Positions 1-64,000 of a stretch of DNA of 64,000 bases are shown piece by piece (position 1 is the first letter of the stretch; every line of letters begins with the position of its first letter). The translations under genes were made by a program, and so were the position numbers. The notes under the pieces are model-generated. The model had not been told where the DNA came from, ran no database searches, and was given only the letters and a program-made list of their open reading frames with translations. The DNA lies in the NCBI GenBank assembly GCA_913057905.1, contig CAJXPB010000006.1, forward strand, positions 186,001 to 250,000, written 5' to 3'. The DNA is from an uncultured Pseudomonadota bacterium (lineage in GTDB: Bacteria > Myxococcota_A > Bradymonadia > Bradymonadales > Bradymonadaceae).

Positions 1-1253
1 TCGTTCAGCTTCCCGGCCTGGAGCAGGAAGACCAACAACGCGCCAAGGATCTGATCGGCCAGACCGCCCGGCTCGTCTTCCGGATGGTCGACGAAGAGGT
101 CGAATCGGACGAAGAGCAATATCAGTCCGACTCGAACTTCTTCCGGTACATCGCGCGTCAGAACTCGGACCAGTTCGTCGCGGCCGGCGAAGAGGGGCTG
201 CACCTGCGCGAGGTCGGCGGCCGGTACACGGTCACCCACCGCGACAAGGAGGCCCTCGAGGAGTTCTTCGCCGACAAGACCGACGAGCAGCACATGGTCG
301 GCTACGAGTACATGCCCTTCTACCAGGACAAAGAAAAGAAGAAGCTCGACCAGGAGCGCACCCACTGGCGGTCGCTGTATCTGTTCAGCGAGACAAAGCT
401 GACCGGTGACATGATCTCGGACGCCCGGGTCAGTGTCGACCAGCAGTCGAGCCGTCCCGTCGTCTCTCTGACCTTCAACCGAAAGGGAGCCGAGCTCTTT
501 GCCGAGCTGACCGAGGCAAACGTGGGCAAACGCTTTGCCATCATGCTGGACAACGAAGTCCAGTCGGCCCCGGTCATCAACGAGGCCATTCCGGGCGGGC
601 GCGCCCAGATCTCGATGGGCAACCTGCAGAGCTACACCCAGATCCAGCAGGAAGCCCAGGACCTGGTCATCGTGCTGCGCCACGGCGCGTTGCCGGCACC
701 CATCGAACTGCAGCATCAGACGGTCGTCGGCCCGACGCTCGGCGCCCAGTCGATTCGGTCCAGCTCGTACGCGCTGCTGGTCGGCACGCTGCTGATCATC
801 CTGTTCATGATGTTTTACTACCGCGGAAGTGGAGTCGTCTCGGTCATCGCACTTCTGTTCAACATGGTCTTTATCATGGCGGCGCTGGCTGGCCTGGGTG
901 CCACGCTGACCCTTCCGGGGATCGCGGGCATCATCCTGACGGTTGGCATGGCCGTCGATGCGAACGTCATCATCTTTGAGCGAGTACGGGAGGAGGTGCG
1001 CGACGGCAATCCCGTTCGAGAATGCATCGACTCCGGATTCGAAAAGGCGTTGTCGGCCGTCTTGGACGCCAACGTCACCACGGGCATCGCAGCCCTGGTC
1101 CTGATGCAATACGGCACCGGACCCATTCGCGGATTCGCCGTCACCCTGCTCATCGGAATTGTCAGCACGCTGTTTACGGCGGTCTTCATCTCGCGACTCC
1201 TGTTCGACACCTGGACGGAGCGGCGAGACGAGTCGAAAGGACTGAGCATCTGA
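1..1253 (+). CDS. secD: Protein translocase subunit SecD, 3' part
   Basis: SecD is the inner-membrane partner of SecF; together they use proton flow to pull secreted proteins out of SecYEG on the periplasmic side. The reading frame is open from base 3 and the start lies upstream of the window, so only about 416 C-terminal residues are seen. The first residues (VQLPGLEQEDQQRAK) are the usual SecD P1 segment. The P1 head follows (LDNEVQSAPVINEAIPGG), then GPTLGAQSI and a block of membrane helices carrying the family motif GMAVDANVIIFERVREE with its conserved acidic residue. secF follows 92 bp downstream, the usual order. Identification is firm. Confidence 0.97.
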   Translation, partial: VQLPGLEQEDQQRAKDLIGQTARLVFRMVDEEVESDEEQYQSDSNFFRYIARQNSDQFVAAGEEGLHLREVGGRYTVTHRDKEALEEFFADKTDEQHMVGYEYMPFYQDKEKKKLDQERTHWRSLYLFSETKLTGDMISDARVSVDQQSSRPVVSLTFNRKGAELFAELTEANVGKRFAIMLDNEVQSAPVINEAIPGGRAQISMGNLQSYTQIQQEAQDLVIVLRHGALPAPIELQHQTVVGPTLGAQSIRSSSYALLVGTLLIILFMMFYYRGSGVVSVIALLFNMVFIMAALAGLGATLTLPGIAGIILTVGMAVDANVIIFERVREEVRDGNPVRECIDSGFEKALSAVLDANVTTGIAALVLMQYGTGPIRGFAVTLLIGIVSTLFTAVFISRLLFDTWTERRDESKGLSI

Positions 1254-1345
1254 CGACCCGCCTCGCCCGCTAACGCTTTCATCGCGACTGGCCGGCCCGG
1301 CGCGGCCACTCAACCGCCGCCCCGGGCCGATTGGAGAACAACCTC

Positions 1346-2575
1346 ATGATTCAGATAGTCAAACCGGATACGACAATCGACTTCGTCGGGAAGAGCCCGG
1401 CGTTCGCCTGGCTGTCGGGAATCGCCGTGATCGCTTGTATACTCGGCGTCTTCTTTATCGGCCCGAACTACGGGATCGACTTCAAGGGTGGCACCGAAGT
1501 CGTCATCAAGCTCAGCGAGACCCTCGACTCCGCCGAGGTGCGTGAGGCCTTCGACCAGGCCGGTGTACCGGCCTCCCAGGTCCAGCATTTCGGCGGCGAG
1601 GACTCCAACGAGTGGATGGTCCAGACCCAGCGCGTCTCGGTCGTGAGCGCCCGCAACAAGGCCGACGCAGGACCGGGGCAGATCGCCGCCGAATCGGTGG
1701 CCGACGCCATCGCACAGGTCGTCGATGTCGAGGAGTGGGATTGGGCCATCGAAAACCCGGACCGCCTGGACGTCACTCTGGCCAACCCGGATGAGGCCGA
1801 TACCGCGGCCATCGTCAAGTCGATCCAGGAGAATACGTCGCTGAGTCAGGTGACCATGGAAAAACTCACCGGCGGCGGCGACCTGGGTAAATTTGTCGTC
1901 GAGTTCCAGGGGCTGCAGGCGAGCCTGGAGAAGGGGCTCAAAGAGGCCATCCCCAACGCCTACAATCCGGACGTCGAAGGGAGCCAAGCCGGCATCCAAC
2001 GCCTCGAGACCGTCGGTGCCCGCGTGGGCCAACAGCTTCGAAACAGCGGCATCTTGTCGGTCATCGTCGCCCTCTTCTGGATCCTCATCTACGTCGGGTT
2101 CCGGTTCGACCTACGCTACGCTCCGGGGGCCGTCGCGGCGCTGACCCACGATGTCATCATCGCCGTCGGGTTCTTCACCTTCACCCAGCTCGAACTCACG
2201 CTCCCGATCATCGCGGCGCTCTTGACCATCGTCGGATACAGTCTCAACGACACCATCGTGGTCTTCGACCGAATACGGGAGAATACCGAGACGGCCGGTG
2301 GCGCCGAGCTCAAGAAGATCTCGAACCGAAGTCTCAACGAGACGCTCAGCAGGACGTTGATCACGAGTCTGACGACCCTGTTGGCCGTCGGTGCCATCGC
2401 GTTCATCGCGACCGGTCTGATTCAGAACTTCGCCATCGCGCTGATCGTCGGCGTCATCGTCGGAACCTACAGCTCGGTCTTCGTGGCGACGCCCGTCATG
2501 CTGAAGATGGACGAGCTGTTGAAGACCTGGCGTGAAGCCCGCGAGACCGTCCAGAAACAAGATTCGAAGGTCTGA
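1346..2575 (+). CDS. secF: Protein translocase subunit SecF
   Basis: SecF completes the SecDF membrane complex that assists the late steps of protein export. The protein is 409 aa: TM1 near the N-terminus (starting MIQIVKPDTTIDF), a periplasmic domain, then five helices. The family signature is visible as GYSLNDTIVVFDRIRE, and GARVGQQLRNSG sits before TM2. An upstream in-frame TTG at 1331 is possible, but ATG 1346 has GGAG about 9 bases ahead and gives the usual SecF N-terminus. The periplasmic domain is larger than in E. coli SecF (roughly residues 40-220). recJ starts 2 bp after the stop, suggesting co-transcription. Confidence 0.96.
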   Translation: MIQIVKPDTTIDFVGKSPAFAWLSGIAVIACILGVFFIGPNYGIDFKGGTEVVIKLSETLDSAEVREAFDQAGVPASQVQHFGGEDSNEWMVQTQRVSVVSARNKADAGPGQIAAESVADAIAQVVDVEEWDWAIENPDRLDVTLANPDEADTAAIVKSIQENTSLSQVTMEKLTGGGDLGKFVVEFQGLQASLEKGLKEAIPNAYNPDVEGSQAGIQRLETVGARVGQQLRNSGILSVIVALFWILIYVGFRFDLRYAPGAVAALTHDVIIAVGFFTFTQLELTLPIIAALLTIVGYSLNDTIVVFDRIRENTETAGGAELKKISNRSLNETLSRTLITSLTTLLAVGAIAFIATGLIQNFAIALIVGVIVGTYSSVFVATPVMLKMDELLKTWREARETVQKQDSKV

Positions 2576-2577
2576 CG

Positions 2578-4380
2578 ATGAGTGGGACGATGGGAGGCAT
2601 GGACGCGGACCGTCGGACCCGTTGGCGCCTGCGTGGGGGCGCCGAACAACACAACTTCGAGGACGCACTCGATCTGCACCCTCTGGTCGCCCGCTTGCTC
2701 TCGAGTCGGGGGCTGACCCAACCCGACGAGGCGTCCCGTTTTCTGGAGCCCCGTCTGGCCCACATGCACGATCCCTTCGAGCTGGCGGGCATGGACCGTG
2801 CCGTCTCGACGATCCTCGAGACCCTCGACGAAGACGGCCGAATCCTCATCCACGGCGACTACGATGTCGACGGGATGAGCGCCACGGCCATCCTGTTGGA
2901 TGTGCTAGGCGTCCTCGATGCGGACGTCGATTACTACATCCCCGACCGGCTCGATGACGGCTACGGCCTCAATACCGACAAGATCGAAGAGGTCGTACAC
3001 CAGGAGTTCGACCTGCTGGTGACCGTCGATTGCGGCGTGACCGCGGTCGAGCCGATCGAGATGGCTCGAGACGCCGGCGTCGAGGTCGTGGTGGTCGACC
3101 ACCACCAATTGAGCTCCTCGCCGCCACCGGCCTCGGCGATCCTCAACCCTTACCAGCCGGAGTGTCAGTTTCCCTTCGACGGGCTGTCGGCGGCTGGCGT
3201 CGCCTTTCATTTGGCCGTCGCACTGCGTGCCCGGCTGCGCGAGCGCGGACGCTTCGACGGCCGTGAGCCCGACCTGCGCAAACTGCTCGATCTCGTGGCC
3301 CTCGGGACCGTCGCCGACGTCGTCCCGCTGACCGACGTCAATCGGGCCCTGGTACGCCGCGGGCTCGAGGTCCTCTCCCAGCGAGTGCGCCCGGGGCTGG
3401 CAGCCCTGATGGACGTCGCCTGCCCCGACGTGGTCGACGTGACCGCCTCGACGATCGGCTACAAGCTGGCTCCACGGCTCAATGCCGCCGGCCGCATCGC
3501 AGACGCCTCGATCTGTGTGGAACTTCTGACCACCCGCGAGACGTCGACCGCCGAACGGATCGCCCGGCAACTCGACGACCTGAACGTGCGCCGGCGCGAG
3601 ATCCAGGATCATGTACTCGAGGAAGCCGAACCCGCCGCCAGCCGGCAGGTAGACAACGACGAAGCACCGATCATCGTCGTCGACGGCCACGACTGGCACC
3701 AGGGCGTGCTCGGGATCGTCGCGGGCCGACTCTCGGAGTCGCTGCATCGGCCCGCCCTGGTCATCGGCCGCCCCTCCGACGGTTCCGTCGCGCGGGGAAG
3801 TGCCCGCAGCGTCGACGGCATCGACATCGTCGAACTATTGGACGAGGTCTCACCGTTATTAGATCGGTATGGAGGACACGCCGCGGCGGCGGGTGTGACC
3901 GTGGCCCCCGACAACGTCAATGAGCTGCGAGAGGCGCTTCAGGCGGAGCTGAACCAGCGCCTGGAGGACAATCCAATGCCCCAGCCGACCATCGAGGTCG
4001 ACGATGAGGTCTCGTTGGGAGAGTTTAACGAAGCGTTCGTGCGCGACCTCGATCGGATGCGACCCTTCGGCCAGGCCAACCCCGAACCTCGATACCTGGT
4101 CCGCGGCGTCCAAGCCGAAGGCGCGCGAATCGTCGGTTCCGACCATCTGAAGACGACCTTCGCCGACGACACAGGGCAGATGCCCGCCATCGGATTCGGA
4201 CTGGGCGATCACCTGGAGTCGGTGAAACGCCAACCGGTCGACGTTGTCTTTAAGCCCACGTGGAACGTCTTCCGCGGACGCGGCCAACTGGAGATGCATC
4301 TGGTGGACGTGCGGCCATCATCGGACCGGCGCTCCACCGACGGAACTGGTACGGACGGAACGACGGAGCCTTCGACATGA
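2578..4380 (+). CDS. recJ: Single-stranded-DNA-specific exonuclease RecJ
   Basis: RecJ is a 5'-to-3' exonuclease on single-stranded DNA that acts in recombinational and mismatch repair in the cytoplasm. The 600 aa protein shows the DHH phosphoesterase motifs in order: HGDYDVDGMSA (motif I, about residue 94), TVDCGVTA, VVDHHQL (the DHH motif, about residue 172), LVALGTVADVVPL, LNAAGRI, and in the DHHA1 domain GGHAAAAGV. A C-terminal OB-like region follows. The start ATG at 2578 lies 2 bp after secF; an ATG at 2587 is a near alternative. The stop overlaps the next gene's ATG (ATGA). Length matches typical RecJ (550-600 aa). Confidence 0.96.
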   Translation: MSGTMGGMDADRRTRWRLRGGAEQHNFEDALDLHPLVARLLSSRGLTQPDEASRFLEPRLAHMHDPFELAGMDRAVSTILETLDEDGRILIHGDYDVDGMSATAILLDVLGVLDADVDYYIPDRLDDGYGLNTDKIEEVVHQEFDLLVTVDCGVTAVEPIEMARDAGVEVVVVDHHQLSSSPPPASAILNPYQPECQFPFDGLSAAGVAFHLAVALRARLRERGRFDGREPDLRKLLDLVALGTVADVVPLTDVNRALVRRGLEVLSQRVRPGLAALMDVACPDVVDVTASTIGYKLAPRLNAAGRIADASICVELLTTRETSTAERIARQLDDLNVRRREIQDHVLEEAEPAASRQVDNDEAPIIVVDGHDWHQGVLGIVAGRLSESLHRPALVIGRPSDGSVARGSARSVDGIDIVELLDEVSPLLDRYGGHAAAAGVTVAPDNVNELREALQAELNQRLEDNPMPQPTIEVDDEVSLGEFNEAFVRDLDRMRPFGQANPEPRYLVRGVQAEGARIVGSDHLKTTFADDTGQMPAIGFGLGDHLESVKRQPVDVVFKPTWNVFRGRGQLEMHLVDVRPSSDRRSTDGTGTDGTTEPST

Positions 4381-4622
4381 CTCGACGACGACGAAACCGC
4401 GGCCGGCACCGAACCCCCGGCCCCAAAAACAAGTGGCTGCTCGTAGTCCAGATCGTGGTGATGGCCGGTGTACTGATCTTCCTGTTTCTGTTCTGGGACT
4501 ACATTGCCGGCGGCGCGACCGACGCCGTCGAAACCGTCACCGGAAGCGGCGACGACCTGCAGGTCCAGGAAGCCAAGGAATCCCCCGCCGACAACGGCGA
4601 ATCACCCTCCGCCGGAGAGTAG
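4377..4622 (+). CDS. Small single-pass membrane protein, unknown
   Basis: An 81 aa protein whose ATG overlaps the recJ stop by 4 bp. It has a very basic N-terminus (MTRRRRNRGRHR), one strong helix (about residues 20-44, LLVVQIVVMAGVLIFLFLFW), then a short acidic Ser/Asp/Glu-rich tail. By the positive-inside rule the basic head should be cytoplasmic and the acidic tail external. I do not recognise a family. Translational coupling with recJ supports it being a real gene. Its last 21 bp overlap the 3' end of uvrA on the other strand. Confidence 0.7.
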   Translation: MTRRRRNRGRHRTPGPKNKWLLVVQIVVMAGVLIFLFLFWDYIAGGATDAVETVTGSGDDLQVQEAKESPADNGESPSAGE

Positions 4623-7445
4623 TTTCTGGAGATGCTCGCCGGTCCGGCTCTCCGAGACCTCGGCGATCTCATAGGGCGAACCCGTGGCGACGACCTCGCC
4701 GCCTCTCGGCCCCGCGCCCGGCCCCAGGTCGACCACGTAGTCACACTGGGCGATGAAGTCGATGTCGTGCTCGATGCAGATGACGGTGTGACCCAGGGCC
4801 ACCAGTTTGCGGAGTGCTTCGACGAGCGTATCGACGTCGAAGAGGTGAAGGCCGACGGTCGGTTCGTCGAAGATGAACAGCGACGACTCGGTCCCACCGC
4901 GTTTTCGCCCCTCGGCGATGTACGATGCGAGCTTGAGTCGCTGGGCCTCTCCCCCTGACAGAGTGGCGGTCGTCTGCCCGACCCGCAGGTAACCGAGGCC
5001 GACCTCCCGAAGCGGCTTCAATTTGCGGACGATCGGTTCCTTTTCGGCAAAGAACTCGGTCGCCTCGTCGACGGTCATCTCGAAGACGTCGGCGACGTTT
5101 TTGCCGCGGTATTCGGCGCCCAACACCCGGTCGTTGAACCGCTTGCCGTCGCATTCATCACAGGGGATGTCGATGTCGGCCATGAAGTGCATCTCCAGGG
5201 TTGTCACCCCGGTCCCCTCGCATTCTTCGCACCGGCCGCCCGGCGTATTGAAGCTGAAGTCCCCCATCGTCAATCCGGCGAGGTTCGCGGCCTGGGTCTT
5301 GCTGTACAGCTTGCGGATGTCGTCGTAGGCGCCCGTGTAGGTCAGCGAGTTCGAACGGGTCGAACGACCGATGGCCGACTGATCCATCATCACGACATCT
5401 TCGAAGCCATCGAGCCCGGACAGCTCGCGAAACGCGCCGGCGTCGACGCCTCCCTCGCCCTGCTGCTGCTTCCAGCCGTTGAAGAGAACGCGCTCGCACA
5501 GCGTCGATTTTCCCGACCCGCTGACGCCCGTGACCACCGACAGCCGTCCGTAGGGAAACCGAACGTCGATGTCTGCGAGGTTGTACTCCGTGGCACCGGC
5601 GATCTCGACCCAGCCGTCGGGCTGGTCGGTGATCGGTTCCGGGTGCATGTCGCGACGTCCCTCGAGGGCGCGCCCGGTGAGGGTATCCGTCTGGGCTCGG
5701 AAGGCCTCCTGGTCTCCGGCAAACAGTATGTCGCCGCCCTGTTCTCCGCCGTACGGCCCGAGTTCGATGACGAAGTCCGCCGCCTCGATGACATCGGGAT
5801 CGTGCTCGACCACCACGACCGTGTTTCCCAGGTCGCGAAGGTGTTCGATCACCTTGAGGAGCCGGTCGGTATCGACGGCGTGCATGCCCGCGGTCGGCTC
5901 GTCGAGCACATAGAGGGTATCCGTGAGGGCGCGTCCGAGACTCGCCGTCAGGTGAATGCGCTGCATCTCGCCGCCCGAAAGCGTCCGCGACTGGCGCCCC
6001 AGCGACATGTAGCCCAGGCCGATCGTGTCGAGATACCTCAGTCGATGCCGAATCTCGGCGATCAACGGTTCAACTTTGTCGGCATCCTCCTCGGGTAACT
6101 CGATGTCATCGAAGTACTCCCGGGCCTCTTCGATGCGCATCTGCCAGAAGTCGCTGATGGAGCGGCCGTCGACCTTGACGTTTCTCGCCTCCGGCCCGAG
6201 ACGGGCGCCGCCACAGTCGGGACAGCGGTCGTAGCCGCGGTAGCGGGCCAGAAAGATCCGAACGTACGTCTTGTGGCGCTGGCCCTGAAGGTCGTCGAAA
6301 AACCCGCGTACGCCCTGCCAGCCCTCGCCGCCCTCTTCGATGTAGAGCCGCTGGTCTTCGTCGAGCCGTTCGTAGGGAATGTTGATCGGGATGCCCTTGC
6401 GCCGGCAGGCCGACAACATCTTCTTTTTGTATTTGCTGTACTTTTTTCCCTCGAAGGCCGCGACCGCCCCCTCTTCGAGCGTCTGCGTGCGGTTGGGAAT
6501 CACCTTCGAAAAGTCGATTCCCATCACCTTGCCGTACCCGTTGCAACGGTCGCAGGCCCCCATCTCGCTGTTGAAGCTGAAGAGGACCGGACGCGGCTCG
6601 ATGAACCGGCGCCCACAGTGGTTGCAACGATACTTGCGGTCGAAGGTCAGCGGCTCGCGCCCGCCGTCGTAGAAGTGGACCTCGATCTGACCGTTGCTCA
6701 ACTGGAACCCGGCCTCGACGGCCTCGGTCAGCCGCATCTCTTCGCCCTCTCGAACGACCAGACGGTCGACCACCACCGGAAAGACCGACCGCTCCAGCAA
6801 ACTGTCGAAATCCGACTCCGTGATGTCGACCGTTTCGCCGTCGATGTACAGACGGCGGTATCCCTCCTGAACGAGCTGTTCGAGTATCGCAGGACGATGG
6901 CCCTCCTCCTCGGCTTCGACGTCGGCGACCACGATCAGCCGCGTGCCCTCGTCGAGATCTCCCAGCGTCTTCGCCACCGCGGTGGGCGTATCGCGCCGCA
7001 CTTCGGACTGGCAGTCGGGACAAAACGTGCGGCCGATGTGGGTGTAGACCAGTTGGAGGTGGTCATCGACTTCCGTCACCGTGCCCACGGTCGAGCGGGC
7101 GTTGCTGACCTCGTTTTTCTGCTTGAGCGCCACCGCCGGCTGAATATTCTCGACGGCATCGGCAGGGGGGCGCTCCATTCGCCTCAGGAACTGTCGGGCG
7201 TAGGTCGACAGCGATTCCGTGTAGCGTCGCTGTCCCTCGGCGTAGAGCGTATCAAACGCCAGCGACGACTTCCCCGAACCGCTGACGCCGGAGACGGCGA
7301 TGAACTGCCCGCGGGGGATATCGACGTCGATATCTTTGAGATTGTGGGTCCGAACGCCCCGAAGCGATGTAACCTCCGGCTCGATTTCCTCGAGATGCGA
7401 GGCGTCGGAGGGGTGCGTCGGATCGGCCTGATCGGTACGTCCCAT
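4602..7445 (-). CDS. uvrA: UvrABC excinuclease subunit UvrA
   Basis: UvrA finds bulky DNA damage and loads UvrB in nucleotide excision repair. The 947 aa protein has two ABC ATPase halves: first Walker [16 protein letters not shown] near residue 53 and signature LSGGEMQR; second Walker [13 protein letters not shown] and signature LSGGEAQR. Zinc modules are present: CNHC...CDRC in the first half, and CEEC...CDEC before [10 protein letters not shown] in the second. The UvrB-binding segment is present, unlike UvrA2 paralogues. The segment [16 protein letters not shown] differs from the more common IEGLSPAISIDQK type, so a second uvrA could exist elsewhere. It is the last gene of the opp-side leftward run and ends inside the small membrane gene. 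Confidence 0.95.
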
Positions 7446-7481
7446 GGTGGGTGTGTCTCGGATGCGGAAATGGAGAGTCGG

Positions 7482-8279
7482 TCAGAGGTCTTCTCGACCG
7501 AGCAGTTCTTTGATGTCGTCGAGCCGCACGTAAATCCAGCCGCCCGGCATCGGTTGCTGGACCTCGGGGGCCGCCGCCACACGATCGCCCAGGCAATAGG
7601 CGACCCGGGTTCCCATGCGCTCGAGAGTGGCCCGGTGGAACCTTCGCTTGCCGAAATCATCGAGCCGCAGGGTCACGAAGAGAGCGTCGCGCGAAACATC
7701 CCGTTCGACGCGGATGTCGGCGATGTGCGACTCGTCGACTACCGCAGTATCGTGCGCCAAAAAAGCGACCCACGCCTGCAGTGGACTCTTGCCCTTGTCA
7801 CCCTGGCCCGCGTCGATGAACTGAAAGACCCATTCGCGATCTCGGCCGGCCCTCGGTTCGACGAAATTGCGCAACAGGTTGTCGGATATGGCGGCGACAA
7901 CGGACTCGTCCTGGTTCATCGTGAACGCCGAGACTTCGCGGGGCAGTTCCGGACGCATCGCCTCGATCCGGTCGTTTTGCCCCTCTCGGTCGAGTTCGAC
8001 CACGCGGAATGTCGCCAGAGCGTCGACGAGCTGTTCGCAGGGAACGACCTCGGCCGACGAAATCTTTCCGGTCGATTTCAGCGATTCGACGGACTCCCGA
8101 CATCCGCTCAGCCACGCGGGATGGGCGGTCTCCCGGGCCTGTTGTGACGAATCTTCAGCACCCGACTCGACCGATGAAGACGAAGCAGGCGTCGCACAAC
8201 TCGACGACAGCGTCGCCAGCACGACTCCCAAGACTGCCGCCGCCAACCGTTTGGCCCGTCCACTACGAAGGGATGTCAT
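7482..8279 (-). CDS. Lipoprotein with SecD P1-head-like C-terminal domain
   Basis: A 265 aa predicted secreted protein with a hydrophobic N-terminus ending at Cys28 (LATLSSSC, a weak lipobox). ATG 8279 is preferred because GAGG lies 9 bases ahead; ATG 8294 would add five residues. The middle is low-complexity. Residues about 185-258 resemble the SecD P1 head: FVTLRLDDFG, then GTRVAYCLGDRVAAAPEV and PMPGGW, in the same order and spacing as VSLTFNRKG, GKRFAIMLDNEVQSAPVI and AIPGG of the SecD in this window. It has no TM block, so it cannot be a translocase itself. It sits 36 bp upstream of uvrA and downstream of oppF. Function unknown; a periplasmic Sec accessory or a generic substrate-binding fold are guesses. 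Confidence 0.75.
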   Translation of the reverse strand: MTSLRSGRAKRLAAAVLGVVLATLSSSCATPASSSSVESGAEDSSQQARETAHPAWLSGCRESVESLKSTGKISSAEVVPCEQLVDALATFRVVELDREGQNDRIEAMRPELPREVSAFTMNQDESVVAAISDNLLRNFVEPRAGRDREWVFQFIDAGQGDKGKSPLQAWVAFLAHDTAVVDESHIADIRVERDVSRDALFVTLRLDDFGKRRFHRATLERMGTRVAYCLGDRVAAAPEVQQPMPGGWIYVRLDDIKELLGREDL

Positions 8280-8371
8280 CTTCAAGGACCTCATCCGTCG
8301 AGAGTGCTCATCGACGTACCTCGTCGGTCACAACAAACACCGACGGCATATCAGTCCGAATCCAGCTGGAT

Positions 8372-9469
8372 TTACGCCTCTAGCTCGACATCCTCGGCGT
8401 CGTCATCCGAGGCCTCGACCTCACCGGGTTCGTTGCCGAATCCGGTCGACTTCGCGGGATCGACCTCCTCGCGCCGCTCGGGTTCGTCGATCAGGTGACA
8501 GGCTACCTTGTGGTCGTCTCCGACTTCCTGCAATTCGGGAGTCTCCTTGGCGCATTTGTCCCATGCGTAGGGACACCGCGTGTGGAAGACGCATCCCGAC
8601 GGCGGGTCCATCGGACTGGGTACGTTCCCCTCAAGTACGATGCGCTCGCGACCCGATTCGATTTCCGGGTCGGGGATGGGAACCGCCGAGTTGAGAGCCT
8701 CGGTGTAGGGATGAAGCGGGTTTCGGTACAGCGTCTCGCTGTCGGCTATCTCCGCCAGATGTCCGAGATACATCACCGCCACACGGTCGGAGATGTGCCG
8801 CACCGCGGCCAGATCATGGGCGATGAAGAGGTACGTCAGGCCGAATTCATCCTGAAGGTCATCCAGCAGATTCAGAATCTGAGCCTGAATCGATACGTCG
8901 AGCGCACTGACCGGCTCATCACAGACGATGAAACGTGGGTTGCAGGCGATGGCACGCGCGATGCCGATGCGCTGGCGTTGACCGCCGGAGAATTCGTGAG
9001 GATACCGACGAATATACCTGGGATCGAGCCCGACGATGTCCATCAACTCCTGGACGCGCCGTTGAAGCCCGTCGCCGGAGGCCATGTCGTGGACCTTCAA
9101 CGGCTCGCCGATGATCGACCCGACGGTCATGCGAGGGTTCAACGACGCGAAGGGGTCTTGGAAGATCATCTGCAGGTCGCGGCGCAGCGGATGCAGGTCA
9201 TCGTCGTCCAGTGCCGCGAGATCGACGCCATCGAAGTTGACGCGACCCGAGGTCGGGCGATGCAACTGGATGATGGAGCGCCCCAGCGTGGATTTGCCGC
9301 AGCCCGATTCGCCGACCAGGCCAAGGGTCTCCTCTTCCTCAATCTCGAACGAGACCCCGTCGACGGCTTTGACCCTGTCGACTTCTTTGCGAAATATCGC
9401 CCCCTCGTAGACGGGGAAGTGCTTTTTGAGATTTTCGACCCGAAGTAGTTCGTCGGCCATGGTATCCAA
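8372..9469 (-). CDS. oppF: Oligopeptide/dipeptide ABC transporter ATPase, OppF type
   Basis: One of the two cytoplasmic ATPases that power peptide import through OppBC. The 365 aa protein has Walker [12 protein letters not shown], a Q-loop at [17 protein letters not shown], signature [14 protein letters not shown], Walker [14 protein letters not shown], and the oligopeptide C-terminal extension with [12 protein letters not shown]. It ends in an acidic tail rich in Asp/Glu. It lies 6 bp after oppD and is the last of the five transporter genes. Assignment to OppF/DppF is by position and by QIQ-type motifs; the peptide specificity cannot be read from sequence. Confidence 0.92.
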
Positions 9470-9475
9470 AGGGTA

Positions 9476-10570
9476 TTACGTGCGAGGGGTGTCGATGCGT
9501 TCGCCCGATTCGACGCGCTCTTCGATGTCGGCCTGGTGTTCCGGCGAGGCCTTGGCCCCGAGTTCCGAAGCGTAGACCTCCTCGGCGCGCCAGCAATAGG
9601 ACCGCTGCCCGTCTTCGAATTCGACGGGTTCGGGAAATTCTTCGTGGCACTTGTCGACGGCCCAACGGCACCGTTCCGCAAAGGGGCATCCCGGGTTGTC
9701 GTCGGTGGGATCCGGCGGCGACCCCTCGATGGGCACCAGGCGTTTCTCGCGGCCACGGTCGATCCGCGGCACACTCTTGAGCAACCCGACGGTGTACGGG
9801 TGAGCCGGCTGATGAAACAGTCTCTTGGCCGGCGCTTCCTCCATGACCCGCCCGCCGTACATCACGACGATGCGGTCGGCCATGCCCGCCACGACGCCCA
9901 AGTCGTGAGTGATGATAACCACGCTGGTGTCGAAGTCGTCGCGCAGGTCCTTGATCAGCTCCAGGATCTGAGCCTGAATCGTCACGTCGAGCGCGGTCGT
10001 CGGCTCGTCGGCAATCAGAAGCTCGGGCCGGCACAACAGCGCCATCGCGATCATCACGCGCTGACGCATGCCGCCGGAGAACTGGTGAGGGTACTGATCG
10101 ATCCGCTCACGGGCCGCCGGAATCCCGACCATCTCGAGCATCTCGATGGCACGCTCGCGCGTCTCGTCGGAATCCAGGTCCGTATGGACCTCCAGCGTCT
10201 CGGTGAGTTGACGCGAGATGCGCAAAAACGGGTTCAGGCTCGACATCGGGTCCTGCCAGATCATCGAGATCTGGTTGCCCCGCATCTGCCGGATCTCCTC
10301 GTCGGACTTCTCGAGCAGATCCTCGCCGTTAAAGAGAATCTCCCCGTCGACGATCTTGCCCGGAGGCGTGGGGATCAGCCGGAGCACCGAGATCTGGCTG
10401 ACGGACTTGCCGGACCCGGACTCGCCGACGATCCCCAGCACTTCGCCGCGGCGGACCTCGTAGTCGATCCCGTCGACGGCACGCACGGTGCCCTCGTCGG
10501 TCTCGAAGTGAGTCTTGAGGTTCCGCACCTCCAGAAGCGGTTGTGTCTGCTCGTCTGTCATATCACTCAA
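9476..10570 (-). CDS. oppD: Oligopeptide/dipeptide ABC transporter ATPase, OppD type
   Basis: The second cytoplasmic ATPase of the peptide importer, 364 aa. Walker A is GESGSGKSVSQ, followed by MIWQDPMSSLNPFLRI, signature FSGGMRQRVMIAMAL, Walker B LLIADEPTTALDVT and the H-loop VVIITHDLGVV. The C-terminal oligopeptide-binding extension carries GCPFAERCRWAVDKC, the Cys-rich element usual in OppD/DppD. Its start overlaps the oppC stop by 4 bp and oppF follows after 6 bp, so the two ATPases should be made in step with the permease. Confidence 0.93.
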   Translation of the reverse strand: MSDMTDEQTQPLLEVRNLKTHFETDEGTVRAVDGIDYEVRRGEVLGIVGESGSGKSVSQISVLRLIPTPPGKIVDGEILFNGEDLLEKSDEEIRQMRGNQISMIWQDPMSSLNPFLRISRQLTETLEVHTDLDSDETRERAIEMLEMVGIPAARERIDQYPHQFSGGMRQRVMIAMALLCRPELLIADEPTTALDVTIQAQILELIKDLRDDFDTSVVIITHDLGVVAGMADRIVVMYGGRVMEEAPAKRLFHQPAHPYTVGLLKSVPRIDRGREKRLVPIEGSPPDPTDDNPGCPFAERCRWAVDKCHEEFPEPVEFEDGQRSYCWRAEEVYASELGAKASPEHQADIEERVESGERIDTPRT

Positions 10571-11937
10571 TCTTCGGTTTGGGGATCGAGGGCGTCGCGA
10601 AGCCCGTCACCCAAGAAGTTCAGGCTCAGTAGCGTCACGGCGAGCGCGCCGCCGGAGGCGAGGATGACCCATGGGGCACTTCCCATCATCTGCCGGCCTT
10701 CACTCGCCATCAGCCCCCAGGATGTATACGGGGCCCGAATGCCGAGACCCAGAAACGACAGGAAGGCTTCTGCGAGCATGACCGACGGGACCATCAATGT
10801 CGTATAGACGATGATGGGGCCGAGGGCGTTCGGGATCAGATGTTTGAAGATAATGCCCGTCTTGGAGACGCCGATCGTCTCGGCGGCCTCGACGAACTCC
10901 TGTTCCTTCAGGCTGATGACCTGTCCCCGGACGATGCGCGCCATCGTCAGCCATCGAATCGCACCGATGGCCACGAACAGAAGCAACAGACTCTGGCCGA
11001 ACACCGACATCAGGAGGATGACGAGGATCATAAAGGGCAGGCCGTACATCGTATCGACGATGCGCATCATGATGTTGTCGACGGTGCCGCCCAGAAATCC
11101 GGCCGTGGCGCCCCAACTGACGCCGATGACGAACGACACGAACGCGGCGAGCAGGCCCACGGCCAGCGAAATCCGCGCGCCGTAGATCAGTCGGGTCAGC
11201 ACGTCTCGACCCAATCCGTCGGTTCCCAGCCAATTCGTCTCGGGCACGGGCAGTCCCGCGTACTCCTCGCTCGTCAGCGCCCCGTCGTCGTTGTCGTCCA
11301 GAAACCGCAGGATCGTGCTCGCCTCGGAGGGGTTGACCAGCGCGACGACATCGCCGGTCTCCCTGAGGGTCATGTACCCGTCCTCCCCGGCGTCGCACAT
11401 AAATAGTTTTCGCCGTTCAAGGGGTGCCGCGTTCTGTTTCTTGATGTCCCAGACGTCGCAGGAGGGTAGATTCTCGAGCGACGAGGGCCGGCTCAACGGC
11501 GCGGCCACGAACTCCGAGAAACTGAGTTTACCGTCACCATCGGTATCGATGATGTCGAACTCGTATTCGCGGTAAAACTGCTCGATCTCGCGGGATGTTA
11601 TCTGGCCATTTCCATCCTCGTCGACGGCATCGAACGCCGCCTCCCCGGTCGGGTCCATCAGGTCGTAGTAGTAGAAGGGCACACTTCGAGCGCCCGGGGG
11701 TTTGGCCGATATGAACTGGTGCTGTTCATCGAGCCGGAAGTTGGTCCCGTACATGCTGATGGGCTCGTACAGGATCGCGGCCAGGCCCATCAGCACGACG
11801 ATGATAAGCCCGGTCATGGCCGCCTGATTCTTGATGAGGCGGCGAAACGCGTCCTGCCACAGACTCGTCCCTTCGACGAGATCGGCCCGGTCCCACCCTT
11901 CCGGTTTTCCATCGGTCTGACGTTTTCTGTCGTTCAT
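10567..11937 (-). CDS. oppC: Peptide ABC transporter permease OppC with EF-hand-like insertion
   Basis: A 456 aa inner-membrane permease; typical OppC proteins are about 300 aa. TM1 is near residues 41-57. The canonical part resumes at TNWLGTDGLGRDVLTRL (about 235) and continues with the EAA-type loop (VEAAETIGVSKTGIIFKHL). Between them, about residues 60-235, which should be external, lies an insert with four EF-hand-like 12-residue loops: 106-117 (DEDGNGQITSRE), 131-142 (DTDGDGKLSFSE), 182-193 (DAGEDGYMTLRE, degenerate at position 3) and 214-225 (DDNDDGALTSEE). Three match the calcium-loop pattern. Calcium binding is an inference. The start ATG 11937 is 37 bp after oppB; the stop overlaps oppD. 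Confidence 0.9.
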   Translation of the reverse strand: MNDRKRQTDGKPEGWDRADLVEGTSLWQDAFRRLIKNQAAMTGLIIVVLMGLAAILYEPISMYGTNFRLDEQHQFISAKPPGARSVPFYYYDLMDPTGEAAFDAVDEDGNGQITSREIEQFYREYEFDIIDTDGDGKLSFSEFVAAPLSRPSSLENLPSCDVWDIKKQNAAPLERRKLFMCDAGEDGYMTLRETGDVVALVNPSEASTILRFLDDNDDGALTSEEYAGLPVPETNWLGTDGLGRDVLTRLIYGARISLAVGLLAAFVSFVIGVSWGATAGFLGGTVDNIMMRIVDTMYGLPFMILVILLMSVFGQSLLLLFVAIGAIRWLTMARIVRGQVISLKEQEFVEAAETIGVSKTGIIFKHLIPNALGPIIVYTTLMVPSVMLAEAFLSFLGLGIRAPYTSWGLMASEGRQMMGSAPWVILASGGALAVTLLSLNFLGDGLRDALDPQTED

Positions 11938-11974
11938 CGACGTATCCAGTCCTTGTCGGTGCTGCGGCGATCCA

Positions 11975-13012
11975 TCAGCGATCCTCGTAGTCGACGCGCG
12001 GATCGATCATCGTGTAGGCGATGTCGACGACGAAATTCAGGGCCACCAGCAGGGACGAGTAGATAATCACGGCCCCGATGACCATGTTGTAGTCTCGGTT
12101 GAGAGCCGACTCGACGAAATAGGTTCCAATCCCCGGCAGGTTGAAGATCTGCTCGACGACAACCGACCCGGTCAGCATGGCGGCAAACGCCGGTCCCAGA
12201 TAGCTGACGACCGGTAGAATCGTTCCCTTGAGAGTGTGGCGGGTGACGACCGTGCTCTCCTTGAGACCCTTGGCGCGGGCGGTCCGTACGAAGTCCTTGC
12301 GGACCATCTCCAGGATGCCCCCGCGCGTCAGCCGGGCGATGTACGCGGCGTAATACAGAGCCAGGGTGATGGTCGGTAGAATCGAGTCCTTGAAGGTGTC
12401 CCACCCTCCCGGGTCGAACCACCCCAATCCCTGCTGCCCCTTCGCAAACAGGAGGATGAGGATCGGCCCCAGCACGAAGTTCGGAACGGCGACACCGACC
12501 ATCGCGACGGTCATCGTCGTGTAGTCGGCCGCGGTGTTTTGCTTGAGCCCGGCGAACATTCCGGCGGGTATGCCGATGATGATCGCCAACAGGAGCGCCT
12601 GGAAGCCGAGCTGCAGGGTGTAGGGCAACGCCTGACCCAGCAGTTCGTTCACCGTGCGATTCTGATTGCGCATGCTGGGCCCCAGGTCTCCCTGGACCAG
12701 TTGCTCCATGTACAGGAAGTACTGAGTGTCGCCCCAGTCGCTCAACCCCACCATGTTGATGGGCCCGAGACTAAACGACGATTCAGGTTCCCAGAACTGA
12801 CATCCCTCGACCGGGTCCACGGCCTGTCCAAACCACACTGGAAAGGTGGGTCGGTCGAGTTTGAAGGTCTTCATGCACGCGCAGGTGTTCGCCTCTTTTT
12901 CCTTCTGGCACGGGTTGCTGGGCGCCTGGCGCGTCAGCCAAAGGGAGGCGGTCACAATCACCAGCAGCACGAAGATGCTGCTGACGATACGTCGGAGAAT
13001 GTAACGGGTCAC
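11975..13012 (-). CDS. oppB: Peptide ABC transporter permease OppB
   Basis: The first permease subunit of the importer, 345 aa, starting MTRYILRRIVSSIFVLLVIV as is usual for OppB/DppB. After TM1 the external loop (about 28-110) carries three Cys in PCQKEKEANTCACMKTF, which may form disulfides outside the cell membrane. The permease signature region (RTARAKGLKESTVVTRHTLK) is followed by GPAFAAMLTGSVVVEQIFN and the C-terminal VDPRV-like element (IDPRVDYEDR). It follows oppA by 66 bp and precedes oppC by 37 bp. Confidence 0.92.
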   Translation of the reverse strand: MTRYILRRIVSSIFVLLVIVTASLWLTRQAPSNPCQKEKEANTCACMKTFKLDRPTFPVWFGQAVDPVEGCQFWEPESSFSLGPINMVGLSDWGDTQYFLYMEQLVQGDLGPSMRNQNRTVNELLGQALPYTLQLGFQALLLAIIIGIPAGMFAGLKQNTAADYTTMTVAMVGVAVPNFVLGPILILLFAKGQQGLGWFDPGGWDTFKDSILPTITLALYYAAYIARLTRGGILEMVRKDFVRTARAKGLKESTVVTRHTLKGTILPVVSYLGPAFAAMLTGSVVVEQIFNLPGIGTYFVESALNRDYNMVIGAVIIYSSLLVALNFVVDIAYTMIDPRVDYEDR

Positions 13013-13078
13013 GTTGGACTCGTCGGGATCGCGTCAACAAATCAGAGGACAGAATGCATCCACCTGCTCAGCCGGGTG

Positions 13079-14773
13079 TCATTTGAAGCTGAGGTCTTTG
13101 ATCAGGTGGATGTTGCGGTTGTGCGGTTTGAACCCCTGGATCCGCTCATCCAAGAGCATGTTGCTGGAGTATTCGTAAATCGGAATGACCGGACCCTCCT
13201 CGAGCAGTATCGCCTCGGCCTTCTGCAGGAGTTTCTTTCGCTTCTCGCGGTCGGACTCTCGCTTGGCCTCCTGAATCAGGGAGTCGTACTCCTCGTTCGA
13301 CCATCCCGTGTCGTTGTTGCCGTTGCCGGTGACCCAGAGGTTCAGGAACGTCATCGGGTCGTTGTAGTCGCCGATCCAGCCGGCGCGGGCGATCTCGTAG
13401 TTCAGGTTGTCGACCCGCTCCAGATACGTCTTCCACTCGGTGTTCACCAGCTCCACCTCGATGCCCAGGTTTTTGCTCCACATGTTCTGAATATTCGCCG
13501 CCACGACCTTGTGGTTTTTGTCCGTGTTGTAGAGCACGGCGGTCTTCGGAAAGCCCTCGCCGTTGGGATACCCGGCCTCTTTGAGCAACTTCTTGGCCTT
13601 GCTGATGTTGAACTCGGTCTCGGCCGTCGACTCGTAGCCGCTGAGGTTCGACGGCACGAAGCCCTTGGGCACTTCGTAGAGTCCCTTCATGGTCAGTTTG
13701 ACGATGGAACGTCGGTCGATCGCCAGCGACAGCGCCTTGCGAACCTTCGGATTCGCAAGCGGCGAATCCTCGTCGGTCACGTTGATGCGGTAGTAATACG
13801 TCCCGAGCATCGGCTCGCGCACGTAGTCGTCGCGCATCACCAGGCTGCTGACCTGAGCGATGGGCAGTCCGGCGCCCGTCCAGTGCAAGTCCCCGGCCTG
13901 AAAAGCATTCACGACGGCGTTGCGGTCTTTGATGATCCGAAGCTCGGCCTTCGGAATCGAGACCTCGTCGGCGTTCCAGTAGTCGGGGTTCTTCTTGAGC
14001 TTGATGTGCTGCTGGGTCGTGTAGTTCTCCAGGAGATACGGCCCATTCGAGACGATGTGCTTCGAATCGGTCCAGTTGTCGCCGTGCTCTTCGATGACGT
14101 CTTTAGGCTGGGGAAAGAAGGTGTAAAACGCCACAAGCTCCAGAAAGTACGGCGTCGGATGAGACAGCTCGACCTTCAGGGTCTGCGCGTCGACCGCCTC
14201 GACGCCGACCTTCGAGAAGTCGTCGATCTCGCCTTCGCTGTAGGCCTGTCCATTCTTGAGGACCCACAGAAGCTGCACGTAGTCGGCGTCGAATCCCGGC
14301 GTCAGCACCCGCTTCCACGCGTAGACGAAATCTTCAGCGGTCACGGGCTCACCGTTCGACCACTTGGCGTCCTTGCGCAGGTTGAATGTGTAGGTTGTTC
14401 CGTCGTCGCTGACCGACCAGTCTTTGGCGACGCCCGGTCGCACGAGGTCTTCGGTCGACTCGGCGCCCTTGGTCGTCTGCGCGGGAGTCAGCAGCCCTTC
14501 GAAGACGTTGAAGGCGACCCTGCCCTCCGGCGCGCCGCTCATCTTGGCGGTGTCGAAGGTCTCGGGGTCATCGGCCAGCGCATAGCGGAAGGTGTCGGGC
14601 TTGGGCTTCTGGTTCTTCTGGGCCTTCTCGGCTCCCTTCGCCTTGGCGGTCGCACCGCTCTTCTGGTTCTGGTCGCTGTCGCAGCCCGGCGCTACCCACA
14701 GGAACACTGCGGCCACCAGGCCCCAAAGAGCCACCGATGTCGGCGACGATGTGCGTGAGACTGATCCGACCAT
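13079..14773 (-). CDS. oppA: Oligopeptide-binding lipoprotein OppA-like
   Basis: The solute-binding component of the importer (SBP_bac_5 family), 564 aa. ATG 14773 is chosen because GAGG sits 7 bases ahead and the resulting N-terminus is a lipoprotein signal ending VAPGC; the longer frame back to 14842 would bury the signal. Mature residues include FRYALADDPETFDTAKMSG, the early DP-rich strand, KDAKWSNGEPVTAEDFVYAWKR (the family signature) and RKALSLAIDRRSIV. It is anchored in the membrane and delivers peptides to OppBC. It is the first gene of the operon and has a plausible promoter at 14820-14849. Confidence 0.94.
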   Translation of the reverse strand: MVGSVSRTSSPTSVALWGLVAAVFLWVAPGCDSDQNQKSGATAKAKGAEKAQKNQKPKPDTFRYALADDPETFDTAKMSGAPEGRVAFNVFEGLLTPAQTTKGAESTEDLVRPGVAKDWSVSDDGTTYTFNLRKDAKWSNGEPVTAEDFVYAWKRVLTPGFDADYVQLLWVLKNGQAYSEGEIDDFSKVGVEAVDAQTLKVELSHPTPYFLELVAFYTFFPQPKDVIEEHGDNWTDSKHIVSNGPYLLENYTTQQHIKLKKNPDYWNADEVSIPKAELRIIKDRNAVVNAFQAGDLHWTGAGLPIAQVSSLVMRDDYVREPMLGTYYYRINVTDEDSPLANPKVRKALSLAIDRRSIVKLTMKGLYEVPKGFVPSNLSGYESTAETEFNISKAKKLLKEAGYPNGEGFPKTAVLYNTDKNHKVVAANIQNMWSKNLGIEVELVNTEWKTYLERVDNLNYEIARAGWIGDYNDPMTFLNLWVTGNGNNDTGWSNEEYDSLIQEAKRESDREKRKKLLQKAEAILLEEGPVIPIYEYSSNMLLDERIQGFKPHNRNIHLIKDLSFK

Positions 14774-14819
14774 AATTCGACCTCGAGTCCGTATCGTGAC
14801 AGGGCGAGAACCGTCCGCC

Positions 14820-14849
14820 CTTTTAGCGGCTCCAAACTTCAAGTGTCAA
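14820..14849 (-). promoter_or_regulatory. Candidate sigma70-type promoter of the opp operon
   Basis: Read on the minus strand, a perfect -35 box TTGACA (14844-14849) is followed by an 18 bp spacer and TAAAAG (14820-14825) as a -10 box with 4 of 6 consensus bases. Transcription would start near 14813, about 40 bases before the oppA ATG. Recognised by eye only. Confidence 0.4.
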
Positions 14850-14956
14850 CGTCACGCACTCGTGGCACTCGCCCGGCCCGAACGCTCTTCCAACACCTCG
14901 ACCCCTGTGTTAAAGCCGGGGCCGGCAGAATTCGTACTTCTACACGGAGACGACAG

Positions 14957-16393
14957 ATGCGTGATTCCTACCTACACGGGCTGTTGGCTCTGCTGGTCGC
15001 GGCGGCGGGGCTGACGTCCCCGGGAGCCATCGACTCGGCCGAGGCAGCCACCCCCGAGCAGATCATCGAGACGAAGGTGCTGGATAACGGGCTGAAGATC
15101 ATCTCGATCGAAGACCCTTCCCTGCCGATCGTCACGATCGAGATGGCACTCCGGCACGGCGCCTTCGCCGAATCCCCCGAGTTCGACGGGCTCAGCCACC
15201 TGTACGAACACATGTTCTTCAAGGGCAACGCCGCCATCCCGGACCAGGAGGCGTACCTGCAGCGGATGAAAGAACTCGGCATCGTCTTCAACGGCACCAC
15301 GTCGACCGAGCGGGTCAACTACTTCTTTACACTGCCGACTCGGAACCTGCGAAAGGGGATGGAGTTCATGGAACACGCCATCCGAACTCCCAAATTCAAC
15401 GAGCAGGAGTTCGCCAAAGAGAAGAAGATCGTGCTCAGCGAATACGACCGCGCCGAGTCGAATCCTTCGTACGCGTTCCAGCGCACGATGCAGCGCAAGC
15501 TGTGGTACGAATATCCGTCGCGGAAGATCACCCTGGGCAGCCGCGAGGCCATCGCCAACGCGACCATCGAACAGATGCGCGAGATCAAAGACACCTACTA
15601 CGTACCGAACAACGCCGCGCTCATCGTCGCCGGCGACATCACCGCCGACCGGGCCTTCGAGCTCGCACAAAAGGTCTTCGGTGACTGGCCGACAGGCGAC
15701 AACCCCTTCGAGACGAATCCAGTCCCCGAGCATCCGCCTTTGAAGGACAAAGAGATCTTCATCCAGGAGGGCGAGGTCAAAGTCCCGACGGTGGACATCC
15801 GCTGGCACGGACCCAGCGTCGACACGGCCCCCGAGGCCACCTACGCCGCCGACGTCCTCAGCTTCATTCTCGGCCAGCCCTCGAGCCAGTTCCAGAAGGC
15901 TCTCGTCGAATCCGAAATCGCGCTGAATGCCAATCTCAGCTACTACACGCAGGCGCATACCGGACCGATCCTGGCCCGGGCGAGCGTACGACGCGACAAC
16001 ATCCGCACAGCAGTCGAGACGCTGCTCAAAGAGCTGCACAAACTCGCGGACCCGGACTACTTCACCGACCAGCAGCTCGCCAACGCAAAGACGATTCTGG
16101 AGACTCGAGACATCTACAGCCGGGAAAAAACGAGCCAGTACGCCCACACGATCAGTTTCTGGTGGGCGGTCGATGACATCGACTACTACTTGAATTACGT
16201 CGACAATCTCAATCAGGTCACCCGCGAAGATATCGCCAGCTACGTCGAAGAGTACATCCTCAACGACCCCTACGTCCTCGGCGTACTGCTGGGCCCACAG
16301 GACCGAAAGGCCATCGACCTGACCGAAGAAAAGCTGCGGAAGATGGTGGCCGACATCGAAGCCAAGCTCGAAAATGGAGGCACCGACCAATGA
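14957..16393 (+). CDS. M16 family zinc metallopeptidase (active-type)
   Basis: A 478 aa secreted peptidase of the pitrilysin family. ATG 14957 has GGAG seven bases ahead and yields a signal peptide (MRDSYLHGLLALLVAAAG, cleavage likely near AEAA). The inverted zinc motif HxxEH is present as HLYEHMFF, with the downstream Glu in KKIVLSEYDRAESNP. The C-terminal M16 half follows (VPTVDIRWHGPS onward). Such peptidases degrade peptides in the periplasm or outside. It overlaps the next gene by 4 bp, and that gene encodes an inactive-looking partner. It runs divergently from the peptide importer, which may import its products; that link is an inference from position. Confidence 0.92.
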   Translation: MRDSYLHGLLALLVAAAGLTSPGAIDSAEAATPEQIIETKVLDNGLKIISIEDPSLPIVTIEMALRHGAFAESPEFDGLSHLYEHMFFKGNAAIPDQEAYLQRMKELGIVFNGTTSTERVNYFFTLPTRNLRKGMEFMEHAIRTPKFNEQEFAKEKKIVLSEYDRAESNPSYAFQRTMQRKLWYEYPSRKITLGSREAIANATIEQMREIKDTYYVPNNAALIVAGDITADRAFELAQKVFGDWPTGDNPFETNPVPEHPPLKDKEIFIQEGEVKVPTVDIRWHGPSVDTAPEATYAADVLSFILGQPSSQFQKALVESEIALNANLSYYTQAHTGPILARASVRRDNIRTAVETLLKELHKLADPDYFTDQQLANAKTILETRDIYSREKTSQYAHTISFWWAVDDIDYYLNYVDNLNQVTREDIASYVEEYILNDPYVLGVLLGPQDRKAIDLTEEKLRKMVADIEAKLENGGTDQ

Positions 16394-17769
16394 GACTACA
16401 GACACGCATCACAATTCTCGCCCTGCTCATTGCGCCCCTCGTCGGCTCCTGCGCCAGCCAGCAAACGACCGAGTCGACGCCCGGCGAGGCAGCGCCGAAG
16501 GCCCAGGCCTTCGAGGTCGCCGGCATCAAGGTCATTCACAAACCGACGCCGGCCAATTCGGTCGTCTCGGCCAAGCTCTTTATCGACGGCGGCGTCGCCG
16601 CATTTTCCGACGAGCAGGCCGGACTCGAGCAGCTTACGCTTCGAACGGCGGTCAATGGTGGCTCAAAGTCGACCCCCAAGGACGAGTTTAGCTCCCAGCT
16701 CGATTCGATGGGCAGTTCGGTCTCGTACTCGACTCACCGGGACTACTCGGCGGTGAATCTGCGCTGCGTCCTCAAGCACTTCGACGCAAGCTGGGACCTC
16801 TTTGCCGAGGCGATTCGCGAACCGGCATTTCCCGAAAAGGAGTTGGGTGTGCAGCGGCAGGCGCAGGTCGCGGAAATCTCGAGGATTCAGGAGAACCCGA
16901 ACCAGCTCGTCGGTCACACCGCACGAGAACTGATCACCAAGGGCCATCCCTATCAGCGCCTCCAGATGGGTACGACCGAAAACGTCAAAGGGTTTAGTCT
17001 TCAAGATCTCAAAGAATATCATGACGAATTGATCAACGCGGCGCGGCTGACCCTGGTGGTCGTCGGAGACATCGATCGGGATACGCTCCGCCAGAAAGTC
17101 AAAGAGAGTCTGGGCTCGATTGGGACCGATGAGTGGACCAAGCCGGACATCCCGTCGCTGACGGCCAAAAAGGCGCAGATGAAAGGCGTGGCGAAGTCCC
17201 TGCCGACTAACTACATTATGGGCAAGTTTCCGACCCCGGACCCCGGCGAGGAAGATTACGCGGCGCTTCAGGTCGCCACCGCTTATTTGAGCGACAGGCT
17301 CTTCGAGGAAGTCCGAACCAAGCGAAACCTCAGCTACGCCGTCGCCTCGGGCATCACCGCTCGTCGGGCCAGCGCCGGCTACCTGTACGTATCGGCCAAG
17401 CAGCCCAACAAGACCATGCAGGTCATGTTGGGCGAGGTCGAGAAGCTCAAGGACGAGAAGCTGAGCAAGGCCGAGATCAAGCGGACCCGCAATGTCTACA
17501 TCACCGAGTACTATCTGGGGATGGAGACGAACGCGAGTCAGGCCACCAAGCTGGGCCAAAACGAACTCATCGCCGGCGACTGGCGGCGAACCTCGAGGTT
17601 CCTCGATGAGATCCGCTCCGTCACCGCGGACGATGTCCGCAGGGTCGCCCGCACCTACATCGACAACTTTCAGTTTGGTATCGTCGGTGACCCCGGCAGC
17701 ATCGATCGCTCGATCTTTCTGGGCGCTGAATCCGGCGACACCAAGACCACCGAGAAGTCGGCGAACTAA
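16390..17769 (+). CDS. M16 family lipoprotein lacking the zinc site
   Basis: A 459 aa M16-fold protein translated from an ATG that overlaps the previous stop (ATGA). The N-terminus is a lipoprotein signal ending LVGSC (Cys21). Where active M16 proteins have HxxEH, this one reads GLEQLTLRT, so the zinc ligands are lost while the surrounding fold (LFIDGGVAAFSDEQAGLEQ; VVVGDIDRDTL; LSYAVASGI) is kept. The C-terminal half retains the R/Y-type substrate strand (RTKRNLSYAVAS). In known M16 pairs such as mitochondrial processing peptidase, an inactive subunit partners an active one, and the overlap suggests the same here. Confidence 0.9.
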   Translation: MRLQTRITILALLIAPLVGSCASQQTTESTPGEAAPKAQAFEVAGIKVIHKPTPANSVVSAKLFIDGGVAAFSDEQAGLEQLTLRTAVNGGSKSTPKDEFSSQLDSMGSSVSYSTHRDYSAVNLRCVLKHFDASWDLFAEAIREPAFPEKELGVQRQAQVAEISRIQENPNQLVGHTARELITKGHPYQRLQMGTTENVKGFSLQDLKEYHDELINAARLTLVVVGDIDRDTLRQKVKESLGSIGTDEWTKPDIPSLTAKKAQMKGVAKSLPTNYIMGKFPTPDPGEEDYAALQVATAYLSDRLFEEVRTKRNLSYAVASGITARRASAGYLYVSAKQPNKTMQVMLGEVEKLKDEKLSKAEIKRTRNVYITEYYLGMETNASQATKLGQNELIAGDWRRTSRFLDEIRSVTADDVRRVARTYIDNFQFGIVGDPGSIDRSIFLGAESGDTKTTEKSAN

Positions 17770-17795
17770 CTCCGCGACTCGAACCCCAGACTGTC

Positions 17796-18770
17796 ATGTC
17801 GACCCTGGTCACCGGCGGAGCCGGATACATCGGGAGCCACATCGGCCACTTGTTGGTCGATCGTGGGGACGACGTCGTCATCGTCGACAATCTGTCGACG
17901 GGGATCCTCGAAAACACCCCAGACTCGGCGAGCTTTGAACACGCCGACGTCGGCAACGCCGAGGAGATCCGTCGCATCCTGGGCCGGTACGACATCGACG
18001 CCGTCGTCCACCTGGCCGGCAGCACCGTCGTGCCCGAGTCGGTCGATCGGCCGCTGGACTTTTACCGAAACAACACCGCCGCCGCCCGGACCCTTTTGTC
18101 CGCCTGCGTCGATGCCGGGGTCTCGACCTTCGTCTTCTCCAGTACCGCGGCGGTCTACGGGGAACCGGACTCGCTGCCGCTCGACGAGGACGCCCCCACC
18201 GACCCGATCAATCCGTACGGGCGCTCCAAGTTGATGATCGAGCAGATCCTTCAGGATGCCGCCCGCGCCCATCCACTCGACTACGTGTCGCTGCGTTACT
18301 TCAACGTCGCCGGCGCCGACCCCGAGGGCCGGACCGGACAGTCGACGCCCCACGCGACCCACCTCATCAAGGTCGCCTGCGAGACCGCCCTGAAGCGCCG
18401 CCCGACACTCGAGATCTTCGGCACCGACTATCCGACACCCGATGGGACCTGCATCCGCGACTACATCCACGTGATGGACCTGGCCGACGCTCATCTTCAG
18501 GCCCTCGACTACCTGGCCGATGGCGGCGACAGCCAAGTGCTGAACTGCGGCTACGGCGAAGGCCATTCCGTGCGCGAAGTCGTCGACACCGTCCAACGAC
18601 TCAGCGGGGTCGACTTCCCGGTCGAAGAGACCTCACGCCGCCAGGGTGACGCCGCCGAAGTCGTGGCCGACCCCACACGGCTCAAAGAACTCTTCGACTG
18701 GACGCCCCAGCACGACGACCTCGATGAGATCGTCAAGACCGCCCTGGCCTGGGAGATGCGAGAGACTTAG
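17796..18770 (+). CDS. galE: UDP-glucose 4-epimerase
   Basis: Interconverts UDP-glucose and UDP-galactose using bound NAD, supplying galactose units for surface sugars. The 324 aa protein starts MSTLVTGGAGYIGSH (Rossmann motif), has FSSTAAVYGEP, the catalytic YGRSK (YxxxK), the family strand YVSLRYFNVAGADPEG and the substrate region GTCIRDYIHVMDLADAH. ATG 17796 is 26 bp after the M16 gene. Its stop overlaps by 3 bp the stop of the convergent glycosyltransferase gene. It marks the left edge of the polysaccharide locus. Confidence 0.94.
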   Translation: MSTLVTGGAGYIGSHIGHLLVDRGDDVVIVDNLSTGILENTPDSASFEHADVGNAEEIRRILGRYDIDAVVHLAGSTVVPESVDRPLDFYRNNTAAARTLLSACVDAGVSTFVFSSTAAVYGEPDSLPLDEDAPTDPINPYGRSKLMIEQILQDAARAHPLDYVSLRYFNVAGADPEGRTGQSTPHATHLIKVACETALKRRPTLEIFGTDYPTPDGTCIRDYIHVMDLADAHLQALDYLADGGDSQVLNCGYGEGHSVREVVDTVQRLSGVDFPVEETSRRQGDAAEVVADPTRLKELFDWTPQHDDLDEIVKTALAWEMRET

Positions 18771-19987
18771 TCGAGGCCGAGCTCTTCCATACGCGCCTCT
18801 ACGATGCTCATCATCTCATCGATCTTGGTCTCCCAGGAGTTGGCCTCCGCGCGCTCCAAGCGCTCCTCTCGTCCGTCGCCGCCCTGTTCCAGCGCGTTCT
18901 CACATGCCTCGACGAACCCATCGGTGTCGTGAGCCACGTGGGCAAGATCGTAGTGCTCTTCCAGGGCCGGCAATGCTGAGATCACCACGGGTGTTCCGCT
19001 GGCCATATACTCGAAGAACTTGATGGGGAAGCACGAGCGTGTGTACTCGTTGATCCTGTAGGGGATCGTCGCCACATCGAAGCCCTTGAGATACCGGGGA
19101 AGGTCTTCATAGTCCCGATGACCCAACAGATGGACATTCGATTGACGTTGAAGCTCGCCAACATCGGTTCCCGACTCCCCGATGCCCGTCGGCCCGATGA
19201 GCACGATTTGCCAGTCCGGCCTCTGGCGCGCCAGTGCCAGTATCCACTCCTGGTTCAACTTGTAGTCGCTCACGGCACCGACAAACCCAATGACCGGACC
19301 GTCGAGTTCGGCGAGTTCGTCGGCCACCGGCATATCCGGGTCCAACGCACGCTTGAAGTGCGGGGCATCTCCGACATTGTGGACCAGATGCGTGTGTTCG
19401 GGATTGTAGGGTTCCAGGCGCTCTTGGAGGTTTGAAGCCGTCGTGAAGACGACATCGGCCTTCTTGCAAAGCCTCCGCTCACGCTCGATGAGCCACGCCG
19501 GATCGTCTGCCAGGTGCGGAAATTCAGCGTAGTTGTCGACGCAATCGTACACGAGCATGTCCGCATCGATGGCATCGACCGCATCGCCGAAACCCGGGTG
19601 ATAGACCCACGCAATTTTATCGTCGATCGACTCCGCCTGCAGGTACCGACGGACCTGATTGACCTTAAACTGAAAGGTCCAGTAGTCTCGAAAATTCGAG
19701 CCGTGAGAAAAGAGGCCCGTGAAGAAGGGAGCGAATCCGTCACCGATGAAGAGGCCCTCCTCACGCTGCCGAACGCCCTGTGTCAGAAGTCGCGACGGTG
19801 ACAACAGATCCGCCGGCGCATCCTTCAGATGCCTGTAGAGATACGTCGGAAGCGGATTCAGTCCGTGATTGACGTGGACGACCCGGTGGCGTTGGGCCAA
19901 CCGGCTCATCACGTGCTGTTTGTTGGTCCACATGCCGTCGTCCCAGCGCTGCGACGACAGACACACGATGTTGTAGGGTGGCTTCAT
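18767..19987 (-). CDS. Glycosyltransferase, GT4/GT1-like
   Basis: A 406 aa cytoplasmic glycosyltransferase of the GT-B fold. ATG 19987 gives a normal start (MKPPYNIVCLSSQRW with a WTNKQHVM element); a longer frame to 20110 is unlikely. The N-terminal half has VDAIDADMLVYDCVDNYAEF; the C-terminal half has GFVGAVSDYKLNQEW and the nucleotide-sugar end motif FPIKFFEYMASGTPVVISALP. This layout resembles TuaH-type transferases. Donor and acceptor cannot be read. It is the only gene of the polysaccharide locus on the minus strand. Confidence 0.85.
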   Translation of the reverse strand: MKPPYNIVCLSSQRWDDGMWTNKQHVMSRLAQRHRVVHVNHGLNPLPTYLYRHLKDAPADLLSPSRLLTQGVRQREEGLFIGDGFAPFFTGLFSHGSNFRDYWTFQFKVNQVRRYLQAESIDDKIAWVYHPGFGDAVDAIDADMLVYDCVDNYAEFPHLADDPAWLIERERRLCKKADVVFTTASNLQERLEPYNPEHTHLVHNVGDAPHFKRALDPDMPVADELAELDGPVIGFVGAVSDYKLNQEWILALARQRPDWQIVLIGPTGIGESGTDVGELQRQSNVHLLGHRDYEDLPRYLKGFDVATIPYRINEYTRSCFPIKFFEYMASGTPVVISALPALEEHYDLAHVAHDTDGFVEACENALEQGGDGREERLERAEANSWETKIDEMMSIVEARMEELGLD

Positions 19988-20086
19988 CGGACTTCGGGCC
20001 TGGCGGACGATGAACAGGACCTGCAACTCCGTCGAGTCCCTATCGAACTGGCAGATCGAGGTCAACGCGACAGCGTGGTGGGGCAA

Positions 20087-20116
20087 TTGACGTCGATACC
20101 CACCATTCACTATCTA
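20087..20116 (+). promoter_or_regulatory. Candidate sigma70-type promoter for rfbB
   Basis: TTGACG (20087-20092), an 18 bp spacer, then TATCTA (20111-20116). It is about 40 bp ahead of the rfbB ATG in the divergent gap between the glycosyltransferase and rfbB, and could drive the rfbB-to-GT4 run. Recognised by eye only. Confidence 0.45.
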
Positions 20117-20156
20117 GCTGGAGACGAAATGCACGTTGTACGCGTTGGAGATCGAC

Positions 20157-21227
20157 ATGGAATCGACCATCATCGTCACGGGCGGAGCCGGCTTTATCGG
20201 TTCCTCGCTGGTGCGGTTTTTGTTGGAATCGACCGACCGGCGCGTGGTCAACATCGATAAGCTGACCTACTCGGGCCACCGCGCGTCGGTCGCCCCACTC
20301 GAGAAACATCCACGGTATGCGTTCCGGCGCCTCGATGTCGCCGACCAAGCGGACATCGCCGAGGTCTTTACCAAGGAGTCTCCCGAAGCGGTCATGCACC
20401 TGGCCGCAGAGTCTCACGTCGACCGCTCCATCGATTCACCCCTCGAGTTCGTCCAGACGAACGCCGTCGGGACCGCCACTCTTCTGGAATGTGCAACCGA
20501 CTACTGGGAGTCGCTCCCTGAGGAAGACGCCGAACGGTTTCGATTTCTCAACGTCTCCACCGACGAAGTCTTCGGAGAACTCGGGCCGACGGGAAAATTC
20601 ACCGAAGATACGCCCTACGACCCGCACTCGCCCTACTCGGCGAGCAAGGCAGCTGCCGACCACTTCTGCCGGGCCTGGCACGATACCTACGGACTACCGG
20701 TCCTGATATCGAACTGCGCCAACAACTACGGCCCCCGACAATTCCCCGAAAAACTCATCCCCGTGGTCATTCTCAACGCCCTCGCCGGCGACCCGATTCC
20801 CATTTACGGCGACGGCTCGAACGTACGAGACTGGCTGCACGTTCAAGACCATGTCCGGGGTCTGTGGACGATCCTCACGGAGGGCGAGCCCGGCGAAACC
20901 TACAACGTCGGCGCCGACGTCCAGAAGACGAACTTGGAGCTCGTCCGGACGATCTGCGCCGAACTCGACGAGCGCGTCGAGACGACCGATGTCGACGAAC
21001 ATGCTGACTTGATCACGTTCGTCGACGACCGTCCGGGACACGACAATCGCTACGCCATCGATGCCTCGAAGCTCAGCCAAGAGCTTGGCTGGCAGCCGAA
21101 CATCGACTTTCTGACGGGCATTGGCCGGACCGTCCAGTGGTACTTGGACAACCTCGACTGGTGTAACACCGTGATGGACGACGCTGATCAGTCGATCGAC
21201 GAGCGACTGGGCACACGCGGCTCCTGA
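20157..21227 (+). CDS. rfbB: dTDP-glucose 4,6-dehydratase
   Basis: Makes dTDP-4-keto-6-deoxyglucose from dTDP-glucose, the branch point for many deoxy and amino sugars. The 356 aa protein starts MESTIIVTGGAGFIGSS. Catalytic elements STDEVFGEL (Asp-Glu pair) and YSASKAAADHF (YxxxK) are intact, as is SNCANNYGPRQFPEKLIP. ATG 20157 is chosen over TTG 20136 because GGAG lies six bases ahead. rfbA follows after 25 bp; rfbC and rfbD, needed for dTDP-rhamnose, are not in the window, so the product likely feeds the aminotransferase two genes on. Confidence 0.95.
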   Translation: MESTIIVTGGAGFIGSSLVRFLLESTDRRVVNIDKLTYSGHRASVAPLEKHPRYAFRRLDVADQADIAEVFTKESPEAVMHLAAESHVDRSIDSPLEFVQTNAVGTATLLECATDYWESLPEEDAERFRFLNVSTDEVFGELGPTGKFTEDTPYDPHSPYSASKAAADHFCRAWHDTYGLPVLISNCANNYGPRQFPEKLIPVVILNALAGDPIPIYGDGSNVRDWLHVQDHVRGLWTILTEGEPGETYNVGADVQKTNLELVRTICAELDERVETTDVDEHADLITFVDDRPGHDNRYAIDASKLSQELGWQPNIDFLTGIGRTVQWYLDNLDWCNTVMDDADQSIDERLGTRGS

Positions 21228-21252
21228 ATCTCTGCATGCGAACGAGGCATCT

Positions 21253-22137
21253 ATGAAAGGCATCATCCTCGCCGGAGGGCGCGGCACCCGCCTCGACCCG
21301 GTAACCCGCGCCATCAGTAAACATCTGCTGCCGGTCTATGACAAACCGATGGTCTACTACCCGCTGACCACGCTGATGTTGGCGGGCATTCGTGAATTCT
21401 TGCTGATTTCGACTCCCAGCCACCTCCCGTTGTACCGAGACCTCCTGGGCGACGGCCGGGATTGGGGAATCGACATCGAATACGCCGAGCAGTCCAAGCC
21501 GCGCGGGTTGGCCGAAGCGTTCATCATCGGCGAGGAATTTATCGGCTCCGATTCCGTCGCACTGATCCTCGGCGACAATGTTCTGTACGGCAATCAGCTC
21601 GTCGAGCGATTGCGATCCGCACGGAATTTCGAGTCGGGAGGTCACATTTTCTCGTACAGGGTCGACGACCCGGAAAATTACGGCGTCATCGAGTTCGATG
21701 ACGACGGCGACATCGAGAACATCGTGGAAAAGCCCGAAAATCCCCCCTCCAACGACGCGGTTATCGGACTTTACTTCTACGACGACGACGTGGTCGATAT
21801 TGCGAAATCCCTGGAACCCTCGGGCCGGGGGGAACTCGAGATTACCGGCGTCAACAATGCCTATCTGGACAGGGGTGCTCTGACGGTCACCCGGTTCGGC
21901 CGGGGTATGGCCTGGCTCGACATGGGAACGCCAGAGGGCCTGCAGCAGGCGTCGAACTTCATCGCAACGGTAGAGAAACGTCAGGGCGTCAAAATCGCCG
22001 CGCCAGAGGAAGTCGCGTGGCGGTCCGGCTGGATCGATACCGACGAACTCATGAAACTGACCGAGGACCTCCACCGGGAGGATTACATCGCCTATCTTCA
22101 ACGGCTACCGGACGTTTCCGAGCCGGGACTCGACTGA
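21253..22137 (+). CDS. rfbA: Glucose-1-phosphate thymidylyltransferase
   Basis: Joins glucose-1-phosphate and dTTP to give dTDP-glucose, the substrate of RfbB. The 294 aa protein has the nucleotidyltransferase start MKGIILAGGRGTRLDPVT, then SKHLLPVYDKPMVYYP, LILGDNVLYG (metal-binding Asp), GVIEFD and EITGVNNAYLDRG, GRGMAWLDMGTPEGL. Length and motifs match the family (about 290 aa). It lies between rfbB and the aminotransferase, all on one strand. Confidence 0.96.
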   Translation: MKGIILAGGRGTRLDPVTRAISKHLLPVYDKPMVYYPLTTLMLAGIREFLLISTPSHLPLYRDLLGDGRDWGIDIEYAEQSKPRGLAEAFIIGEEFIGSDSVALILGDNVLYGNQLVERLRSARNFESGGHIFSYRVDDPENYGVIEFDDDGDIENIVEKPENPPSNDAVIGLYFYDDDVVDIAKSLEPSGRGELEITGVNNAYLDRGALTVTRFGRGMAWLDMGTPEGLQQASNFIATVEKRQGVKIAAPEEVAWRSGWIDTDELMKLTEDLHREDYIAYLQRLPDVSEPGLD

Positions 22138-22176
22138 TTTCAAACGCAACAGACTCGTCCTTGACCCAGCATTGTC

Positions 22177-23355
22177 ATGAGTGAACCCATTCGAGAAGAC
22201 GACGACTTTCTGGTCTTTGGGAAACCGGCGTTCGAGCAGCCCGAAATCGACGAAGTCGTCGACAGCCTTGAGGCGGCGTGGCCTGGTACGGGCCCGAAGG
22301 CCCAGGCCTTCGAAGAGGCCTTCGCCGACTATGTGGGTGCCGAACACGCCATCGCCCTCAACTCCTGCACGGCGGCTCTACATCTGAGCCTTGAGCACCT
22401 CGACCTCGAGGCCGACGACGAAGTCATTACCACTCCCCTGACCTTTTGCGCTTCGGTCAACGCAATCATCCACGCCGGCGGCACGCCGGTGTTGGCGGAC
22501 GTCGACCCGAGGACCATGAACCTCGACCCGGCATCGGTCCGGGAAGCGATTACTCCAAAGACCGAGGCGATTCTACCGGTTCACTTCGCAGGACGGCCCT
22601 GCGACATGTCGGCTCTGCTTGAGATCGCCGACGACCATGATCTCACCGTCATCGAGGACTGCGCCCATGCCATTGAGACGAGGATCGATGGTCAGCATGC
22701 CGGGACCTTCGGCGACTTCGGGTGCTTTAGCTTCTATGCCACCAAGAACGTGGTAACCGGCGAAGGGGGCATGATCGTCACCGACGATGACGAGGCGGCT
22801 CGCCATCTGCGTACCCTCTCTCTGCACGGGATGTCACAGGATGCCTGGAAGCGGTATAGCGATTCAGGCTACGAACACTACCAGGTCGTCGAAGCCGGAT
22901 TTAAGTACAATATGATGGATCTGCAGGCCGCTCTCGGTCTGCACCAGTTGGAGCGCGTCGAGCAAAACTGGCGATATCGCGCTGAGCTCTGGGACATGTA
23001 TAACGACGCCCTGGAAGACCTTCCCGTCACGACCCCGTCGAGCCGCCCGGAAGATGGGCGCCACGCCCTCCACCTCTACACGCTCATGATAGACGAAGAG
23101 AGCTCCGGCCTCAGCCGCGACGCGTTTCTGAACGCGATGAACGACGAGAATATCGGGACGGGGGTCCACTATCTGAGCGTCCCCGAACATCCCTACTATC
23201 AGGAACGATACGGCTGGGATCCTGCAGAGACTCCCCATGCAACCCGGCTCGGCCGGCAGACGGTCTCACTTCCGTTCGGCCCGGCTGTCTCCGACGACGA
23301 TGCGCGTGACGTCATCGCCGGCGTCAAAAAGGTTCTGAGGACATCGACAGCGTGA
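22177..23355 (+). CDS. DegT/DnrJ/EryC1 family sugar aminotransferase
   Basis: A PLP enzyme of 392 aa that transfers an amino group to a keto-sugar nucleotide. Motifs include GTGPKAQAFEEAFADYVG, ALNSCTAALHL, VIEDCAHAIET (PLP-ring Asp) and the Lys in FYATKNVVTGEGG (Lys190), which forms the Schiff base. It resembles ArnB/VioA/PglE-type enzymes. With rfbA and rfbB just upstream and no 3,4-ketoisomerase nearby, 4-amination of dTDP-4-keto-6-deoxyglucose is the simplest guess; other keto sugars are possible. Its stop overlaps the GTG start of the sulfotransferase gene. Confidence 0.9.
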   Translation: MSEPIREDDDFLVFGKPAFEQPEIDEVVDSLEAAWPGTGPKAQAFEEAFADYVGAEHAIALNSCTAALHLSLEHLDLEADDEVITTPLTFCASVNAIIHAGGTPVLADVDPRTMNLDPASVREAITPKTEAILPVHFAGRPCDMSALLEIADDHDLTVIEDCAHAIETRIDGQHAGTFGDFGCFSFYATKNVVTGEGGMIVTDDDEAARHLRTLSLHGMSQDAWKRYSDSGYEHYQVVEAGFKYNMMDLQAALGLHQLERVEQNWRYRAELWDMYNDALEDLPVTTPSSRPEDGRHALHLYTLMIDEESSGLSRDAFLNAMNDENIGTGVHYLSVPEHPYYQERYGWDPAETPHATRLGRQTVSLPFGPAVSDDDARDVIAGVKKVLRTSTA

Positions 23356-24434
23356 CTTCCACACCCCAGACCGCTCCGCCCCGCACCGGCTTGTTACTCG
23401 GTGTGGAACGTTCCGGCTCGACCTGGCTGTCGAACCTCTTCGATTCGGCCCCGGACGTCGAGACATACATGGAGCCATTCGCTCGAGTCGCCGGTATCAT
23501 CGACGGCTTTCCAGACCGCCTCGACTGCTTTGACAAAGAGGATGTAGAGGAGTGGGAATCACTGTCGGCGCGGCTCGATGCGCTATCGGACTTGAAGTAT
23601 CACGGCCTCGAGTGGCCGGGCGCACCCGGTTGGCTTCGGGCGGCAAATTGGATGGGACACGAGTGGCTAAACCGTGCGAACACCTTCCTCCCGGGCCGAG
23701 TTGGCTCAAAGATCCAGGCCTACTCGGAACTGAACTTCAACCGCCGCGACAACCCGGCGGTTCAGCACTTTAAAACAGCTCGCCACCCCCGTTTTCGACT
23801 CTTCAAACTCCTTCGGCTCAATACGAAGGCTCGTCTTATCGAGAAGATGTTTCCCGAGGCGACGGTCACGGTCATCATCCGCAACCCACTGGCTCAGTGC
23901 CTTTCGATCGTGCGACGGATGGACCAGGGCTCGCTGCTGGAGCTCCACGACGTCTTCGAGACACTTTCTGACTCCCTTGACCGTCATCCTCGGCTCGAAC
24001 GGTTTAGCCGAGCCCTCGATACTGCACCTGAGGATTCCCGGTTTTCTCGGGCCGTTGCCTACTGGTTTGTCAACTACTCCATCCTCCTCCAGGACCTTGA
24101 ACCGCGCGACCTGGACGTTCAAACGGTTCGGTACGAAACCCTGTGCGAAGAGCCGGAAGAGACGACTGCTGAGGTTTTCTCTCACCACGGACTTACACTG
24201 GGGACACAAACCAGAACCTATATCGCAGCGTCGACGTCCGGGAGTTTTGACGCCGAGTCAGCAACGGACACGTCTCGGAACTCTTCGACGTACTATCGCC
24301 GACAGCTTGAACAACTCTCCAGGGAGACGGTCGATCGCTTCTGGGAGGTCTCCGCTCCCTTCTGGAACCTTGCGCCGGAGCCGGTACAACACTACGAGAC
24401 ATGGTTGGATCGTTTCATCGGTCCGACGCGTTGA
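23352..24434 (+). CDS. Sulfotransferase family protein
   Basis: A 360 aa cytoplasmic enzyme predicted to move sulfate from PAPS to an acceptor, probably a sugar of the surface polymer. The 5'-phosphosulfate loop is near the N-terminus (LLGVERSGSTWLSNLFD) and the 3'-phosphate element is seen as VIIRNPLAQCLSIVRR. The start is GTG 23352, overlapping the aminotransferase stop (GTGA), with GAGG 11 bases ahead. It is followed after 27 bp by the asparagine-synthetase-like gene. Base composition here is visibly less GC-rich than in the flanking housekeeping genes, as is common in O-antigen-type loci. Confidence 0.85.
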   Translation: MTSTPQTAPPRTGLLLGVERSGSTWLSNLFDSAPDVETYMEPFARVAGIIDGFPDRLDCFDKEDVEEWESLSARLDALSDLKYHGLEWPGAPGWLRAANWMGHEWLNRANTFLPGRVGSKIQAYSELNFNRRDNPAVQHFKTARHPRFRLFKLLRLNTKARLIEKMFPEATVTVIIRNPLAQCLSIVRRMDQGSLLELHDVFETLSDSLDRHPRLERFSRALDTAPEDSRFSRAVAYWFVNYSILLQDLEPRDLDVQTVRYETLCEEPEETTAEVFSHHGLTLGTQTRTYIAASTSGSFDAESATDTSRNSSTYYRRQLEQLSRETVDRFWEVSAPFWNLAPEPVQHYETWLDRFIGPTR

Positions 24435-24461
24435 CTGAGCCACTCCTCGACCGAATCGACC

Positions 24462-26180
24462 ATGCCCGGGTTTGTCGGCTACACTGAGAGAGACGGGGAT
24501 TCCTCATCGCGGCACGCGCGTCAGCTCGTGCGGTCGATGCAGGAGGCTATTACCTATTTGGACAGCTACCGCGTCTCCGAGATTCATCAGCAGGGCTCGG
24601 TCACCGGCGCTCTCTCCCAAGTACGCCCGATTCCGGCGACGGCCACGGGATATGCCGAGCATCGTGGGATCGAAGTCTGGGCGACCGGCGAGTGCTTTCG
24701 AACGCCGGTCTCCGAGAGCGGAGACTCGAGTTCGACGGCCACAGTCGATACGATGGCCGGAGAACTCAATGCGCTGTACCGAGAGACCCGCTTTGCCAAG
24801 TTCGGCGACATAGACGGTCTGTTCGCGGCCGTTATCTACGACGCCTCGGCCCATGAGCTGCACTTGGTCACCGACCGCTATGGCTTCGAACATCTCTATG
24901 TGTATGAGAGTGGCTCGACGCTGGCGTGGGCGACGGAGGTGAAGGCATTCCTTCCCCTTTCCGTATTCGACACCACGGTCAAACAATCGGTTGTCACTGA
25001 CTTCGTGGAGACGGGGCGACTCCACGGCGACGAGACGTGGTTCCCAAATGTCACTCTCGTCGAGCCGGGCACTGTACGATCCTACGACCTCACGTCCCAA
25101 AAAGCGTCAAAGATATCTTATTGGACGGCGTCGACCGATGCCTCCGCCCGACGGGACATCGATGTTTCGGCGGCGGCCGAGGGCATCGGCCAACGCTTTG
25201 AATCAGCGGTGCGCAGACGTGTCGACCCCGACTGCACTCACGGTCTGGGCCTCAGCGGCGGCCTCGATTCGAGAGCGATCCTGGCGGCCCTCCCATCGGC
25301 GACTCGATCATCGGTCCAGGCCTTTACCTTCGGAATGAAGGACTCTGCCGACGTCCGCGTGGCAAGAGATGTCGCCGACACCTGGACGATCGACCATTCC
25401 GTCTTTGAGATCGACGGAACCAACTGGTTTGAAGGTCGACCTCACGGAGCCATTGTGACCGATGGACAGGTGTCGGTCCGTCACATGCACAGCATGGCGG
25501 CGCTGCCATCCTTGCCCGAGCGGTTTGACATCAACCTCAACGGCTTTCTGGGAGATGCGTTCCTCGGAGGCATGTACCTATCTCATGGCTCGGGGGACCT
25601 GCTGGAGAATCTCGCCGGGCGTGGACGACGGCTCATCAATATGGGCGTTCGACTGTTCCAGAGCTATGTGCGAACGCGTCGCCCCTTCTTCGACCGAGAC
25701 CTCGTCGACTACTGCCTGTCGCTCCCGAAACGACATCTTCAAGACGGACGGGCCTACCACCGCATGCTGGTCGACCGATACACCCGTGCTTTCGCGGCCG
25801 ACCCGATCGGCGATACCGGTCTGCCACTGACCGCCTTCGGAGGCAACCGGCTCTTGCAGAAGATCTGGGGGAAAGCTGCCGACACGTGGGACGTCGTCGC
25901 CCCATGGAGACGCCCCTCCCGCCCCTCGTTTCACGACTATCCGAGCTGGCTCGCCGACCCGACGTACCACGAGGAAATCGAAGCAATTCTTCTGGGCTCG
26001 GCCTCCTATCACCCAAGCTACCTATCGTCAGACCGGGTCGAGTACGAATGGAACCGATGTCGACGCGGCGCTTCAAACGCGAATATTGACTTTATCCTCC
26101 GGGTCATCACGCTCGAAATCTGGCTGTCGCATCTGCAGGCCCGTACTTCTAAAGATGCCGGCGAGGCACCATGTCTCTAA
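24462..26180 (+). CDS. Asparagine-synthetase-like amide ligase without Cys2
   Basis: A 572 aa homologue of AsnB. The N-terminal part resembles a class II glutaminase domain but starts MPGFVGYTERDG: the catalytic Cys at position 2 is replaced by Pro, so glutamine hydrolysis should be lost. YGFEHLYVYESGSTLAWATEVKA matches the domain border of AsnB. The synthetase half keeps the pyrophosphate loop SGGLDS (265-270) and LNGFLGDAFLGG. Cys-less members such as beta-lactam synthetase form an amide with an amine other than ammonia. Here an aminosugar made by the upstream aminotransferase is a candidate amine (inference). It overlaps the flippase gene by 10 bp. Confidence 0.85.
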   Translation: MPGFVGYTERDGDSSSRHARQLVRSMQEAITYLDSYRVSEIHQQGSVTGALSQVRPIPATATGYAEHRGIEVWATGECFRTPVSESGDSSSTATVDTMAGELNALYRETRFAKFGDIDGLFAAVIYDASAHELHLVTDRYGFEHLYVYESGSTLAWATEVKAFLPLSVFDTTVKQSVVTDFVETGRLHGDETWFPNVTLVEPGTVRSYDLTSQKASKISYWTASTDASARRDIDVSAAAEGIGQRFESAVRRRVDPDCTHGLGLSGGLDSRAILAALPSATRSSVQAFTFGMKDSADVRVARDVADTWTIDHSVFEIDGTNWFEGRPHGAIVTDGQVSVRHMHSMAALPSLPERFDINLNGFLGDAFLGGMYLSHGSGDLLENLAGRGRRLINMGVRLFQSYVRTRRPFFDRDLVDYCLSLPKRHLQDGRAYHRMLVDRYTRAFAADPIGDTGLPLTAFGGNRLLQKIWGKAADTWDVVAPWRRPSRPSFHDYPSWLADPTYHEEIEAILLGSASYHPSYLSSDRVEYEWNRCRRGASNANIDFILRVITLEIWLSHLQARTSKDAGEAPCL

Positions 26181-27631
26181 AGGATGACATCCTGGACGGC
26201 GTCGCCTGGAAGACGGTTGCCCGGGTCTTCGGGCAGGTCGTCTATTTCGGGTTCAATGTACTACTGGCACGTCTTCTGACACCCGAAGCCTTCGGTGTCT
26301 TCGGGATGATTCTCATCTTCACCGGGTTTGCGAAGACCTTCGGCAGGATGGGGTTTGGCGCAGCGTTGATCCAACGCAAAGAGATCACCGAGGCCCATCG
26401 TTCGTCGGTCTTCTGGTTGAACATCGGGATCGGTCTTCTTCTAGGCGGAATCATTGCCTCATTGGCTCCCGCGATCGCCTGGTTCTTCGACGAACCGTCG
26501 TTGCTGTATCTGACGCCGGTCGTCGCCCTGAACTTCCCGCTATTCTCGCTGGTGATCGTCCAACGGTCGATCATGAACCGGGACATGGACTTCCGGGCGC
26601 TGGCCATCGTCGAGACGACGGGCATTACGCTGTCGGGCGCACTCGGAGTCTGGATGGCCTTCGCTGATTACGGCGTCTGGAGTCTGGTGGGCAAGACACT
26701 TTCGGCCACAGCCATCGAGGCCGCGGTACTCTGGATGATATCCAACTGGCGACCCAGATGGATGTTCGACCTCGAAGCCGTCAAGGAACTCTTCAACTTC
26801 AGTTTCCACACCTTCGGATTCGAAGCTTACAACTACTGGGCTGGAAAGGGGGATGACCTGTTGGTCGGCCGCTTCATCGGAGCCGCCGCACTCGGCGTCT
26901 ACACGCGCGCCTACTCTACGATGCTGCTGCCGGTGCATCAGATCACCAACGTGTTGACCAAAGTGATGTTTCCGGCGCTGTCAAAAATCCAGGGTGAAGT
27001 CGAACGGGTCCGAGACCTCTACCTGCGGGCGGTGCGAGCCATCGGACTGGTCGAAATCCCGCTGATGATGATTCTCTTTGTCGTCGCCGATGCCCTCGTG
27101 CCGGCATTGTTCGGATCGCACTGGAACGAGGTCATTCCCGTCCTCCGCATCCTCTGTGTTGCCGGCATCATCCTCCCGATTGCCTCGACAGTCGGTTGGA
27201 TATTCAAGTCTCAAGGCCGGGCCGACTGGCAATTTCGCTGGGGGTTGTTTGGCACCACTGTCACACTCGGAGCCAACGTATTGGGCGTTCTCTACGGCAC
27301 CATCGAAGCTGTCGCCCTCTCCTATGTCATCGCCAAATGCGTACTCGTGCCGGGTTCATACTATTTCGCCGGCAAACTCATCGACATGAAGTTTTGGGAG
27401 CCCGCTGTCGCCGTCCGAGAGGTCTTTATGTGCTCACTCCTCGCCGCCTCCGGCAGCTGGTTGCTCGACTGGTATGCTGCATCGGCCTGGTCGATGTGGC
27501 CTCAACTCGGCGCGGAAGTTGCGGTAGGGGTCGCGATCTACGTAGCCCTCGTGGTCGGGCTCCGTCTCGACGCCTACGTCGACCTCCGCGACCAACTCGT
27601 TCACAAATTCCCGAGCCTCGGCTCAAATTGA
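26171..27631 (+). CDS. Wzx-type polysaccharide flippase (MOP superfamily)
   Basis: A 486 aa integral membrane protein with 12 or more helices, matching the PST-type flippases that move lipid-linked sugar units across the inner membrane. Diagnostic parts are the start MSLKDDILDGVAWKTVARVF, LARLLTPEAFGVFGMI, FGAALIQRKEITEAHRSSVFW, and YWAGKGDDLLVGRFIGAAALGVYTRA (present within a longer run). These resemble WzxC/TuaB proteins. It overlaps the upstream gene by 10 bp and the GT4 gene starts 3 bp after its stop. No Wzy polymerase or chain-length protein was seen in the window. Confidence 0.9.
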   Translation: MSLKDDILDGVAWKTVARVFGQVVYFGFNVLLARLLTPEAFGVFGMILIFTGFAKTFGRMGFGAALIQRKEITEAHRSSVFWLNIGIGLLLGGIIASLAPAIAWFFDEPSLLYLTPVVALNFPLFSLVIVQRSIMNRDMDFRALAIVETTGITLSGALGVWMAFADYGVWSLVGKTLSATAIEAAVLWMISNWRPRWMFDLEAVKELFNFSFHTFGFEAYNYWAGKGDDLLVGRFIGAAALGVYTRAYSTMLLPVHQITNVLTKVMFPALSKIQGEVERVRDLYLRAVRAIGLVEIPLMMILFVVADALVPALFGSHWNEVIPVLRILCVAGIILPIASTVGWIFKSQGRADWQFRWGLFGTTVTLGANVLGVLYGTIEAVALSYVIAKCVLVPGSYYFAGKLIDMKFWEPAVAVREVFMCSLLAASGSWLLDWYAASAWSMWPQLGAEVAVGVAIYVALVVGLRLDAYVDLRDQLVHKFPSLGSN

Positions 27632-27634
27632 CAC

Positions 27635-28849
27635 ATGAGTACATCAACCGCGCCGATATCGGTCTTGCAGAGCTGCAACAGTTGGTTGCCGACGACCCAG
27701 AAATGGCTTCACACTCAGGTATCTGCACTCCCGGAAGACATCCGCTCCCCGGTCGCTGCCCGCTGTGCCGAAAACCTCGACGCCTTTCCAGTCGATGAAC
27801 TGCACGTCCGGGACACCGACGTTCCGGGAGTGTTTCCAATCGGGCATCTGCTCAAAGGGATGGCCAAGGTCGGTCTCTTTAACGACCCGATTCAACGACA
27901 CCAGGCGCAGCACTGGGCCGACTTCCGACGCGAGATCGTCCGCAAACGAAAGGTCGATCTCGTCCACTCCCATTTCGGCCATCACGCCATCCGCGACGTC
28001 CCGGTCGTCCGCAGCGAGGCGGTCGCCCACGTCGTCAGTTTTTACGGGTACGACGCCGGCTTCCTTCCCCGGAAATACCCCGAGATCGTCGAGGATTACC
28101 ACGACGTCTTCGAGTCGGCCTCCGCCGTCCTCTGCGAGGGACCCCATTTCGCCGAAACCATCGAAGCTCTGGGATGTTCCCGCGACAAGATCCGCGTCCA
28201 CCACCTGGGGGTCGACCTCGAGAACCATCCGTTCCGCCCCCGAGCATTGAACGATCCGGGCGATCCTGTTCGGATTCTGATGGCAGCGAGTTTCAAACAA
28301 AAGAAGGGCCTCCCCGACGCGATCCGGGCCCTCGGCGGTGTCGACACCTCGCACGACATCGAGGTAACACTCATCGGTGAGGCCGATGATTCGCGCCGAT
28401 CCAAACGCGAGCACAGACGGATCCGCCAAGCCATCGAGGAATCCGACCTCGGCGACTCCATCCGCCAAAAGGGGTTTGTCCCCTACGACCGGCTGGTCGA
28501 CGAGATGCTCGACCACCACATCTTCCTCTCTCCCAGCCGTACGGCTGAAACCGGCGATACAGAAGGCGGTGCGCCCGTCTCCATCATCGCCGCACAGGCG
28601 ACCGGCATGCCGGTTACCTCGACTCGTCACGCCGACATCCCTCACGTCCTAGAGCACGGTGAAACCGGTCTCCTCGCCGACGAGCGATCGGTCTCGCAGA
28701 TACGCGCCCACCTGGAGCGACTCATCGATGCACCAGATAGCTGGGCGAAGTTGGGCAAAAATGCCAGAGAGCGCATCGAGGCGGAGTTCGATGCGCGTAA
28801 ACAGGGCGAACGCCTCGGCGAGATCTACCGGGATGTCGTAACCCCCTGA
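27635..28849 (+). CDS. Glycosyltransferase family 4 (WcaL/AmsK-like)
   Basis: A 404 aa GT-B glycosyltransferase. It starts [19 protein letters not shown], has [12 protein letters not shown] and [17 protein letters not shown] in the acceptor half, and in the donor half [32 protein letters not shown] and [29 protein letters not shown] (the E-x7-E type nucleotide-sugar motif). The pattern is that of colanic-acid-type transferases. It ends the polysaccharide gene run. Confidence 0.88.
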
Positions 28850-28926
28850 CCCTTGTCTCTTCGGCGGGCCTGAACTACAGAGTGGCGGGTGATAACACTG
28901 CTGTTTCTCGAGTAACGAGGCCATCT

Positions 28927-29550
28927 ATGAGTTCCGACAATGGATTTGATCGCTGGCGCCCTCACCCGTGGCACGGACTCGGCGTCGGTCCCAATGTGCC
29001 CGAGGTCGTCCACGCGTATATCGAAATGACGCCCTTCGACACCGTCAAATATGAGATCGACAAGGAGACGGGATATCTGAAGGTCGACCGACCGCAGCGG
29101 TATTCGTCGCAACCGCCGGCGCTGTATGGCTTTATCCCGCGGACCTACTGCGGAGACCGGGTCGACGGGCTGTCGCCGAAGTCGAATCGCGGCGATCTGG
29201 ACCCGCTGGACATCTGTATCCTCAGCGAGCGGACGATCTCGCGGCCGGAGATCCTGCTGGATGCTCGCGTCATCGGCGGTCTGCGGATGCTCGACCACGG
29301 CGAGGCCGACGACAAGATCGTCGGAGTGCTGGACAACGACAACATCTACGGCGATGCCGAGGACATCTCGGACATCCCGGAGGTCCTCGTCGAGCGACTG
29401 CACCACTACTTTCTGACCTATAAATCGGTGCCGTCGATGGAAGAGGACAAAAGCAAGAAGATCGAGATCGACTACGTCTACGGCTTTGACCACGCATCCA
29501 GCGTCATCGAGGCCTCGATCGCCGACTACGACGAGAAGTTCGACCAATGA
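28927..29550 (+). CDS. ppa: Inorganic pyrophosphatase, family I
   Basis: Hydrolyses pyrophosphate to phosphate and so drives nucleotide-sugar and nucleic acid synthesis forward. The 207 aa cytoplasmic protein begins [17 protein letters not shown]. It keeps the substrate and metal residues in [28 protein letters not shown] and [11 protein letters not shown], and [16 protein letters not shown] 28927 has GAGG six bases ahead; an in-frame start 45 bases upstream would give a poor N-terminus. The N-terminal stretch differs from E. coli Ppa. The 5'-nucleotidase gene follows after 22 bp. Confidence 0.9.
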
Positions 29551-29572
29551 AACCCGCCAGAGAGTAGCCACC

Positions 29573-31039
29573 ATGCACGACCCGGTCGAAGAGGCCTATG
29601 CCGACGTTCCCGCCCGTCGGGGTATCTACTGCAACCGCACGCTGAATCTGCGGTCGATTCAGGCCATCGGGTACGACATGGACTACACTCTGGTCCATTA
29701 CCGGACCGCCGAGTGGGAGGCCCAGGCGTACGAACATCTCCGCGGCAAGCTCGCCGAACGCGGCTGGCCCGTCGAGGATCTGGAGTTCAGGCCAGACCGG
29801 GTCGTCCGCGGCCTGGTCATCGACACCCGCTGCGGCAACGTCGTCAAGGCGAATCAGTTCGGCTACATCAAACAGGCCCACCACGGGACCGAGAGCCTCC
29901 CGTTCGGCGAGATGCGCGAAACCTACACGCGCACGCTGGTCGACCTCTCGGAGCCGCGCTGGGTCTTCATGAACACGCTGTTTTCGATCTCGGCAGCGTG
30001 GATGTACCAGCAACTCGTCGATCTGTTGGACGCCGACGAGCTGCCCGGGCCGATGAGCTATGAAAACCTCTGGGAGGAGGTCGGCCAGGCGCTGGACGCC
30101 GCCCACCTGGAGGGGATGCTCAAGGATGAAATCACCAGCGACCCGGAACGATACGTCCAGCTCGACCCCGAGATGCCGCTGGCGTTGCTCGACCAGAAAA
30201 ACGCCGGCAACGAACTGGTCCTCATCACGAATTCGGAGTGGGAGTACACCCGCTTCATGATGGAATACGCCTTCGACCGCTTCCTCCCCGAAGGCATGAC
30301 CTGGCGAGATCTCTTCAGGCTCAGCGTCGTTTCGGCCGACAAACCCGACTTCTTTTCGGTCGAGAAGCCGATGTTCAGGCTGGCCACCGAAGACGGCCTG
30401 GTACGCCCGGTCGTCGGAGGCATCGAGGAGGACGGGATCTATCTGGGAGGCCACGCCGGGATGGTCGAATCGTATCTGGGGCTGTCGGGCGACCAGATCC
30501 TGTTCGTCGGCGACCACCTCTTCTCGGATGTCAACGTCTCCAAAAAGGTGATGCGTTGGCGCACGGCGCTGGTCCTGCGCGAGCTGGAACGCGAGATCGG
30601 CGCCATCGCCGTGTCGCAAGATCGTCAGGCCGAGATCCGACAAAAGATGGACGAGAAAGTCGAACTCGAACGGAAGGTGGCCCGGCTCCAACTCCAGATT
30701 CAACGCAACGAAGGCGACTACGCCGAGGACTCCGACACCCCGACCGACGAACTCAGACGCCAGATCCAGGATCATCAGCAGTCGATCAGGGACCTGGACG
30801 GAGCGATCGCCCCGCTGGTCATCCGCGACGGCAAGGACTTCAACGATACCTGGGGGTATCTGATGCGCTCGGGCAACGACAAGAGCCTGATGACCCGCCA
30901 GCTCGAACGCTACGCAGATATCTACACCTCCCGGGTCTCGAATTTTCTGCGGTATACGCCCTACGTCTTCTTCCGAGCTCCGCGCGGCAGCCTGCCCCAC
31001 GATGCCGTCGACGAATCACCACCTAGCCGAACCACTTAA
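29573..31039 (+). CDS. HAD-superfamily 5'-nucleotidase (HAD-IG type)
   Basis: A 488 aa phosphohydrolase related to purine 5'-nucleotidases (cN-II-like, HAD subfamily IG). The nucleophile motif is AIGYDMDYTLVHY (DxDxT). Further motifs are LVLITNSEWEYTRFMM (motif II), KPDFFSVEKPMF and GDQILFVGDHLFSDVNVSKK (motif IV, GDxxxxD). A charged coiled-coil segment (about residues 345-415, EKVELERKVARLQLQIQ) is inserted before the C-terminal part, as in this subfamily. ATG 29573 has AGAGAG upstream. The 3' end overlaps the convergent SDR gene by 17 bp. Confidence 0.88.
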   Translation: MHDPVEEAYADVPARRGIYCNRTLNLRSIQAIGYDMDYTLVHYRTAEWEAQAYEHLRGKLAERGWPVEDLEFRPDRVVRGLVIDTRCGNVVKANQFGYIKQAHHGTESLPFGEMRETYTRTLVDLSEPRWVFMNTLFSISAAWMYQQLVDLLDADELPGPMSYENLWEEVGQALDAAHLEGMLKDEITSDPERYVQLDPEMPLALLDQKNAGNELVLITNSEWEYTRFMMEYAFDRFLPEGMTWRDLFRLSVVSADKPDFFSVEKPMFRLATEDGLVRPVVGGIEEDGIYLGGHAGMVESYLGLSGDQILFVGDHLFSDVNVSKKVMRWRTALVLRELEREIGAIAVSQDRQAEIRQKMDEKVELERKVARLQLQIQRNEGDYAEDSDTPTDELRRQIQDHQQSIRDLDGAIAPLVIRDGKDFNDTWGYLMRSGNDKSLMTRQLERYADIYTSRVSNFLRYTPYVFFRAPRGSLPHDAVDESPPSRTT

Positions 31040-31808
31040 CTGCTTTATGGACGAGCCATGGGGCGTGGCGGCCGAAGAACGACGCCACCCGACCGTGGGC
31101 GGTGAAGGTGTATTCGCGTTTGCGGCGGTCCATCGCACGGACGATGACCTTCGCCGCACGTTCGACCGGCCAGGTCAACATCTCGGGCCGCCTGTCCTCC
31201 CATTCATCGTGGACCTCGTCTTCGTTGTCGCGCTTGACGATGTCGCTTTCGACGAACCCGGGCTGGATGGTCGTGCAACTGACGCCCGTGCCCTCGAGTT
31301 CGAGCGACAATGTCTGACCCATCGCCCGGACGGCGTACTTCGAGGCCGCGTACGCGCCTTCACCGGGAAGCGTCACGGTGCCCGCCACGCTTCCCATCAG
31401 TCCAAGCCGCCCGTCGGTCTCGCGCAGATGTGGCACACTGTGCCGGGCCGTCATGGCCACTCCGACGACGTTGACGTCCAACTGGCGGCGCCACTCTTGG
31501 GCATCCAGATCACAGATCGGTCCGCTGACGGCCATCCCCGCGTTCGCCACCGAGACGTCGAGCCCTCCGAAGGCGTCGACCACCTCCTCGACGGACTCTT
31601 CGACCTGCTCCTCTTCGGTCACATCGCACTGGACGGCCAACCCTCGCCCGCCGCGTTCGTCGATATCGTCGACGGCGTCTTCGAGTTTGTCGACGCGACG
31701 CCCCGACACCGCCACCGCTGCTCCGCGACTCGCGTATTCTCGGGCGATAGCCCGGCCGATGCCGGTCCCGCCGCCGGTGATCCAGACTGCCTCTCGTTCG
31801 TGGTCCAT
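31023..31808 (-). CDS. Short-chain dehydrogenase/reductase (SDR)
   Basis: A 261 aa NAD(P)-dependent oxidoreductase of the classical SDR type. It has the cofactor motif VWITGGGTGIGRAIA, VSGRRVDKL, the NAG motif SVANAGMAVSG, catalytic Ser in GLMGSVAGTV and YxxxK in AYAASKYAV, and PG after the active site (IQPGFVES). The C-terminus (FGRHAPWLVHKAVKWFG) looks membrane-associating, as in some SDR proteins acting on lipids. Substrate unknown. Confidence 0.9.
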   Translation of the reverse strand: MDHEREAVWITGGGTGIGRAIAREYASRGAAVAVSGRRVDKLEDAVDDIDERGGRGLAVQCDVTEEEQVEESVEEVVDAFGGLDVSVANAGMAVSGPICDLDAQEWRRQLDVNVVGVAMTARHSVPHLRETDGRLGLMGSVAGTVTLPGEGAYAASKYAVRAMGQTLSLELEGTGVSCTTIQPGFVESDIVKRDNEDEVHDEWEDRRPEMLTWPVERAAKVIVRAMDRRKREYTFTAHGRVASFFGRHAPWLVHKAVKWFG

Positions 31809-31865
31809 AATTTAGTCCGTTGTCAGAACGACAATGAATCCAAAACCCTATCGAGGTCGACCGAG

Positions 31866-31895
31866 TTGAACTCGTGCGGTGCTGCCCGATATTCT
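31866..31895 (+). promoter_or_regulatory. Candidate sigma70-type promoter for the first kinase operon
   Basis: TTGAAC (31866-31871), an 18 bp spacer and TATTCT (31890-31895), about 40 bp before the kinase ATG. A short dyad, CGAGT-TGA-ACTCG at 31862-31874, overlaps the -35 box and could be an operator. By eye only. Confidence 0.35.
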
Positions 31896-31937
31896 AGGGG
31901 AGCTTGACCCTTTGGTGCATCCTCCGGTGACCCTTTC

Positions 31938-33824
31938 ATGTCCGATCTACTGACCAGCCCCGACGGCCATCCGGCCGACTGTCCGCGTGTACTGGGAGCG
32001 CGCTGCCAGGAGTGCGGCCGTGCGCTGCGCGAGGACGCCATCCAGTGCACTGACTGCGAGGCCCCGAAGCCGGACGACGGCTGGCCTCAATTGGACATGG
32101 AGCCCGACCCCTGGCTGGGACGCGATCTCGACAAGCGCTATCTGCTTACTCGACTCCTGGGCCGCGGCACCTCGGGGTCGGTCTACCGCGCAGAGAGCCC
32201 GAACGCCGTCGAATCGTACGCCGCGAAGATCATTCAAATCCAGGACACCGACTCCGGCTTCGGGTCGCGTCATGCGCTCGAACGGATCGTCTCCGAGATC
32301 AAGCTGTTGGTCCGGGTCCGAAGCCCGCATGTCGTAAAGTTCGTCGACGCGCTGAAACTTCCCGGCTCGTCGATCGCAGTCATCTCGTCGCTGGTCGACG
32401 GCCGCTCGCTGCAGGACAGACTCGACAAGGATGGTGCCCTCGATACGCCCCTGGCCGTCGAGCTGGCCAGACAGGTCGCCATCGGTCTGTCGGAGGTTCA
32501 CCGACTCGGGGCCGTCCACCGCGACCTCAAACCCGAAAACATTCTGGTTCAAACACTGCATCGCGACGATCCGTTCGCCTTTATCATCGACTTCGGGATC
32601 GTCCGGCTTCAGGATGAGATGCGCAAGACTTCGGGGTTTATCGGCACGCCGCTCTACAGCAGCCCAGAACAGGCGATGGGTGACGATGTCACACCGGCCA
32701 GCGACATCTACGCCCTGGGGGCGGTGCTCTTTGCGATGCTGACAGGCCGACCGCCCTTCCCCGGACGCACGCCGTCGGTCGTACTCAAAGCCCACGTTCG
32801 GGATCCTCGCCCGACCCTTGAGTCGACGGGAACCGGCCCGTGGCCTCCCGAGCTCGAGGCCCTCGTTGCGGACTTGCTGGCACGAGATCCGGCCGACCGA
32901 CCGAGTTCGATGTCGGCCGTCGCCGACCGCCTCGACGCGTACCTCCGGGAGATCTCGGCACCCAGTGCCCGGGACGCCTCCCGGGGCGACGACCCGCCGC
33001 GCGACTCACACGAATCGCCGAGTCGCAGGCGACGACGTCGAGGAGGCCAGACCTCCGCCCTCTCGAGCCCCGGCGCACGGCTGCCATCGGGCGGTCGAAC
33101 GCCCCCGCGCAAGGACCGGCGACGCGTCGATCGACCCGTCTGGACCTGTGACCGCCGCGGGCGAACCGTGGCCGTCCGGGACAAACAGATCGTCCTGTAC
33201 GACGACCGCGACGGCTCCGACCCCCGCTCTCTACTGACCCCCGGCATCCGCTGCTCGGCGCTCGCCATCTCCGGCGACACGATCCTCGCGGGGCTCGTCA
33301 ACGGCGAGCTTATGCGCGTCTCCATCGACGGGTCCGCCGTCGAAACCGTGCTTCACGATTCGGCCCTCGCTCCCATCAGTGCCGTGGGACTCTCGGAGGA
33401 TGCTCGCACGCTCGTCGTCGCCGGTGGTCCCGGCCGAGTCCGCTGCAAGGTCGGAGACCGGGACTGGGAACAACTCCCGGCCGGCCCGACGGTCACCGCC
33501 CTGGCGGTCGACGCGACGACCGGCGGGCTCGCCATCGGACGGGCCGATTCGACGACCTCTATCGTGGTGCCCCACCATCGGGTCTGGGAATTCGAGACGA
33601 CTTTCTGGCACGCTAACCCACCACTGGCGATCTACTTTTCCGACGACGGATACCTGCTCGCGACGGCGCTGAAGGGCAATTCCGTGGAGGTCTACGACGT
33701 GCAGTCGGGCCGCCATGTTCGCCGGACCGACGGGTGTACGTTTACCGCCGCGACCCAGTTTCAGCGCAGCCCACTCGACTGCTGCGGTCGCGGGCCCTCT
33801 ACCTGTAAATTCGTGACGCCTTGA
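31938..33824 (+). CDS. Ser/Thr protein kinase with zinc-ribbon head and propeller-like tail
   Basis: A 628 aa Hanks-type kinase with no clear membrane helix. Residues about 28-45 form a zinc-ribbon-like CQEC...CTDC. The kinase domain (about 60-330) has LLGRGTSGSVYRAE (P-loop), the AAKII Lys, HRDLKPEN (194-201) and IDFGIVRL, with GTPLYSSPEQAMG. A basic Arg/Ser-rich linker (about 345-405) follows. The last 220 residues have repeated strand patterns (VAVRDKQIVLYDDRDG; ALAISGDTILAGLVNGELM) like a WD40/beta-propeller sensor. All catalytic residues appear present. It leads a three-gene run with a membrane protein and an L7/L12-CTD-like protein. Confidence 0.9.
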   Translation: MSDLLTSPDGHPADCPRVLGARCQECGRALREDAIQCTDCEAPKPDDGWPQLDMEPDPWLGRDLDKRYLLTRLLGRGTSGSVYRAESPNAVESYAAKIIQIQDTDSGFGSRHALERIVSEIKLLVRVRSPHVVKFVDALKLPGSSIAVISSLVDGRSLQDRLDKDGALDTPLAVELARQVAIGLSEVHRLGAVHRDLKPENILVQTLHRDDPFAFIIDFGIVRLQDEMRKTSGFIGTPLYSSPEQAMGDDVTPASDIYALGAVLFAMLTGRPPFPGRTPSVVLKAHVRDPRPTLESTGTGPWPPELEALVADLLARDPADRPSSMSAVADRLDAYLREISAPSARDASRGDDPPRDSHESPSRRRRRRGGQTSALSSPGARLPSGGRTPPRKDRRRVDRPVWTCDRRGRTVAVRDKQIVLYDDRDGSDPRSLLTPGIRCSALAISGDTILAGLVNGELMRVSIDGSAVETVLHDSALAPISAVGLSEDARTLVVAGGPGRVRCKVGDRDWEQLPAGPTVTALAVDATTGGLAIGRADSTTSIVVPHHRVWEFETTFWHANPPLAIYFSDDGYLLATALKGNSVEVYDVQSGRHVRRTDGCTFTAATQFQRSPLDCCGRGPSTCKFVTP

Positions 33825-33885
33825 ACCGTCGCCTGGAGGCGCCCGTGTTCACGCCGCATCGTCGCCGTGTTACAGAGACTCCGTC

Positions 33886-35016
33886 ATGACGGAGACACGG
33901 AATTCGAATCGCATTGAGGCCGAGACCGACTACCAGGCGAGCGATTACTTCAAGCTCGCCTGGGCGATGGTCCGCAGGGATCCCTGGCTTGTGGGCTGGC
34001 GCCTGGCCGCCGATCTGTTCAGCGCCGCCGCGCGGCCACTGACGCTCATCTGGCTCTTGCTCGTCGCCGGCGGTTGGACCGCTCGGCGTGTCTCAGCCGG
34101 CGAGTCGGAAATCGCGGCCGCACAGGCGCTGATCGAGCGCATCACTCAGCCGAGCTTTGTATTTGCTGCCGGAGGACTCCTCCTGGTCGCCACCCTGGTC
34201 GGCTTTTTGACCGACGCACTCGTATCCGGCGGTATCTGGTCGACTCTGTCGGATCTGGCGACCGGCGACGATGTCCGCCCACTGAATACCTTCTTTGGAC
34301 ATCTCTCCGGCGCGTTTCCAAAGGCCGCAGGCCTGCGGGTCTTGGCCGCCATCGGCGAATGGACCGTCATCCTCATGGGGGGACTGGTCACCGTCACCCT
34401 GATTGACCTGTACGCTCGTCCGTCGGCGCTTGCCGAGGCTTCGATCTTCGTGCAGGCGCTGATCGTAACGGTCCCGGTGTTCGTCTTTTTTGTCTTCGCC
34501 GCCCTCGTCCGTTTCGCCTTTATGGCGGCCGCTGCGCCCCTGTTTGTGGACGACGTCTCGGTGGGAACGGCCATCGCCCGGGGTGCGCGTTTCGTCATCG
34601 AACACCTCAGCGGCGTGTATCGGCTCTTTGTCTTCGCGGCCGGCCTCCTGCTGATTCCGCTCTTCGGACTCTGGGCCATCTCAACGATCCAGGCCTTTGC
34701 CGGGTCGACCGCGTCGGCGGCGATCATGCCGCTGAGATTGATCGCTCAGGCCATCGTCTACCTGAGCGTGAGTGTGCTGACTCTCTACTTCGAGGCCGCT
34801 CTTTTTGCCTTCTACGCTCGCTCCGAGGGCCGATCCTCCCCATTTGAATATTTCGCCGACTCCGACAGTTCCCCGGATGAGTCGCCGGCAAGCTCGACCT
34901 CCGGGGGCTATTCGCGCGACACGACGCTTTCAGATCTGTATCCGCGGAATCCCGACGACGGGGTCGTCTCCCTCGACGACCTGCCGCTGGATGCCGATCT
35001 GCCGGATGAAGCCTAA
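33886..35016 (+). CDS. Polytopic membrane protein, unknown
   Basis: A 376 aa protein with about six predicted membrane helices (for example LTLIWLLLVAGGW, FVFAAGGLLLVATLVGF, ALIVTVPVFVFFVFAALV, VFAAGLLLIPLFGLW) and a hydrophilic acidic Ser/Asp-rich C-terminal tail of about 60 residues containing Ser/Thr clusters. The tail contains many potential phosphorylation sites and the gene follows a Ser/Thr kinase by 61 bp, so it may be a substrate; this is inference. I do not recognise the family. The next gene starts 30 bp later. Confidence 0.7.
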   Translation: MTETRNSNRIEAETDYQASDYFKLAWAMVRRDPWLVGWRLAADLFSAAARPLTLIWLLLVAGGWTARRVSAGESEIAAAQALIERITQPSFVFAAGGLLLVATLVGFLTDALVSGGIWSTLSDLATGDDVRPLNTFFGHLSGAFPKAAGLRVLAAIGEWTVILMGGLVTVTLIDLYARPSALAEASIFVQALIVTVPVFVFFVFAALVRFAFMAAAAPLFVDDVSVGTAIARGARFVIEHLSGVYRLFVFAAGLLLIPLFGLWAISTIQAFAGSTASAAIMPLRLIAQAIVYLSVSVLTLYFEAALFAFYARSEGRSSPFEYFADSDSSPDESPASSTSGGYSRDTTLSDLYPRNPDDGVVSLDDLPLDADLPDEA

Positions 35017-35046
35017 TCCCCGACCTCGACGACGAGGACCCCGACT

Positions 35047-36474
35047 TTGACTTCCCTTCCCGACGCATGGCGAGAACTGGCCGACGAGCTCGACCTGGAC
35101 GTCCGGCCCTGTGATCCTCCCGATGACACGACAGGAGGGGCGCAATGGGTTGACGTGCTCAGGCGATTCGGCGACGAGGGGTTTATGCGCCTCCTCGCCA
35201 GCCCGGGCGCCACGACGTCTTCGCTTCACCTGGAACTCGCGCCGCCGACGGGCGGGTCCGGGCCGGAATGGGTGCAAGCGGTCGCGTCGGAGTTGGAATC
35301 TCGACTCGAAACGACGTGGAATGTCGACGACGGCGGCCCGCCCTGGACGCTCACAGCCTCGGTGGTCGACGGGCCGAATCCAGATAACCTGGCGCCGTTT
35401 CTGACCGGGCTTATGCAGCTCGGCGACTACATCTCCTCGCCCGACTCGGCCGAGCCCCCGGAGTGGCTGACGCCTTCCGACGGCTCCGGGGGAAGGCCCC
35501 GGTCGGGCGACACCGAGTCGAGCGACACGGATGGAATCTTTGAGACCATCGGAGACGACGCCGACGACGACGGGTCCCGACAACCGGCGGCCGACGACCC
35601 CGACCGAGGGCGACGTTTGTCCGGTCACGGAAGTGACGCTCGGCTCGCGGCCGCGAACGTCGTCGAATCCGACGGGTCCCTCGAGGCCACGATCACGTTG
35701 GACCGCGAGGTCTCCACGGCCGCGCTCGAAACCCTCGGACGCGGCCTCGCCCACACCCTCCGCGCGCGATTCGGTGTCCACGCAAGGCCCCTGCCAGCCG
35801 GCGAAGGCAGCGAAACATCATCGGTAACAAAGACCGTGTCCGTTCGGATCGACGAGATGGAATCCGACCGGGCGGCGACCTTCGATGCCACGGAGATGGC
35901 AGATCGTCTGGACGAATACTTCGGCCGGCTGGAGAAATTCGGCGGACACGGCCTCGCCCTGGCCGATGTTTTGGGCCTGGGAGAATCCGCCGACGAACGG
36001 ACGCAGGCGAAGAAGCCGAGACAGGAGCCGACGGACGAGCGCTCGGAGCCCGGAGGCTCAATTGGTGAACCGGAAGACGACGGCGTCGTCCTGAACCTCG
36101 AGGGAGACGCGTCCGATGAACAGTCCCTACCAGAAGGGGCTGATGACTCCGGTGAGACGGTCCTCCAGGGTCCCGACTCCGGGTTGCAGGCCGGCAACTA
36201 CACCGATCCGAGATTGAAACGAGAGGATGCCGAAACCGCACTCGTCGACGTGGTGCTGCGCCACCCCGGGTACGCGGAACGCCGGATGGCACACAACCTG
36301 GGCATACTGCTGGATGTCGATTTCACCGATGCGATGGAGCTCGTACAGGATGCTCCATGCCTCATCGCCTGGGGCGTCGGCCGCGAGCGAGGGCTCCGGT
36401 TCAAGCGGGTCATCGAAAACGCGGGCGGCAAAGTCGTGCTCGTTGAGCCCGAGACCTTCACCCCGGCGGAGTAA
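35047..36474 (+). CDS. Acidic protein with L7/L12-CTD-like C-terminal domain
   Basis: A 475 aa cytoplasmic protein starting at TTG 35047 with GAGGA seven bases ahead. The N-terminal part (about 1-130) has strands and helices of no family I know; a second possible fold is about 195-300; the linkers are Asp/Glu/Ser-rich and probably disordered. Residues 400-466 align without gaps to the C-terminal domain of ribosomal protein bL12 (pattern xDVVLRHxGxx...AMELVQDAP...GV...KRVIENAGGKVVLV, about 24 percent identity by hand count). In bL12 that domain binds GTPase factors. Third gene of the kinase operon. Confidence 0.8.
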   Translation: MTSLPDAWRELADELDLDVRPCDPPDDTTGGAQWVDVLRRFGDEGFMRLLASPGATTSSLHLELAPPTGGSGPEWVQAVASELESRLETTWNVDDGGPPWTLTASVVDGPNPDNLAPFLTGLMQLGDYISSPDSAEPPEWLTPSDGSGGRPRSGDTESSDTDGIFETIGDDADDDGSRQPAADDPDRGRRLSGHGSDARLAAANVVESDGSLEATITLDREVSTAALETLGRGLAHTLRARFGVHARPLPAGEGSETSSVTKTVSVRIDEMESDRAATFDATEMADRLDEYFGRLEKFGGHGLALADVLGLGESADERTQAKKPRQEPTDERSEPGGSIGEPEDDGVVLNLEGDASDEQSLPEGADDSGETVLQGPDSGLQAGNYTDPRLKREDAETALVDVVLRHPGYAERRMAHNLGILLDVDFTDAMELVQDAPCLIAWGVGRERGLRFKRVIENAGGKVVLVEPETFTPAE

Positions 36475-36476
36475 CG

Positions 36477-37670
36477 TCACTGGGCTCCGTCGGTCGCGGG
36501 CATTCGGAACGTGACCTCTACCCGGTCGTTTCGACCCGGTTGGTCCGGGTAGCGAATGCGGTTTTGCCCGCGTCCATCCGTCTCGATCCGATCGTCGGAT
36601 ATCCCGCGCTCCAGAAGCAGGTCCCGGACGCCGCGCGCTCTAAGCTGTGAGACCGTTAGATTTTCGGTCGGATTGCCACGGCGCGTGAATCCCGACACCT
36701 GGACGTCGAATTCGCTGAAGGAATCGGCGATTCGCGCCAACTGCACGACACGCTGTCGAGACTCGCCGGCGAGCTCGGCGCTTCCACTGGCGAACAGATC
36801 GGCGAGCACGACCCGGACTCCCCGGGTCACCGACTCGACGGACTCCTGGCCGTAGACCGATTCCAATTCACCTCGTAGCGTGCTGATCCGCTCGTCTGGA
36901 TTCTGTCTGTCCCGATAATCCTCATATTTCGGTCGCGCCTCTTCGATGGCGCGCTCGAAGGTCGACATCGAATCACGGGCCGTCTTTGCGACGTCCTTCG
37001 CCGCTTCCGGGTTGGAGCGAAACAGCGCCTGCGCCGACTTCAACTGATTGTTGGCCCGATTGAACAGGGCCTTGGCGAACTGATCGGCCCGCACCTCCAG
37101 AGCCCGCTCCCGGGCGTCGACTGCGTCCTGCAACACCCGGCTGGCGTCCGCCCTGACCTGCTGCTCGTTGATCGATTCGCTCCCCTCGGATTCTTCGCGT
37201 TTTTTGGACGCCCGTCGTGCCTGCAGCCGATCGAGTTCCTCGCGGAGATCCGCCAGCTTCGACTGGAGTCGGTCCCGTTTGTCTTTGAGTTCCCGAATCT
37301 CCGGGTTGATCGACTCGATGTTGGAATTGGCCTTCTCGAGCCGGCGATTCGCCACCACCTGCTGGCCGACGGCCTGTGCCGTCCGATACGCGATCTTTCC
37401 CCGAATCGCGTAGTGGCGAGCCTTCGCCAGGTTTCGGTTCTCGTATTGCCTCAGCGCCGCCTCGCGAAGCTCCCGTGAATCACGGTAATACTTGGTGGCT
37501 CCCGGATACTTCTTGACCTGATTGGCCCCGGATTCGCTGAGGATGCGGTCCAGCTCTTCGAGTTCCTTGGGCATCTGAGGAGGCGCACATGCCGACGCAC
37601 ACACCACCAGAAGCATCGTACACACGAGCGTCCCCCACGACCTCGCGCTGAGATACTTCGGCACTGTCAT
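36477..37670 (-). CDS. OmpA-family lipoprotein with coiled coil
   Basis: A 397 aa lipoprotein: signal ending ASAC (Cys28), then a DUF4398-like helical region (AALRQYENRNLAKARHYAI), a long coiled coil (about 105-170, IRELKDKRDRLQSKLADLR), and a C-terminal OmpA-like peptidoglycan-binding domain (about 285-395) with FDVQVSGFT, LRARGVRDLLLERGI and NDRVEVTF. In this domain family the Asp and Arg residues that hold meso-diaminopimelate are usual; DRVEVTF matches that region. It likely tethers outer membrane to cell wall. Last gene of the leftward envelope run. Confidence 0.85.
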   Translation of the reverse strand: MTVPKYLSARSWGTLVCTMLLVVCASACAPPQMPKELEELDRILSESGANQVKKYPGATKYYRDSRELREAALRQYENRNLAKARHYAIRGKIAYRTAQAVGQQVVANRRLEKANSNIESINPEIRELKDKRDRLQSKLADLREELDRLQARRASKKREESEGSESINEQQVRADASRVLQDAVDARERALEVRADQFAKALFNRANNQLKSAQALFRSNPEAAKDVAKTARDSMSTFERAIEEARPKYEDYRDRQNPDERISTLRGELESVYGQESVESVTRGVRVVLADLFASGSAELAGESRQRVVQLARIADSFSEFDVQVSGFTRRGNPTENLTVSQLRARGVRDLLLERGISDDRIETDGRGQNRIRYPDQPGRNDRVEVTFRMPATDGAQ

Positions 37671-37741
37671 CTACTCCTCCAACAACCAACAACTCTCATC
37701 AGTGCGGCGCACCGGACTATCCGCCGACTTCACCACGACAT

Positions 37742-38215
37742 CTAGTTCGACTGCTGACGCGCTGTTTCAATACGATCCTGCAGGTCCTTCAACGTCGACT
37801 CGAATTGCTCGATCGAACGCTCGAGATCGGGCACGACCTCGTTTTTGAGCTTGTAGAATTTCTGCTCCTGCTCGTCGGCTGCTTCCTCCAGGCGTTTTGC
37901 CCCGATTTCGGCCTCGATGAGTGTGAGCAAATCGCCGGCCTCGGTCAGCCGCAACTTGGCCGTCTCCGTCTCCCCCTCGGCCAGCAGCACCTCGGCGCTC
38001 GACAGCCACTCTTCGACCCGGGAGCGGTCGGCGGAGGTTACCCCCCACTTATCTTGGTCGGCCAGATTTGAGAGCCGCTCGCGGTAGGTCTCGAGTTGCT
38101 GACGATAGCGGTCGACATCTTGTCCGACAGCCGGGCCCGCCGTAAGCAGTAACACACAGGCGAGCCCAACCCCGATCAGACGAGGTACGACGGTATCGAT
38201 TCGGTATCGCAACAT
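37742..38215 (-). CDS. Periplasmic coiled-coil protein
   Basis: A 157 aa protein with an N-terminal signal peptide (LIGVGLACVLLLTAGPAVGQ, cleavage near AVGQ-DV) followed by almost continuous helix with heptad-like repeats (LRLTEAGDLL, ERSIEQFESTLKDLQ). No family recognised. It lies 39 bp after prkA and 71 bp before the OmpA-like gene, and both neighbours also have helical or cell-wall features, so a scaffold role is plausible. Confidence 0.7.
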   Translation of the reverse strand: MLRYRIDTVVPRLIGVGLACVLLLTAGPAVGQDVDRYRQQLETYRERLSNLADQDKWGVTSADRSRVEEWLSSAEVLLAEGETETAKLRLTEAGDLLTLIEAEIGAKRLEEAADEQEQKFYKLKNEVVPDLERSIEQFESTLKDLQDRIETARQQSN

Positions 38216-38254
38216 CGTGACTCGCGAGTGATGCGCAACGACAGGATGGCCTCG

Positions 38255-40582
38255 TCAGCGGTTATATCGATTCGACAGCAAGAAAGCCACCGCCTCCCGG
38301 GCATACGCGTCGGAGTACCCGTACCGTTCCCGCAGGTTCTCGAGCGTCGTTTCGACCGCCTCCGTCGCCGATGCTGAGAGGGCGTCTTCATCTTCTTCGA
38401 AGTACGTCAACAGATCTTCCTCGATCGTGCGGATCTGTTCCTGGCGCTGCTCGTAGAATGACTCGTGCATCGCCTCGAAAATCCCGGGGAAGATCTCTCG
38501 GTAGTCGACCTGAGCGGCCGGATTGTCGATGGTGAAGGCGGCGATTGTCGAGATGAGTCCCTCGCGGAAACTGTCGAGGTCCTCGTTGACCTCCACGGTC
38601 TCTTCGACCCTCTGCATCAAATCCTCATCGGGCTCTTCTCGCTCGCCGGTGATCTGATTGTAGACCTTCTCACCCTTGAGCCATGCATTGACGTGATCGA
38701 TGTACCGGTCGAACAGGTCTTTGTACTGATCCTCTTCGACCAGGCCCATCGCACTGCGGATCTCGGTGTCCAGGATCTCCAAATAACGCTCTCGAACCGT
38801 ATCGATGAAGTCTGCATGCTGGCGATACGGTCCATCGGGGTCTCTCTGAAGAAACGGAAACACCGACGGGTCGCTGACCAGCGACTCCAACTCCTCGAAC
38901 ATCGCCAGCGGCGACAGCGTTGGATACGCGTCGTTCTGGCTGGCATTCAGCAAGATCATCTTCATCTCGCGCGGGCTGGCGCCACGGCGCCCCTCGTACT
39001 CGGTGGTGCCCGGCTCCTCGCTGCGCATCTCGCCGATGGCAGAGCGAAGTCCGCGGGCCTCCTCCGAGCTCAGATCGTCGGGGAGTTTGCCCCGCCCGTA
39101 GAGGTCCGCCTTCTGCAGGGGGGTGAGCTGCGAGACCACCTGTTGAATCGCGGAATCGTATTTTGACGGCTCGGGCCGCTGCAGACGTGTCAGCACGGCC
39201 CACAGAGCCGCCATGCGCATCGTGTGGGGCGCGACCGGCTTGATGAAATCGACCGTAGCGAGCTGCTCGCGATAGATGAGTTCCTCGACGGTGTAGTCGA
39301 GCAAGTAGGGCACGCGAACCAGCTCCATGCGGCCCTTGAACGACGAGTAGTCGTGGCTCTGCTTGAAGGCATCGAGATAATCTTCATTCCCGGTGGCCAT
39401 CAGCACGGAGTCAAGATGGAGGATTCGGTTCTCCATCGACACCGTCCCCTTTTCGCTGGTCGCCAACAGGTACTGATTCAGTTCCTTGGGCCGCTTGAGC
39501 ATGTCGTCGTAGTCGATCAGTCCCCTGTTGGCGTCGACCAGGTCGCCGTACGGCTCGAATATCGTCTGGTTTTGGAGGCTCGTCGGCAGGGCCGAGAGGC
39601 TCTTGTCGACGGTCAACTGACGCAGTCCGGCGTCGACGGCGCGCTGCGGCTCGACCACAACTGCACCGGTCCGGTAGCGGCGGCTCACGAAGAACCGTTC
39701 GACCTGGACATGGCGCAGGACCTTCTCGAGATCGCCGTCGTAGGCGGTCAGCAGCGCATCGTAGATTTGGCGACTCGTGTGGCTGATGTTCCCGTACAGA
39801 ATGTAGTCGCTGGCCACGAAGGGACGCTTTGCCTCCTCCTCCTCATGCTGCTCGGCGGCCTCCATATCGCGTCGGATCTCGCCATGAGCGCCGTCGCCCG
39901 TCACCCCGGGCACCACCAGATTGTCGATCTGTTCTTCGATCAATTCGCGGCGATGCTCCGGCGGGATCAAAAGCAGCGGATGATCCTTCATGTCGCTGCG
40001 GATCGTCGCATCGATGTCGTCCTCGTCCAGGTACGCGAAGGTATCGAGTCCCGACTCTTCGACCGCGCGGGTCGAAAACCCTTCGAAGCCGATCGACGAG
40101 CCCTTCGCGATCGAATCCGACGGGAAGATCCAGTTAAACCGGTAGAGTGCCCCTTCATCGGTGTTCGAGTAATGCTTTAATCCCCGTATGATCGTCTCGA
40201 CCATGCTGCTCTTGGCACTCCCATTCGGCCCGTGCAGCATGATCAACTTGTCGATGCGTCCCTGACGCACGAAGTTCTCGAGCAGGCTGAAGACCCGCTC
40301 CTGGGCCCGCTCCTGGCCGACGAGTCGATCCCGGCCGTCGTCAAACGGCGCGTCGAACAATTTGAAGTGGGTGACGTCCCCCCATTCGGTCGGCTTCTGC
40401 TCGGTGCCGTAGTACAGAAAGCAGTCGCGAATGTACTGCACGGAATTGCGTGCAAAACGACGCGGATGCTCCGTAAAGAGGTCCAGGAATTCGGGAAAAC
40501 TGAGTATCCGACGCGTCTCGTCGTAGTCCCGCCGAACTCGTTGCTTTATCGATGTCAGGAGGTCATCGCTCGTGTCGTTCAT
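38255..40582 (-). CDS. prkA: PrkA family AAA+ protein
   Basis: A 775 aa cytoplasmic protein with the PrkA arrangement: N-terminal AAA+ domain with Walker A GPNGSAKSS (118-126), later MENRILHLDSVLMATGN, and a long C-terminal helical PrkA domain. It is slightly longer than E. coli YeaG (about 640 aa). PrkA was described as a serine kinase in Bacillus and later as an ATP-dependent protease there; the exact activity here is open. In many genomes prkA sits with yeaH and spoVR; neither is seen here. It overlaps the upstream lipoprotein by 4 bp. Confidence 0.9.
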   Translation of the reverse strand: MNDTSDDLLTSIKQRVRRDYDETRRILSFPEFLDLFTEHPRRFARNSVQYIRDCFLYYGTEQKPTEWGDVTHFKLFDAPFDDGRDRLVGQERAQERVFSLLENFVRQGRIDKLIMLHGPNGSAKSSMVETIIRGLKHYSNTDEGALYRFNWIFPSDSIAKGSSIGFEGFSTRAVEESGLDTFAYLDEDDIDATIRSDMKDHPLLLIPPEHRRELIEEQIDNLVVPGVTGDGAHGEIRRDMEAAEQHEEEEAKRPFVASDYILYGNISHTSRQIYDALLTAYDGDLEKVLRHVQVERFFVSRRYRTGAVVVEPQRAVDAGLRQLTVDKSLSALPTSLQNQTIFEPYGDLVDANRGLIDYDDMLKRPKELNQYLLATSEKGTVSMENRILHLDSVLMATGNEDYLDAFKQSHDYSSFKGRMELVRVPYLLDYTVEELIYREQLATVDFIKPVAPHTMRMAALWAVLTRLQRPEPSKYDSAIQQVVSQLTPLQKADLYGRGKLPDDLSSEEARGLRSAIGEMRSEEPGTTEYEGRRGASPREMKMILLNASQNDAYPTLSPLAMFEELESLVSDPSVFPFLQRDPDGPYRQHADFIDTVRERYLEILDTEIRSAMGLVEEDQYKDLFDRYIDHVNAWLKGEKVYNQITGEREEPDEDLMQRVEETVEVNEDLDSFREGLISTIAAFTIDNPAAQVDYREIFPGIFEAMHESFYEQRQEQIRTIEEDLLTYFEEDEDALSASATEAVETTLENLRERYGYSDAYAREAVAFLLSNRYNR

Positions 40583-41118
40583 TGCTGGCTCCCCTGCTGT
40601 TGGGCCGTGATCTCGAACGCCACCTTTTCATCGCGCAGAATGTGGCAGGTCTGATCATTGCAGACGCTGAAATCCGCCGTGGCACGCAACTCGGCGGCAC
40701 CCGCCGCTTTGGGGGTCACCTCGACCCTAAAATACGCCCGCCGGTCCCCGAGTGTCACATCTTCCGCGGTCACCTTCTGGGGAGTGATCTTCCAATCCGA
40801 ATTTTTTTCAAATTCAAACGACCAGTTGGGGTATTCGCGGTTGGGGTGCAGTCCCGAGCCGGCCTCGATGCTCAGATTCACGGGCGTCGCCGTTCCGACG
40901 GCGACCTCTCGGGGGTTCGTAGCGGTCGAATAGCGGTCGTCGGGCCGGTCTTCATCGCCAGTTGCGGCCTCGCCGGAGGTCGCCGCCCCAGCGGATGATG
41001 GCGTCCCCGGCGCCACGGATTCTGCCTCCGCGCCCCGATCCTCGCAGGCGGCGAGGCCAAGCAGGCCGGCAACGGCGATTCCAAGGAGCGGCAACGTGCG
41101 TCGATACATCGATGTCAT
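40579..41118 (-). CDS. Lipoprotein with C-x4-C thiol motif, DsbD-alpha-like
   Basis: A 179 aa lipoprotein with signal ending LLGLAAC (Cys25), an acidic Ser/Ala/Thr linker, and a C-terminal beta-rich domain (about 70-175) ending in FSVCNDQTCHILRDE. A CxxxxC on one strand followed by a final strand resembles the N-terminal alpha domain of DsbD, which accepts electrons in the periplasm. The similarity is weak and by eye; the redox role is inference. Its stop overlaps the prkA start by 4 bp. A second ATG at 41109 is possible. Confidence 0.7.
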   Translation of the reverse strand: MTSMYRRTLPLLGIAVAGLLGLAACEDRGAEAESVAPGTPSSAGAATSGEAATGDEDRPDDRYSTATNPREVAVGTATPVNLSIEAGSGLHPNREYPNWSFEFEKNSDWKITPQKVTAEDVTLGDRRAYFRVEVTPKAAGAAELRATADFSVCNDQTCHILRDEKVAFEITAQQQGSQQ

Positions 41119-41266
41119 GTCGGTATTCCGTTGGTCATTTTGGGATAAACGCGCAGCTTCATGCTACGCCTTCCTCACGTCGGAACAACAGCGCTTCGGC
41201 GCAAATCCTTCCGTGTTCCAAGTCGAAAACTACTATGACCCATGATGGCGACACGGGGGGCGAACA

Positions 41267-41290
41267 CGTCGTACCTCGTACGTCCTACGC
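41267..41290. repeat. Copy 1 of 24-bp repeat
   Basis: Begins CGTCGTACCTCGTACGTC. It contains the small dyad CGTAC-CTC-GTACG. It differs from copy 2 at one base (C for G near its end). Confidence 0.7.
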
Positions 41291-41318
41291 GAAACGCGGC
41301 GACGTAAAACGCGGAAAC

Positions 41319-41342
41319 CGTCGTACCTCGTACGTCGTACGC
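41319..41342. repeat. Copy 2 of 24-bp repeat
   Basis: Direct repeat of 41267-41290 with 23 of 24 bases the same, start-to-start distance 52 bp. Between the copies lie CGCGAAACGCGG and AAACGCGGAAA, so short CGCGG units also recur. Confidence 0.7.
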
Positions 41343-41488
41343 GGCACGCGGCAACGGGCCAAGCGTGCGAATGGGAAGGCCCCGCCGAATCCGTTTGTTT
41401 ACACCGTGTCATGGGCGTCGTAGACTCCCCACGACTTTCGATTCAACGCTCTCCGTCGACCGGCGGTTACTCGGGTCCAGCTTGCACC

Positions 41489-43465
41489 ATGATCGGCACC
41501 TCGGTCCAACGTTACGAGATCCAGGAGGAGCTCGGCCAAGGCGGCATGTCTGTCGTCTATCGTGGCCGTGATCCCGAACTGGGCCGCGACGTGGCCATCA
41601 AGGTGCTCCACTCGCATCTGGCGGGCAAGACGGAGAACCGGCAGAGGTTTCGGCGCGAGGCCCAGGCGATCGCCCGGTTGCGGCACCCTCACATCGTCGA
41701 CGTCTTCGACTACTCCCGCGAGGAGGACGACCACGCCTTCATCGTGATGGAGTATATTCCGGGTCGCACCCTGCGGGAATGGTGCGACACCCATGGGCAT
41801 CCGCCCCCCGAGATCGCGGTCATGATCGGGCTGATCCTGGCGAACGCCCTGAGTCATGCCCACGAGCACGGCGTCATCCATCGGGATCTCAAACCCGAAA
41901 ACGTGATGGTGTCGGACGACGGCACGCTCACCCTGATGGACTTCGGTATCGCGCATGTGGCCGATGCCGAGACGATGACCCAGACGGGCAGTCTGCTGGG
42001 AAGTCCCGCCCACATGGCGCCCGAGATCATCGACGGCGCGCCGGTCAATCGCCGCTCCGATATCTTTTCGGTCGGAACCGTTCTGTACTGGCTCGCCTGC
42101 GGGCAGTTTCCCTTCGACGGCGAGAACGCCACCCAGTTGTTGCGCCAGGTTCTGGACTGCAACTACACACAGCCCTCCGAGATCAACCCCAAGATTTCGC
42201 CCGCACTCGAACGGGTCATCTGCCGGTGTCTATCCCGGGATCCCGATGACCGATTCGAGAGCGTCGACACGCTCGAAGACGCGCTGGCCGACGCACTCGA
42301 GACCGTCGAACCGACGGATGTCCAGGACGAACTGAACGCGTACTTTCAGGATCCCGCCGGCTACACCGACGCCTACGAGGACAATGTCGTCGAGCGTATC
42401 GTCGCACGGGGCAATGCCCTGGCCGAGCGGGGAGACATTCCGGCGGCGATGTCTCAGTTCAATCGCGCCCTCGCCTACGACCCGACCCATCCGGAGGTCA
42501 ACGCGGCGCTGGATCGTCTAAACAGCCCCTCGATCGAGCCGCGCCATGCCGGCGCGGCCGTCGCCGCCGTGGCGCTCGTCACCGTCGGCCTCTGGTGGTT
42601 GATGGTCGACTCGACGGCTGCCGACGGACGCGCCGAAGCTTCGGAGCGCGTCGCCAGCGCGATCGAAGGCGCCCGCTGGAGCGCCCGGACCCGTCGAGCC
42701 GAGCTATCCGGCGAGTCGACGGCAGCCGAGACGCATCGGCACGCCCTGAGGCAAGCACACAGATATCAGGCCAGACGGGCCGCAGAGGCGAGTCGGGTCA
42801 CCGCCGAGACCGTCGCCGGTCGTATCTCACAGCCCGTGGTCGCAGCGGTCACCGCCCCCACCCCGGACGCGCCGACCGGCGTGGGACCGAAACCCGCCGT
42901 CGCCGACGAGCCCGGCCCTCAATTGGCCGACACCGCCGACGTCGGCGTCGCCGACGCCGCCGAGCCCCCGGAACCGACCTTCACCTATCGCTTCAACATC
43001 TCCCCTCTGGCCGCCACGATCTACCTCGACGATCGGAAGCTGTCGGCTCCCGAGGCGATGCGCGGGGTCGAACTCAAGCGCGGTCTGCACCGACTCCGGG
43101 TCGTCAGCCCGGGATGCCACCCCGTCGAGCGCACCTTTCGGGTCGACGGTCCCCCTTCCGATCGGATGGACATCACCCTGGAATGGGTCGACGCCGCCAT
43201 TCGCGTCGACTCCAATCGTCCGGCGGTCGTCTACCTGGATGGCGACACCTCAAAGCCCTATCCCATCGGTTCCGATGGAAAGAATGCGCAGATTCGCATA
43301 CCCTTCGGAGAGGTTGAGTCCGACCGCCGAACCAGCCGGCGCGAAGTGAACCTGGAGGTCCGACCGCGAGAGAATCTCCAGGTCGTCCGCCGGCGGACCG
43401 TCTCCGTGAGACCCGGCGAACGGGCGACAGTGCGCATTACTTTTCCTTCGAATGATTCTTTATGA
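41489..43465 (+). CDS. Membrane Ser/Thr protein kinase with PEGA domain
   Basis: A 658 aa kinase. ATG 41489 gives the usual MIGTSVQRYEIQEELGQGG start; ATG 41411 would add 26 odd residues. Kinase motifs: ELGQGGMSVVYRG, VAIKVL, HRDLKPEN (131-138), MDFGIAHV, SPAHMAPE. A TPR-like segment follows (IPAAMSQFNRALAYDPTHPEV), then one membrane helix (about 353-372, AAVAAVALVTVGLWWL). The external part has an Ala/Glu/Thr-rich linker and a PEGA domain (about 500-560, FNISPLAATIYLDD) common in kinases of this lineage. It overlaps the next gene by 4 bp. Confidence 0.92.
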   Translation: MIGTSVQRYEIQEELGQGGMSVVYRGRDPELGRDVAIKVLHSHLAGKTENRQRFRREAQAIARLRHPHIVDVFDYSREEDDHAFIVMEYIPGRTLREWCDTHGHPPPEIAVMIGLILANALSHAHEHGVIHRDLKPENVMVSDDGTLTLMDFGIAHVADAETMTQTGSLLGSPAHMAPEIIDGAPVNRRSDIFSVGTVLYWLACGQFPFDGENATQLLRQVLDCNYTQPSEINPKISPALERVICRCLSRDPDDRFESVDTLEDALADALETVEPTDVQDELNAYFQDPAGYTDAYEDNVVERIVARGNALAERGDIPAAMSQFNRALAYDPTHPEVNAALDRLNSPSIEPRHAGAAVAAVALVTVGLWWLMVDSTAADGRAEASERVASAIEGARWSARTRRAELSGESTAAETHRHALRQAHRYQARRAAEASRVTAETVAGRISQPVVAAVTAPTPDAPTGVGPKPAVADEPGPQLADTADVGVADAAEPPEPTFTYRFNISPLAATIYLDDRKLSAPEAMRGVELKRGLHRLRVVSPGCHPVERTFRVDGPPSDRMDITLEWVDAAIRVDSNRPAVVYLDGDTSKPYPIGSDGKNAQIRIPFGEVESDRRTSRREVNLEVRPRENLQVVRRRTVSVRPGERATVRITFPSNDSL

Positions 43466-44457
43466 ACGCACGGCCGACTGCCAGTATCGTCGCGCTCGCC
43501 GCGCTCATCGGCGCCGTGACCGTGCCCTCGGCCCTGCCCGCTCAATCGATCGAGTCATCCAGACTACCCGTCGTCCCGGTCGACGACTCGGGCCTGCCCG
43601 AGGATCCCCAGCAGCGGCTCTCGATGGCCGAAGCCGCGTTTAACCAGGGGGAGTTCGAACGAATCCCTCCCCTGCTCAAACCCGTACTCGAGCCGCGCCC
43701 TTCGCTCGATTCCGAAGACGACCGCATTCGTGCCCGCGAGTTGCTCGGCGTGGGGCTGTATTTCGAAGCTCAGTCCGCGACCGACTCCGATCGGCGCGAC
43801 CAATTGATCACCCAGGCGCGCCGTCAGTTTCTTGAACTCCTCAAGGAGCGCCCCGACTATCAACTCGACTCGATGATCTTTCCGGCCAGCGTCGTCGAGC
43901 TCTTCGAGTCGGTGCGAAATGCACACGCCGAGCAACTGGCCGCGCTGCGCGAGGAAGAATCCGACGGCGATCTCAACGGGAACAACGCGGCCACCAGCAT
44001 TTATATCGAACGCTATGTCGTGCAGAATCCGTACGCGGTGAATTTTTTGCCCTTCGGGTTCGGACAGTTTCAGAATGGTGAATCGGTCCCGGGCGCACTC
44101 TTCGCCGCAGGCCAAGGCCTCGGGCTGGCGACCCACATCGCCGGCTTCATCGTCATCGAGACGCTCCGGCAGCCCGATACGGGCAAATTCACCGCCGAGG
44201 GGTCCCCGAGCGATTACGACCGCGCCCGAACATGGCGAGGCGCCCAGATCGCCGGGCTGAGTCTCTTCGGGGGACTCTGGGTGTGGTCGGTGATCGACGC
44301 CCTGGTAAAATACAAGGCTCAGGAAGTACGCATACGAACCCTCGACGAACCTCCTCCGGAACTCGAGGAGACGTCCGAGGAGTCAATCGGCACAGAGAGC
44401 AAACCATCGCGCCCCAGGATCGGACTCGGTATCGGGGCACTTCAGGTCGAGTGGTAG
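43462..44457 (+). CDS. Envelope protein with two C-terminal helices, DUF5683-like motif
   Basis: A 331 aa protein starting at ATG 43462, overlapping the kinase stop. It has a signal peptide ending near ALPAQ. Helical repeats (about 50-160) look like TPR. A glycine-rich segment then reads [18 protein letters not shown], ahead of two hydrophobic stretches ([34 protein letters not shown]). The motif FxPFGFGQFxNG resembles DUF5683-type proteins, of unknown role. Translational coupling to the kinase suggests a shared function. Confidence 0.75.
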
Positions 44458-44459
44458 CT

Positions 44460-46283
44460 ATGCCCAAACTCACACATATCGACGACACGAGCTCCCCTCC
44501 GCAGGCGTATCACCTCCAGAAGAGGCTTACCTCGATTGGCGCCGAAGCCTCGAACGATATCGTCCTCAACAGCGACGAGATGGCCAACACCCACGCGGTC
44601 ATTCAGTCCGACGGAACCCAGTTCGAGATCAAGACCGTGACCTCGAAGGCCTCGCTTCGGGTCAACGGCTCGAAGACACGAAAGCACGTACTCAGCCACG
44701 GCGACACCCTTGAATTCGGCGGTGTCACCCTGGAATTCGCCCTGCTGGACGACGGATCGGAAGCCGACTCCGCCGCCCAGAAAGACTCCGAGGACGGCTC
44801 TGAGACGATCAAGCAGGAGCTGCGGGGATACCGGCGCCTCTTCGATTTCTCGCAACGCCTTCTGCGCAACTACAGGCTCGATGACCTCATCGACGATCTT
44901 CTCGATGCGATCATCGATATTACCGAAGCCGACAAGGGGTTTTTGCTTCTGGTCGAAGACGGCGACGTCGGCATTCATACGGCGCGAAACGTCGAGCAGG
45001 AGACGATCCCCGACGCTCTCGAACACGTCTCCGATTCGATCATCTCGAAGGTGCTCGAGACCCGCGACCCGATCATCGTCAGCGACGCGATGTCGCACGA
45101 TGAATTCAAACGCTCCGAGTCGGTGGTCAATCTGAACCTCAGCAGCGTGATGTGCGTGCCCCTGCTCGACCGCGGCGAGCTGATCGGACTGCTGTATGTC
45201 GGAAACGAAGACGTCGCCCACCTGTTCACGCGCCGCCACCTCGACCTTTTGACGGTCTTTGCCGCACAGGCGAGTCTGATTTTGGCCAACGCGATCATGG
45301 TGCGCGACCTGCGGCTCGACCGCGAACAACTCTCCCAGCGGCTCGAGGAGATGCGCTTTGGAAGCATCATCGGCGCCTCCGACGCCATGCAGGAGATCTT
45401 CCGGAAGGTCGAAAAGGTGGCCCCGACCGATGTGACGGTCCTGGTGAGCGGACAGACGGGCACCGGAAAAGAGCTCGTCGCCCGAGAGATCCACAACCGA
45501 TCCGACCGGTTCAAGCAGCCCTTCATGGCGATCAATTGCGGGGCGATCCCGGAGAACCTGCTCGAGAGCGAGCTGTTTGGCCACGTCAAAGGGGCATTCA
45601 CCGGCGCCGAGAAGACTCGAAAGGGCAAATTCCAGGCGGCCGAAGGCGGCACGGTCTTTCTGGATGAGATCGGCGAGATGCCCGTAAGCCTCCAGGTCAA
45701 ACTTTTGCGGGTGCTCCAGGAGCGCGAAGTCACGAAGGTGGGCAGCTCGGAGCCGGAATCGGTCGACATTCGCGTCATCGCCGCGACAAACAAGGACCTG
45801 GAGGCGGCGGTCGAGGCCGGTCAGTTCCGCGAAGACCTCTACTACCGACTCAATGTCATCAGCCTCGACCTGCCGCCGTTGAACATGCGCGGCGACGACG
45901 TCATCTTGATCGCTCGATACTACATCAACGAGATCTGCGACGACCTCGACGTCGGCACCAAGGAACTCAGCCCCGAGGCCAAGGCCGCGCTCCAGGAGTA
46001 CGAATGGCCCGGAAACGTGCGTCAACTCGAGAACAAACTCAAAAAGGCGATTCTGCTGTCGGACCGAAGCATCCTCAGCGCCGACGACCTGGGGCTGGAG
46101 CCGGAGATGATCGATCCGATCGCCCCGCTTTCGGAAGCCAAAGAGCGGTTCGCCTATCGGTACGTCCTGGAGGCCCTCGAGCGCAACGACGGAAACCGGA
46201 CTGCCGCCGCCGATGAACTGGAAGTCGATCCGCGTACCATCTTTCGCTACCTTGAGAAGGGCTCGGAGGGCGACGAGCAGTAG
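44460..46283 (+). CDS. Sigma54-dependent activator with FHA and GAF domains
   Basis: A 607 aa enhancer-binding protein. ATG 44460 (2 bp after the previous stop) begins the FHA domain (residues 1-100, [27 protein letters not shown]), which binds phosphothreonine peptides. A GAF domain follows (about 130-295), then the AAA+ core with GQTGTGKE near 332, GAFTGA (378-383) that touches sigma54, [17 protein letters not shown], and a Fis-type HTH at the end ([19 protein letters not shown]). FHA in place of a receiver implies control by a Ser/Thr kinase; the PEGA kinase two genes upstream is the natural candidate. Confidence 0.93.
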
Positions 46284-46286
46284 GGC

Positions 46287-46320
46287 CTGACACGGATGTC
46301 AGTCGGGTTCGCCCGTCTTT
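46287..46320 (+). terminator. Candidate tandem hairpin terminator or attenuator
   Basis: Four bases after the activator stop, CTGACA-CGGA-TGTCAG (46287-46302) forms a 6 bp stem, and CGGG-TTCG-CCCG (46304-46315) a second, followed by TCTTT. The T tract is short, so it is weak as a Rho-independent terminator. Confidence 0.35.
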
Positions 46321-46386
46321 GACACCGATGTCCGGTCATCGACGCTCATCGCCCCGACCGGGTCGCAGTCGACATTGGCACGCACT

Positions 46387-46929
46387 ATGCATCAAAAGGG
46401 CCACAGGTGGTTGGTTGGCCTCTCGGCATTGTGGCTGGGAGCCGTCATGGCCGCCTGCGGACCCATCGATTTTGAACAGACGATCGGCAAGCCGCCCTAC
46501 ATCGACCCCGATGAGACGACCCCGGGCGAAGAAGTGGTCGTCATCGAGCAACTCGGCGACGGAACGGTAACCTTGAGAGCCAACGAACTCTACGACCCGA
46601 ACGACCACGACCAACTCTACGGCCTGTGGTTCGGAGACGAGCGGGGGCTGATCGACGACGTCACGCTTCAGGCGGCCGGAGACACGGTCGTGCTGAACGG
46701 CGACGAAGCGACCGAAGAGACCTTCTATACCTTTGAAGGAACCGAACAGGCCATCGATCCCTGCGAGCAGATCCAGGCCAACAATTTCAAAGAGACGATC
46801 TGGCTGTTTATCTCCGACGCCCCATTCGCCGATCTCACGAACCCCACGCCCGCCAGTGACGCGTACCTCGTCTCGCGGGCCTGGGTGTTGCGCTACAGCA
46901 CGAGCCTCATCGACGAATGCCAGATGTGA
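46387..46929 (+). CDS. Lipoprotein, unknown
   Basis: A 180 aa lipoprotein with signal MHQKGHRWLVGLSALWL and lipobox VMAAC (Cys24). The mature part is acidic and beta-rich (EEVVVIEQLGDGTVTLRAN, FYTFEG) with two Cys in DPCEQIQ and IDECQM. No family recognised. The ATG 46387 is the only start that exposes the signal. It overlaps the following lipoprotein frame by 13 bp if that begins at 46917, or ends 2 bp before it if at 46932. Confidence 0.75.
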   Translation: MHQKGHRWLVGLSALWLGAVMAACGPIDFEQTIGKPPYIDPDETTPGEEVVVIEQLGDGTVTLRANELYDPNDHDQLYGLWFGDERGLIDDVTLQAAGDTVVLNGDEATEETFYTFEGTEQAIDPCEQIQANNFKETIWLFISDAPFADLTNPTPASDAYLVSRAWVLRYSTSLIDECQM

Positions 46930-46931
46930 AA

Positions 46932-48560
46932 ATGCGTGTACTTATCCGACACATAACTGCGGCCGTGCTCTTTGCGCCGCTCCTCTTTGTTGGGGCTTCC
47001 TGCGGGTTCGACGCCAAACCCCAGCAGCGTGCCTCGAACTGCGACACCGACCGTGACTGTCCCGAAACCCAGGTCTGTCGTGTCGGTTGGTGCAGCCTGC
47101 CCGAAGCCGCCGGAACCTTCGACTTTCGGTTCCTGACCCCCAACTCCTCGATCTACGTCCCCCAGTCGGCCGAAAATGTCCGGGTCGACACCGCCTCAAC
47201 CGTCGATTTTGGCCTCGAAGCCGGGGTCAACGCCCGGGGAACCCTGGTCTACACAAACTCCGAGAGCTCGGGACCCGCGGGGACGGTCATCTTTCGCCCC
47301 GTCGACACCGCATCCGACTTTCTGGAGCGAAGGGCGTCTATCGAAGACGGGCAATTTCAAACGTACGTACTCCCCGGAACGTACGAGCTGTCGTTTGTGC
47401 CACAGGATTCCACCAGTGGCGCCGGAAAGGTATGGCCGCCGCGCGCCATCGACGAGAACTGGTCGGGTACCCTCGAGGTGCCGAGATTCGAAGCGCTCGC
47501 ACCGGTCGACGGAACGGTGTCGTTCGTGCCGGAGGCGATGGGAACCGACCAGCGACTCGAAGGAGCGCGAGTCTTTGCCGTCTCCACGAATGAGCGGTTC
47601 ACATCGACGACCGACACGACCGATGAAAATGGCAGCTACACCCTTCGGGTGATTCCCGGCTCCGGGACCTACAACCTGCACATCCAGCCGGGCCGGTCCG
47701 ATTCGTTTCTGCCCAGAGTCGTCTTCGACCGTGCGTTCACGGCCACCGCGGAGAACGGATCGGTCTCCCCTCAGAATCTAACAAACCAGCTCGGCGAATA
47801 CTCCACCCAGAGGATCGAGTTCAGGCCCAAGTTGGTCGCAGCCGATGAGGTCGACTACGCCGTCGACTGGACCGGAACACGACTCGCCGTCGAAGGAGAC
47901 CTCGGGCTGGGGATGTTCACGCAGACCGCCACCACGAATGACCCGTACGGATCATTCGAGCCGATGACGCTTCTGCCCGGCTCCTACAAGGTCACCGTCG
48001 TTCCCCCGGCCGACTCCCCGATCGCACCGAAGATCTACGAACTCCAGGCAAACCGAACGCCGCTGGGGAAGCGCTATGAGCTCGACCCGAAACCTCGGTT
48101 TCGCGGAACGCTCGTCGACTCGGTCGGCCGCCCGGTCCCCAACGCCACACTGGAATTCAGACCGGTCAAGCAACTCGATAGCGTACTCAAGCTCCCGATC
48201 CTCACCGTCGAGACCGATGCCGAAGGGTCGTTCGACGTCCCCCTGGACCGGCGAAATTATCGAGTCGTCGCCAAACCACCGCCCGGCTCCGGCCAGCCTG
48301 CCCACATCTACAACGTCGACAGCGACACCCTCGGTCGCGACCAGTCGTACACCTGGGAGCTTCCGCCGCCGATGACGATCACGGGCACCATCTTCGGGGA
48401 GAGTTCCGACGAATCCGTCCGTTCGGTCGACCGCTCCACCGTCGAAGTGACCCGGACGATCGGAAACGATGTCGTGACGGTGGGGCGCGCACAGACGCGG
48501 TCCGACGGTTCCTTTCGGATGGTCCTTCCGGCGGTCGAACAGCCGGAATCCGGGCGTTAG
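46932..48560 (+). CDS. Lipoprotein with carboxypeptidase-regulatory-like repeats
   Basis: A 542 aa lipoprotein; MRVLIRHITAAVLFAPLLF then lipobox VGASC. A Cys-rich module follows (CDTDRDCPETQVCRVGWC), as seen in many secreted myxobacterial proteins. The rest is a chain of carboxypeptidase-regulatory-like (Ig-fold) units, for example VDGTVSFVPEAM...TTDENGSYTLRV, RFRGTLVDSVGRPVPNATLEFRP...TDAEGSFDVPL, and TITGTIFGE...SDGSFRMVLPAV. The last unit stops abruptly after SFRMVLPAVEQPESGR, without its final strand, where the convergent gene ends (4 bp overlap). ATG 46917 is an alternative start. Confidence 0.8.
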   Translation: MRVLIRHITAAVLFAPLLFVGASCGFDAKPQQRASNCDTDRDCPETQVCRVGWCSLPEAAGTFDFRFLTPNSSIYVPQSAENVRVDTASTVDFGLEAGVNARGTLVYTNSESSGPAGTVIFRPVDTASDFLERRASIEDGQFQTYVLPGTYELSFVPQDSTSGAGKVWPPRAIDENWSGTLEVPRFEALAPVDGTVSFVPEAMGTDQRLEGARVFAVSTNERFTSTTDTTDENGSYTLRVIPGSGTYNLHIQPGRSDSFLPRVVFDRAFTATAENGSVSPQNLTNQLGEYSTQRIEFRPKLVAADEVDYAVDWTGTRLAVEGDLGLGMFTQTATTNDPYGSFEPMTLLPGSYKVTVVPPADSPIAPKIYELQANRTPLGKRYELDPKPRFRGTLVDSVGRPVPNATLEFRPVKQLDSVLKLPILTVETDAEGSFDVPLDRRNYRVVAKPPPGSGQPAHIYNVDSDTLGRDQSYTWELPPPMTITGTIFGESSDESVRSVDRSTVEVTRTIGNDVVTVGRAQTRSDGSFRMVLPAVEQPESGR

Positions 48561-48952
48561 GAGCCCGATTCGGGACCGTTTCCGCCGCGCTTGCGAAGGA
48601 CCGTGCGGGTCTCCTTGAGCAGCTCGTACGCCTCGGCGTGGCTGTCCTTACAGCGGATGACCCAGTCCCGGTACCGGTTTTCCCACTGAGGTTGAAGCCG
48701 TTCGAGACCGCCGGCATCGAGCATCAGCGTCCGGCTGCGCTCCAGGCATTCGCCTTCGCGATGGGGCATCCCGGTGTATGGGTCCCACACCTGTTCGCTA
48801 CGGATCCCCTGGACGACGCCGACGAGCATGGCCAGAAACATGGCCACACCGCCGCCGATGAACACCGCATATCCGGCCCGGCGCACGAGGGTATTGTGCC
48901 GCTCGCGCTCGGGGTCTACCTCATCCGGACGTTGGGAATCATCTTTAGCCAT
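48557..48952 (-). CDS. Small single-pass membrane protein, unknown
   Basis: A 131 aa protein with a charged N-terminus (about 25 residues, Asp/Glu/Arg-rich), one helix (about 26-48, AGYAVFIGGGVAMFLAMLVGVV), and a C-terminal hydrophilic half containing two Cys (GECLERSRT, VIRCKDS). No family recognised. Its stop overlaps the preceding lipoprotein gene's stop by 4 bp on the other strand. No partner is obvious. Confidence 0.65.
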   Translation of the reverse strand: MAKDDSQRPDEVDPERERHNTLVRRAGYAVFIGGGVAMFLAMLVGVVQGIRSEQVWDPYTGMPHREGECLERSRTLMLDAGGLERLQPQWENRYRDWVIRCKDSHAEAYELLKETRTVLRKRGGNGPESGS

Positions 48953-49074
48953 CGTATCGTCGCCTCGCGGTCTGGTCGTCTGTCGCGTCTCGGACGTCGT
49001 GCCCGAGACCGGCGGGACTAGATCGGACTTTCATCGGTACTGTAGTTGCCGTCGCCCCTGCGTCAAAGAGCTCG

Positions 49075-49971
49075 ATGTCAGAAATGTCGAAGTCCGAACG
49101 CACTGACCAACAAAAACGTCTGGAGCGGACGATGGAGGGGCTACTCGAACAGCGCGACCCTCGCCGCCGACGAGATCAAGACCCCGTGGGCATCCCCTGG
49201 CGCTACGACCGGCCGGCCGACCGCGAGGTCGCCTCCCTGGTGACGGCGTGTCTCGCCTATGGTCAGGTCGAACTCCTTCGTGACGCCGCCAATCGGGCCC
49301 TCGAACCGCTGGGGCCGACGCCGGCCGCACGCCTCCAGGACCGCGGCGTTCCCGCCGATGCATACGACGGATTCACCTATCGGATGACGAAGGGGCCCGA
49401 CCTGGTCGACCTGCTCGAAGCGATCCGGAGTGCACTCACCGAGCACGGCAGTCTGGAGGCCGTCTACGCGGGTCGGGTCTCCGCCAGTGGCATCTCGGAC
49501 GACGACACCGACCCGACGGCGCTGCATCGAGAGCGCGCCAGCGCGTTCGTGCGGTGGCTTCGATCTGCGCGTCGACGCGAGGAGTTGGCCCGCGGATTCA
49601 CGTATCTGCTGCCCGACCCCGCCGACGGGAGCGCCTGTAAGCGGCTGCACCTCTTTTTTCGGTGGATGGTTCGGGGGCCCGACGGGGTCGATATGGGACT
49701 GTGGGACGCCGCCGATCCCTCGGAGCTTTTGATGCCGCTCGACACCCACACCAGTCGGCTGTGTCGATACATCGGCCTGACCGACCGCAAGTCCGTCGAC
49801 GGCAAGATGGCGCGGATCGTCACCCGCCGACTTCGAGAGCTCGATCCGCAGGACCCGGTCAAATACGACTTCGCCCTGTGTCATCTGGGGATCTCGGAGG
49901 ACTGCATTCACACCCGCTCCGAAGAGCACTGCCCGGGCTGCCCCATCGAGGCGATCTGCACCCTCGATTGA
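49075..49971 (+). CDS. TIGR02757 family protein (HhH and Fe-S type)
   Basis: A 298 aa cytoplasmic protein of the TIGR02757/DUF2400 family. It has REVASLVTACLAYGQVELLRDA near residue 50, LHLFFRWMVRGPDGVDMGLW, LLMPLDTHTSRLCRYIGLTDRKSVD and, at the end, a Cys cluster C-x8-C-x2-C-x5-C (DCIHTRSEEHCPGCPIEAIC). The HhH-like fold and Cys cluster recall DNA glycosylases of the endonuclease III/MutY group, so a nucleic acid role is plausible but unproved. The start ATG 49075 gives the normal family length; an alternate frame upstream is not needed. Confidence 0.85.
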   Translation: MSEMSKSERTDQQKRLERTMEGLLEQRDPRRRRDQDPVGIPWRYDRPADREVASLVTACLAYGQVELLRDAANRALEPLGPTPAARLQDRGVPADAYDGFTYRMTKGPDLVDLLEAIRSALTEHGSLEAVYAGRVSASGISDDDTDPTALHRERASAFVRWLRSARRREELARGFTYLLPDPADGSACKRLHLFFRWMVRGPDGVDMGLWDAADPSELLMPLDTHTSRLCRYIGLTDRKSVDGKMARIVTRRLRELDPQDPVKYDFALCHLGISEDCIHTRSEEHCPGCPIEAICTLD

Positions 49972-49977
49972 TCGAGC

Positions 49978-50919
49978 TTACGTTTCTCGACCGTATCCGA
50001 AGCGGTGCAGCGTCGACTCGTTTTCACTCCAGTCGCGCTCCACTCGGACGTGGGTCTCCAGAAAGACGTCTCGGCCGAAGAACGCTTCGAGTTGCTGGCG
50101 CGCCTCGGAGCCGACCTCTTTGATCATCTCGCCGCCCTCGCCGATGACGATCCCCTTCTGGCCCTTCTGCTCGACGTGGATGACGGCCGAGAGTTTGAGC
50201 ATATCTCCCTCTTCGGCGAACCGTTCGATCTCGACGGCCACACCGTAGGGGACCTCCTGATGGGTTCGCTTCATGATCGCCTCCCGGATGTACTCGGCGG
50301 CGATGAACCGTTCGGCCCGGTCGGTGAGCATATCCTCGGGAAACAGCGGTGGCCCCTGGGGAAGATGGTCCAGGATGACATCGACCAACCGCTCCATGTT
50401 GTCGCCCTCGGTGGCGCTGGTCGGGACGATCTCGAGGAAGGGGTCGTATTCGGAGAGCTCGGCGATCACCGGAAGGAGTGTCTCCTTCGGCGAGACCCGG
50501 TCGACCTTGTTCAGCACCAGAATCACCGGGATGTCGTCGTCTTCGTACTGCTCGATGACGAAGGCCTCGTCGTCGGGCAATTCCTTGTTCTGCTTCCAGG
50601 ATCGGGAGTCCATGAGCTGCTCGGTGTCGACCACATGGCACACCAAATCGACGCTTCGCAGCGAATCGACGGCCGTCTTGACCATCGTTCGGTTCAATCG
50701 CCGCTTGGCTCGATGAATGCCCGGGGTGTCCACGAACCCGATCTGCCCCTTTTCAGCGAATGTCCGCACGCCTAGGATGCGGTTCCGCGTCGTCTGCGGC
50801 TTATTCGTGGTAATCGAGAGTTTGACGCCGATAATGCGGTTCATGATGGTCGACTTGCCGACATTCGGCTTCCCGACCAGGGCCACGAAGCCCGACGCAA
50901 ATTCCGATTCTTCGTTCAT
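49978..50919 (-). CDS. era: GTPase Era
   Basis: Era is an essential GTPase that helps 16S rRNA processing and 30S subunit assembly. The 313 aa protein starts at ATG 50919 (GGA eight bases ahead). G motifs: LVGKPNVGKST (G1), ITTNKPQTTRNRILG (G2), FVDTPGIH (G3), LVLNKVDRV (G4), and TSATEG (G5). The C-terminal KH domain carries IHVEQKGQKGIVIGEGGEMIK, the RNA-binding GxxG being GEGG. The frame continues upstream to 51246 but that would run antisense through the next gene and gives no Era homology. Confidence 0.95.
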   Translation of the reverse strand: MNEESEFASGFVALVGKPNVGKSTIMNRIIGVKLSITTNKPQTTRNRILGVRTFAEKGQIGFVDTPGIHRAKRRLNRTMVKTAVDSLRSVDLVCHVVDTEQLMDSRSWKQNKELPDDEAFVIEQYEDDDIPVILVLNKVDRVSPKETLLPVIAELSEYDPFLEIVPTSATEGDNMERLVDVILDHLPQGPPLFPEDMLTDRAERFIAAEYIREAIMKRTHQEVPYGVAVEIERFAEEGDMLKLSAVIHVEQKGQKGIVIGEGGEMIKEVGSEARQQLEAFFGRDVFLETHVRVERDWSENESTLHRFGYGRET

Positions 50920-50934
50920 ATCGTTTCCGTACGC

Positions 50935-51321
50935 GTGAATTTCCTTCGACCCGACACCAAGAGACTCTGGCTGTCCGCCGTCATCACAACGATGACCGTC
51001 GGCATGCTGATGGGGGTTGGATGCAGAGAGCGACCCGCTCCACCCAGCGAGGTCTTTGCACAGGCCGAGGAGCATTACCAACGCGGCGAATATGATGCGG
51101 CCCTCGACGATTATCAAGTCTTCATCGAACGCCACCCCCGGAGCCCGTTGACCGACACGGCCCGCATGCGGATACGAGCCATCAACCGAGAGATCCGAAC
51201 GGTGATGGACCGGGAGCACGTTCCCAGCCCCACCTACGTCGGCCAACAGGGCTCCGACCGTCGAGCCGACCGCACGGTCGGAGATGCCGGTGTCTCGGGC
51301 GCGGGAGACACTCGACCGTGA
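50935..51321 (+). CDS. Small TPR lipoprotein
   Basis: A 128 aa lipoprotein from GTG 50935, signal ending LMGVGC. One tetratricopeptide-like repeat follows (VFAQAEEHYQRGEYDAALDDYQVFIERHP), similar to the start of BamD-like proteins, then a short basic tail. It is divergent from era with 15 bp between the start codons. Its stop overlaps the GTG of the ABC permease gene, so it is likely co-translated with the exporter. Confidence 0.75.
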   Translation: MNFLRPDTKRLWLSAVITTMTVGMLMGVGCRERPAPPSEVFAQAEEHYQRGEYDAALDDYQVFIERHPRSPLTDTARMRIRAINREIRTVMDREHVPSPTYVGQQGSDRRADRTVGDAGVSGAGDTRP

Positions 51322-52844
51322 GTGCGCTCGTCCACCAGATGAAATTGCTCCTCGGGATTCGACTGCGCGCGCTCCGAAATCGCGTCATCCGCCTGCCCGC
51401 GAAACGACGGCGGCGACTGGCGCTGTACTTCGTCGGGTTCGTCGGATTGATGCTCGGCCTCGGCCAGGCCTCGGCTCCGACCCTTTTGTCGACTCCGACG
51501 ACGGCCGCGACCGGTGGAACCCTGTCGGGTCGCCCGCTTCCGGCCGGCACCCTCGCCCTCGAAGCCGCGTTCTGGCTCTCCGTGCTGGCGTCGTCGGTGA
51601 CGACGTTTCGCGCCATGGAACTGCTGTTTCGTCGGGGGGACGTGCGGGCGGTCGAACCGTTTCCCGTGCGGCTCGGCGCGCTGTTCGTCGACCGCCTCGC
51701 CGCCACCGCCTTCGAGGCATTGGTCGCCGCGCTCGGGGTCTCCCTGTTTTTCGTACCCCTCGTCTGGCATGGCGCGCCCCGCGTCGCCCTGCTCGCCTCC
51801 GGTCTGTCGGTCGTGGGACTGCTGGGCTCCGCCTTGGTCGGGTTCGCCATTCAGATCTACGCCGGTGACATCCACGTGCGTTCGATGACATCCGACAGCC
51901 GCACCCCCGGCGACATCTACGGCGGCGGCGGCCAGGTGTTGATGTTCTCGCCGGGCGTCGCATTCGCGGTGGCGGCGATGTTGATCCTGTTGGCCCGGCT
52001 CGGATTCGGAGAGCTCCTCGCCGTCGACGGTTCGCCGCGCGCGTTCTGGGCCACGATGGCTATCCTGGGTATCTCGACCCTCGCGGGTCTGGGGGGCGCA
52101 ATGCGTCGTTTCGTGGCACGCTTCCCCGCCATGGCCGCGCGGTTCCGCGAGGTCGACCTCGTCGGGTTCCACGTCGACATCAACTACCAGACGAGCCAAT
52201 ACGACGACGCCTCCCGTCTGACCCGATGGTTGCCCGGCGCCGTGCGGCCGGTCTTTCGCGCACTTCACCTGCAATTCGGCCGCCGATTCGTGCTGCTGCG
52301 CTACGGATACGTCCTCTTCTGGCTCGTCGCCGCCGTGGGTCTCACGCAGTTTGGCCGACAGGCCTTTCCTCCCTGGACTGTCGCGTTGGTGCCCACCTTG
52401 GCCACCGCGCTGGTCATAAACCCCTGGTTTCGCGCCCTGCGCCCTCCGCTAAACCCCAGGTTTGCCGAGACTCTCCCGCTCGATGTGTCACCACGTGCCG
52501 CCGCCGCGACGGCGCTCAGCCTTCGAGAGGGACTGTTCTTGGGGGTTCCCTACGCAGCCCTCGTCGCCGCGGTCGATTACGACCTGGGGTGGATCGCGGC
52601 CCTCGAGGTTTCACTGGCCGTCATCGGTCCCCTCGCGCTGGGCGCCGTCTCGATGTTCGTCTCCCGAGACGGCCGCCTCTCCGGAGAAGTCCTGCTCGCC
52701 GCCACCGGCCTGGCGGCGGTCGCCCTCACCGTCGTCGCCGTCGAGAGCCTCGTCGTCGCCCTCGTGATTGCCGCCCTGGGCGCCGCCGCGACGGTCGTTC
52801 GCCTCGCCCGCACACGTCCCTCTTCGACGAGCTCAAACCCATGA
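51318..52844 (+). CDS. Polytopic membrane protein, probable ABC exporter permease
   Basis: A 508 aa membrane protein starting at GTG 51318 (overlap GTGA). About 12 hydrophobic stretches are seen, e.g. LALYFVGFVGLMLGLG, AFWLSVLASSVTTF, VLFWLVAAVGLTQFG and LAVIGPLALGAVSMFV. The hydrophilic N-terminus is basic. It overlaps an ABC ATPase gene by 4 bp (ATGA), so the pair is best read as an ABC-2-type exporter with unknown cargo. I recognise no specific family. Confidence 0.75.
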   Translation: MSALVHQMKLLLGIRLRALRNRVIRLPAKRRRRLALYFVGFVGLMLGLGQASAPTLLSTPTTAATGGTLSGRPLPAGTLALEAAFWLSVLASSVTTFRAMELLFRRGDVRAVEPFPVRLGALFVDRLAATAFEALVAALGVSLFFVPLVWHGAPRVALLASGLSVVGLLGSALVGFAIQIYAGDIHVRSMTSDSRTPGDIYGGGGQVLMFSPGVAFAVAAMLILLARLGFGELLAVDGSPRAFWATMAILGISTLAGLGGAMRRFVARFPAMAARFREVDLVGFHVDINYQTSQYDDASRLTRWLPGAVRPVFRALHLQFGRRFVLLRYGYVLFWLVAAVGLTQFGRQAFPPWTVALVPTLATALVINPWFRALRPPLNPRFAETLPLDVSPRAAAATALSLREGLFLGVPYAALVAAVDYDLGWIAALEVSLAVIGPLALGAVSMFVSRDGRLSGEVLLAATGLAAVALTVVAVESLVVALVIAALGAAATVVRLARTRPSSTSSNP

Positions 52845-53617
52845 CTCAGCCCGCAAGCCTCACACTCCCTCTACAGATCGACGGACTGACGAAGCGCTAT
52901 CGAAAGCTTGTCGCCGTCGATTCGCTGAATCTGTCGGTCGAATCCGGGCAGTTCGTCGGGTTGATCGGACCGAATGGAGCCGGCAAGTCGACGCTGATGG
53001 GGTGTATCACCGGCCTGCTGGCTGCCGACGAGGGAACGGTCCACGTCTCGGGAGTCAATGTGCAGGACGATCCCATCGGGGTACGTCGTCACGTCGGATT
53101 TATCCCCCAGGATCTCGAGCTGTTCGACTATCTGACCGGCGAAGAGTTTCTGCGGTTCGTGGCCGACGTGCGCGGCGTGGCGGAGGCCGATGCCTCGGGC
53201 GAGGTCGAGGACCTCTTGGCGTTGGCCGGGCTGACCGATGCTCGCCATCGGATCGTCAGCGAGTACTCTGGCGGGATGCGACGCAAGATCGCCCTGGTCT
53301 CCGCCCTGCTCGGCTCGCCGGAACTCCTGTTGCTCGACGAGGCGTTCGTCGGGCTCGATCCCGAATCGACGTGGCGGATCCGCAAGCGGCTGGCCTCTTA
53401 CTGCGAGTCCGGCGGCGCCATCATTCTGTCGTCACATGCCCTCGAGATGATTCAGGAGATCTGCGACCGGGTAGTGATCCTCCAAGACGGCACCGTACGC
53501 CGAGATCTGAAGGAATTCGATTTTCGAGGCGACTCCAAGCCCGACGGCTTTGATTCACTGACCGAACTTTATCTCGACGCCACGGGCCAGGCCGACCTGG
53601 AACGGACCGGCAGTTGA
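52841..53617 (+). CDS. ABC transporter ATP-binding protein
   Basis: A 258 aa ATPase. ATG 52841 overlaps the preceding stop (ATGA). Motifs: GLIGPNGAGKSTLMG (Walker A), FIPQDLELFDYLTGEEFL (Q-loop), VSEYSGGMRRKIALVSAL (signature), LLLLDEAFVGLDPES (Walker B) and ILSSHALEMIQ (H-loop). Sequence is of the ABC-2 exporter type (drug, lipid or antibiotic export). The upstream membrane gene is the obvious partner. Confidence 0.93.
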   Translation: MTQPASLTLPLQIDGLTKRYRKLVAVDSLNLSVESGQFVGLIGPNGAGKSTLMGCITGLLAADEGTVHVSGVNVQDDPIGVRRHVGFIPQDLELFDYLTGEEFLRFVADVRGVAEADASGEVEDLLALAGLTDARHRIVSEYSGGMRRKIALVSALLGSPELLLLDEAFVGLDPESTWRIRKRLASYCESGGAIILSSHALEMIQEICDRVVILQDGTVRRDLKEFDFRGDSKPDGFDSLTELYLDATGQADLERTGS

Positions 53618-53625
53618 TCGACGGC

Positions 53626-54996
53626 TTACTTCGCCGGGATCACGACCTCTCGCAGCTCCGCGTCTCGGCTCACGAGTACCCGCCAGTCGCCGGTGGTGCC
53701 CCGCCACACCGACATCAACGCGTCGCCTCGCTGAAGCCCAGCCGAGCCGGCCGGTGAATTCGGGTCGGTGACATCGACGAGCCACGCCGATCCGTCCTCA
53801 ACCAGCGGCTGACCCAGGATCTCCTCGATGCGTCCGACCTCCATCACCCGGCTTTCGGGGAGGGAGATAGAAAAGTGCGGCTCGTCCATCTCGACGATAA
53901 CCTCTCGAGTCTCCCCGCCGATGACCCGTCGGCTCCCTTCACCGTAGCGGGCGCCCAGCACCACCACACGGTACTCTTTGTCGGCCTGCAGCTTCGCCTG
54001 GACGGGGTCGGTCCCGCGGCTACGACTCTCGAATACCAACCGATCACCGCTCCAGACTTGGATTAGAGCATCGTCGACCGCCCCACCCCACTCGTCGGTG
54101 GCATACAGTCGCGTCGAGACGCCACCGGGCCCGGCGTCACCGGCGCCGGGATCCGCCTCGGTCTCGACCGGGCCCTGGTATCCTTCGCCGCTGGGCATCG
54201 CGAGTCCCGCCGGTTCGACCAGGCGAATCACGACCGTGGACGGCCCCCCGCCATCAAACTCGAGGGTATGCGAGCCCGATCCGACGCCGGGCTTTCGTCC
54301 CGAAATCCGAACCGAACCGCCGGGGATGGTCTGAAACGCACAGGTGCCTTCGGCATCCGTACGACGACTCAGGTGGACGAAGCCGAGAACCTGGCGCGAA
54401 AGCCGGACTGCGGCTCCCTCGACCGGCTGATCTTCGCCGTCGACGATCCGCACCTCGACATCATCCGCCGCAGACATCTCGACCGGCTCGGGCGGCGCAG
54501 CGCCATCCTCGCTCAGCGAGTCCCTTGAGATGCTCCCCCAAAAGGCCCGGGTTCCGTCCAGCGACCGGGCCAGAACCTCCCACGTCGACACCGACGCACC
54601 GCGCAGCGTGCTTGCACCCAATTCGGGAAGGGCGACGACGCCCTCGTCGTCGGTCCACAGCTCGGATGGGGGCCACATACCCGGGGCCCCGACCACCAAT
54701 CGTGCGGGCTTTCCCTCACCGGTCAGAGGATGGACGAACTGGATGCGGGGACCCTCGCCCTGATTGACAGGCCCCCAGGTCGACGGGCGAGTCGGCCCGG
54801 GTGCGGTGCGTTCGACACCGTTGGTAGGCTCGTCGGCGTCGGGGTCGGCCGAGGATCGGTCGAATTCCTCGAACTGACGCTGCGTGGCATCGTCGGCTGG
54901 AGGTGCCGTGTCCTGTTGGGGTCGCAGGCTCTCGAACAACCAGACCGACGCGACGATCAGAACTCCCGCCCCGAACGCGATTGCATATCGATTCAC
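53626..54996 (-). CDS. Secreted carboxypeptidase-regulatory-like and PDZ-like protein
   Basis: A 456 aa protein with an N-terminal hydrophobic anchor (YAIAFGAGVLIVASVWLFESL), an acidic linker, then Ig-fold units: DDVEVRIVDGEDQPVEGAAVRLSRQ followed by RTDAEGTCAFQTIPGG (carboxypeptidase-regulatory type), and VSTRLYATDEWGGAVDDALIQV. The C-terminal part resembles a PDZ domain (DPNSPAGSAGLQRGDALMSVW). PDZ plus Ig folds suggest a role in the periplasm. It overlaps the upstream TPR gene by 4 bp. Confidence 0.75.
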   Translation of the reverse strand: MNRYAIAFGAGVLIVASVWLFESLRPQQDTAPPADDATQRQFEEFDRSSADPDADEPTNGVERTAPGPTRPSTWGPVNQGEGPRIQFVHPLTGEGKPARLVVGAPGMWPPSELWTDDEGVVALPELGASTLRGASVSTWEVLARSLDGTRAFWGSISRDSLSEDGAAPPEPVEMSAADDVEVRIVDGEDQPVEGAAVRLSRQVLGFVHLSRRTDAEGTCAFQTIPGGSVRISGRKPGVGSGSHTLEFDGGGPSTVVIRLVEPAGLAMPSGEGYQGPVETEADPGAGDAGPGGVSTRLYATDEWGGAVDDALIQVWSGDRLVFESRSRGTDPVQAKLQADKEYRVVVLGARYGEGSRRVIGGETREVIVEMDEPHFSISLPESRVMEVGRIEEILGQPLVEDGSAWLVDVTDPNSPAGSAGLQRGDALMSVWRGTTGDWRVLVSRDAELREVVIPAK

Positions 54997-56057
54997 GACT
55001 CAGAGCCGACGATCGTCACGGCCAGCGAGCGAGGTGTTGTGTCTCCTGAATACGCCGGCCGCTCGCGGCCAGAATTCGAGCTCGACGCCGGGCTCTCCGG
55101 ATCGAGCGTATCTCGCTCATCCAAATAGCGCTGCACGTTCGGATCATTCCAACAATCCGCGATCAATTCCGTGGCCTCTACCGACGACCAGAGGCCACTG
55201 CAGGCATCCATGTACTCGTCTGCGTAACCCGGGCTTCCCAGATACCCCGCCGCATTCTTCTCGTCGGTGGAGACCGGGTCCCCGGCGAGTCGGCCGGCGA
55301 TGTGTCGGTTTGCACGAAAGGCACGAATCAGCATTTCGGCGGCGTCGACCGGTGCATCGAGTTGCCACAGAGCCAGCGCGTGGTTGTACCAGACTGAAGG
55401 TTCGGGCGCCGCACTCCGATACCAGTCGACGGCCTCACCGGGACGGCCCTGACGATGTCGAATCTCGCCGACCAAGTAACGACATCCCTCGGACTTCGCC
55501 ACGGGCATCCCGACGATCGCTTCGAAGAGAGACGCCGCTTCATCGAGCTCACCGAGTCGGTACAGCGCCAGCGCACGGCCTTCGATCGCCTGGACGTAGT
55601 CGCGGCTGGGAGGCTTCGGTGTCGAATCACCCGAACTCTCCAGGTTGCGCAGTCCCGCCTGCATCGCTCGTTCGTACCACGTAGCCGCCGCGGCGATGTC
55701 TCCAGACTCCCAACACGTGAGCGCCAGGTGATTCAGAGACTCGATGTCATGCGGATCCTCTTCGACTGCCTCCCGAAAGACGTCGCGGGCATCGTCCAAT
55801 CGGTCGCGTGCCAGCGCAGCGAGTCCACGCTGCAGACGCGCTTCGCCCGGCTCGACCTCCGACTCGACCGGAGAACCCACCTCCGAGGCTGGCTCATCAT
55901 GTTCTTCGAGAGATTCCACGAGTTCGCTCGAACGGGAAATCAGGGTTGTGAGCAGCCGGTGCAGACGCCGCCGGGTCGATGCCCTGAGCTCTTCGACATC
56001 GTCCAGATTATCGAGCAGCTCGGTGGCGTCTTCGAGAAGATCCAGCAATACGTTCAT
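54993..56057 (-). CDS. TPR-repeat protein
   Basis: A 354 aa cytoplasmic protein of mostly helices. The N-terminal 45 residues form a charged helical bundle (LEDATELLDNLDDVEEL). Repeats follow: LARDRLDDARDVFREAVEEDPHD, ALTCWESGDIAAAATWYERAM, LALYRLGELDEAASLFEAIV, and EIRHRQGRPGEAVDWYRSA, consistent with four TPRs that bind peptides or partner proteins. It shares a 4 bp overlap with the carboxypeptidase-regulatory/PDZ gene, so the two are likely co-expressed. No specific function known. Confidence 0.8.
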   Translation of the reverse strand: MNVLLDLLEDATELLDNLDDVEELRASTRRRLHRLLTTLISRSSELVESLEEHDEPASEVGSPVESEVEPGEARLQRGLAALARDRLDDARDVFREAVEEDPHDIESLNHLALTCWESGDIAAAATWYERAMQAGLRNLESSGDSTPKPPSRDYVQAIEGRALALYRLGELDEAASLFEAIVGMPVAKSEGCRYLVGEIRHRQGRPGEAVDWYRSAAPEPSVWYNHALALWQLDAPVDAAEMLIRAFRANRHIAGRLAGDPVSTDEKNAAGYLGSPGYADEYMDACSGLWSSVEATELIADCWNDPNVQRYLDERDTLDPESPASSSNSGRERPAYSGDTTPRSLAVTIVGSES

Positions 56058-56162
56058 TCGCGTGGCTCCGGTCGGTGAGTGTTTCCCTCAACAGACACCC
56101 ACCAACGGTCCCTGAAAATGCTCCGCCCGTCAAAAAATTTCTAAAGCATCAATCGAAGGGGC

Positions 56163-56179
56163 CTGAAGTATAACTTCAG
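56163..56179 (-). terminator. Short hairpin beyond the CNNM-like gene
   Basis: CTGAAGT-ATA-ACTTCAG forms a 7 bp stem starting 3 bases past the stop codon on the minus strand. No T run follows directly (one lies about 30 bases on), so it may be an RNA 3'-end stabiliser rather than a true terminator. Confidence 0.3.
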
Positions 56180-56182
56180 CGT

Positions 56183-57259
56183 TCAGTCGTAGGGATCCTC
56201 GAGATCGCCCATCACGGCCTCGAAGGCATCGGTCGCAGTCACCAGCCCGAGCACCGTCTTGTCCTCATCGACGACAAGGGCGAGTTCCTGCCTCTCCTCC
56301 TGGAATCGGTCGATGAGCTCCGAGACCGGCAGATCCGGCTTCACGGTCAACGGCGGCACTGCGACCTGGCGCCACTGGAGATGGCCCGAACGCAGCTCGT
56401 CGATCACCGGGTACAGAGCCGGCGCATACACAATGCCGAGGTAGTCATCGAGCGAATCGCCGACGAGCGGATAGCGAGCACGGTGGTGAGTTCGGAGCAA
56501 CTCGAAGTTCTCATCGGGCGTCCGTTCGGTCGACAGCGCTTCGATGTCGTCGCGTTGCACCATGATTTCACGGGTCTCGAGCGACCCGATCTCCAGCGCG
56601 TTCAGCACCTCGTTACGTCGCTCTTCACTGAGCGAACCGCCGCTGAGCAACTCCCCGATCTGACGGCGCAGGTCGGCGGCGTCGCTTTCGCCCGGTTCCG
56701 CGGCGGAGTCCTCTTTGGTCCATGAACGCTCGATCGTCACGCCGAAGAGACCCAGGGTCCCCTTGGCCAGTGAGTCGCCCAGCCAAATGACCGGATAGAT
56801 GACCCAGCTCCATGCATAGACAAACGGCGCGCAGTATTTGGACACGAGCTTCGGCCGCTCGACACCGAAGTACGTCGGGGTCTGTTCGCCCCACACCGTG
56901 TGTAGAAGCTGGATGATGACCACCGAGAGCACGACCGCGATCACGGACGTCTCGGTCGAGCCCAGTCCGATCGCCACAAACAACGGCGACAGCAACGCGC
57001 TCATCGCCGGTTCGAAGACGACGCCCAGCAGGATACTCGTCACCGTGATCCCGACCTGACAACTCGTCAGATAGATCTCGAGTTCGTTTGTCATCTCCCA
57101 GGCCCGCTCCAAGCCCGGGTCTCCCTTCATCTCTTCTTCCGGGTACTGCCGAATCCGAGTCATCGCGAATTCGGTCATCACGAAGAAGGCATTGGCTCCC
57201 AGTAGACCGATTCCGGCGATGAATCGGATGACAATCTCGAGCGTCGACATGCCGTGCAT
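56183..57259 (-). CDS. CNNM/CorC-type transporter-associated protein (DUF21 + CBS)
   Basis: A 358 aa inner-membrane protein. The DUF21/CNNM transmembrane domain (about 1-180) has FVMTEFAMTRIRQYP, LTSCQVGITVTSILLGVVFEPA and VVWGEQTPTYF-like elements (TVWGEQTPTYFGVERP). Two CBS-type units follow (IGSLETREIMVQRDDIEAL; GLVTATDAFEAVMGDL). The usual C-terminal CorC/HlyC domain is absent. Members are linked to magnesium or cobalt efflux. ATG 57250 is a second possible start. A ferritin-like gene lies 44 bp upstream on the same strand. Confidence 0.85.
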   Translation of the reverse strand: MHGMSTLEIVIRFIAGIGLLGANAFFVMTEFAMTRIRQYPEEEMKGDPGLERAWEMTNELEIYLTSCQVGITVTSILLGVVFEPAMSALLSPLFVAIGLGSTETSVIAVVLSVVIIQLLHTVWGEQTPTYFGVERPKLVSKYCAPFVYAWSWVIYPVIWLGDSLAKGTLGLFGVTIERSWTKEDSAAEPGESDAADLRRQIGELLSGGSLSEERRNEVLNALEIGSLETREIMVQRDDIEALSTERTPDENFELLRTHHRARYPLVGDSLDDYLGIVYAPALYPVIDELRSGHLQWRQVAVPPLTVKPDLPVSELIDRFQEERQELALVVDEDKTVLGLVTATDAFEAVMGDLEDPYD

Positions 57260-57303
57260 AAAACTCGCGGGGTTGAAGACACCTGGTAGCGGTCACACAT
57301 CCA

Positions 57304-57927
57304 TCAATCATCCTTCAGACGGCGTGCTTCCTGGTCGAACGCCTCGAGCAGCTCGTCGAACAGCTCGGCTTCGATGGCGTCGGGCTCGTCGAGTCCGTCG
57401 ATACCGTACCCGGCCAGCAATTCGAGGGCGTTCTCCTCGATGGCGATCCGGTGGTCCTGTTCCTCGACGACGATCTGCTGGAGCTCCTCGGCCACAAAAT
57501 CGTGGGGCGTCGCCGATCGATAGAGCGGATAGATCATCATCGCACGCCGCTCTATCAGGGTGGTCACGAGCAGATACTTCTCAAACTCGGAATCGGTGCC
57601 GCTGACCGATTCCATCCATTCAGAGGCCCGTTCGTCGAGGGTCGCAAAGAAACGCTTCGACCTCTCTTCGCAGAGGTATTCGGAGCCATCCGGCGAGACC
57701 TCTTCGCTGAGTCGCTTGAACGCGTAGGCATGGCGAGTCTCATCGGCCCAGTGGTCCAGAACCTCGGCACGCTGCGGGTGGCTCGACGCCACTGTCTTGC
57801 CGATTTTGCGGGCGCCGATATACTCAAGCAGCGAAAGGGTGTTCAGCCAACGAGCCTCGACCTCCGCGTCGCTACAGATCTCTGCGAGAACTTCTTTGAT
57901 ACGTTCACGTCGCTCTGGATTATCCAT
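57304..57927 (-). CDS. Ferritin-like diiron protein
   Basis: A 207 aa helical protein with ferritin-like metal motifs: Glu35 (SLLEYIGARKI), Glu63-x-x-His66 (DETRHAYAF), Glu126 (LIERRAMM) and Glu156-x-x-His159 (EEQDHR). These match the two-ExxH diiron four-helix bundle. The ATG at 57927 gives a natural start (MDNPERRERIKEVLAE). The role (oxidase, iron storage or oxygen sensing) is open. Its start codon shares CATG with the divergent lipoprotein gene. Confidence 0.8.
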   Translation of the reverse strand: MDNPERRERIKEVLAEICSDAEVEARWLNTLSLLEYIGARKIGKTVASSHPQRAEVLDHWADETRHAYAFKRLSEEVSPDGSEYLCEERSKRFFATLDERASEWMESVSGTDSEFEKYLLVTTLIERRAMMIYPLYRSATPHDFVAEELQQIVVEEQDHRIAIEENALELLAGYGIDGLDEPDAIEAELFDELLEAFDQEARRLKDD

Positions 57928-58504
57928 GCTTCGTCTCTCGGTGTGTACGGAAAAGTGTCGCGCGCGCAGCGGGGCGGACGGTACAGAAGAGCCATTCAAA
58001 TGCAACCGCTTCTATTGGGGGCTCATCGTCATCGCGCTCTCTGTTTCGGCCTGCGAAACACCGGGTCGACAGTACGAACCGTCGGGACCGACTCCCTCGA
58101 CCGACAGCTACGAGCCGGAAGGCGATCCGAGATATCCTCGTCCCCCGGGCACCAGGACGGGTCTCTGGTTCGAGCAGCCGCGCGTTCGCGGACCGCTCAG
58201 CCCATCCCGGGTCATCGACACGGCCGTACATCATCAATCCGAGGCCGAAGCCTGCTTAAAATACGACGACCCGGCCGACTATCCTGAGGGTCGCATGGTG
58301 CTCGAGTTGTCGGTCGGCCCCAGAGGCAAGACGGAACAAGCGAGCATCTTCGAGACATCTATTTATGACAGGTCCTTCCAGCGCTGCATGACCGACCTCG
58401 CGAAGAGCTGGAAATTTCGGGCCACCGATGTTCGCGAGACCCGGGTCTACTTGCCCGTCAATGTGGCCCCGGAGCCCCCTTCGGACCCGAAAAAATTTGA
58501 GTAA
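57926..58504 (+). CDS. AgmX/PglI C-terminal domain lipoprotein
   Basis: A 192 aa protein from ATG 57926 (GGA eight bases ahead; GTG 57941 also possible). After a long polar N-region comes a helix with a lipobox (ALSVSAC). The C-terminal 100 residues match the AgmX/PglI-type domain of TonB-like proteins in gliding myxobacteria and relatives: AEACLKYDD, RMVLELSVGPRGKTEQ, DRSFQRCMTDLAKSWKFRA. That domain family occurs in motility or envelope machines; the exact role here is unknown. The next gene lies 76 bp downstream. Confidence 0.75.
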   Translation: MLRLSVCTEKCRARSGADGTEEPFKCNRFYWGLIVIALSVSACETPGRQYEPSGPTPSTDSYEPEGDPRYPRPPGTRTGLWFEQPRVRGPLSPSRVIDTAVHHQSEAEACLKYDDPADYPEGRMVLELSVGPRGKTEQASIFETSIYDRSFQRCMTDLAKSWKFRATDVRETRVYLPVNVAPEPPSDPKKFE

Positions 58505-58580
58505 CGAGGCGACGTCTGGTCTCATCAACGCCGTCTCGACCGTCCACCTCGCCGATTCCTTTCATTCTGCTGGAGTCTGC

Positions 58581-61500
58581 ATGACCCCGGTAGTCCGACG
58601 TCTCTTCTCGACGCTGCTCGTCGTCGTCATCGTTGGCTCCGCACTGCCCTCTTCTGCCCAGGTCTTCGTCTATCCGCGCCGAGCCGGAAAGACGAACCCG
58701 AAGTACTCGGAGTTTCAGTGGCGCTGGATCAATCGGCTGGCGCCGCCGGATGCAAAAGTACAGACCCGCGACCCCGGCCCGCGCGGCGGCGCCGATCTGA
58801 TGGGACTGGTCACGGCCGGTCCCGATACCCCGATGACGCCACGCTTTCCCCTTCAATACCCGGCCGGCGACTCCATTCCGGGCAGCCTTCATCAGCAAAG
58901 CGGCTCCGAGACCTCCTCGGACCCAACTGACTCCGACGAGGCCGACACCTCCGAATCGAATTTCGACCAACTCCTGCAGTCGGCGGGCGGATTTCGCCTG
59001 TACTTCTACGAGTCGGAACGAGCGACTGCTCAGAAGGCGGCCGTCGCCATCGAAGATCAATACCGCGACCTGCTGCGGGACTTCAGCTTTGCACCGCCGT
59101 CGACCTTTCCCTTCATCCTGTACAACAGTTACCAGGAGTTCCTTCAGACGAACCTCTTTCCGATCCAGGAGGGAACACTTGGGGTCACCTCGCCGAGGGA
59201 TCTCAAACTCACCCTTCCGTACTTCGGCGATCACCGCCAGTTCGAGCGGGTCTCCAAACACGAGCTGGTCCACCAGTTCACCATCCAGAAAGTCGAACGG
59301 GTGGCCCGGCGAAACGACGCATTCCGCAACCCGCTTGGCCAGCTTCCCCTGTGGCTGATCGAGGGGATGGCCGAGTTTTACACCCAGGGTGGCATGGATC
59401 CGGAGACCGAGATGCTGATGCGGGATCTGGTGGTCAACCAGGCCCCACGGCAGGGCTACTTTCTGGGCGAGTTCTTCGACAGCGGGCCCTACAGCTTTTT
59501 GTGGATCTACAAGATGGGGCAGGTCCGCTGCGTCTTCCTGGAGGAGACCTACGGCGACGGATTTCTGCAGCGGATCCTCGAGAAATCCTACCTGCTGGGT
59601 CAGGGCGACTGGGAAAACAAAAGCGAGGTCGAGACCTTCCCCGCCCTGCTCCAGCGCATGACGGGCGATTCACCCAAGCGAATTTCGGCAAAGTTCGAGG
59701 ACTGGCTCAAACAGCGCGCCTACCCGGAGTATCTGGAGACCGCCCAGGGGCCGGCGGAGCTGCGACGCATGGACGAGCTTAGACGCATCATCCGGGGTAT
59801 CGACAGTCGGGAGGACGGTAACGTCCTTCTGATGAAGACGATCAGCCGGTCGACCGGACACAACCGTCTCAATTTGGTGGATCCGCGGGCCCCCAAGTCG
59901 TTCAACAAGGTCGTCGTCGATGGACGTCCCGGGTTGGAGTCGCTGCACCCGCTCGAGGAGCGAAACTTCGATATCAACAACGAGCGGCTCACCTTCATCG
60001 GACGCTCGAAGGGGGTCGACCACCTCTTCGTGCAGAGCTACGAACATTCGGTCACCCGGAGGTCCGCCGACAAATCTGAAGAAAACAGCGGCTCCGCGGC
60101 CGATGACGACTCCGACGACTCGAAGCCTTCGTATGGATCTCGCATCGAGAGCGCGCGATTCAATCTGAAGGGGCGAACTCGCTACGACCTCAGCGAACGT
60201 GGCGTGGTCGCCGCCGAATCCCCTGCGATGGCGCCCTCCGACGATCGGATCGCCTTTTTGGGTCTCAGCGACGGCGGTCAACGAGACATCTACATTCTCG
60301 ATCCCGCCCCCGGCGGCGACTTTTCCCTGACTCGGATCACCGACACCGAAGCCGCCGAACGCGGCCTCGACTGGGGCGCCGACGGACTGGTCTACACGTC
60401 GTCCGAGACCGGACACGGCCGTTACAATGTCTTTCGCGTCGACGACTCCGCCGAGGCCGAACCGACGCGGCTGACGAGCCAGCCCAGCGACCAGTTCGAC
60501 CCGGTGATCCTGGCCGACGGCCGTGTCGCATTCGTGATGTACGACCGGGGCCGTGCGAACCTCCACTTCGTGGACCAAAACGGCTCGACGCGCCGCACGA
60601 ACGTCCGCACGGGCCTGTTCAATCCGAGCCCGGGCCCGAACGGCGACATCTGGGCCCTTCACCATCACGCGGGCCGGCGCACTCCGACACGACTGGTCGA
60701 CGAAAACATCCGGGACTTTGAATTCGAGGAAGCCGCCCCCGATGTGCCCAGCGTCGAGCTGCCGGAGGTCTCCCTGGACCAGGACCGCGAGTACAAATCG
60801 CTGGCGCTGCGCAACTGGCGGATCGACAACGGATTCGGTCTGCTGGGGGTCTCCGGGTCGGGCTTTTACGGACAACTGTACGGCACCGCCAGCGACCTTC
60901 TGCGAAACAACCGCCTGGTGCTCGACCTCGTCGCCTTCGGGAATTTTCGGCGCACCGACGGCTCGCTGACCTACATCAACCAGAGCGGACGACTCGTCTG
61001 GGGACTCAGCCTCTTTCAGGACTTCAGTTTTCGGGTCGATGAGACCTTTCGAAGCAGTGTCGATCGGTTCATTTCCTACGATCGATTCTACGGCGCCCGC
61101 GGCCTGGTGCGGTATCCCTTCAGCGAATACATGTATCTGCAATTTTCCGGAGCCCTCGGGGGAGTCTCGTACTTTCTGTCCGACGGCACCCGCGAATACC
61201 TGCGCGACGAGACACCGATCGGCTCCGATGAGACGCTCGACGAGCAGTGGTCTGAGCTCAACAACAGCCCGCGATTTCAAACCGAGGCTGAGGTCTCACT
61301 GGGGGTCGATACGATCCGCTACAACCGGGGAACCGGTCCGCTTTCGGGCGGGTCACTCCTGGCGTCGCTTACCGCGGACTGGCAGCCCATCGAACAGACC
61401 GCGTACGGACAGGTCCGGCTCGACGGCGAGTACTACGTACCCCTCTACGACCGGATCAACGCCTTCCTGCGAGTCGGCGCGGGCTCCGCGATCGGGGGAC

Positions 61501-61871
61501 GGCTCGCCCGGCAGTTCTTTCTGTCGAGCTTTTATACCCTCCGCGGTGTCCCCTTCGGCAACGACGAGTACCTTCTGGGCCGGAACTTCTTCTTTTCGAC
61601 GTTGGAGCTGCAGGTCCCGCTGAACTTTATTGTCCGGGTCCCCTTCATCGATGTCGAAGGGATCGTCGGTGTCGATTTCGGTGGCGTCGGCGATACCGCC
61701 TCCGACCTGTGGAGACGTCGCGTCCTGGACCTCGCCTTCGGGGCCAACTTCGGGTTCGGCCCGATCGTGCTACGGCTTCACTTCGCCAAGCCCTTCGACA
61801 TCGGCGGCTTCGGCCCACCGAATAATGGCAATATCGTGCCGAACTTCTCGATCGGATGGCGGTATCTGTAG
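58581..61871 (+). CDS. Outer-membrane peptidase-MA/propeller/beta-barrel protein
   Basis: A 1096 aa protein with signal peptide (MTPVVRRLFSTLLVVVIV, cleavage near SSAQ-VF); ATG 58581 has GGAG five bases ahead. A gluzincin zinc protease-like domain (about 140-350) has HELVH (227-231) and WLIEGMAEFY with Glu261 as third ligand. A TolB-like beta-propeller follows (about 440-720, e.g. IAFLGLSDGGQRDIYILDP). The last 360 residues show alternating strands ending in WRYL with FYTLRGVPFGNDEYLLGR, as in surface-antigen/BamA-type barrels. So the enzyme should hang from an outer-membrane barrel. Family members are often labelled TolB precursor. Confidence 0.88.
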   Translation: MTPVVRRLFSTLLVVVIVGSALPSSAQVFVYPRRAGKTNPKYSEFQWRWINRLAPPDAKVQTRDPGPRGGADLMGLVTAGPDTPMTPRFPLQYPAGDSIPGSLHQQSGSETSSDPTDSDEADTSESNFDQLLQSAGGFRLYFYESERATAQKAAVAIEDQYRDLLRDFSFAPPSTFPFILYNSYQEFLQTNLFPIQEGTLGVTSPRDLKLTLPYFGDHRQFERVSKHELVHQFTIQKVERVARRNDAFRNPLGQLPLWLIEGMAEFYTQGGMDPETEMLMRDLVVNQAPRQGYFLGEFFDSGPYSFLWIYKMGQVRCVFLEETYGDGFLQRILEKSYLLGQGDWENKSEVETFPALLQRMTGDSPKRISAKFEDWLKQRAYPEYLETAQGPAELRRMDELRRIIRGIDSREDGNVLLMKTISRSTGHNRLNLVDPRAPKSFNKVVVDGRPGLESLHPLEERNFDINNERLTFIGRSKGVDHLFVQSYEHSVTRRSADKSEENSGSAADDDSDDSKPSYGSRIESARFNLKGRTRYDLSERGVVAAESPAMAPSDDRIAFLGLSDGGQRDIYILDPAPGGDFSLTRITDTEAAERGLDWGADGLVYTSSETGHGRYNVFRVDDSAEAEPTRLTSQPSDQFDPVILADGRVAFVMYDRGRANLHFVDQNGSTRRTNVRTGLFNPSPGPNGDIWALHHHAGRRTPTRLVDENIRDFEFEEAAPDVPSVELPEVSLDQDREYKSLALRNWRIDNGFGLLGVSGSGFYGQLYGTASDLLRNNRLVLDLVAFGNFRRTDGSLTYINQSGRLVWGLSLFQDFSFRVDETFRSSVDRFISYDRFYGARGLVRYPFSEYMYLQFSGALGGVSYFLSDGTREYLRDETPIGSDETLDEQWSELNNSPRFQTEAEVSLGVDTIRYNRGTGPLSGGSLLASLTADWQPIEQTAYGQVRLDGEYYVPLYDRINAFLRVGAGSAIGGRLARQFFLSSFYTLRGVPFGNDEYLLGRNFFFSTLELQVPLNFIVRVPFIDVEGIVGVDFGGVGDTASDLWRRRVLDLAFGANFGFGPIVLRLHFAKPFDIGGFGPPNNGNIVPNFSIGWRYL

Positions 61872-61921
61872 GGGAGTGGTACACTGGCGGCAGTGAACGC
61901 CCATTTTGAGGGGAACAGACG

Positions 61922-62839
61922 TTGCGCGCCACCATCGCCATCGAAGCTCGCCGAGACCGAACCGCCCGTCACATCGACTGGGACGGCACGCGCCGGACCC
62001 TTGGACGCAGCTCCGGCTGTGACATCCACATCGAACACTCGATCGTCTCCGGCCACCACCTGACCTTCGACACCCGGGCCGACACACCGGTCGTCCTCGA
62101 TGCTGGCAGCACAAATGGGACAGACCTGAACGGTCGCAGACTTCCGGCCGGCGACCCTCGACCCATCGAACCGGGAGATGTCATCACCATCGGCCCGGTA
62201 CGCATCGAGGTCTCCTGGACGAGCCCGGCAGAGGACCTCGACGGCCTCACCGGCGCCTTCGACCGTGACTCCATCGAGGGGCTCTTCGCGCCTCCAACGT
62301 CGGAATCAGAAGGACTCGTCGCCTCCCTTGAAGTGGTCTTCGGCGACGGGGACCGTCACGTGCACGCACTGCCCGACGAGATCGAACGCCTCGTTATCGG
62401 ATCCGGCGAAGGCGCCGACATCGCCCTGTCAGCGCGTCAGCCGCCGGCCGTCGCCGCCATTGAACGGACCCAAAGTGGATTCGAGCTGATCCCGGTGGGC
62501 GACCACGGTCTGCTTCGAGATCAAGAGGGCCGATCGTTCTCAGAGGCGGTCGAGCTCGCAGACGGCTGGGTCGGACGTCTGAAAGACGGTCCGAGACTCC
62601 TCTTTCGCGATCCACTCGAGTCTCAAGTCCGGGCGTTCGAGGATACGCCGGCCGAAGAACCGGAGACGGGCCCGACCCCGGAGCCGTCGACGCACACTCC
62701 ATCCCGGGAGACCGACTCCTCGGCGCCCGACGAGCCTCCCGAGCGCGAGCACCCATCGACCCGCGAGATACTCGTAATGGCAGCACTCGCAATCCTCCTG
62801 GCCGCCGTCGTGTGCGTGGTCGCCCTCTTCTTCCAATAA
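61922..62839 (+). CDS. FHA-domain membrane protein
   Basis: A 305 aa protein starting at TTG 61922 with GAGGGGA ahead. Residues about 15-100 form an FHA domain (TLGRSSGCDIHIEHSIVSGHHLTF, LDAGSTNGTDLNG), which reads phosphothreonine. A second, degenerate FHA-like unit (about 140-235) follows. The C-terminus has a Pro/Glu/Thr linker and one helix (VMAALAILLAAVVCVVALFF). It probably places FHA on the cytoplasmic side with a tail anchor. Stop codon bases overlap the A run that serves as the frr terminator on the other strand. Confidence 0.85.
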   Translation: MRATIAIEARRDRTARHIDWDGTRRTLGRSSGCDIHIEHSIVSGHHLTFDTRADTPVVLDAGSTNGTDLNGRRLPAGDPRPIEPGDVITIGPVRIEVSWTSPAEDLDGLTGAFDRDSIEGLFAPPTSESEGLVASLEVVFGDGDRHVHALPDEIERLVIGSGEGADIALSARQPPAVAAIERTQSGFELIPVGDHGLLRDQEGRSFSEAVELADGWVGRLKDGPRLLFRDPLESQVRAFEDTPAEEPETGPTPEPSTHTPSRETDSSAPDEPPEREHPSTREILVMAALAILLAAVVCVVALFFQ

Positions 62840-62868
62840 AAAACCGCCCTCCGGAGACCGGAGGGCGG
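62838..62868 (-). terminator. Rho-independent terminator of pyrH-frr
   Basis: A perfect 11 bp stem, CCGCCCTCCGG / CCGGAGGGCGG, with 3-base loop (62844-62868). On the minus strand it is followed by six T's (62838-62843). It lies 28 bp after the frr stop, pointing leftward. Confidence 0.9.
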
Positions 62869-62896
62869 GCGGGGCGTCGAACTTTGACTATGTCGG

Positions 62897-63454
62897 TTAC
62901 ACGTCCTGGATCTTGTCGATCTTCTCCTCGACGACCTCGTCGATCTTACTCTGATACTTCTGGGTGAGATCGTCGATTTCATCGAGGGCGCGGTGCTCCG
63001 CGTCTTCGCTGATCTCGGAGTTGTTCTCCAGCTTTTCGACCTCGTCGCGTGCCGCACGACGCTTCTTGCGCAGCGCGATCTTGTGGTCCTCGCCCTCCTG
63101 GCTGGCCAGGTCGCTGAGCTCTTCGCGTCGCTCGCCGGAGAGCGCCGGGATCGGCACACGGACGAGTTCGCTGTCGCTCATGGGATTGAGACCGAGATCC
63201 GACGAACGAATCGCCTTTTCGATCTCGGGAATCAGGTCCTTCTCCCAGGGCTGCACCTCGATGAGGCGCGCGTCGGCGATGCGCAGGGTCGCCACCTGAT
63301 TCAACGGCACGTATTCACCGTAGTACTCGACGCGTATGTCATCGAGCATGTCGGTGTTGGCACGTCCGGTCCGGATCTTCGACAGGGACTTTCTGAGCCC
63401 CGTCATGATCTCGTCGTACTCCGACTCGAGTGTATTCAGAATTTCAGCAGTCAT
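62897..63454 (-). CDS. frr: Ribosome recycling factor
   Basis: RRF splits the post-termination ribosome with EF-G. The 185 aa protein begins MTAEILNTLESEYDEIMTG and has LSKIRTGRANTDMLDDIRVEYYGE (domain I start), VPLNQVATLRIADARLIEVQPWEK (domain II), GLNPMSDSELVRVPIPALSGERREEL and the final helix DLTQKYQSKIDEVVEEK. It follows pyrH by 24 bp, the usual order in proteobacteria, and ends with a clear terminator. Confidence 0.97.
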   Translation of the reverse strand: MTAEILNTLESEYDEIMTGLRKSLSKIRTGRANTDMLDDIRVEYYGEYVPLNQVATLRIADARLIEVQPWEKDLIPEIEKAIRSSDLGLNPMSDSELVRVPIPALSGERREELSDLASQEGEDHKIALRKKRRAARDEVEKLENNSEISEDAEHRALDEIDDLTQKYQSKIDEVVEEKIDKIQDV

Positions 63455-63478
63455 CGTGGCACTCCGTTCCGTAGAGTC

Positions 63479-64000
<522 letters not shown>

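Follow-up and report, generated by a model that had tools for sequence, protein, structure and literature searches.

Ribosomal-protein domains are usually taken to indicate translation. A gene of 475 codons at 35047..36474 (+ strand) of the window (the whole stretch of DNA that was analysed, 64,000 nucleotides, G000:C6:186001-250000 in a 4.25 Mb genome) raises the question of what a ribosomal stalk domain does as the last domain of an acidic, adaptor-like protein. The gene starts with a TTG codon, and its orthologues start at the equivalent residue; a Bradymonadaceae MAG provides the same-genus relative of the window genome. The initial annotation had recognised a fold like that of the L7/L12 C-terminal domain (CTD), and had weighed a link to a kinase, to a GTPase or to translation against simple reuse of the fold.

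A C-terminal domain homologous to bL12

The bL12-CTD-type domain spans aa 399-471 (36241..36459, + strand), and its residues 399-466 are clearly homologous to the bL12 CTD (PF00542 / 1CTF). For the window sequence alone the match is suggestive: Pfam PF00542 gives E 0.0054 at 17.5 bits, under the 25.9 cut-off, TIGR00855 gives E 0.057, and a single-sequence phmmer comparison of residues 400-463 with 1CTF runs without gaps at E 0.59. This last comparison reproduces the gapless alignment, and the two segments quoted from it, that the initial annotation had placed at 36244-36444, which are exactly residues 400-466 of the open reading frame. At the family level the match is decisive, and bears out the claimed likeness to bL12. 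Several orthologues exceed the Pfam cut-off of 25.9 bits unaided (33.1, 28.4, 27.5 and 26.2 bits), and a PDB search with a profile of 18 relatives returned 1CTF first (E 1.4e-8), with bacterial and mitochondrial bL12 occupying the most significant ranks. A comparison by hhalign of the family CTD with 29 native bL12 proteins of the same class gave a probability of 96.9% (E 1.9e-10, score 54.2) along 67 columns without a gap, whereas none of 100 column-shuffled controls scored above 16.5 (E 0.016).

To the same end, residues 375-475 were modelled with AF2 without templates, using a two-sequence alignment that yielded a low-confidence model (mean pLDDT 56.8). The predicted elements follow the order E-H-H-E-H with the last residue in a strand, so that the low-confidence model presents the beta-alpha-alpha-beta-alpha-beta arrangement of the L12 fold. 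The structural check that had been proposed for the last ~75 residues likewise placed bL12 first: the best 13 Foldseek matches are all bL12 (1ctf, TMt 0.81, 1.8 A; 3j9y, TMt 0.82), and ClpS forms a second group at lower probability. Since the best E-value is only 0.05 and none passes 0.001, the fold result supports the bL12 assignment and does not decide it.

The place of ClpS in that list, and the fold that it has in common with the L12 CTD, could suggest that the domain is instead a ClpS-like protease adaptor, the more so as the gene of an AAA_16/TPR protein adjoins in many relatives. Although the overall fold class is alike, similarity at the profile level is absent: hhalign against 23 ClpS proteins of the same genomes returned at most 0.3% probability, compared to the 96.9% for bL12. 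The adjoining gene, moreover, encodes a STAND-type AAA_16 protein rather than a Clp unfoldase and is missing from the window genus, and a true ClpS is encoded elsewhere. Profile comparison rules out ClpS as the source of the CTD, and a ClpS-like protease adaptor is extremely unlikely.

The 475-aa gene is not the ribosomal bL12 gene of its genome. Canonical bL12 is encoded elsewhere, at G000:C2:215239-215439 (104.7 bits); the 475-aa protein has no match to the uL10-binding N-terminal dimerisation domain of bL12 at E up to 10, and its N-terminal part models as a different fold. As an aside on the native proteins, those of the window genus (L040, the gene just given, and L068) carry 'TDLGLKDAK' in both genomes where 'TGLGLKDAK' is usual (G77D).

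Loss of the factor-binding surface

IF2, EF-Tu, EF-G and RF3 bind bL12 on helices 4 and 5, at a surface that is conserved and carries positive charge (PMC6753160). We compared the positions at which bL12 is conserved to 90% or more with the 21 family members (CTD residues W96 and R102 are numbered as in E. coli bL12). Residues of the fold core are kept, with G62, A83, P91 and G114 at 100%, K107 at 86% and A103 at 81%. By contrast, K65, I69, K70, R73, G77, L78, G79, L80, K81 and K84 are kept in only 0-5% of members, and those lost include K65, I69, K70, R73, L80, K81 and K84 of the factor-binding region in helices 4-5. The mean net charge of helices 4-5 shifts from +2.13 in bL12 to -1.86 in the family. 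Alongside these losses, residues found invariant only in the family are R59-H60-P61-G62-Y63, L72, L75, L76, R102 and G115, together with the nearly invariant C92 and W96; the family-specific features are recognisable as LRHPGY, SILL, APC, W96 and R102. The CTD is also the best-conserved part of the protein (50-70%, versus about 30% overall). These invariants indicate that the domain is under strong constraint for a task other than that of bL12, and the loss of the factor-gripping residues alongside their gain points to reuse of the L12 fold for a different binding job.

One reading that keeps the domain close to its origin is that it still recruits translational GTPases, and so links translation or a GTPase to the membrane or to kinase signalling. 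The bL12 homology is genuine, and the flexible acidic tether is as in bL12. However, nearly all conserved factor-contact residues are lost, the helix 4-5 patch is no longer basic, the dimerisation domain is unmatched, and the kinase is a non-conserved neighbour (see below); we regard GTPase recruitment as highly unlikely. The suggested link to a GTPase or translation factor is thus unsupported, because the helix 4-5 factor residues are lost while the fold positions are kept at 81-100%, a pattern that agrees with the simple reuse of the fold also entertained at the outset. On the most likely reading, the L12 fold was redeployed for a non-translational partner, probably at the neighbouring membrane protein.

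The comparison with the bL12 CTD can be summarised from both sides. Alike are the gapless homology over 67 columns, the fold-core residues, the predicted element order, and the position of the domain, which in the adaptor too comes last in the chain, on an acidic flexible tether. Unlike bL12, the adaptor is without a matched N-terminal dimerisation domain, has its basic helix 4-5 factor residues replaced, carries family-specific invariants in a CTD that is joined to other domains, and is encoded away from the native bL12 gene.

Predicted chaperone-like modules and acidic linkers

The full-length AF2 model, again from a two-sequence alignment and of low confidence (mean pLDDT 53.6), suggests two folded modules ahead of the CTD. 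Domain 1 (aa 1-135, 35047..35451, + strand; pLDDT about 66-78) is predicted as alpha-beta3-alpha-beta2-alpha. Its first Foldseek matches are DR_1245 (4h5b), YbjN (6vu7), AmyR (5fr7) and class I type III chaperones, SpcU and SigE among them, with probabilities of 0.9-0.99 and E-values of 1e-3 or worse; the best, at probability 0.99 and E 1.4e-3 for the two-sequence model, makes the YbjN / class I type III chaperone fold a candidate. No YbjN match was found by sequence for the full protein against Pfam at E up to 10 or for nine domain-1 sequences at E up to 1, and no YbjN chain appeared in the PDB profile search. In view of this lack of sequence-level support, the YbjN-like assignment is a fold-level lead.

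Domain 2 (aa 195-315, 35629..35991, + strand; pLDDT mostly 70-80) is predicted as beta2-alpha-beta2-alpha with the same general chaperone-like topology, and has a profile match to the class relative of G031 (E 6.9e-5). The two domains were also considered as duplicates of each other, a relation that hhalign did not demonstrate (6%, E 0.006). Predicted likeness to YbjN/DR1245/AmyR and the class I type III chaperones lies in the modelled fold of domain 1 (Foldseek probability 0.99 to 4h5b and 6vu7) and in a related domain 2, whereas the adaptor differs from YbjN/DR1245/AmyR in having no detectable sequence similarity to them, two tandem copies, an extra L12-type domain, and a larger and acidic chain.

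The remainder of the protein is strongly acidic, as had been noted, with a net charge of -54. Two short conserved motifs, FE[TS]IG and the pre-CTD segment, punctuate the linkers. The first, FETIG in the window (aa 165-169, 35539..35553, + strand), lies in an acidic linker and takes the form F-E-[TSNAQ]-I-G in most full-length family members. Domain 2 is followed by an acidic linker of low confidence (aa 316-382, 35992..36192, + strand; pLDDT <50; net charge -14 over aa 310-376) and then by the pre-CTD segment GNYTDPRLKREDA (aa 383-395, 36193..36231, + strand), which contains YTDPRLKREDA and fits the pattern [GKR].[FY].D.R[LIV]...[DE][AS] in 21/21 family members.

Proteins of the YbjN fold are reported to act via protein-protein interactions and not enzymatically (PMC5398634), and DR1245 binds DdrB (PMC3575483). 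The Foldseek resemblance of domain 1 not only to YbjN but also to SpcU, SigE, SicP and ExsC could mean that the chaperone-like domains hold substrates and that the protein serves a type III-like export apparatus as secretion chaperone or adaptor, and an FHIPEP export gate protein occurs in most family genomes, including that of the window. Yet no export gene was recognised beside the adaptor gene, the best fold matches are to the YbjN family and not to parts of type III secretion systems (PMC5398634), and G001 and G009 carry the adaptor with no FHIPEP found in drafts that are ~87% complete. An export role is accordingly unlikely. The FHIPEP-type protein of the window genome is encoded at G000:C5:140333-142312, and with this gene present a type III or flagellar export apparatus probably exists in the organism.

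A conserved membrane-protein neighbour

Immediately upstream lies the gene of a membrane protein that belongs to no Pfam family (33886..35016, + strand), its stop about 30 bp from the adaptor gene. This membrane gene occurs upstream on the same strand in 14 of the 16 family loci with enough flank (several relatives' neighbourhoods lie on fragmentary MAG contigs); the count includes G005, in which the upstream membrane protein is no longer seen by BLAST and the tail motif remains. That motif, TTLSDLYP...VVSLDDLP (34921..34986, + strand), is a proposed docking motif located in the membrane protein's cytoplasmic tail, which is acidic. Almost every tail among the relatives has an equivalent that aligns with it and follows the form TLx[DE][LFY][LMIY]P-x(n)-[FVI]x[IV]x[DE][LVI], and several relatives show, by eye, only a variant of it. 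A strict pattern taken from the closest cluster occurs in 3/8 other tails versus 0.001 expected from shuffled tails; it was set post hoc, after the sequences had been seen, and misses 5/8 of the test tails.

In the window a Zn-ribbon Ser/Thr kinase with a partial beta-propeller (31938..33824, + strand) precedes the membrane gene by about 60 bp, and the reported operon of kinase, membrane protein and adaptor holds insofar as the genes are co-directional with short gaps. The same arrangement would suit a scaffold or substrate dedicated to the upstream kinase. A kinase between the SDR and membrane-protein genes is, however, found only in the window genome, and in none of the relatives examined, the same-genus contig L036 among them, does the locus contain the gene; only G013 has another kinase near the adaptor gene, and it is not orthologous. 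We regard the kinase as a lineage-specific neighbour outside the conserved unit. The claimed link to it is unsupported because relatives, down to the same genus, lack it at the locus; synteny speaks against a kinase partnership, and a dedicated scaffold or substrate is very unlikely. Among 18 relatives, none has a close match to the kinase's propeller half. In the kinase itself, the beta-propeller part is confined to approximately residues 412-600 and the chain ends in an atypical tail; the propeller may be truncated or frameshifted.

The conserved order in relatives runs HAD nucleotidase, SDR (opposite strand), membrane protein, adaptor gene, AAA_16/TPR Zn-ribbon protein, pabA/C/B (opposite strand), OmpA-like protein, small protein and PrkA-like protein; the HAD nucleotidase, SDR, PrkA-like and pabA/B/C products are named from our own reading of their sequences. 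The AAA_16/TPR neighbour of relatives (L035:9114-12008 and equivalents) combines a double Zn-ribbon, an AAA_16 ATPase and TPR repeats, and is STAND-like. Its gene is absent from the adaptor locus in the window and in the same-genus contig, and elsewhere in the window genome there are only partial matches of 24-29% identity. A defence-system reading was rejected: in a PADLOC search the kinase matches kinase-domain models only, and neither the adaptor protein nor the membrane neighbour has a match.

Distribution and a single apparent origin

The search of related genomes that had been proposed for this architecture found the gene in 21/21 Bradymonadaceae genomes, that of the window included; nearly all of them have a full-length homologue, none lacks the C-terminal region, and no second copy was found in the window genome. 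When 379 genomes of the phylum were searched with the domain profile, strong matches numbered 25 (E 1.5e-28 or better), every one of them from the same class: the 21 of the family, three of a sister family and one of a third family (496 aa). Among the matches listed, the next best are at E 1.3e-11 and weaker, and mostly of ordinary bL12 size. The sister-family proteins are scaffolds of 904-947 aa, with HEAT repeats matched in two of the three; homology to the 475-aa protein was not demonstrated outside the CTD, and the membrane gene was not detected beside their genes. In a maximum-likelihood tree, which rests on few columns and a rough bootstrap, the 25 domains fall on one side of a branch with support of 100/98, separate from native bL12 and from the other L12-type paralogues of the class. 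The L12-type domain of the family apparently had a single origin, to judge from the aligned domains.

Other proteins of the class also bear L12-type domains. Those at L096:4889-6064 (+), L097:5279-6409 (-), L099:2241-3206 (+) and L098:5408-6217 (-) consist of bL12-CTD-type domains in tandem, two to four per protein; the KIxVIKxxR signature of ribosomal L12 is kept in some copies and not in others. A degenerate L12-type domain stands at the N-terminus of the proteins at L101:3858-6524 (-), L104:6118-8751 (+) and L103:3604-5430 (+); in L101 and L104 a long stretch of low complexity and hydrophobic segments that probably span the membrane come after it. We found almost nothing in the literature on L12-like non-ribosomal domains, with one reported case of an orthocaspase with a Ribosomal_L12 domain (PMC8283722). 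The adaptor is like that orthocaspase and the proteins of L096, L097, L099, L101 and L104 in having a bL12-type CTD outside the ribosome; the other proteins of the class occupy different tree branches, and several of their copies keep KIxVIKxxR, which the adaptor family never does.

A putative stalk at the membrane

We put at roughly 55% the probability that the 475-aa protein is a cytoplasmic, non-enzymatic Bradymonadaceae adaptor that carries a bL12-derived CTD with an altered surface and has the membrane protein as its neighbour. Such an adaptor would consist of two modules of predicted YbjN / class I type III chaperone fold and the bL12-derived CTD, strung on acidic flexible linkers. Binding of peptides or of partner proteins, in the manner of YbjN-fold proteins, may be the task of the N-terminal modules, and the protein may be held at the membrane via the tail motif of its neighbour, as gene order and motif conservation suggest. 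The tethered L12-type domain would then capture a different partner through its re-modelled helix 4-5 surface. The bL12 CTD sits on a flexible tether at the ribosomal stalk, and the adaptor CTD may act in the same manner, as a mobile tethered capture domain outside the ribosome.

More tentatively, this arrangement could extend to a Bradymonadia-wide, membrane-linked adaptor system in which the L12 stalk domain was acquired a single time, lost its GTPase site and took on a specific new partner, the tail motif and the two chaperone-like modules turning it into a non-ribosomal 'stalk' that captures this partner at the membrane; we consider this broader scheme possible, with the odds against it.

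The family offers a clean case, apparently of single origin, in which the fold of the bL12 CTD persists under a new functional surface; that surface can be mapped from 25 sequences, and the case cautions against the annotation 'ribosomal L7/L12' for such proteins. The host group includes cultured predatory bacteria, and the adaptor and the membrane protein with its tail motif make a tractable pair.
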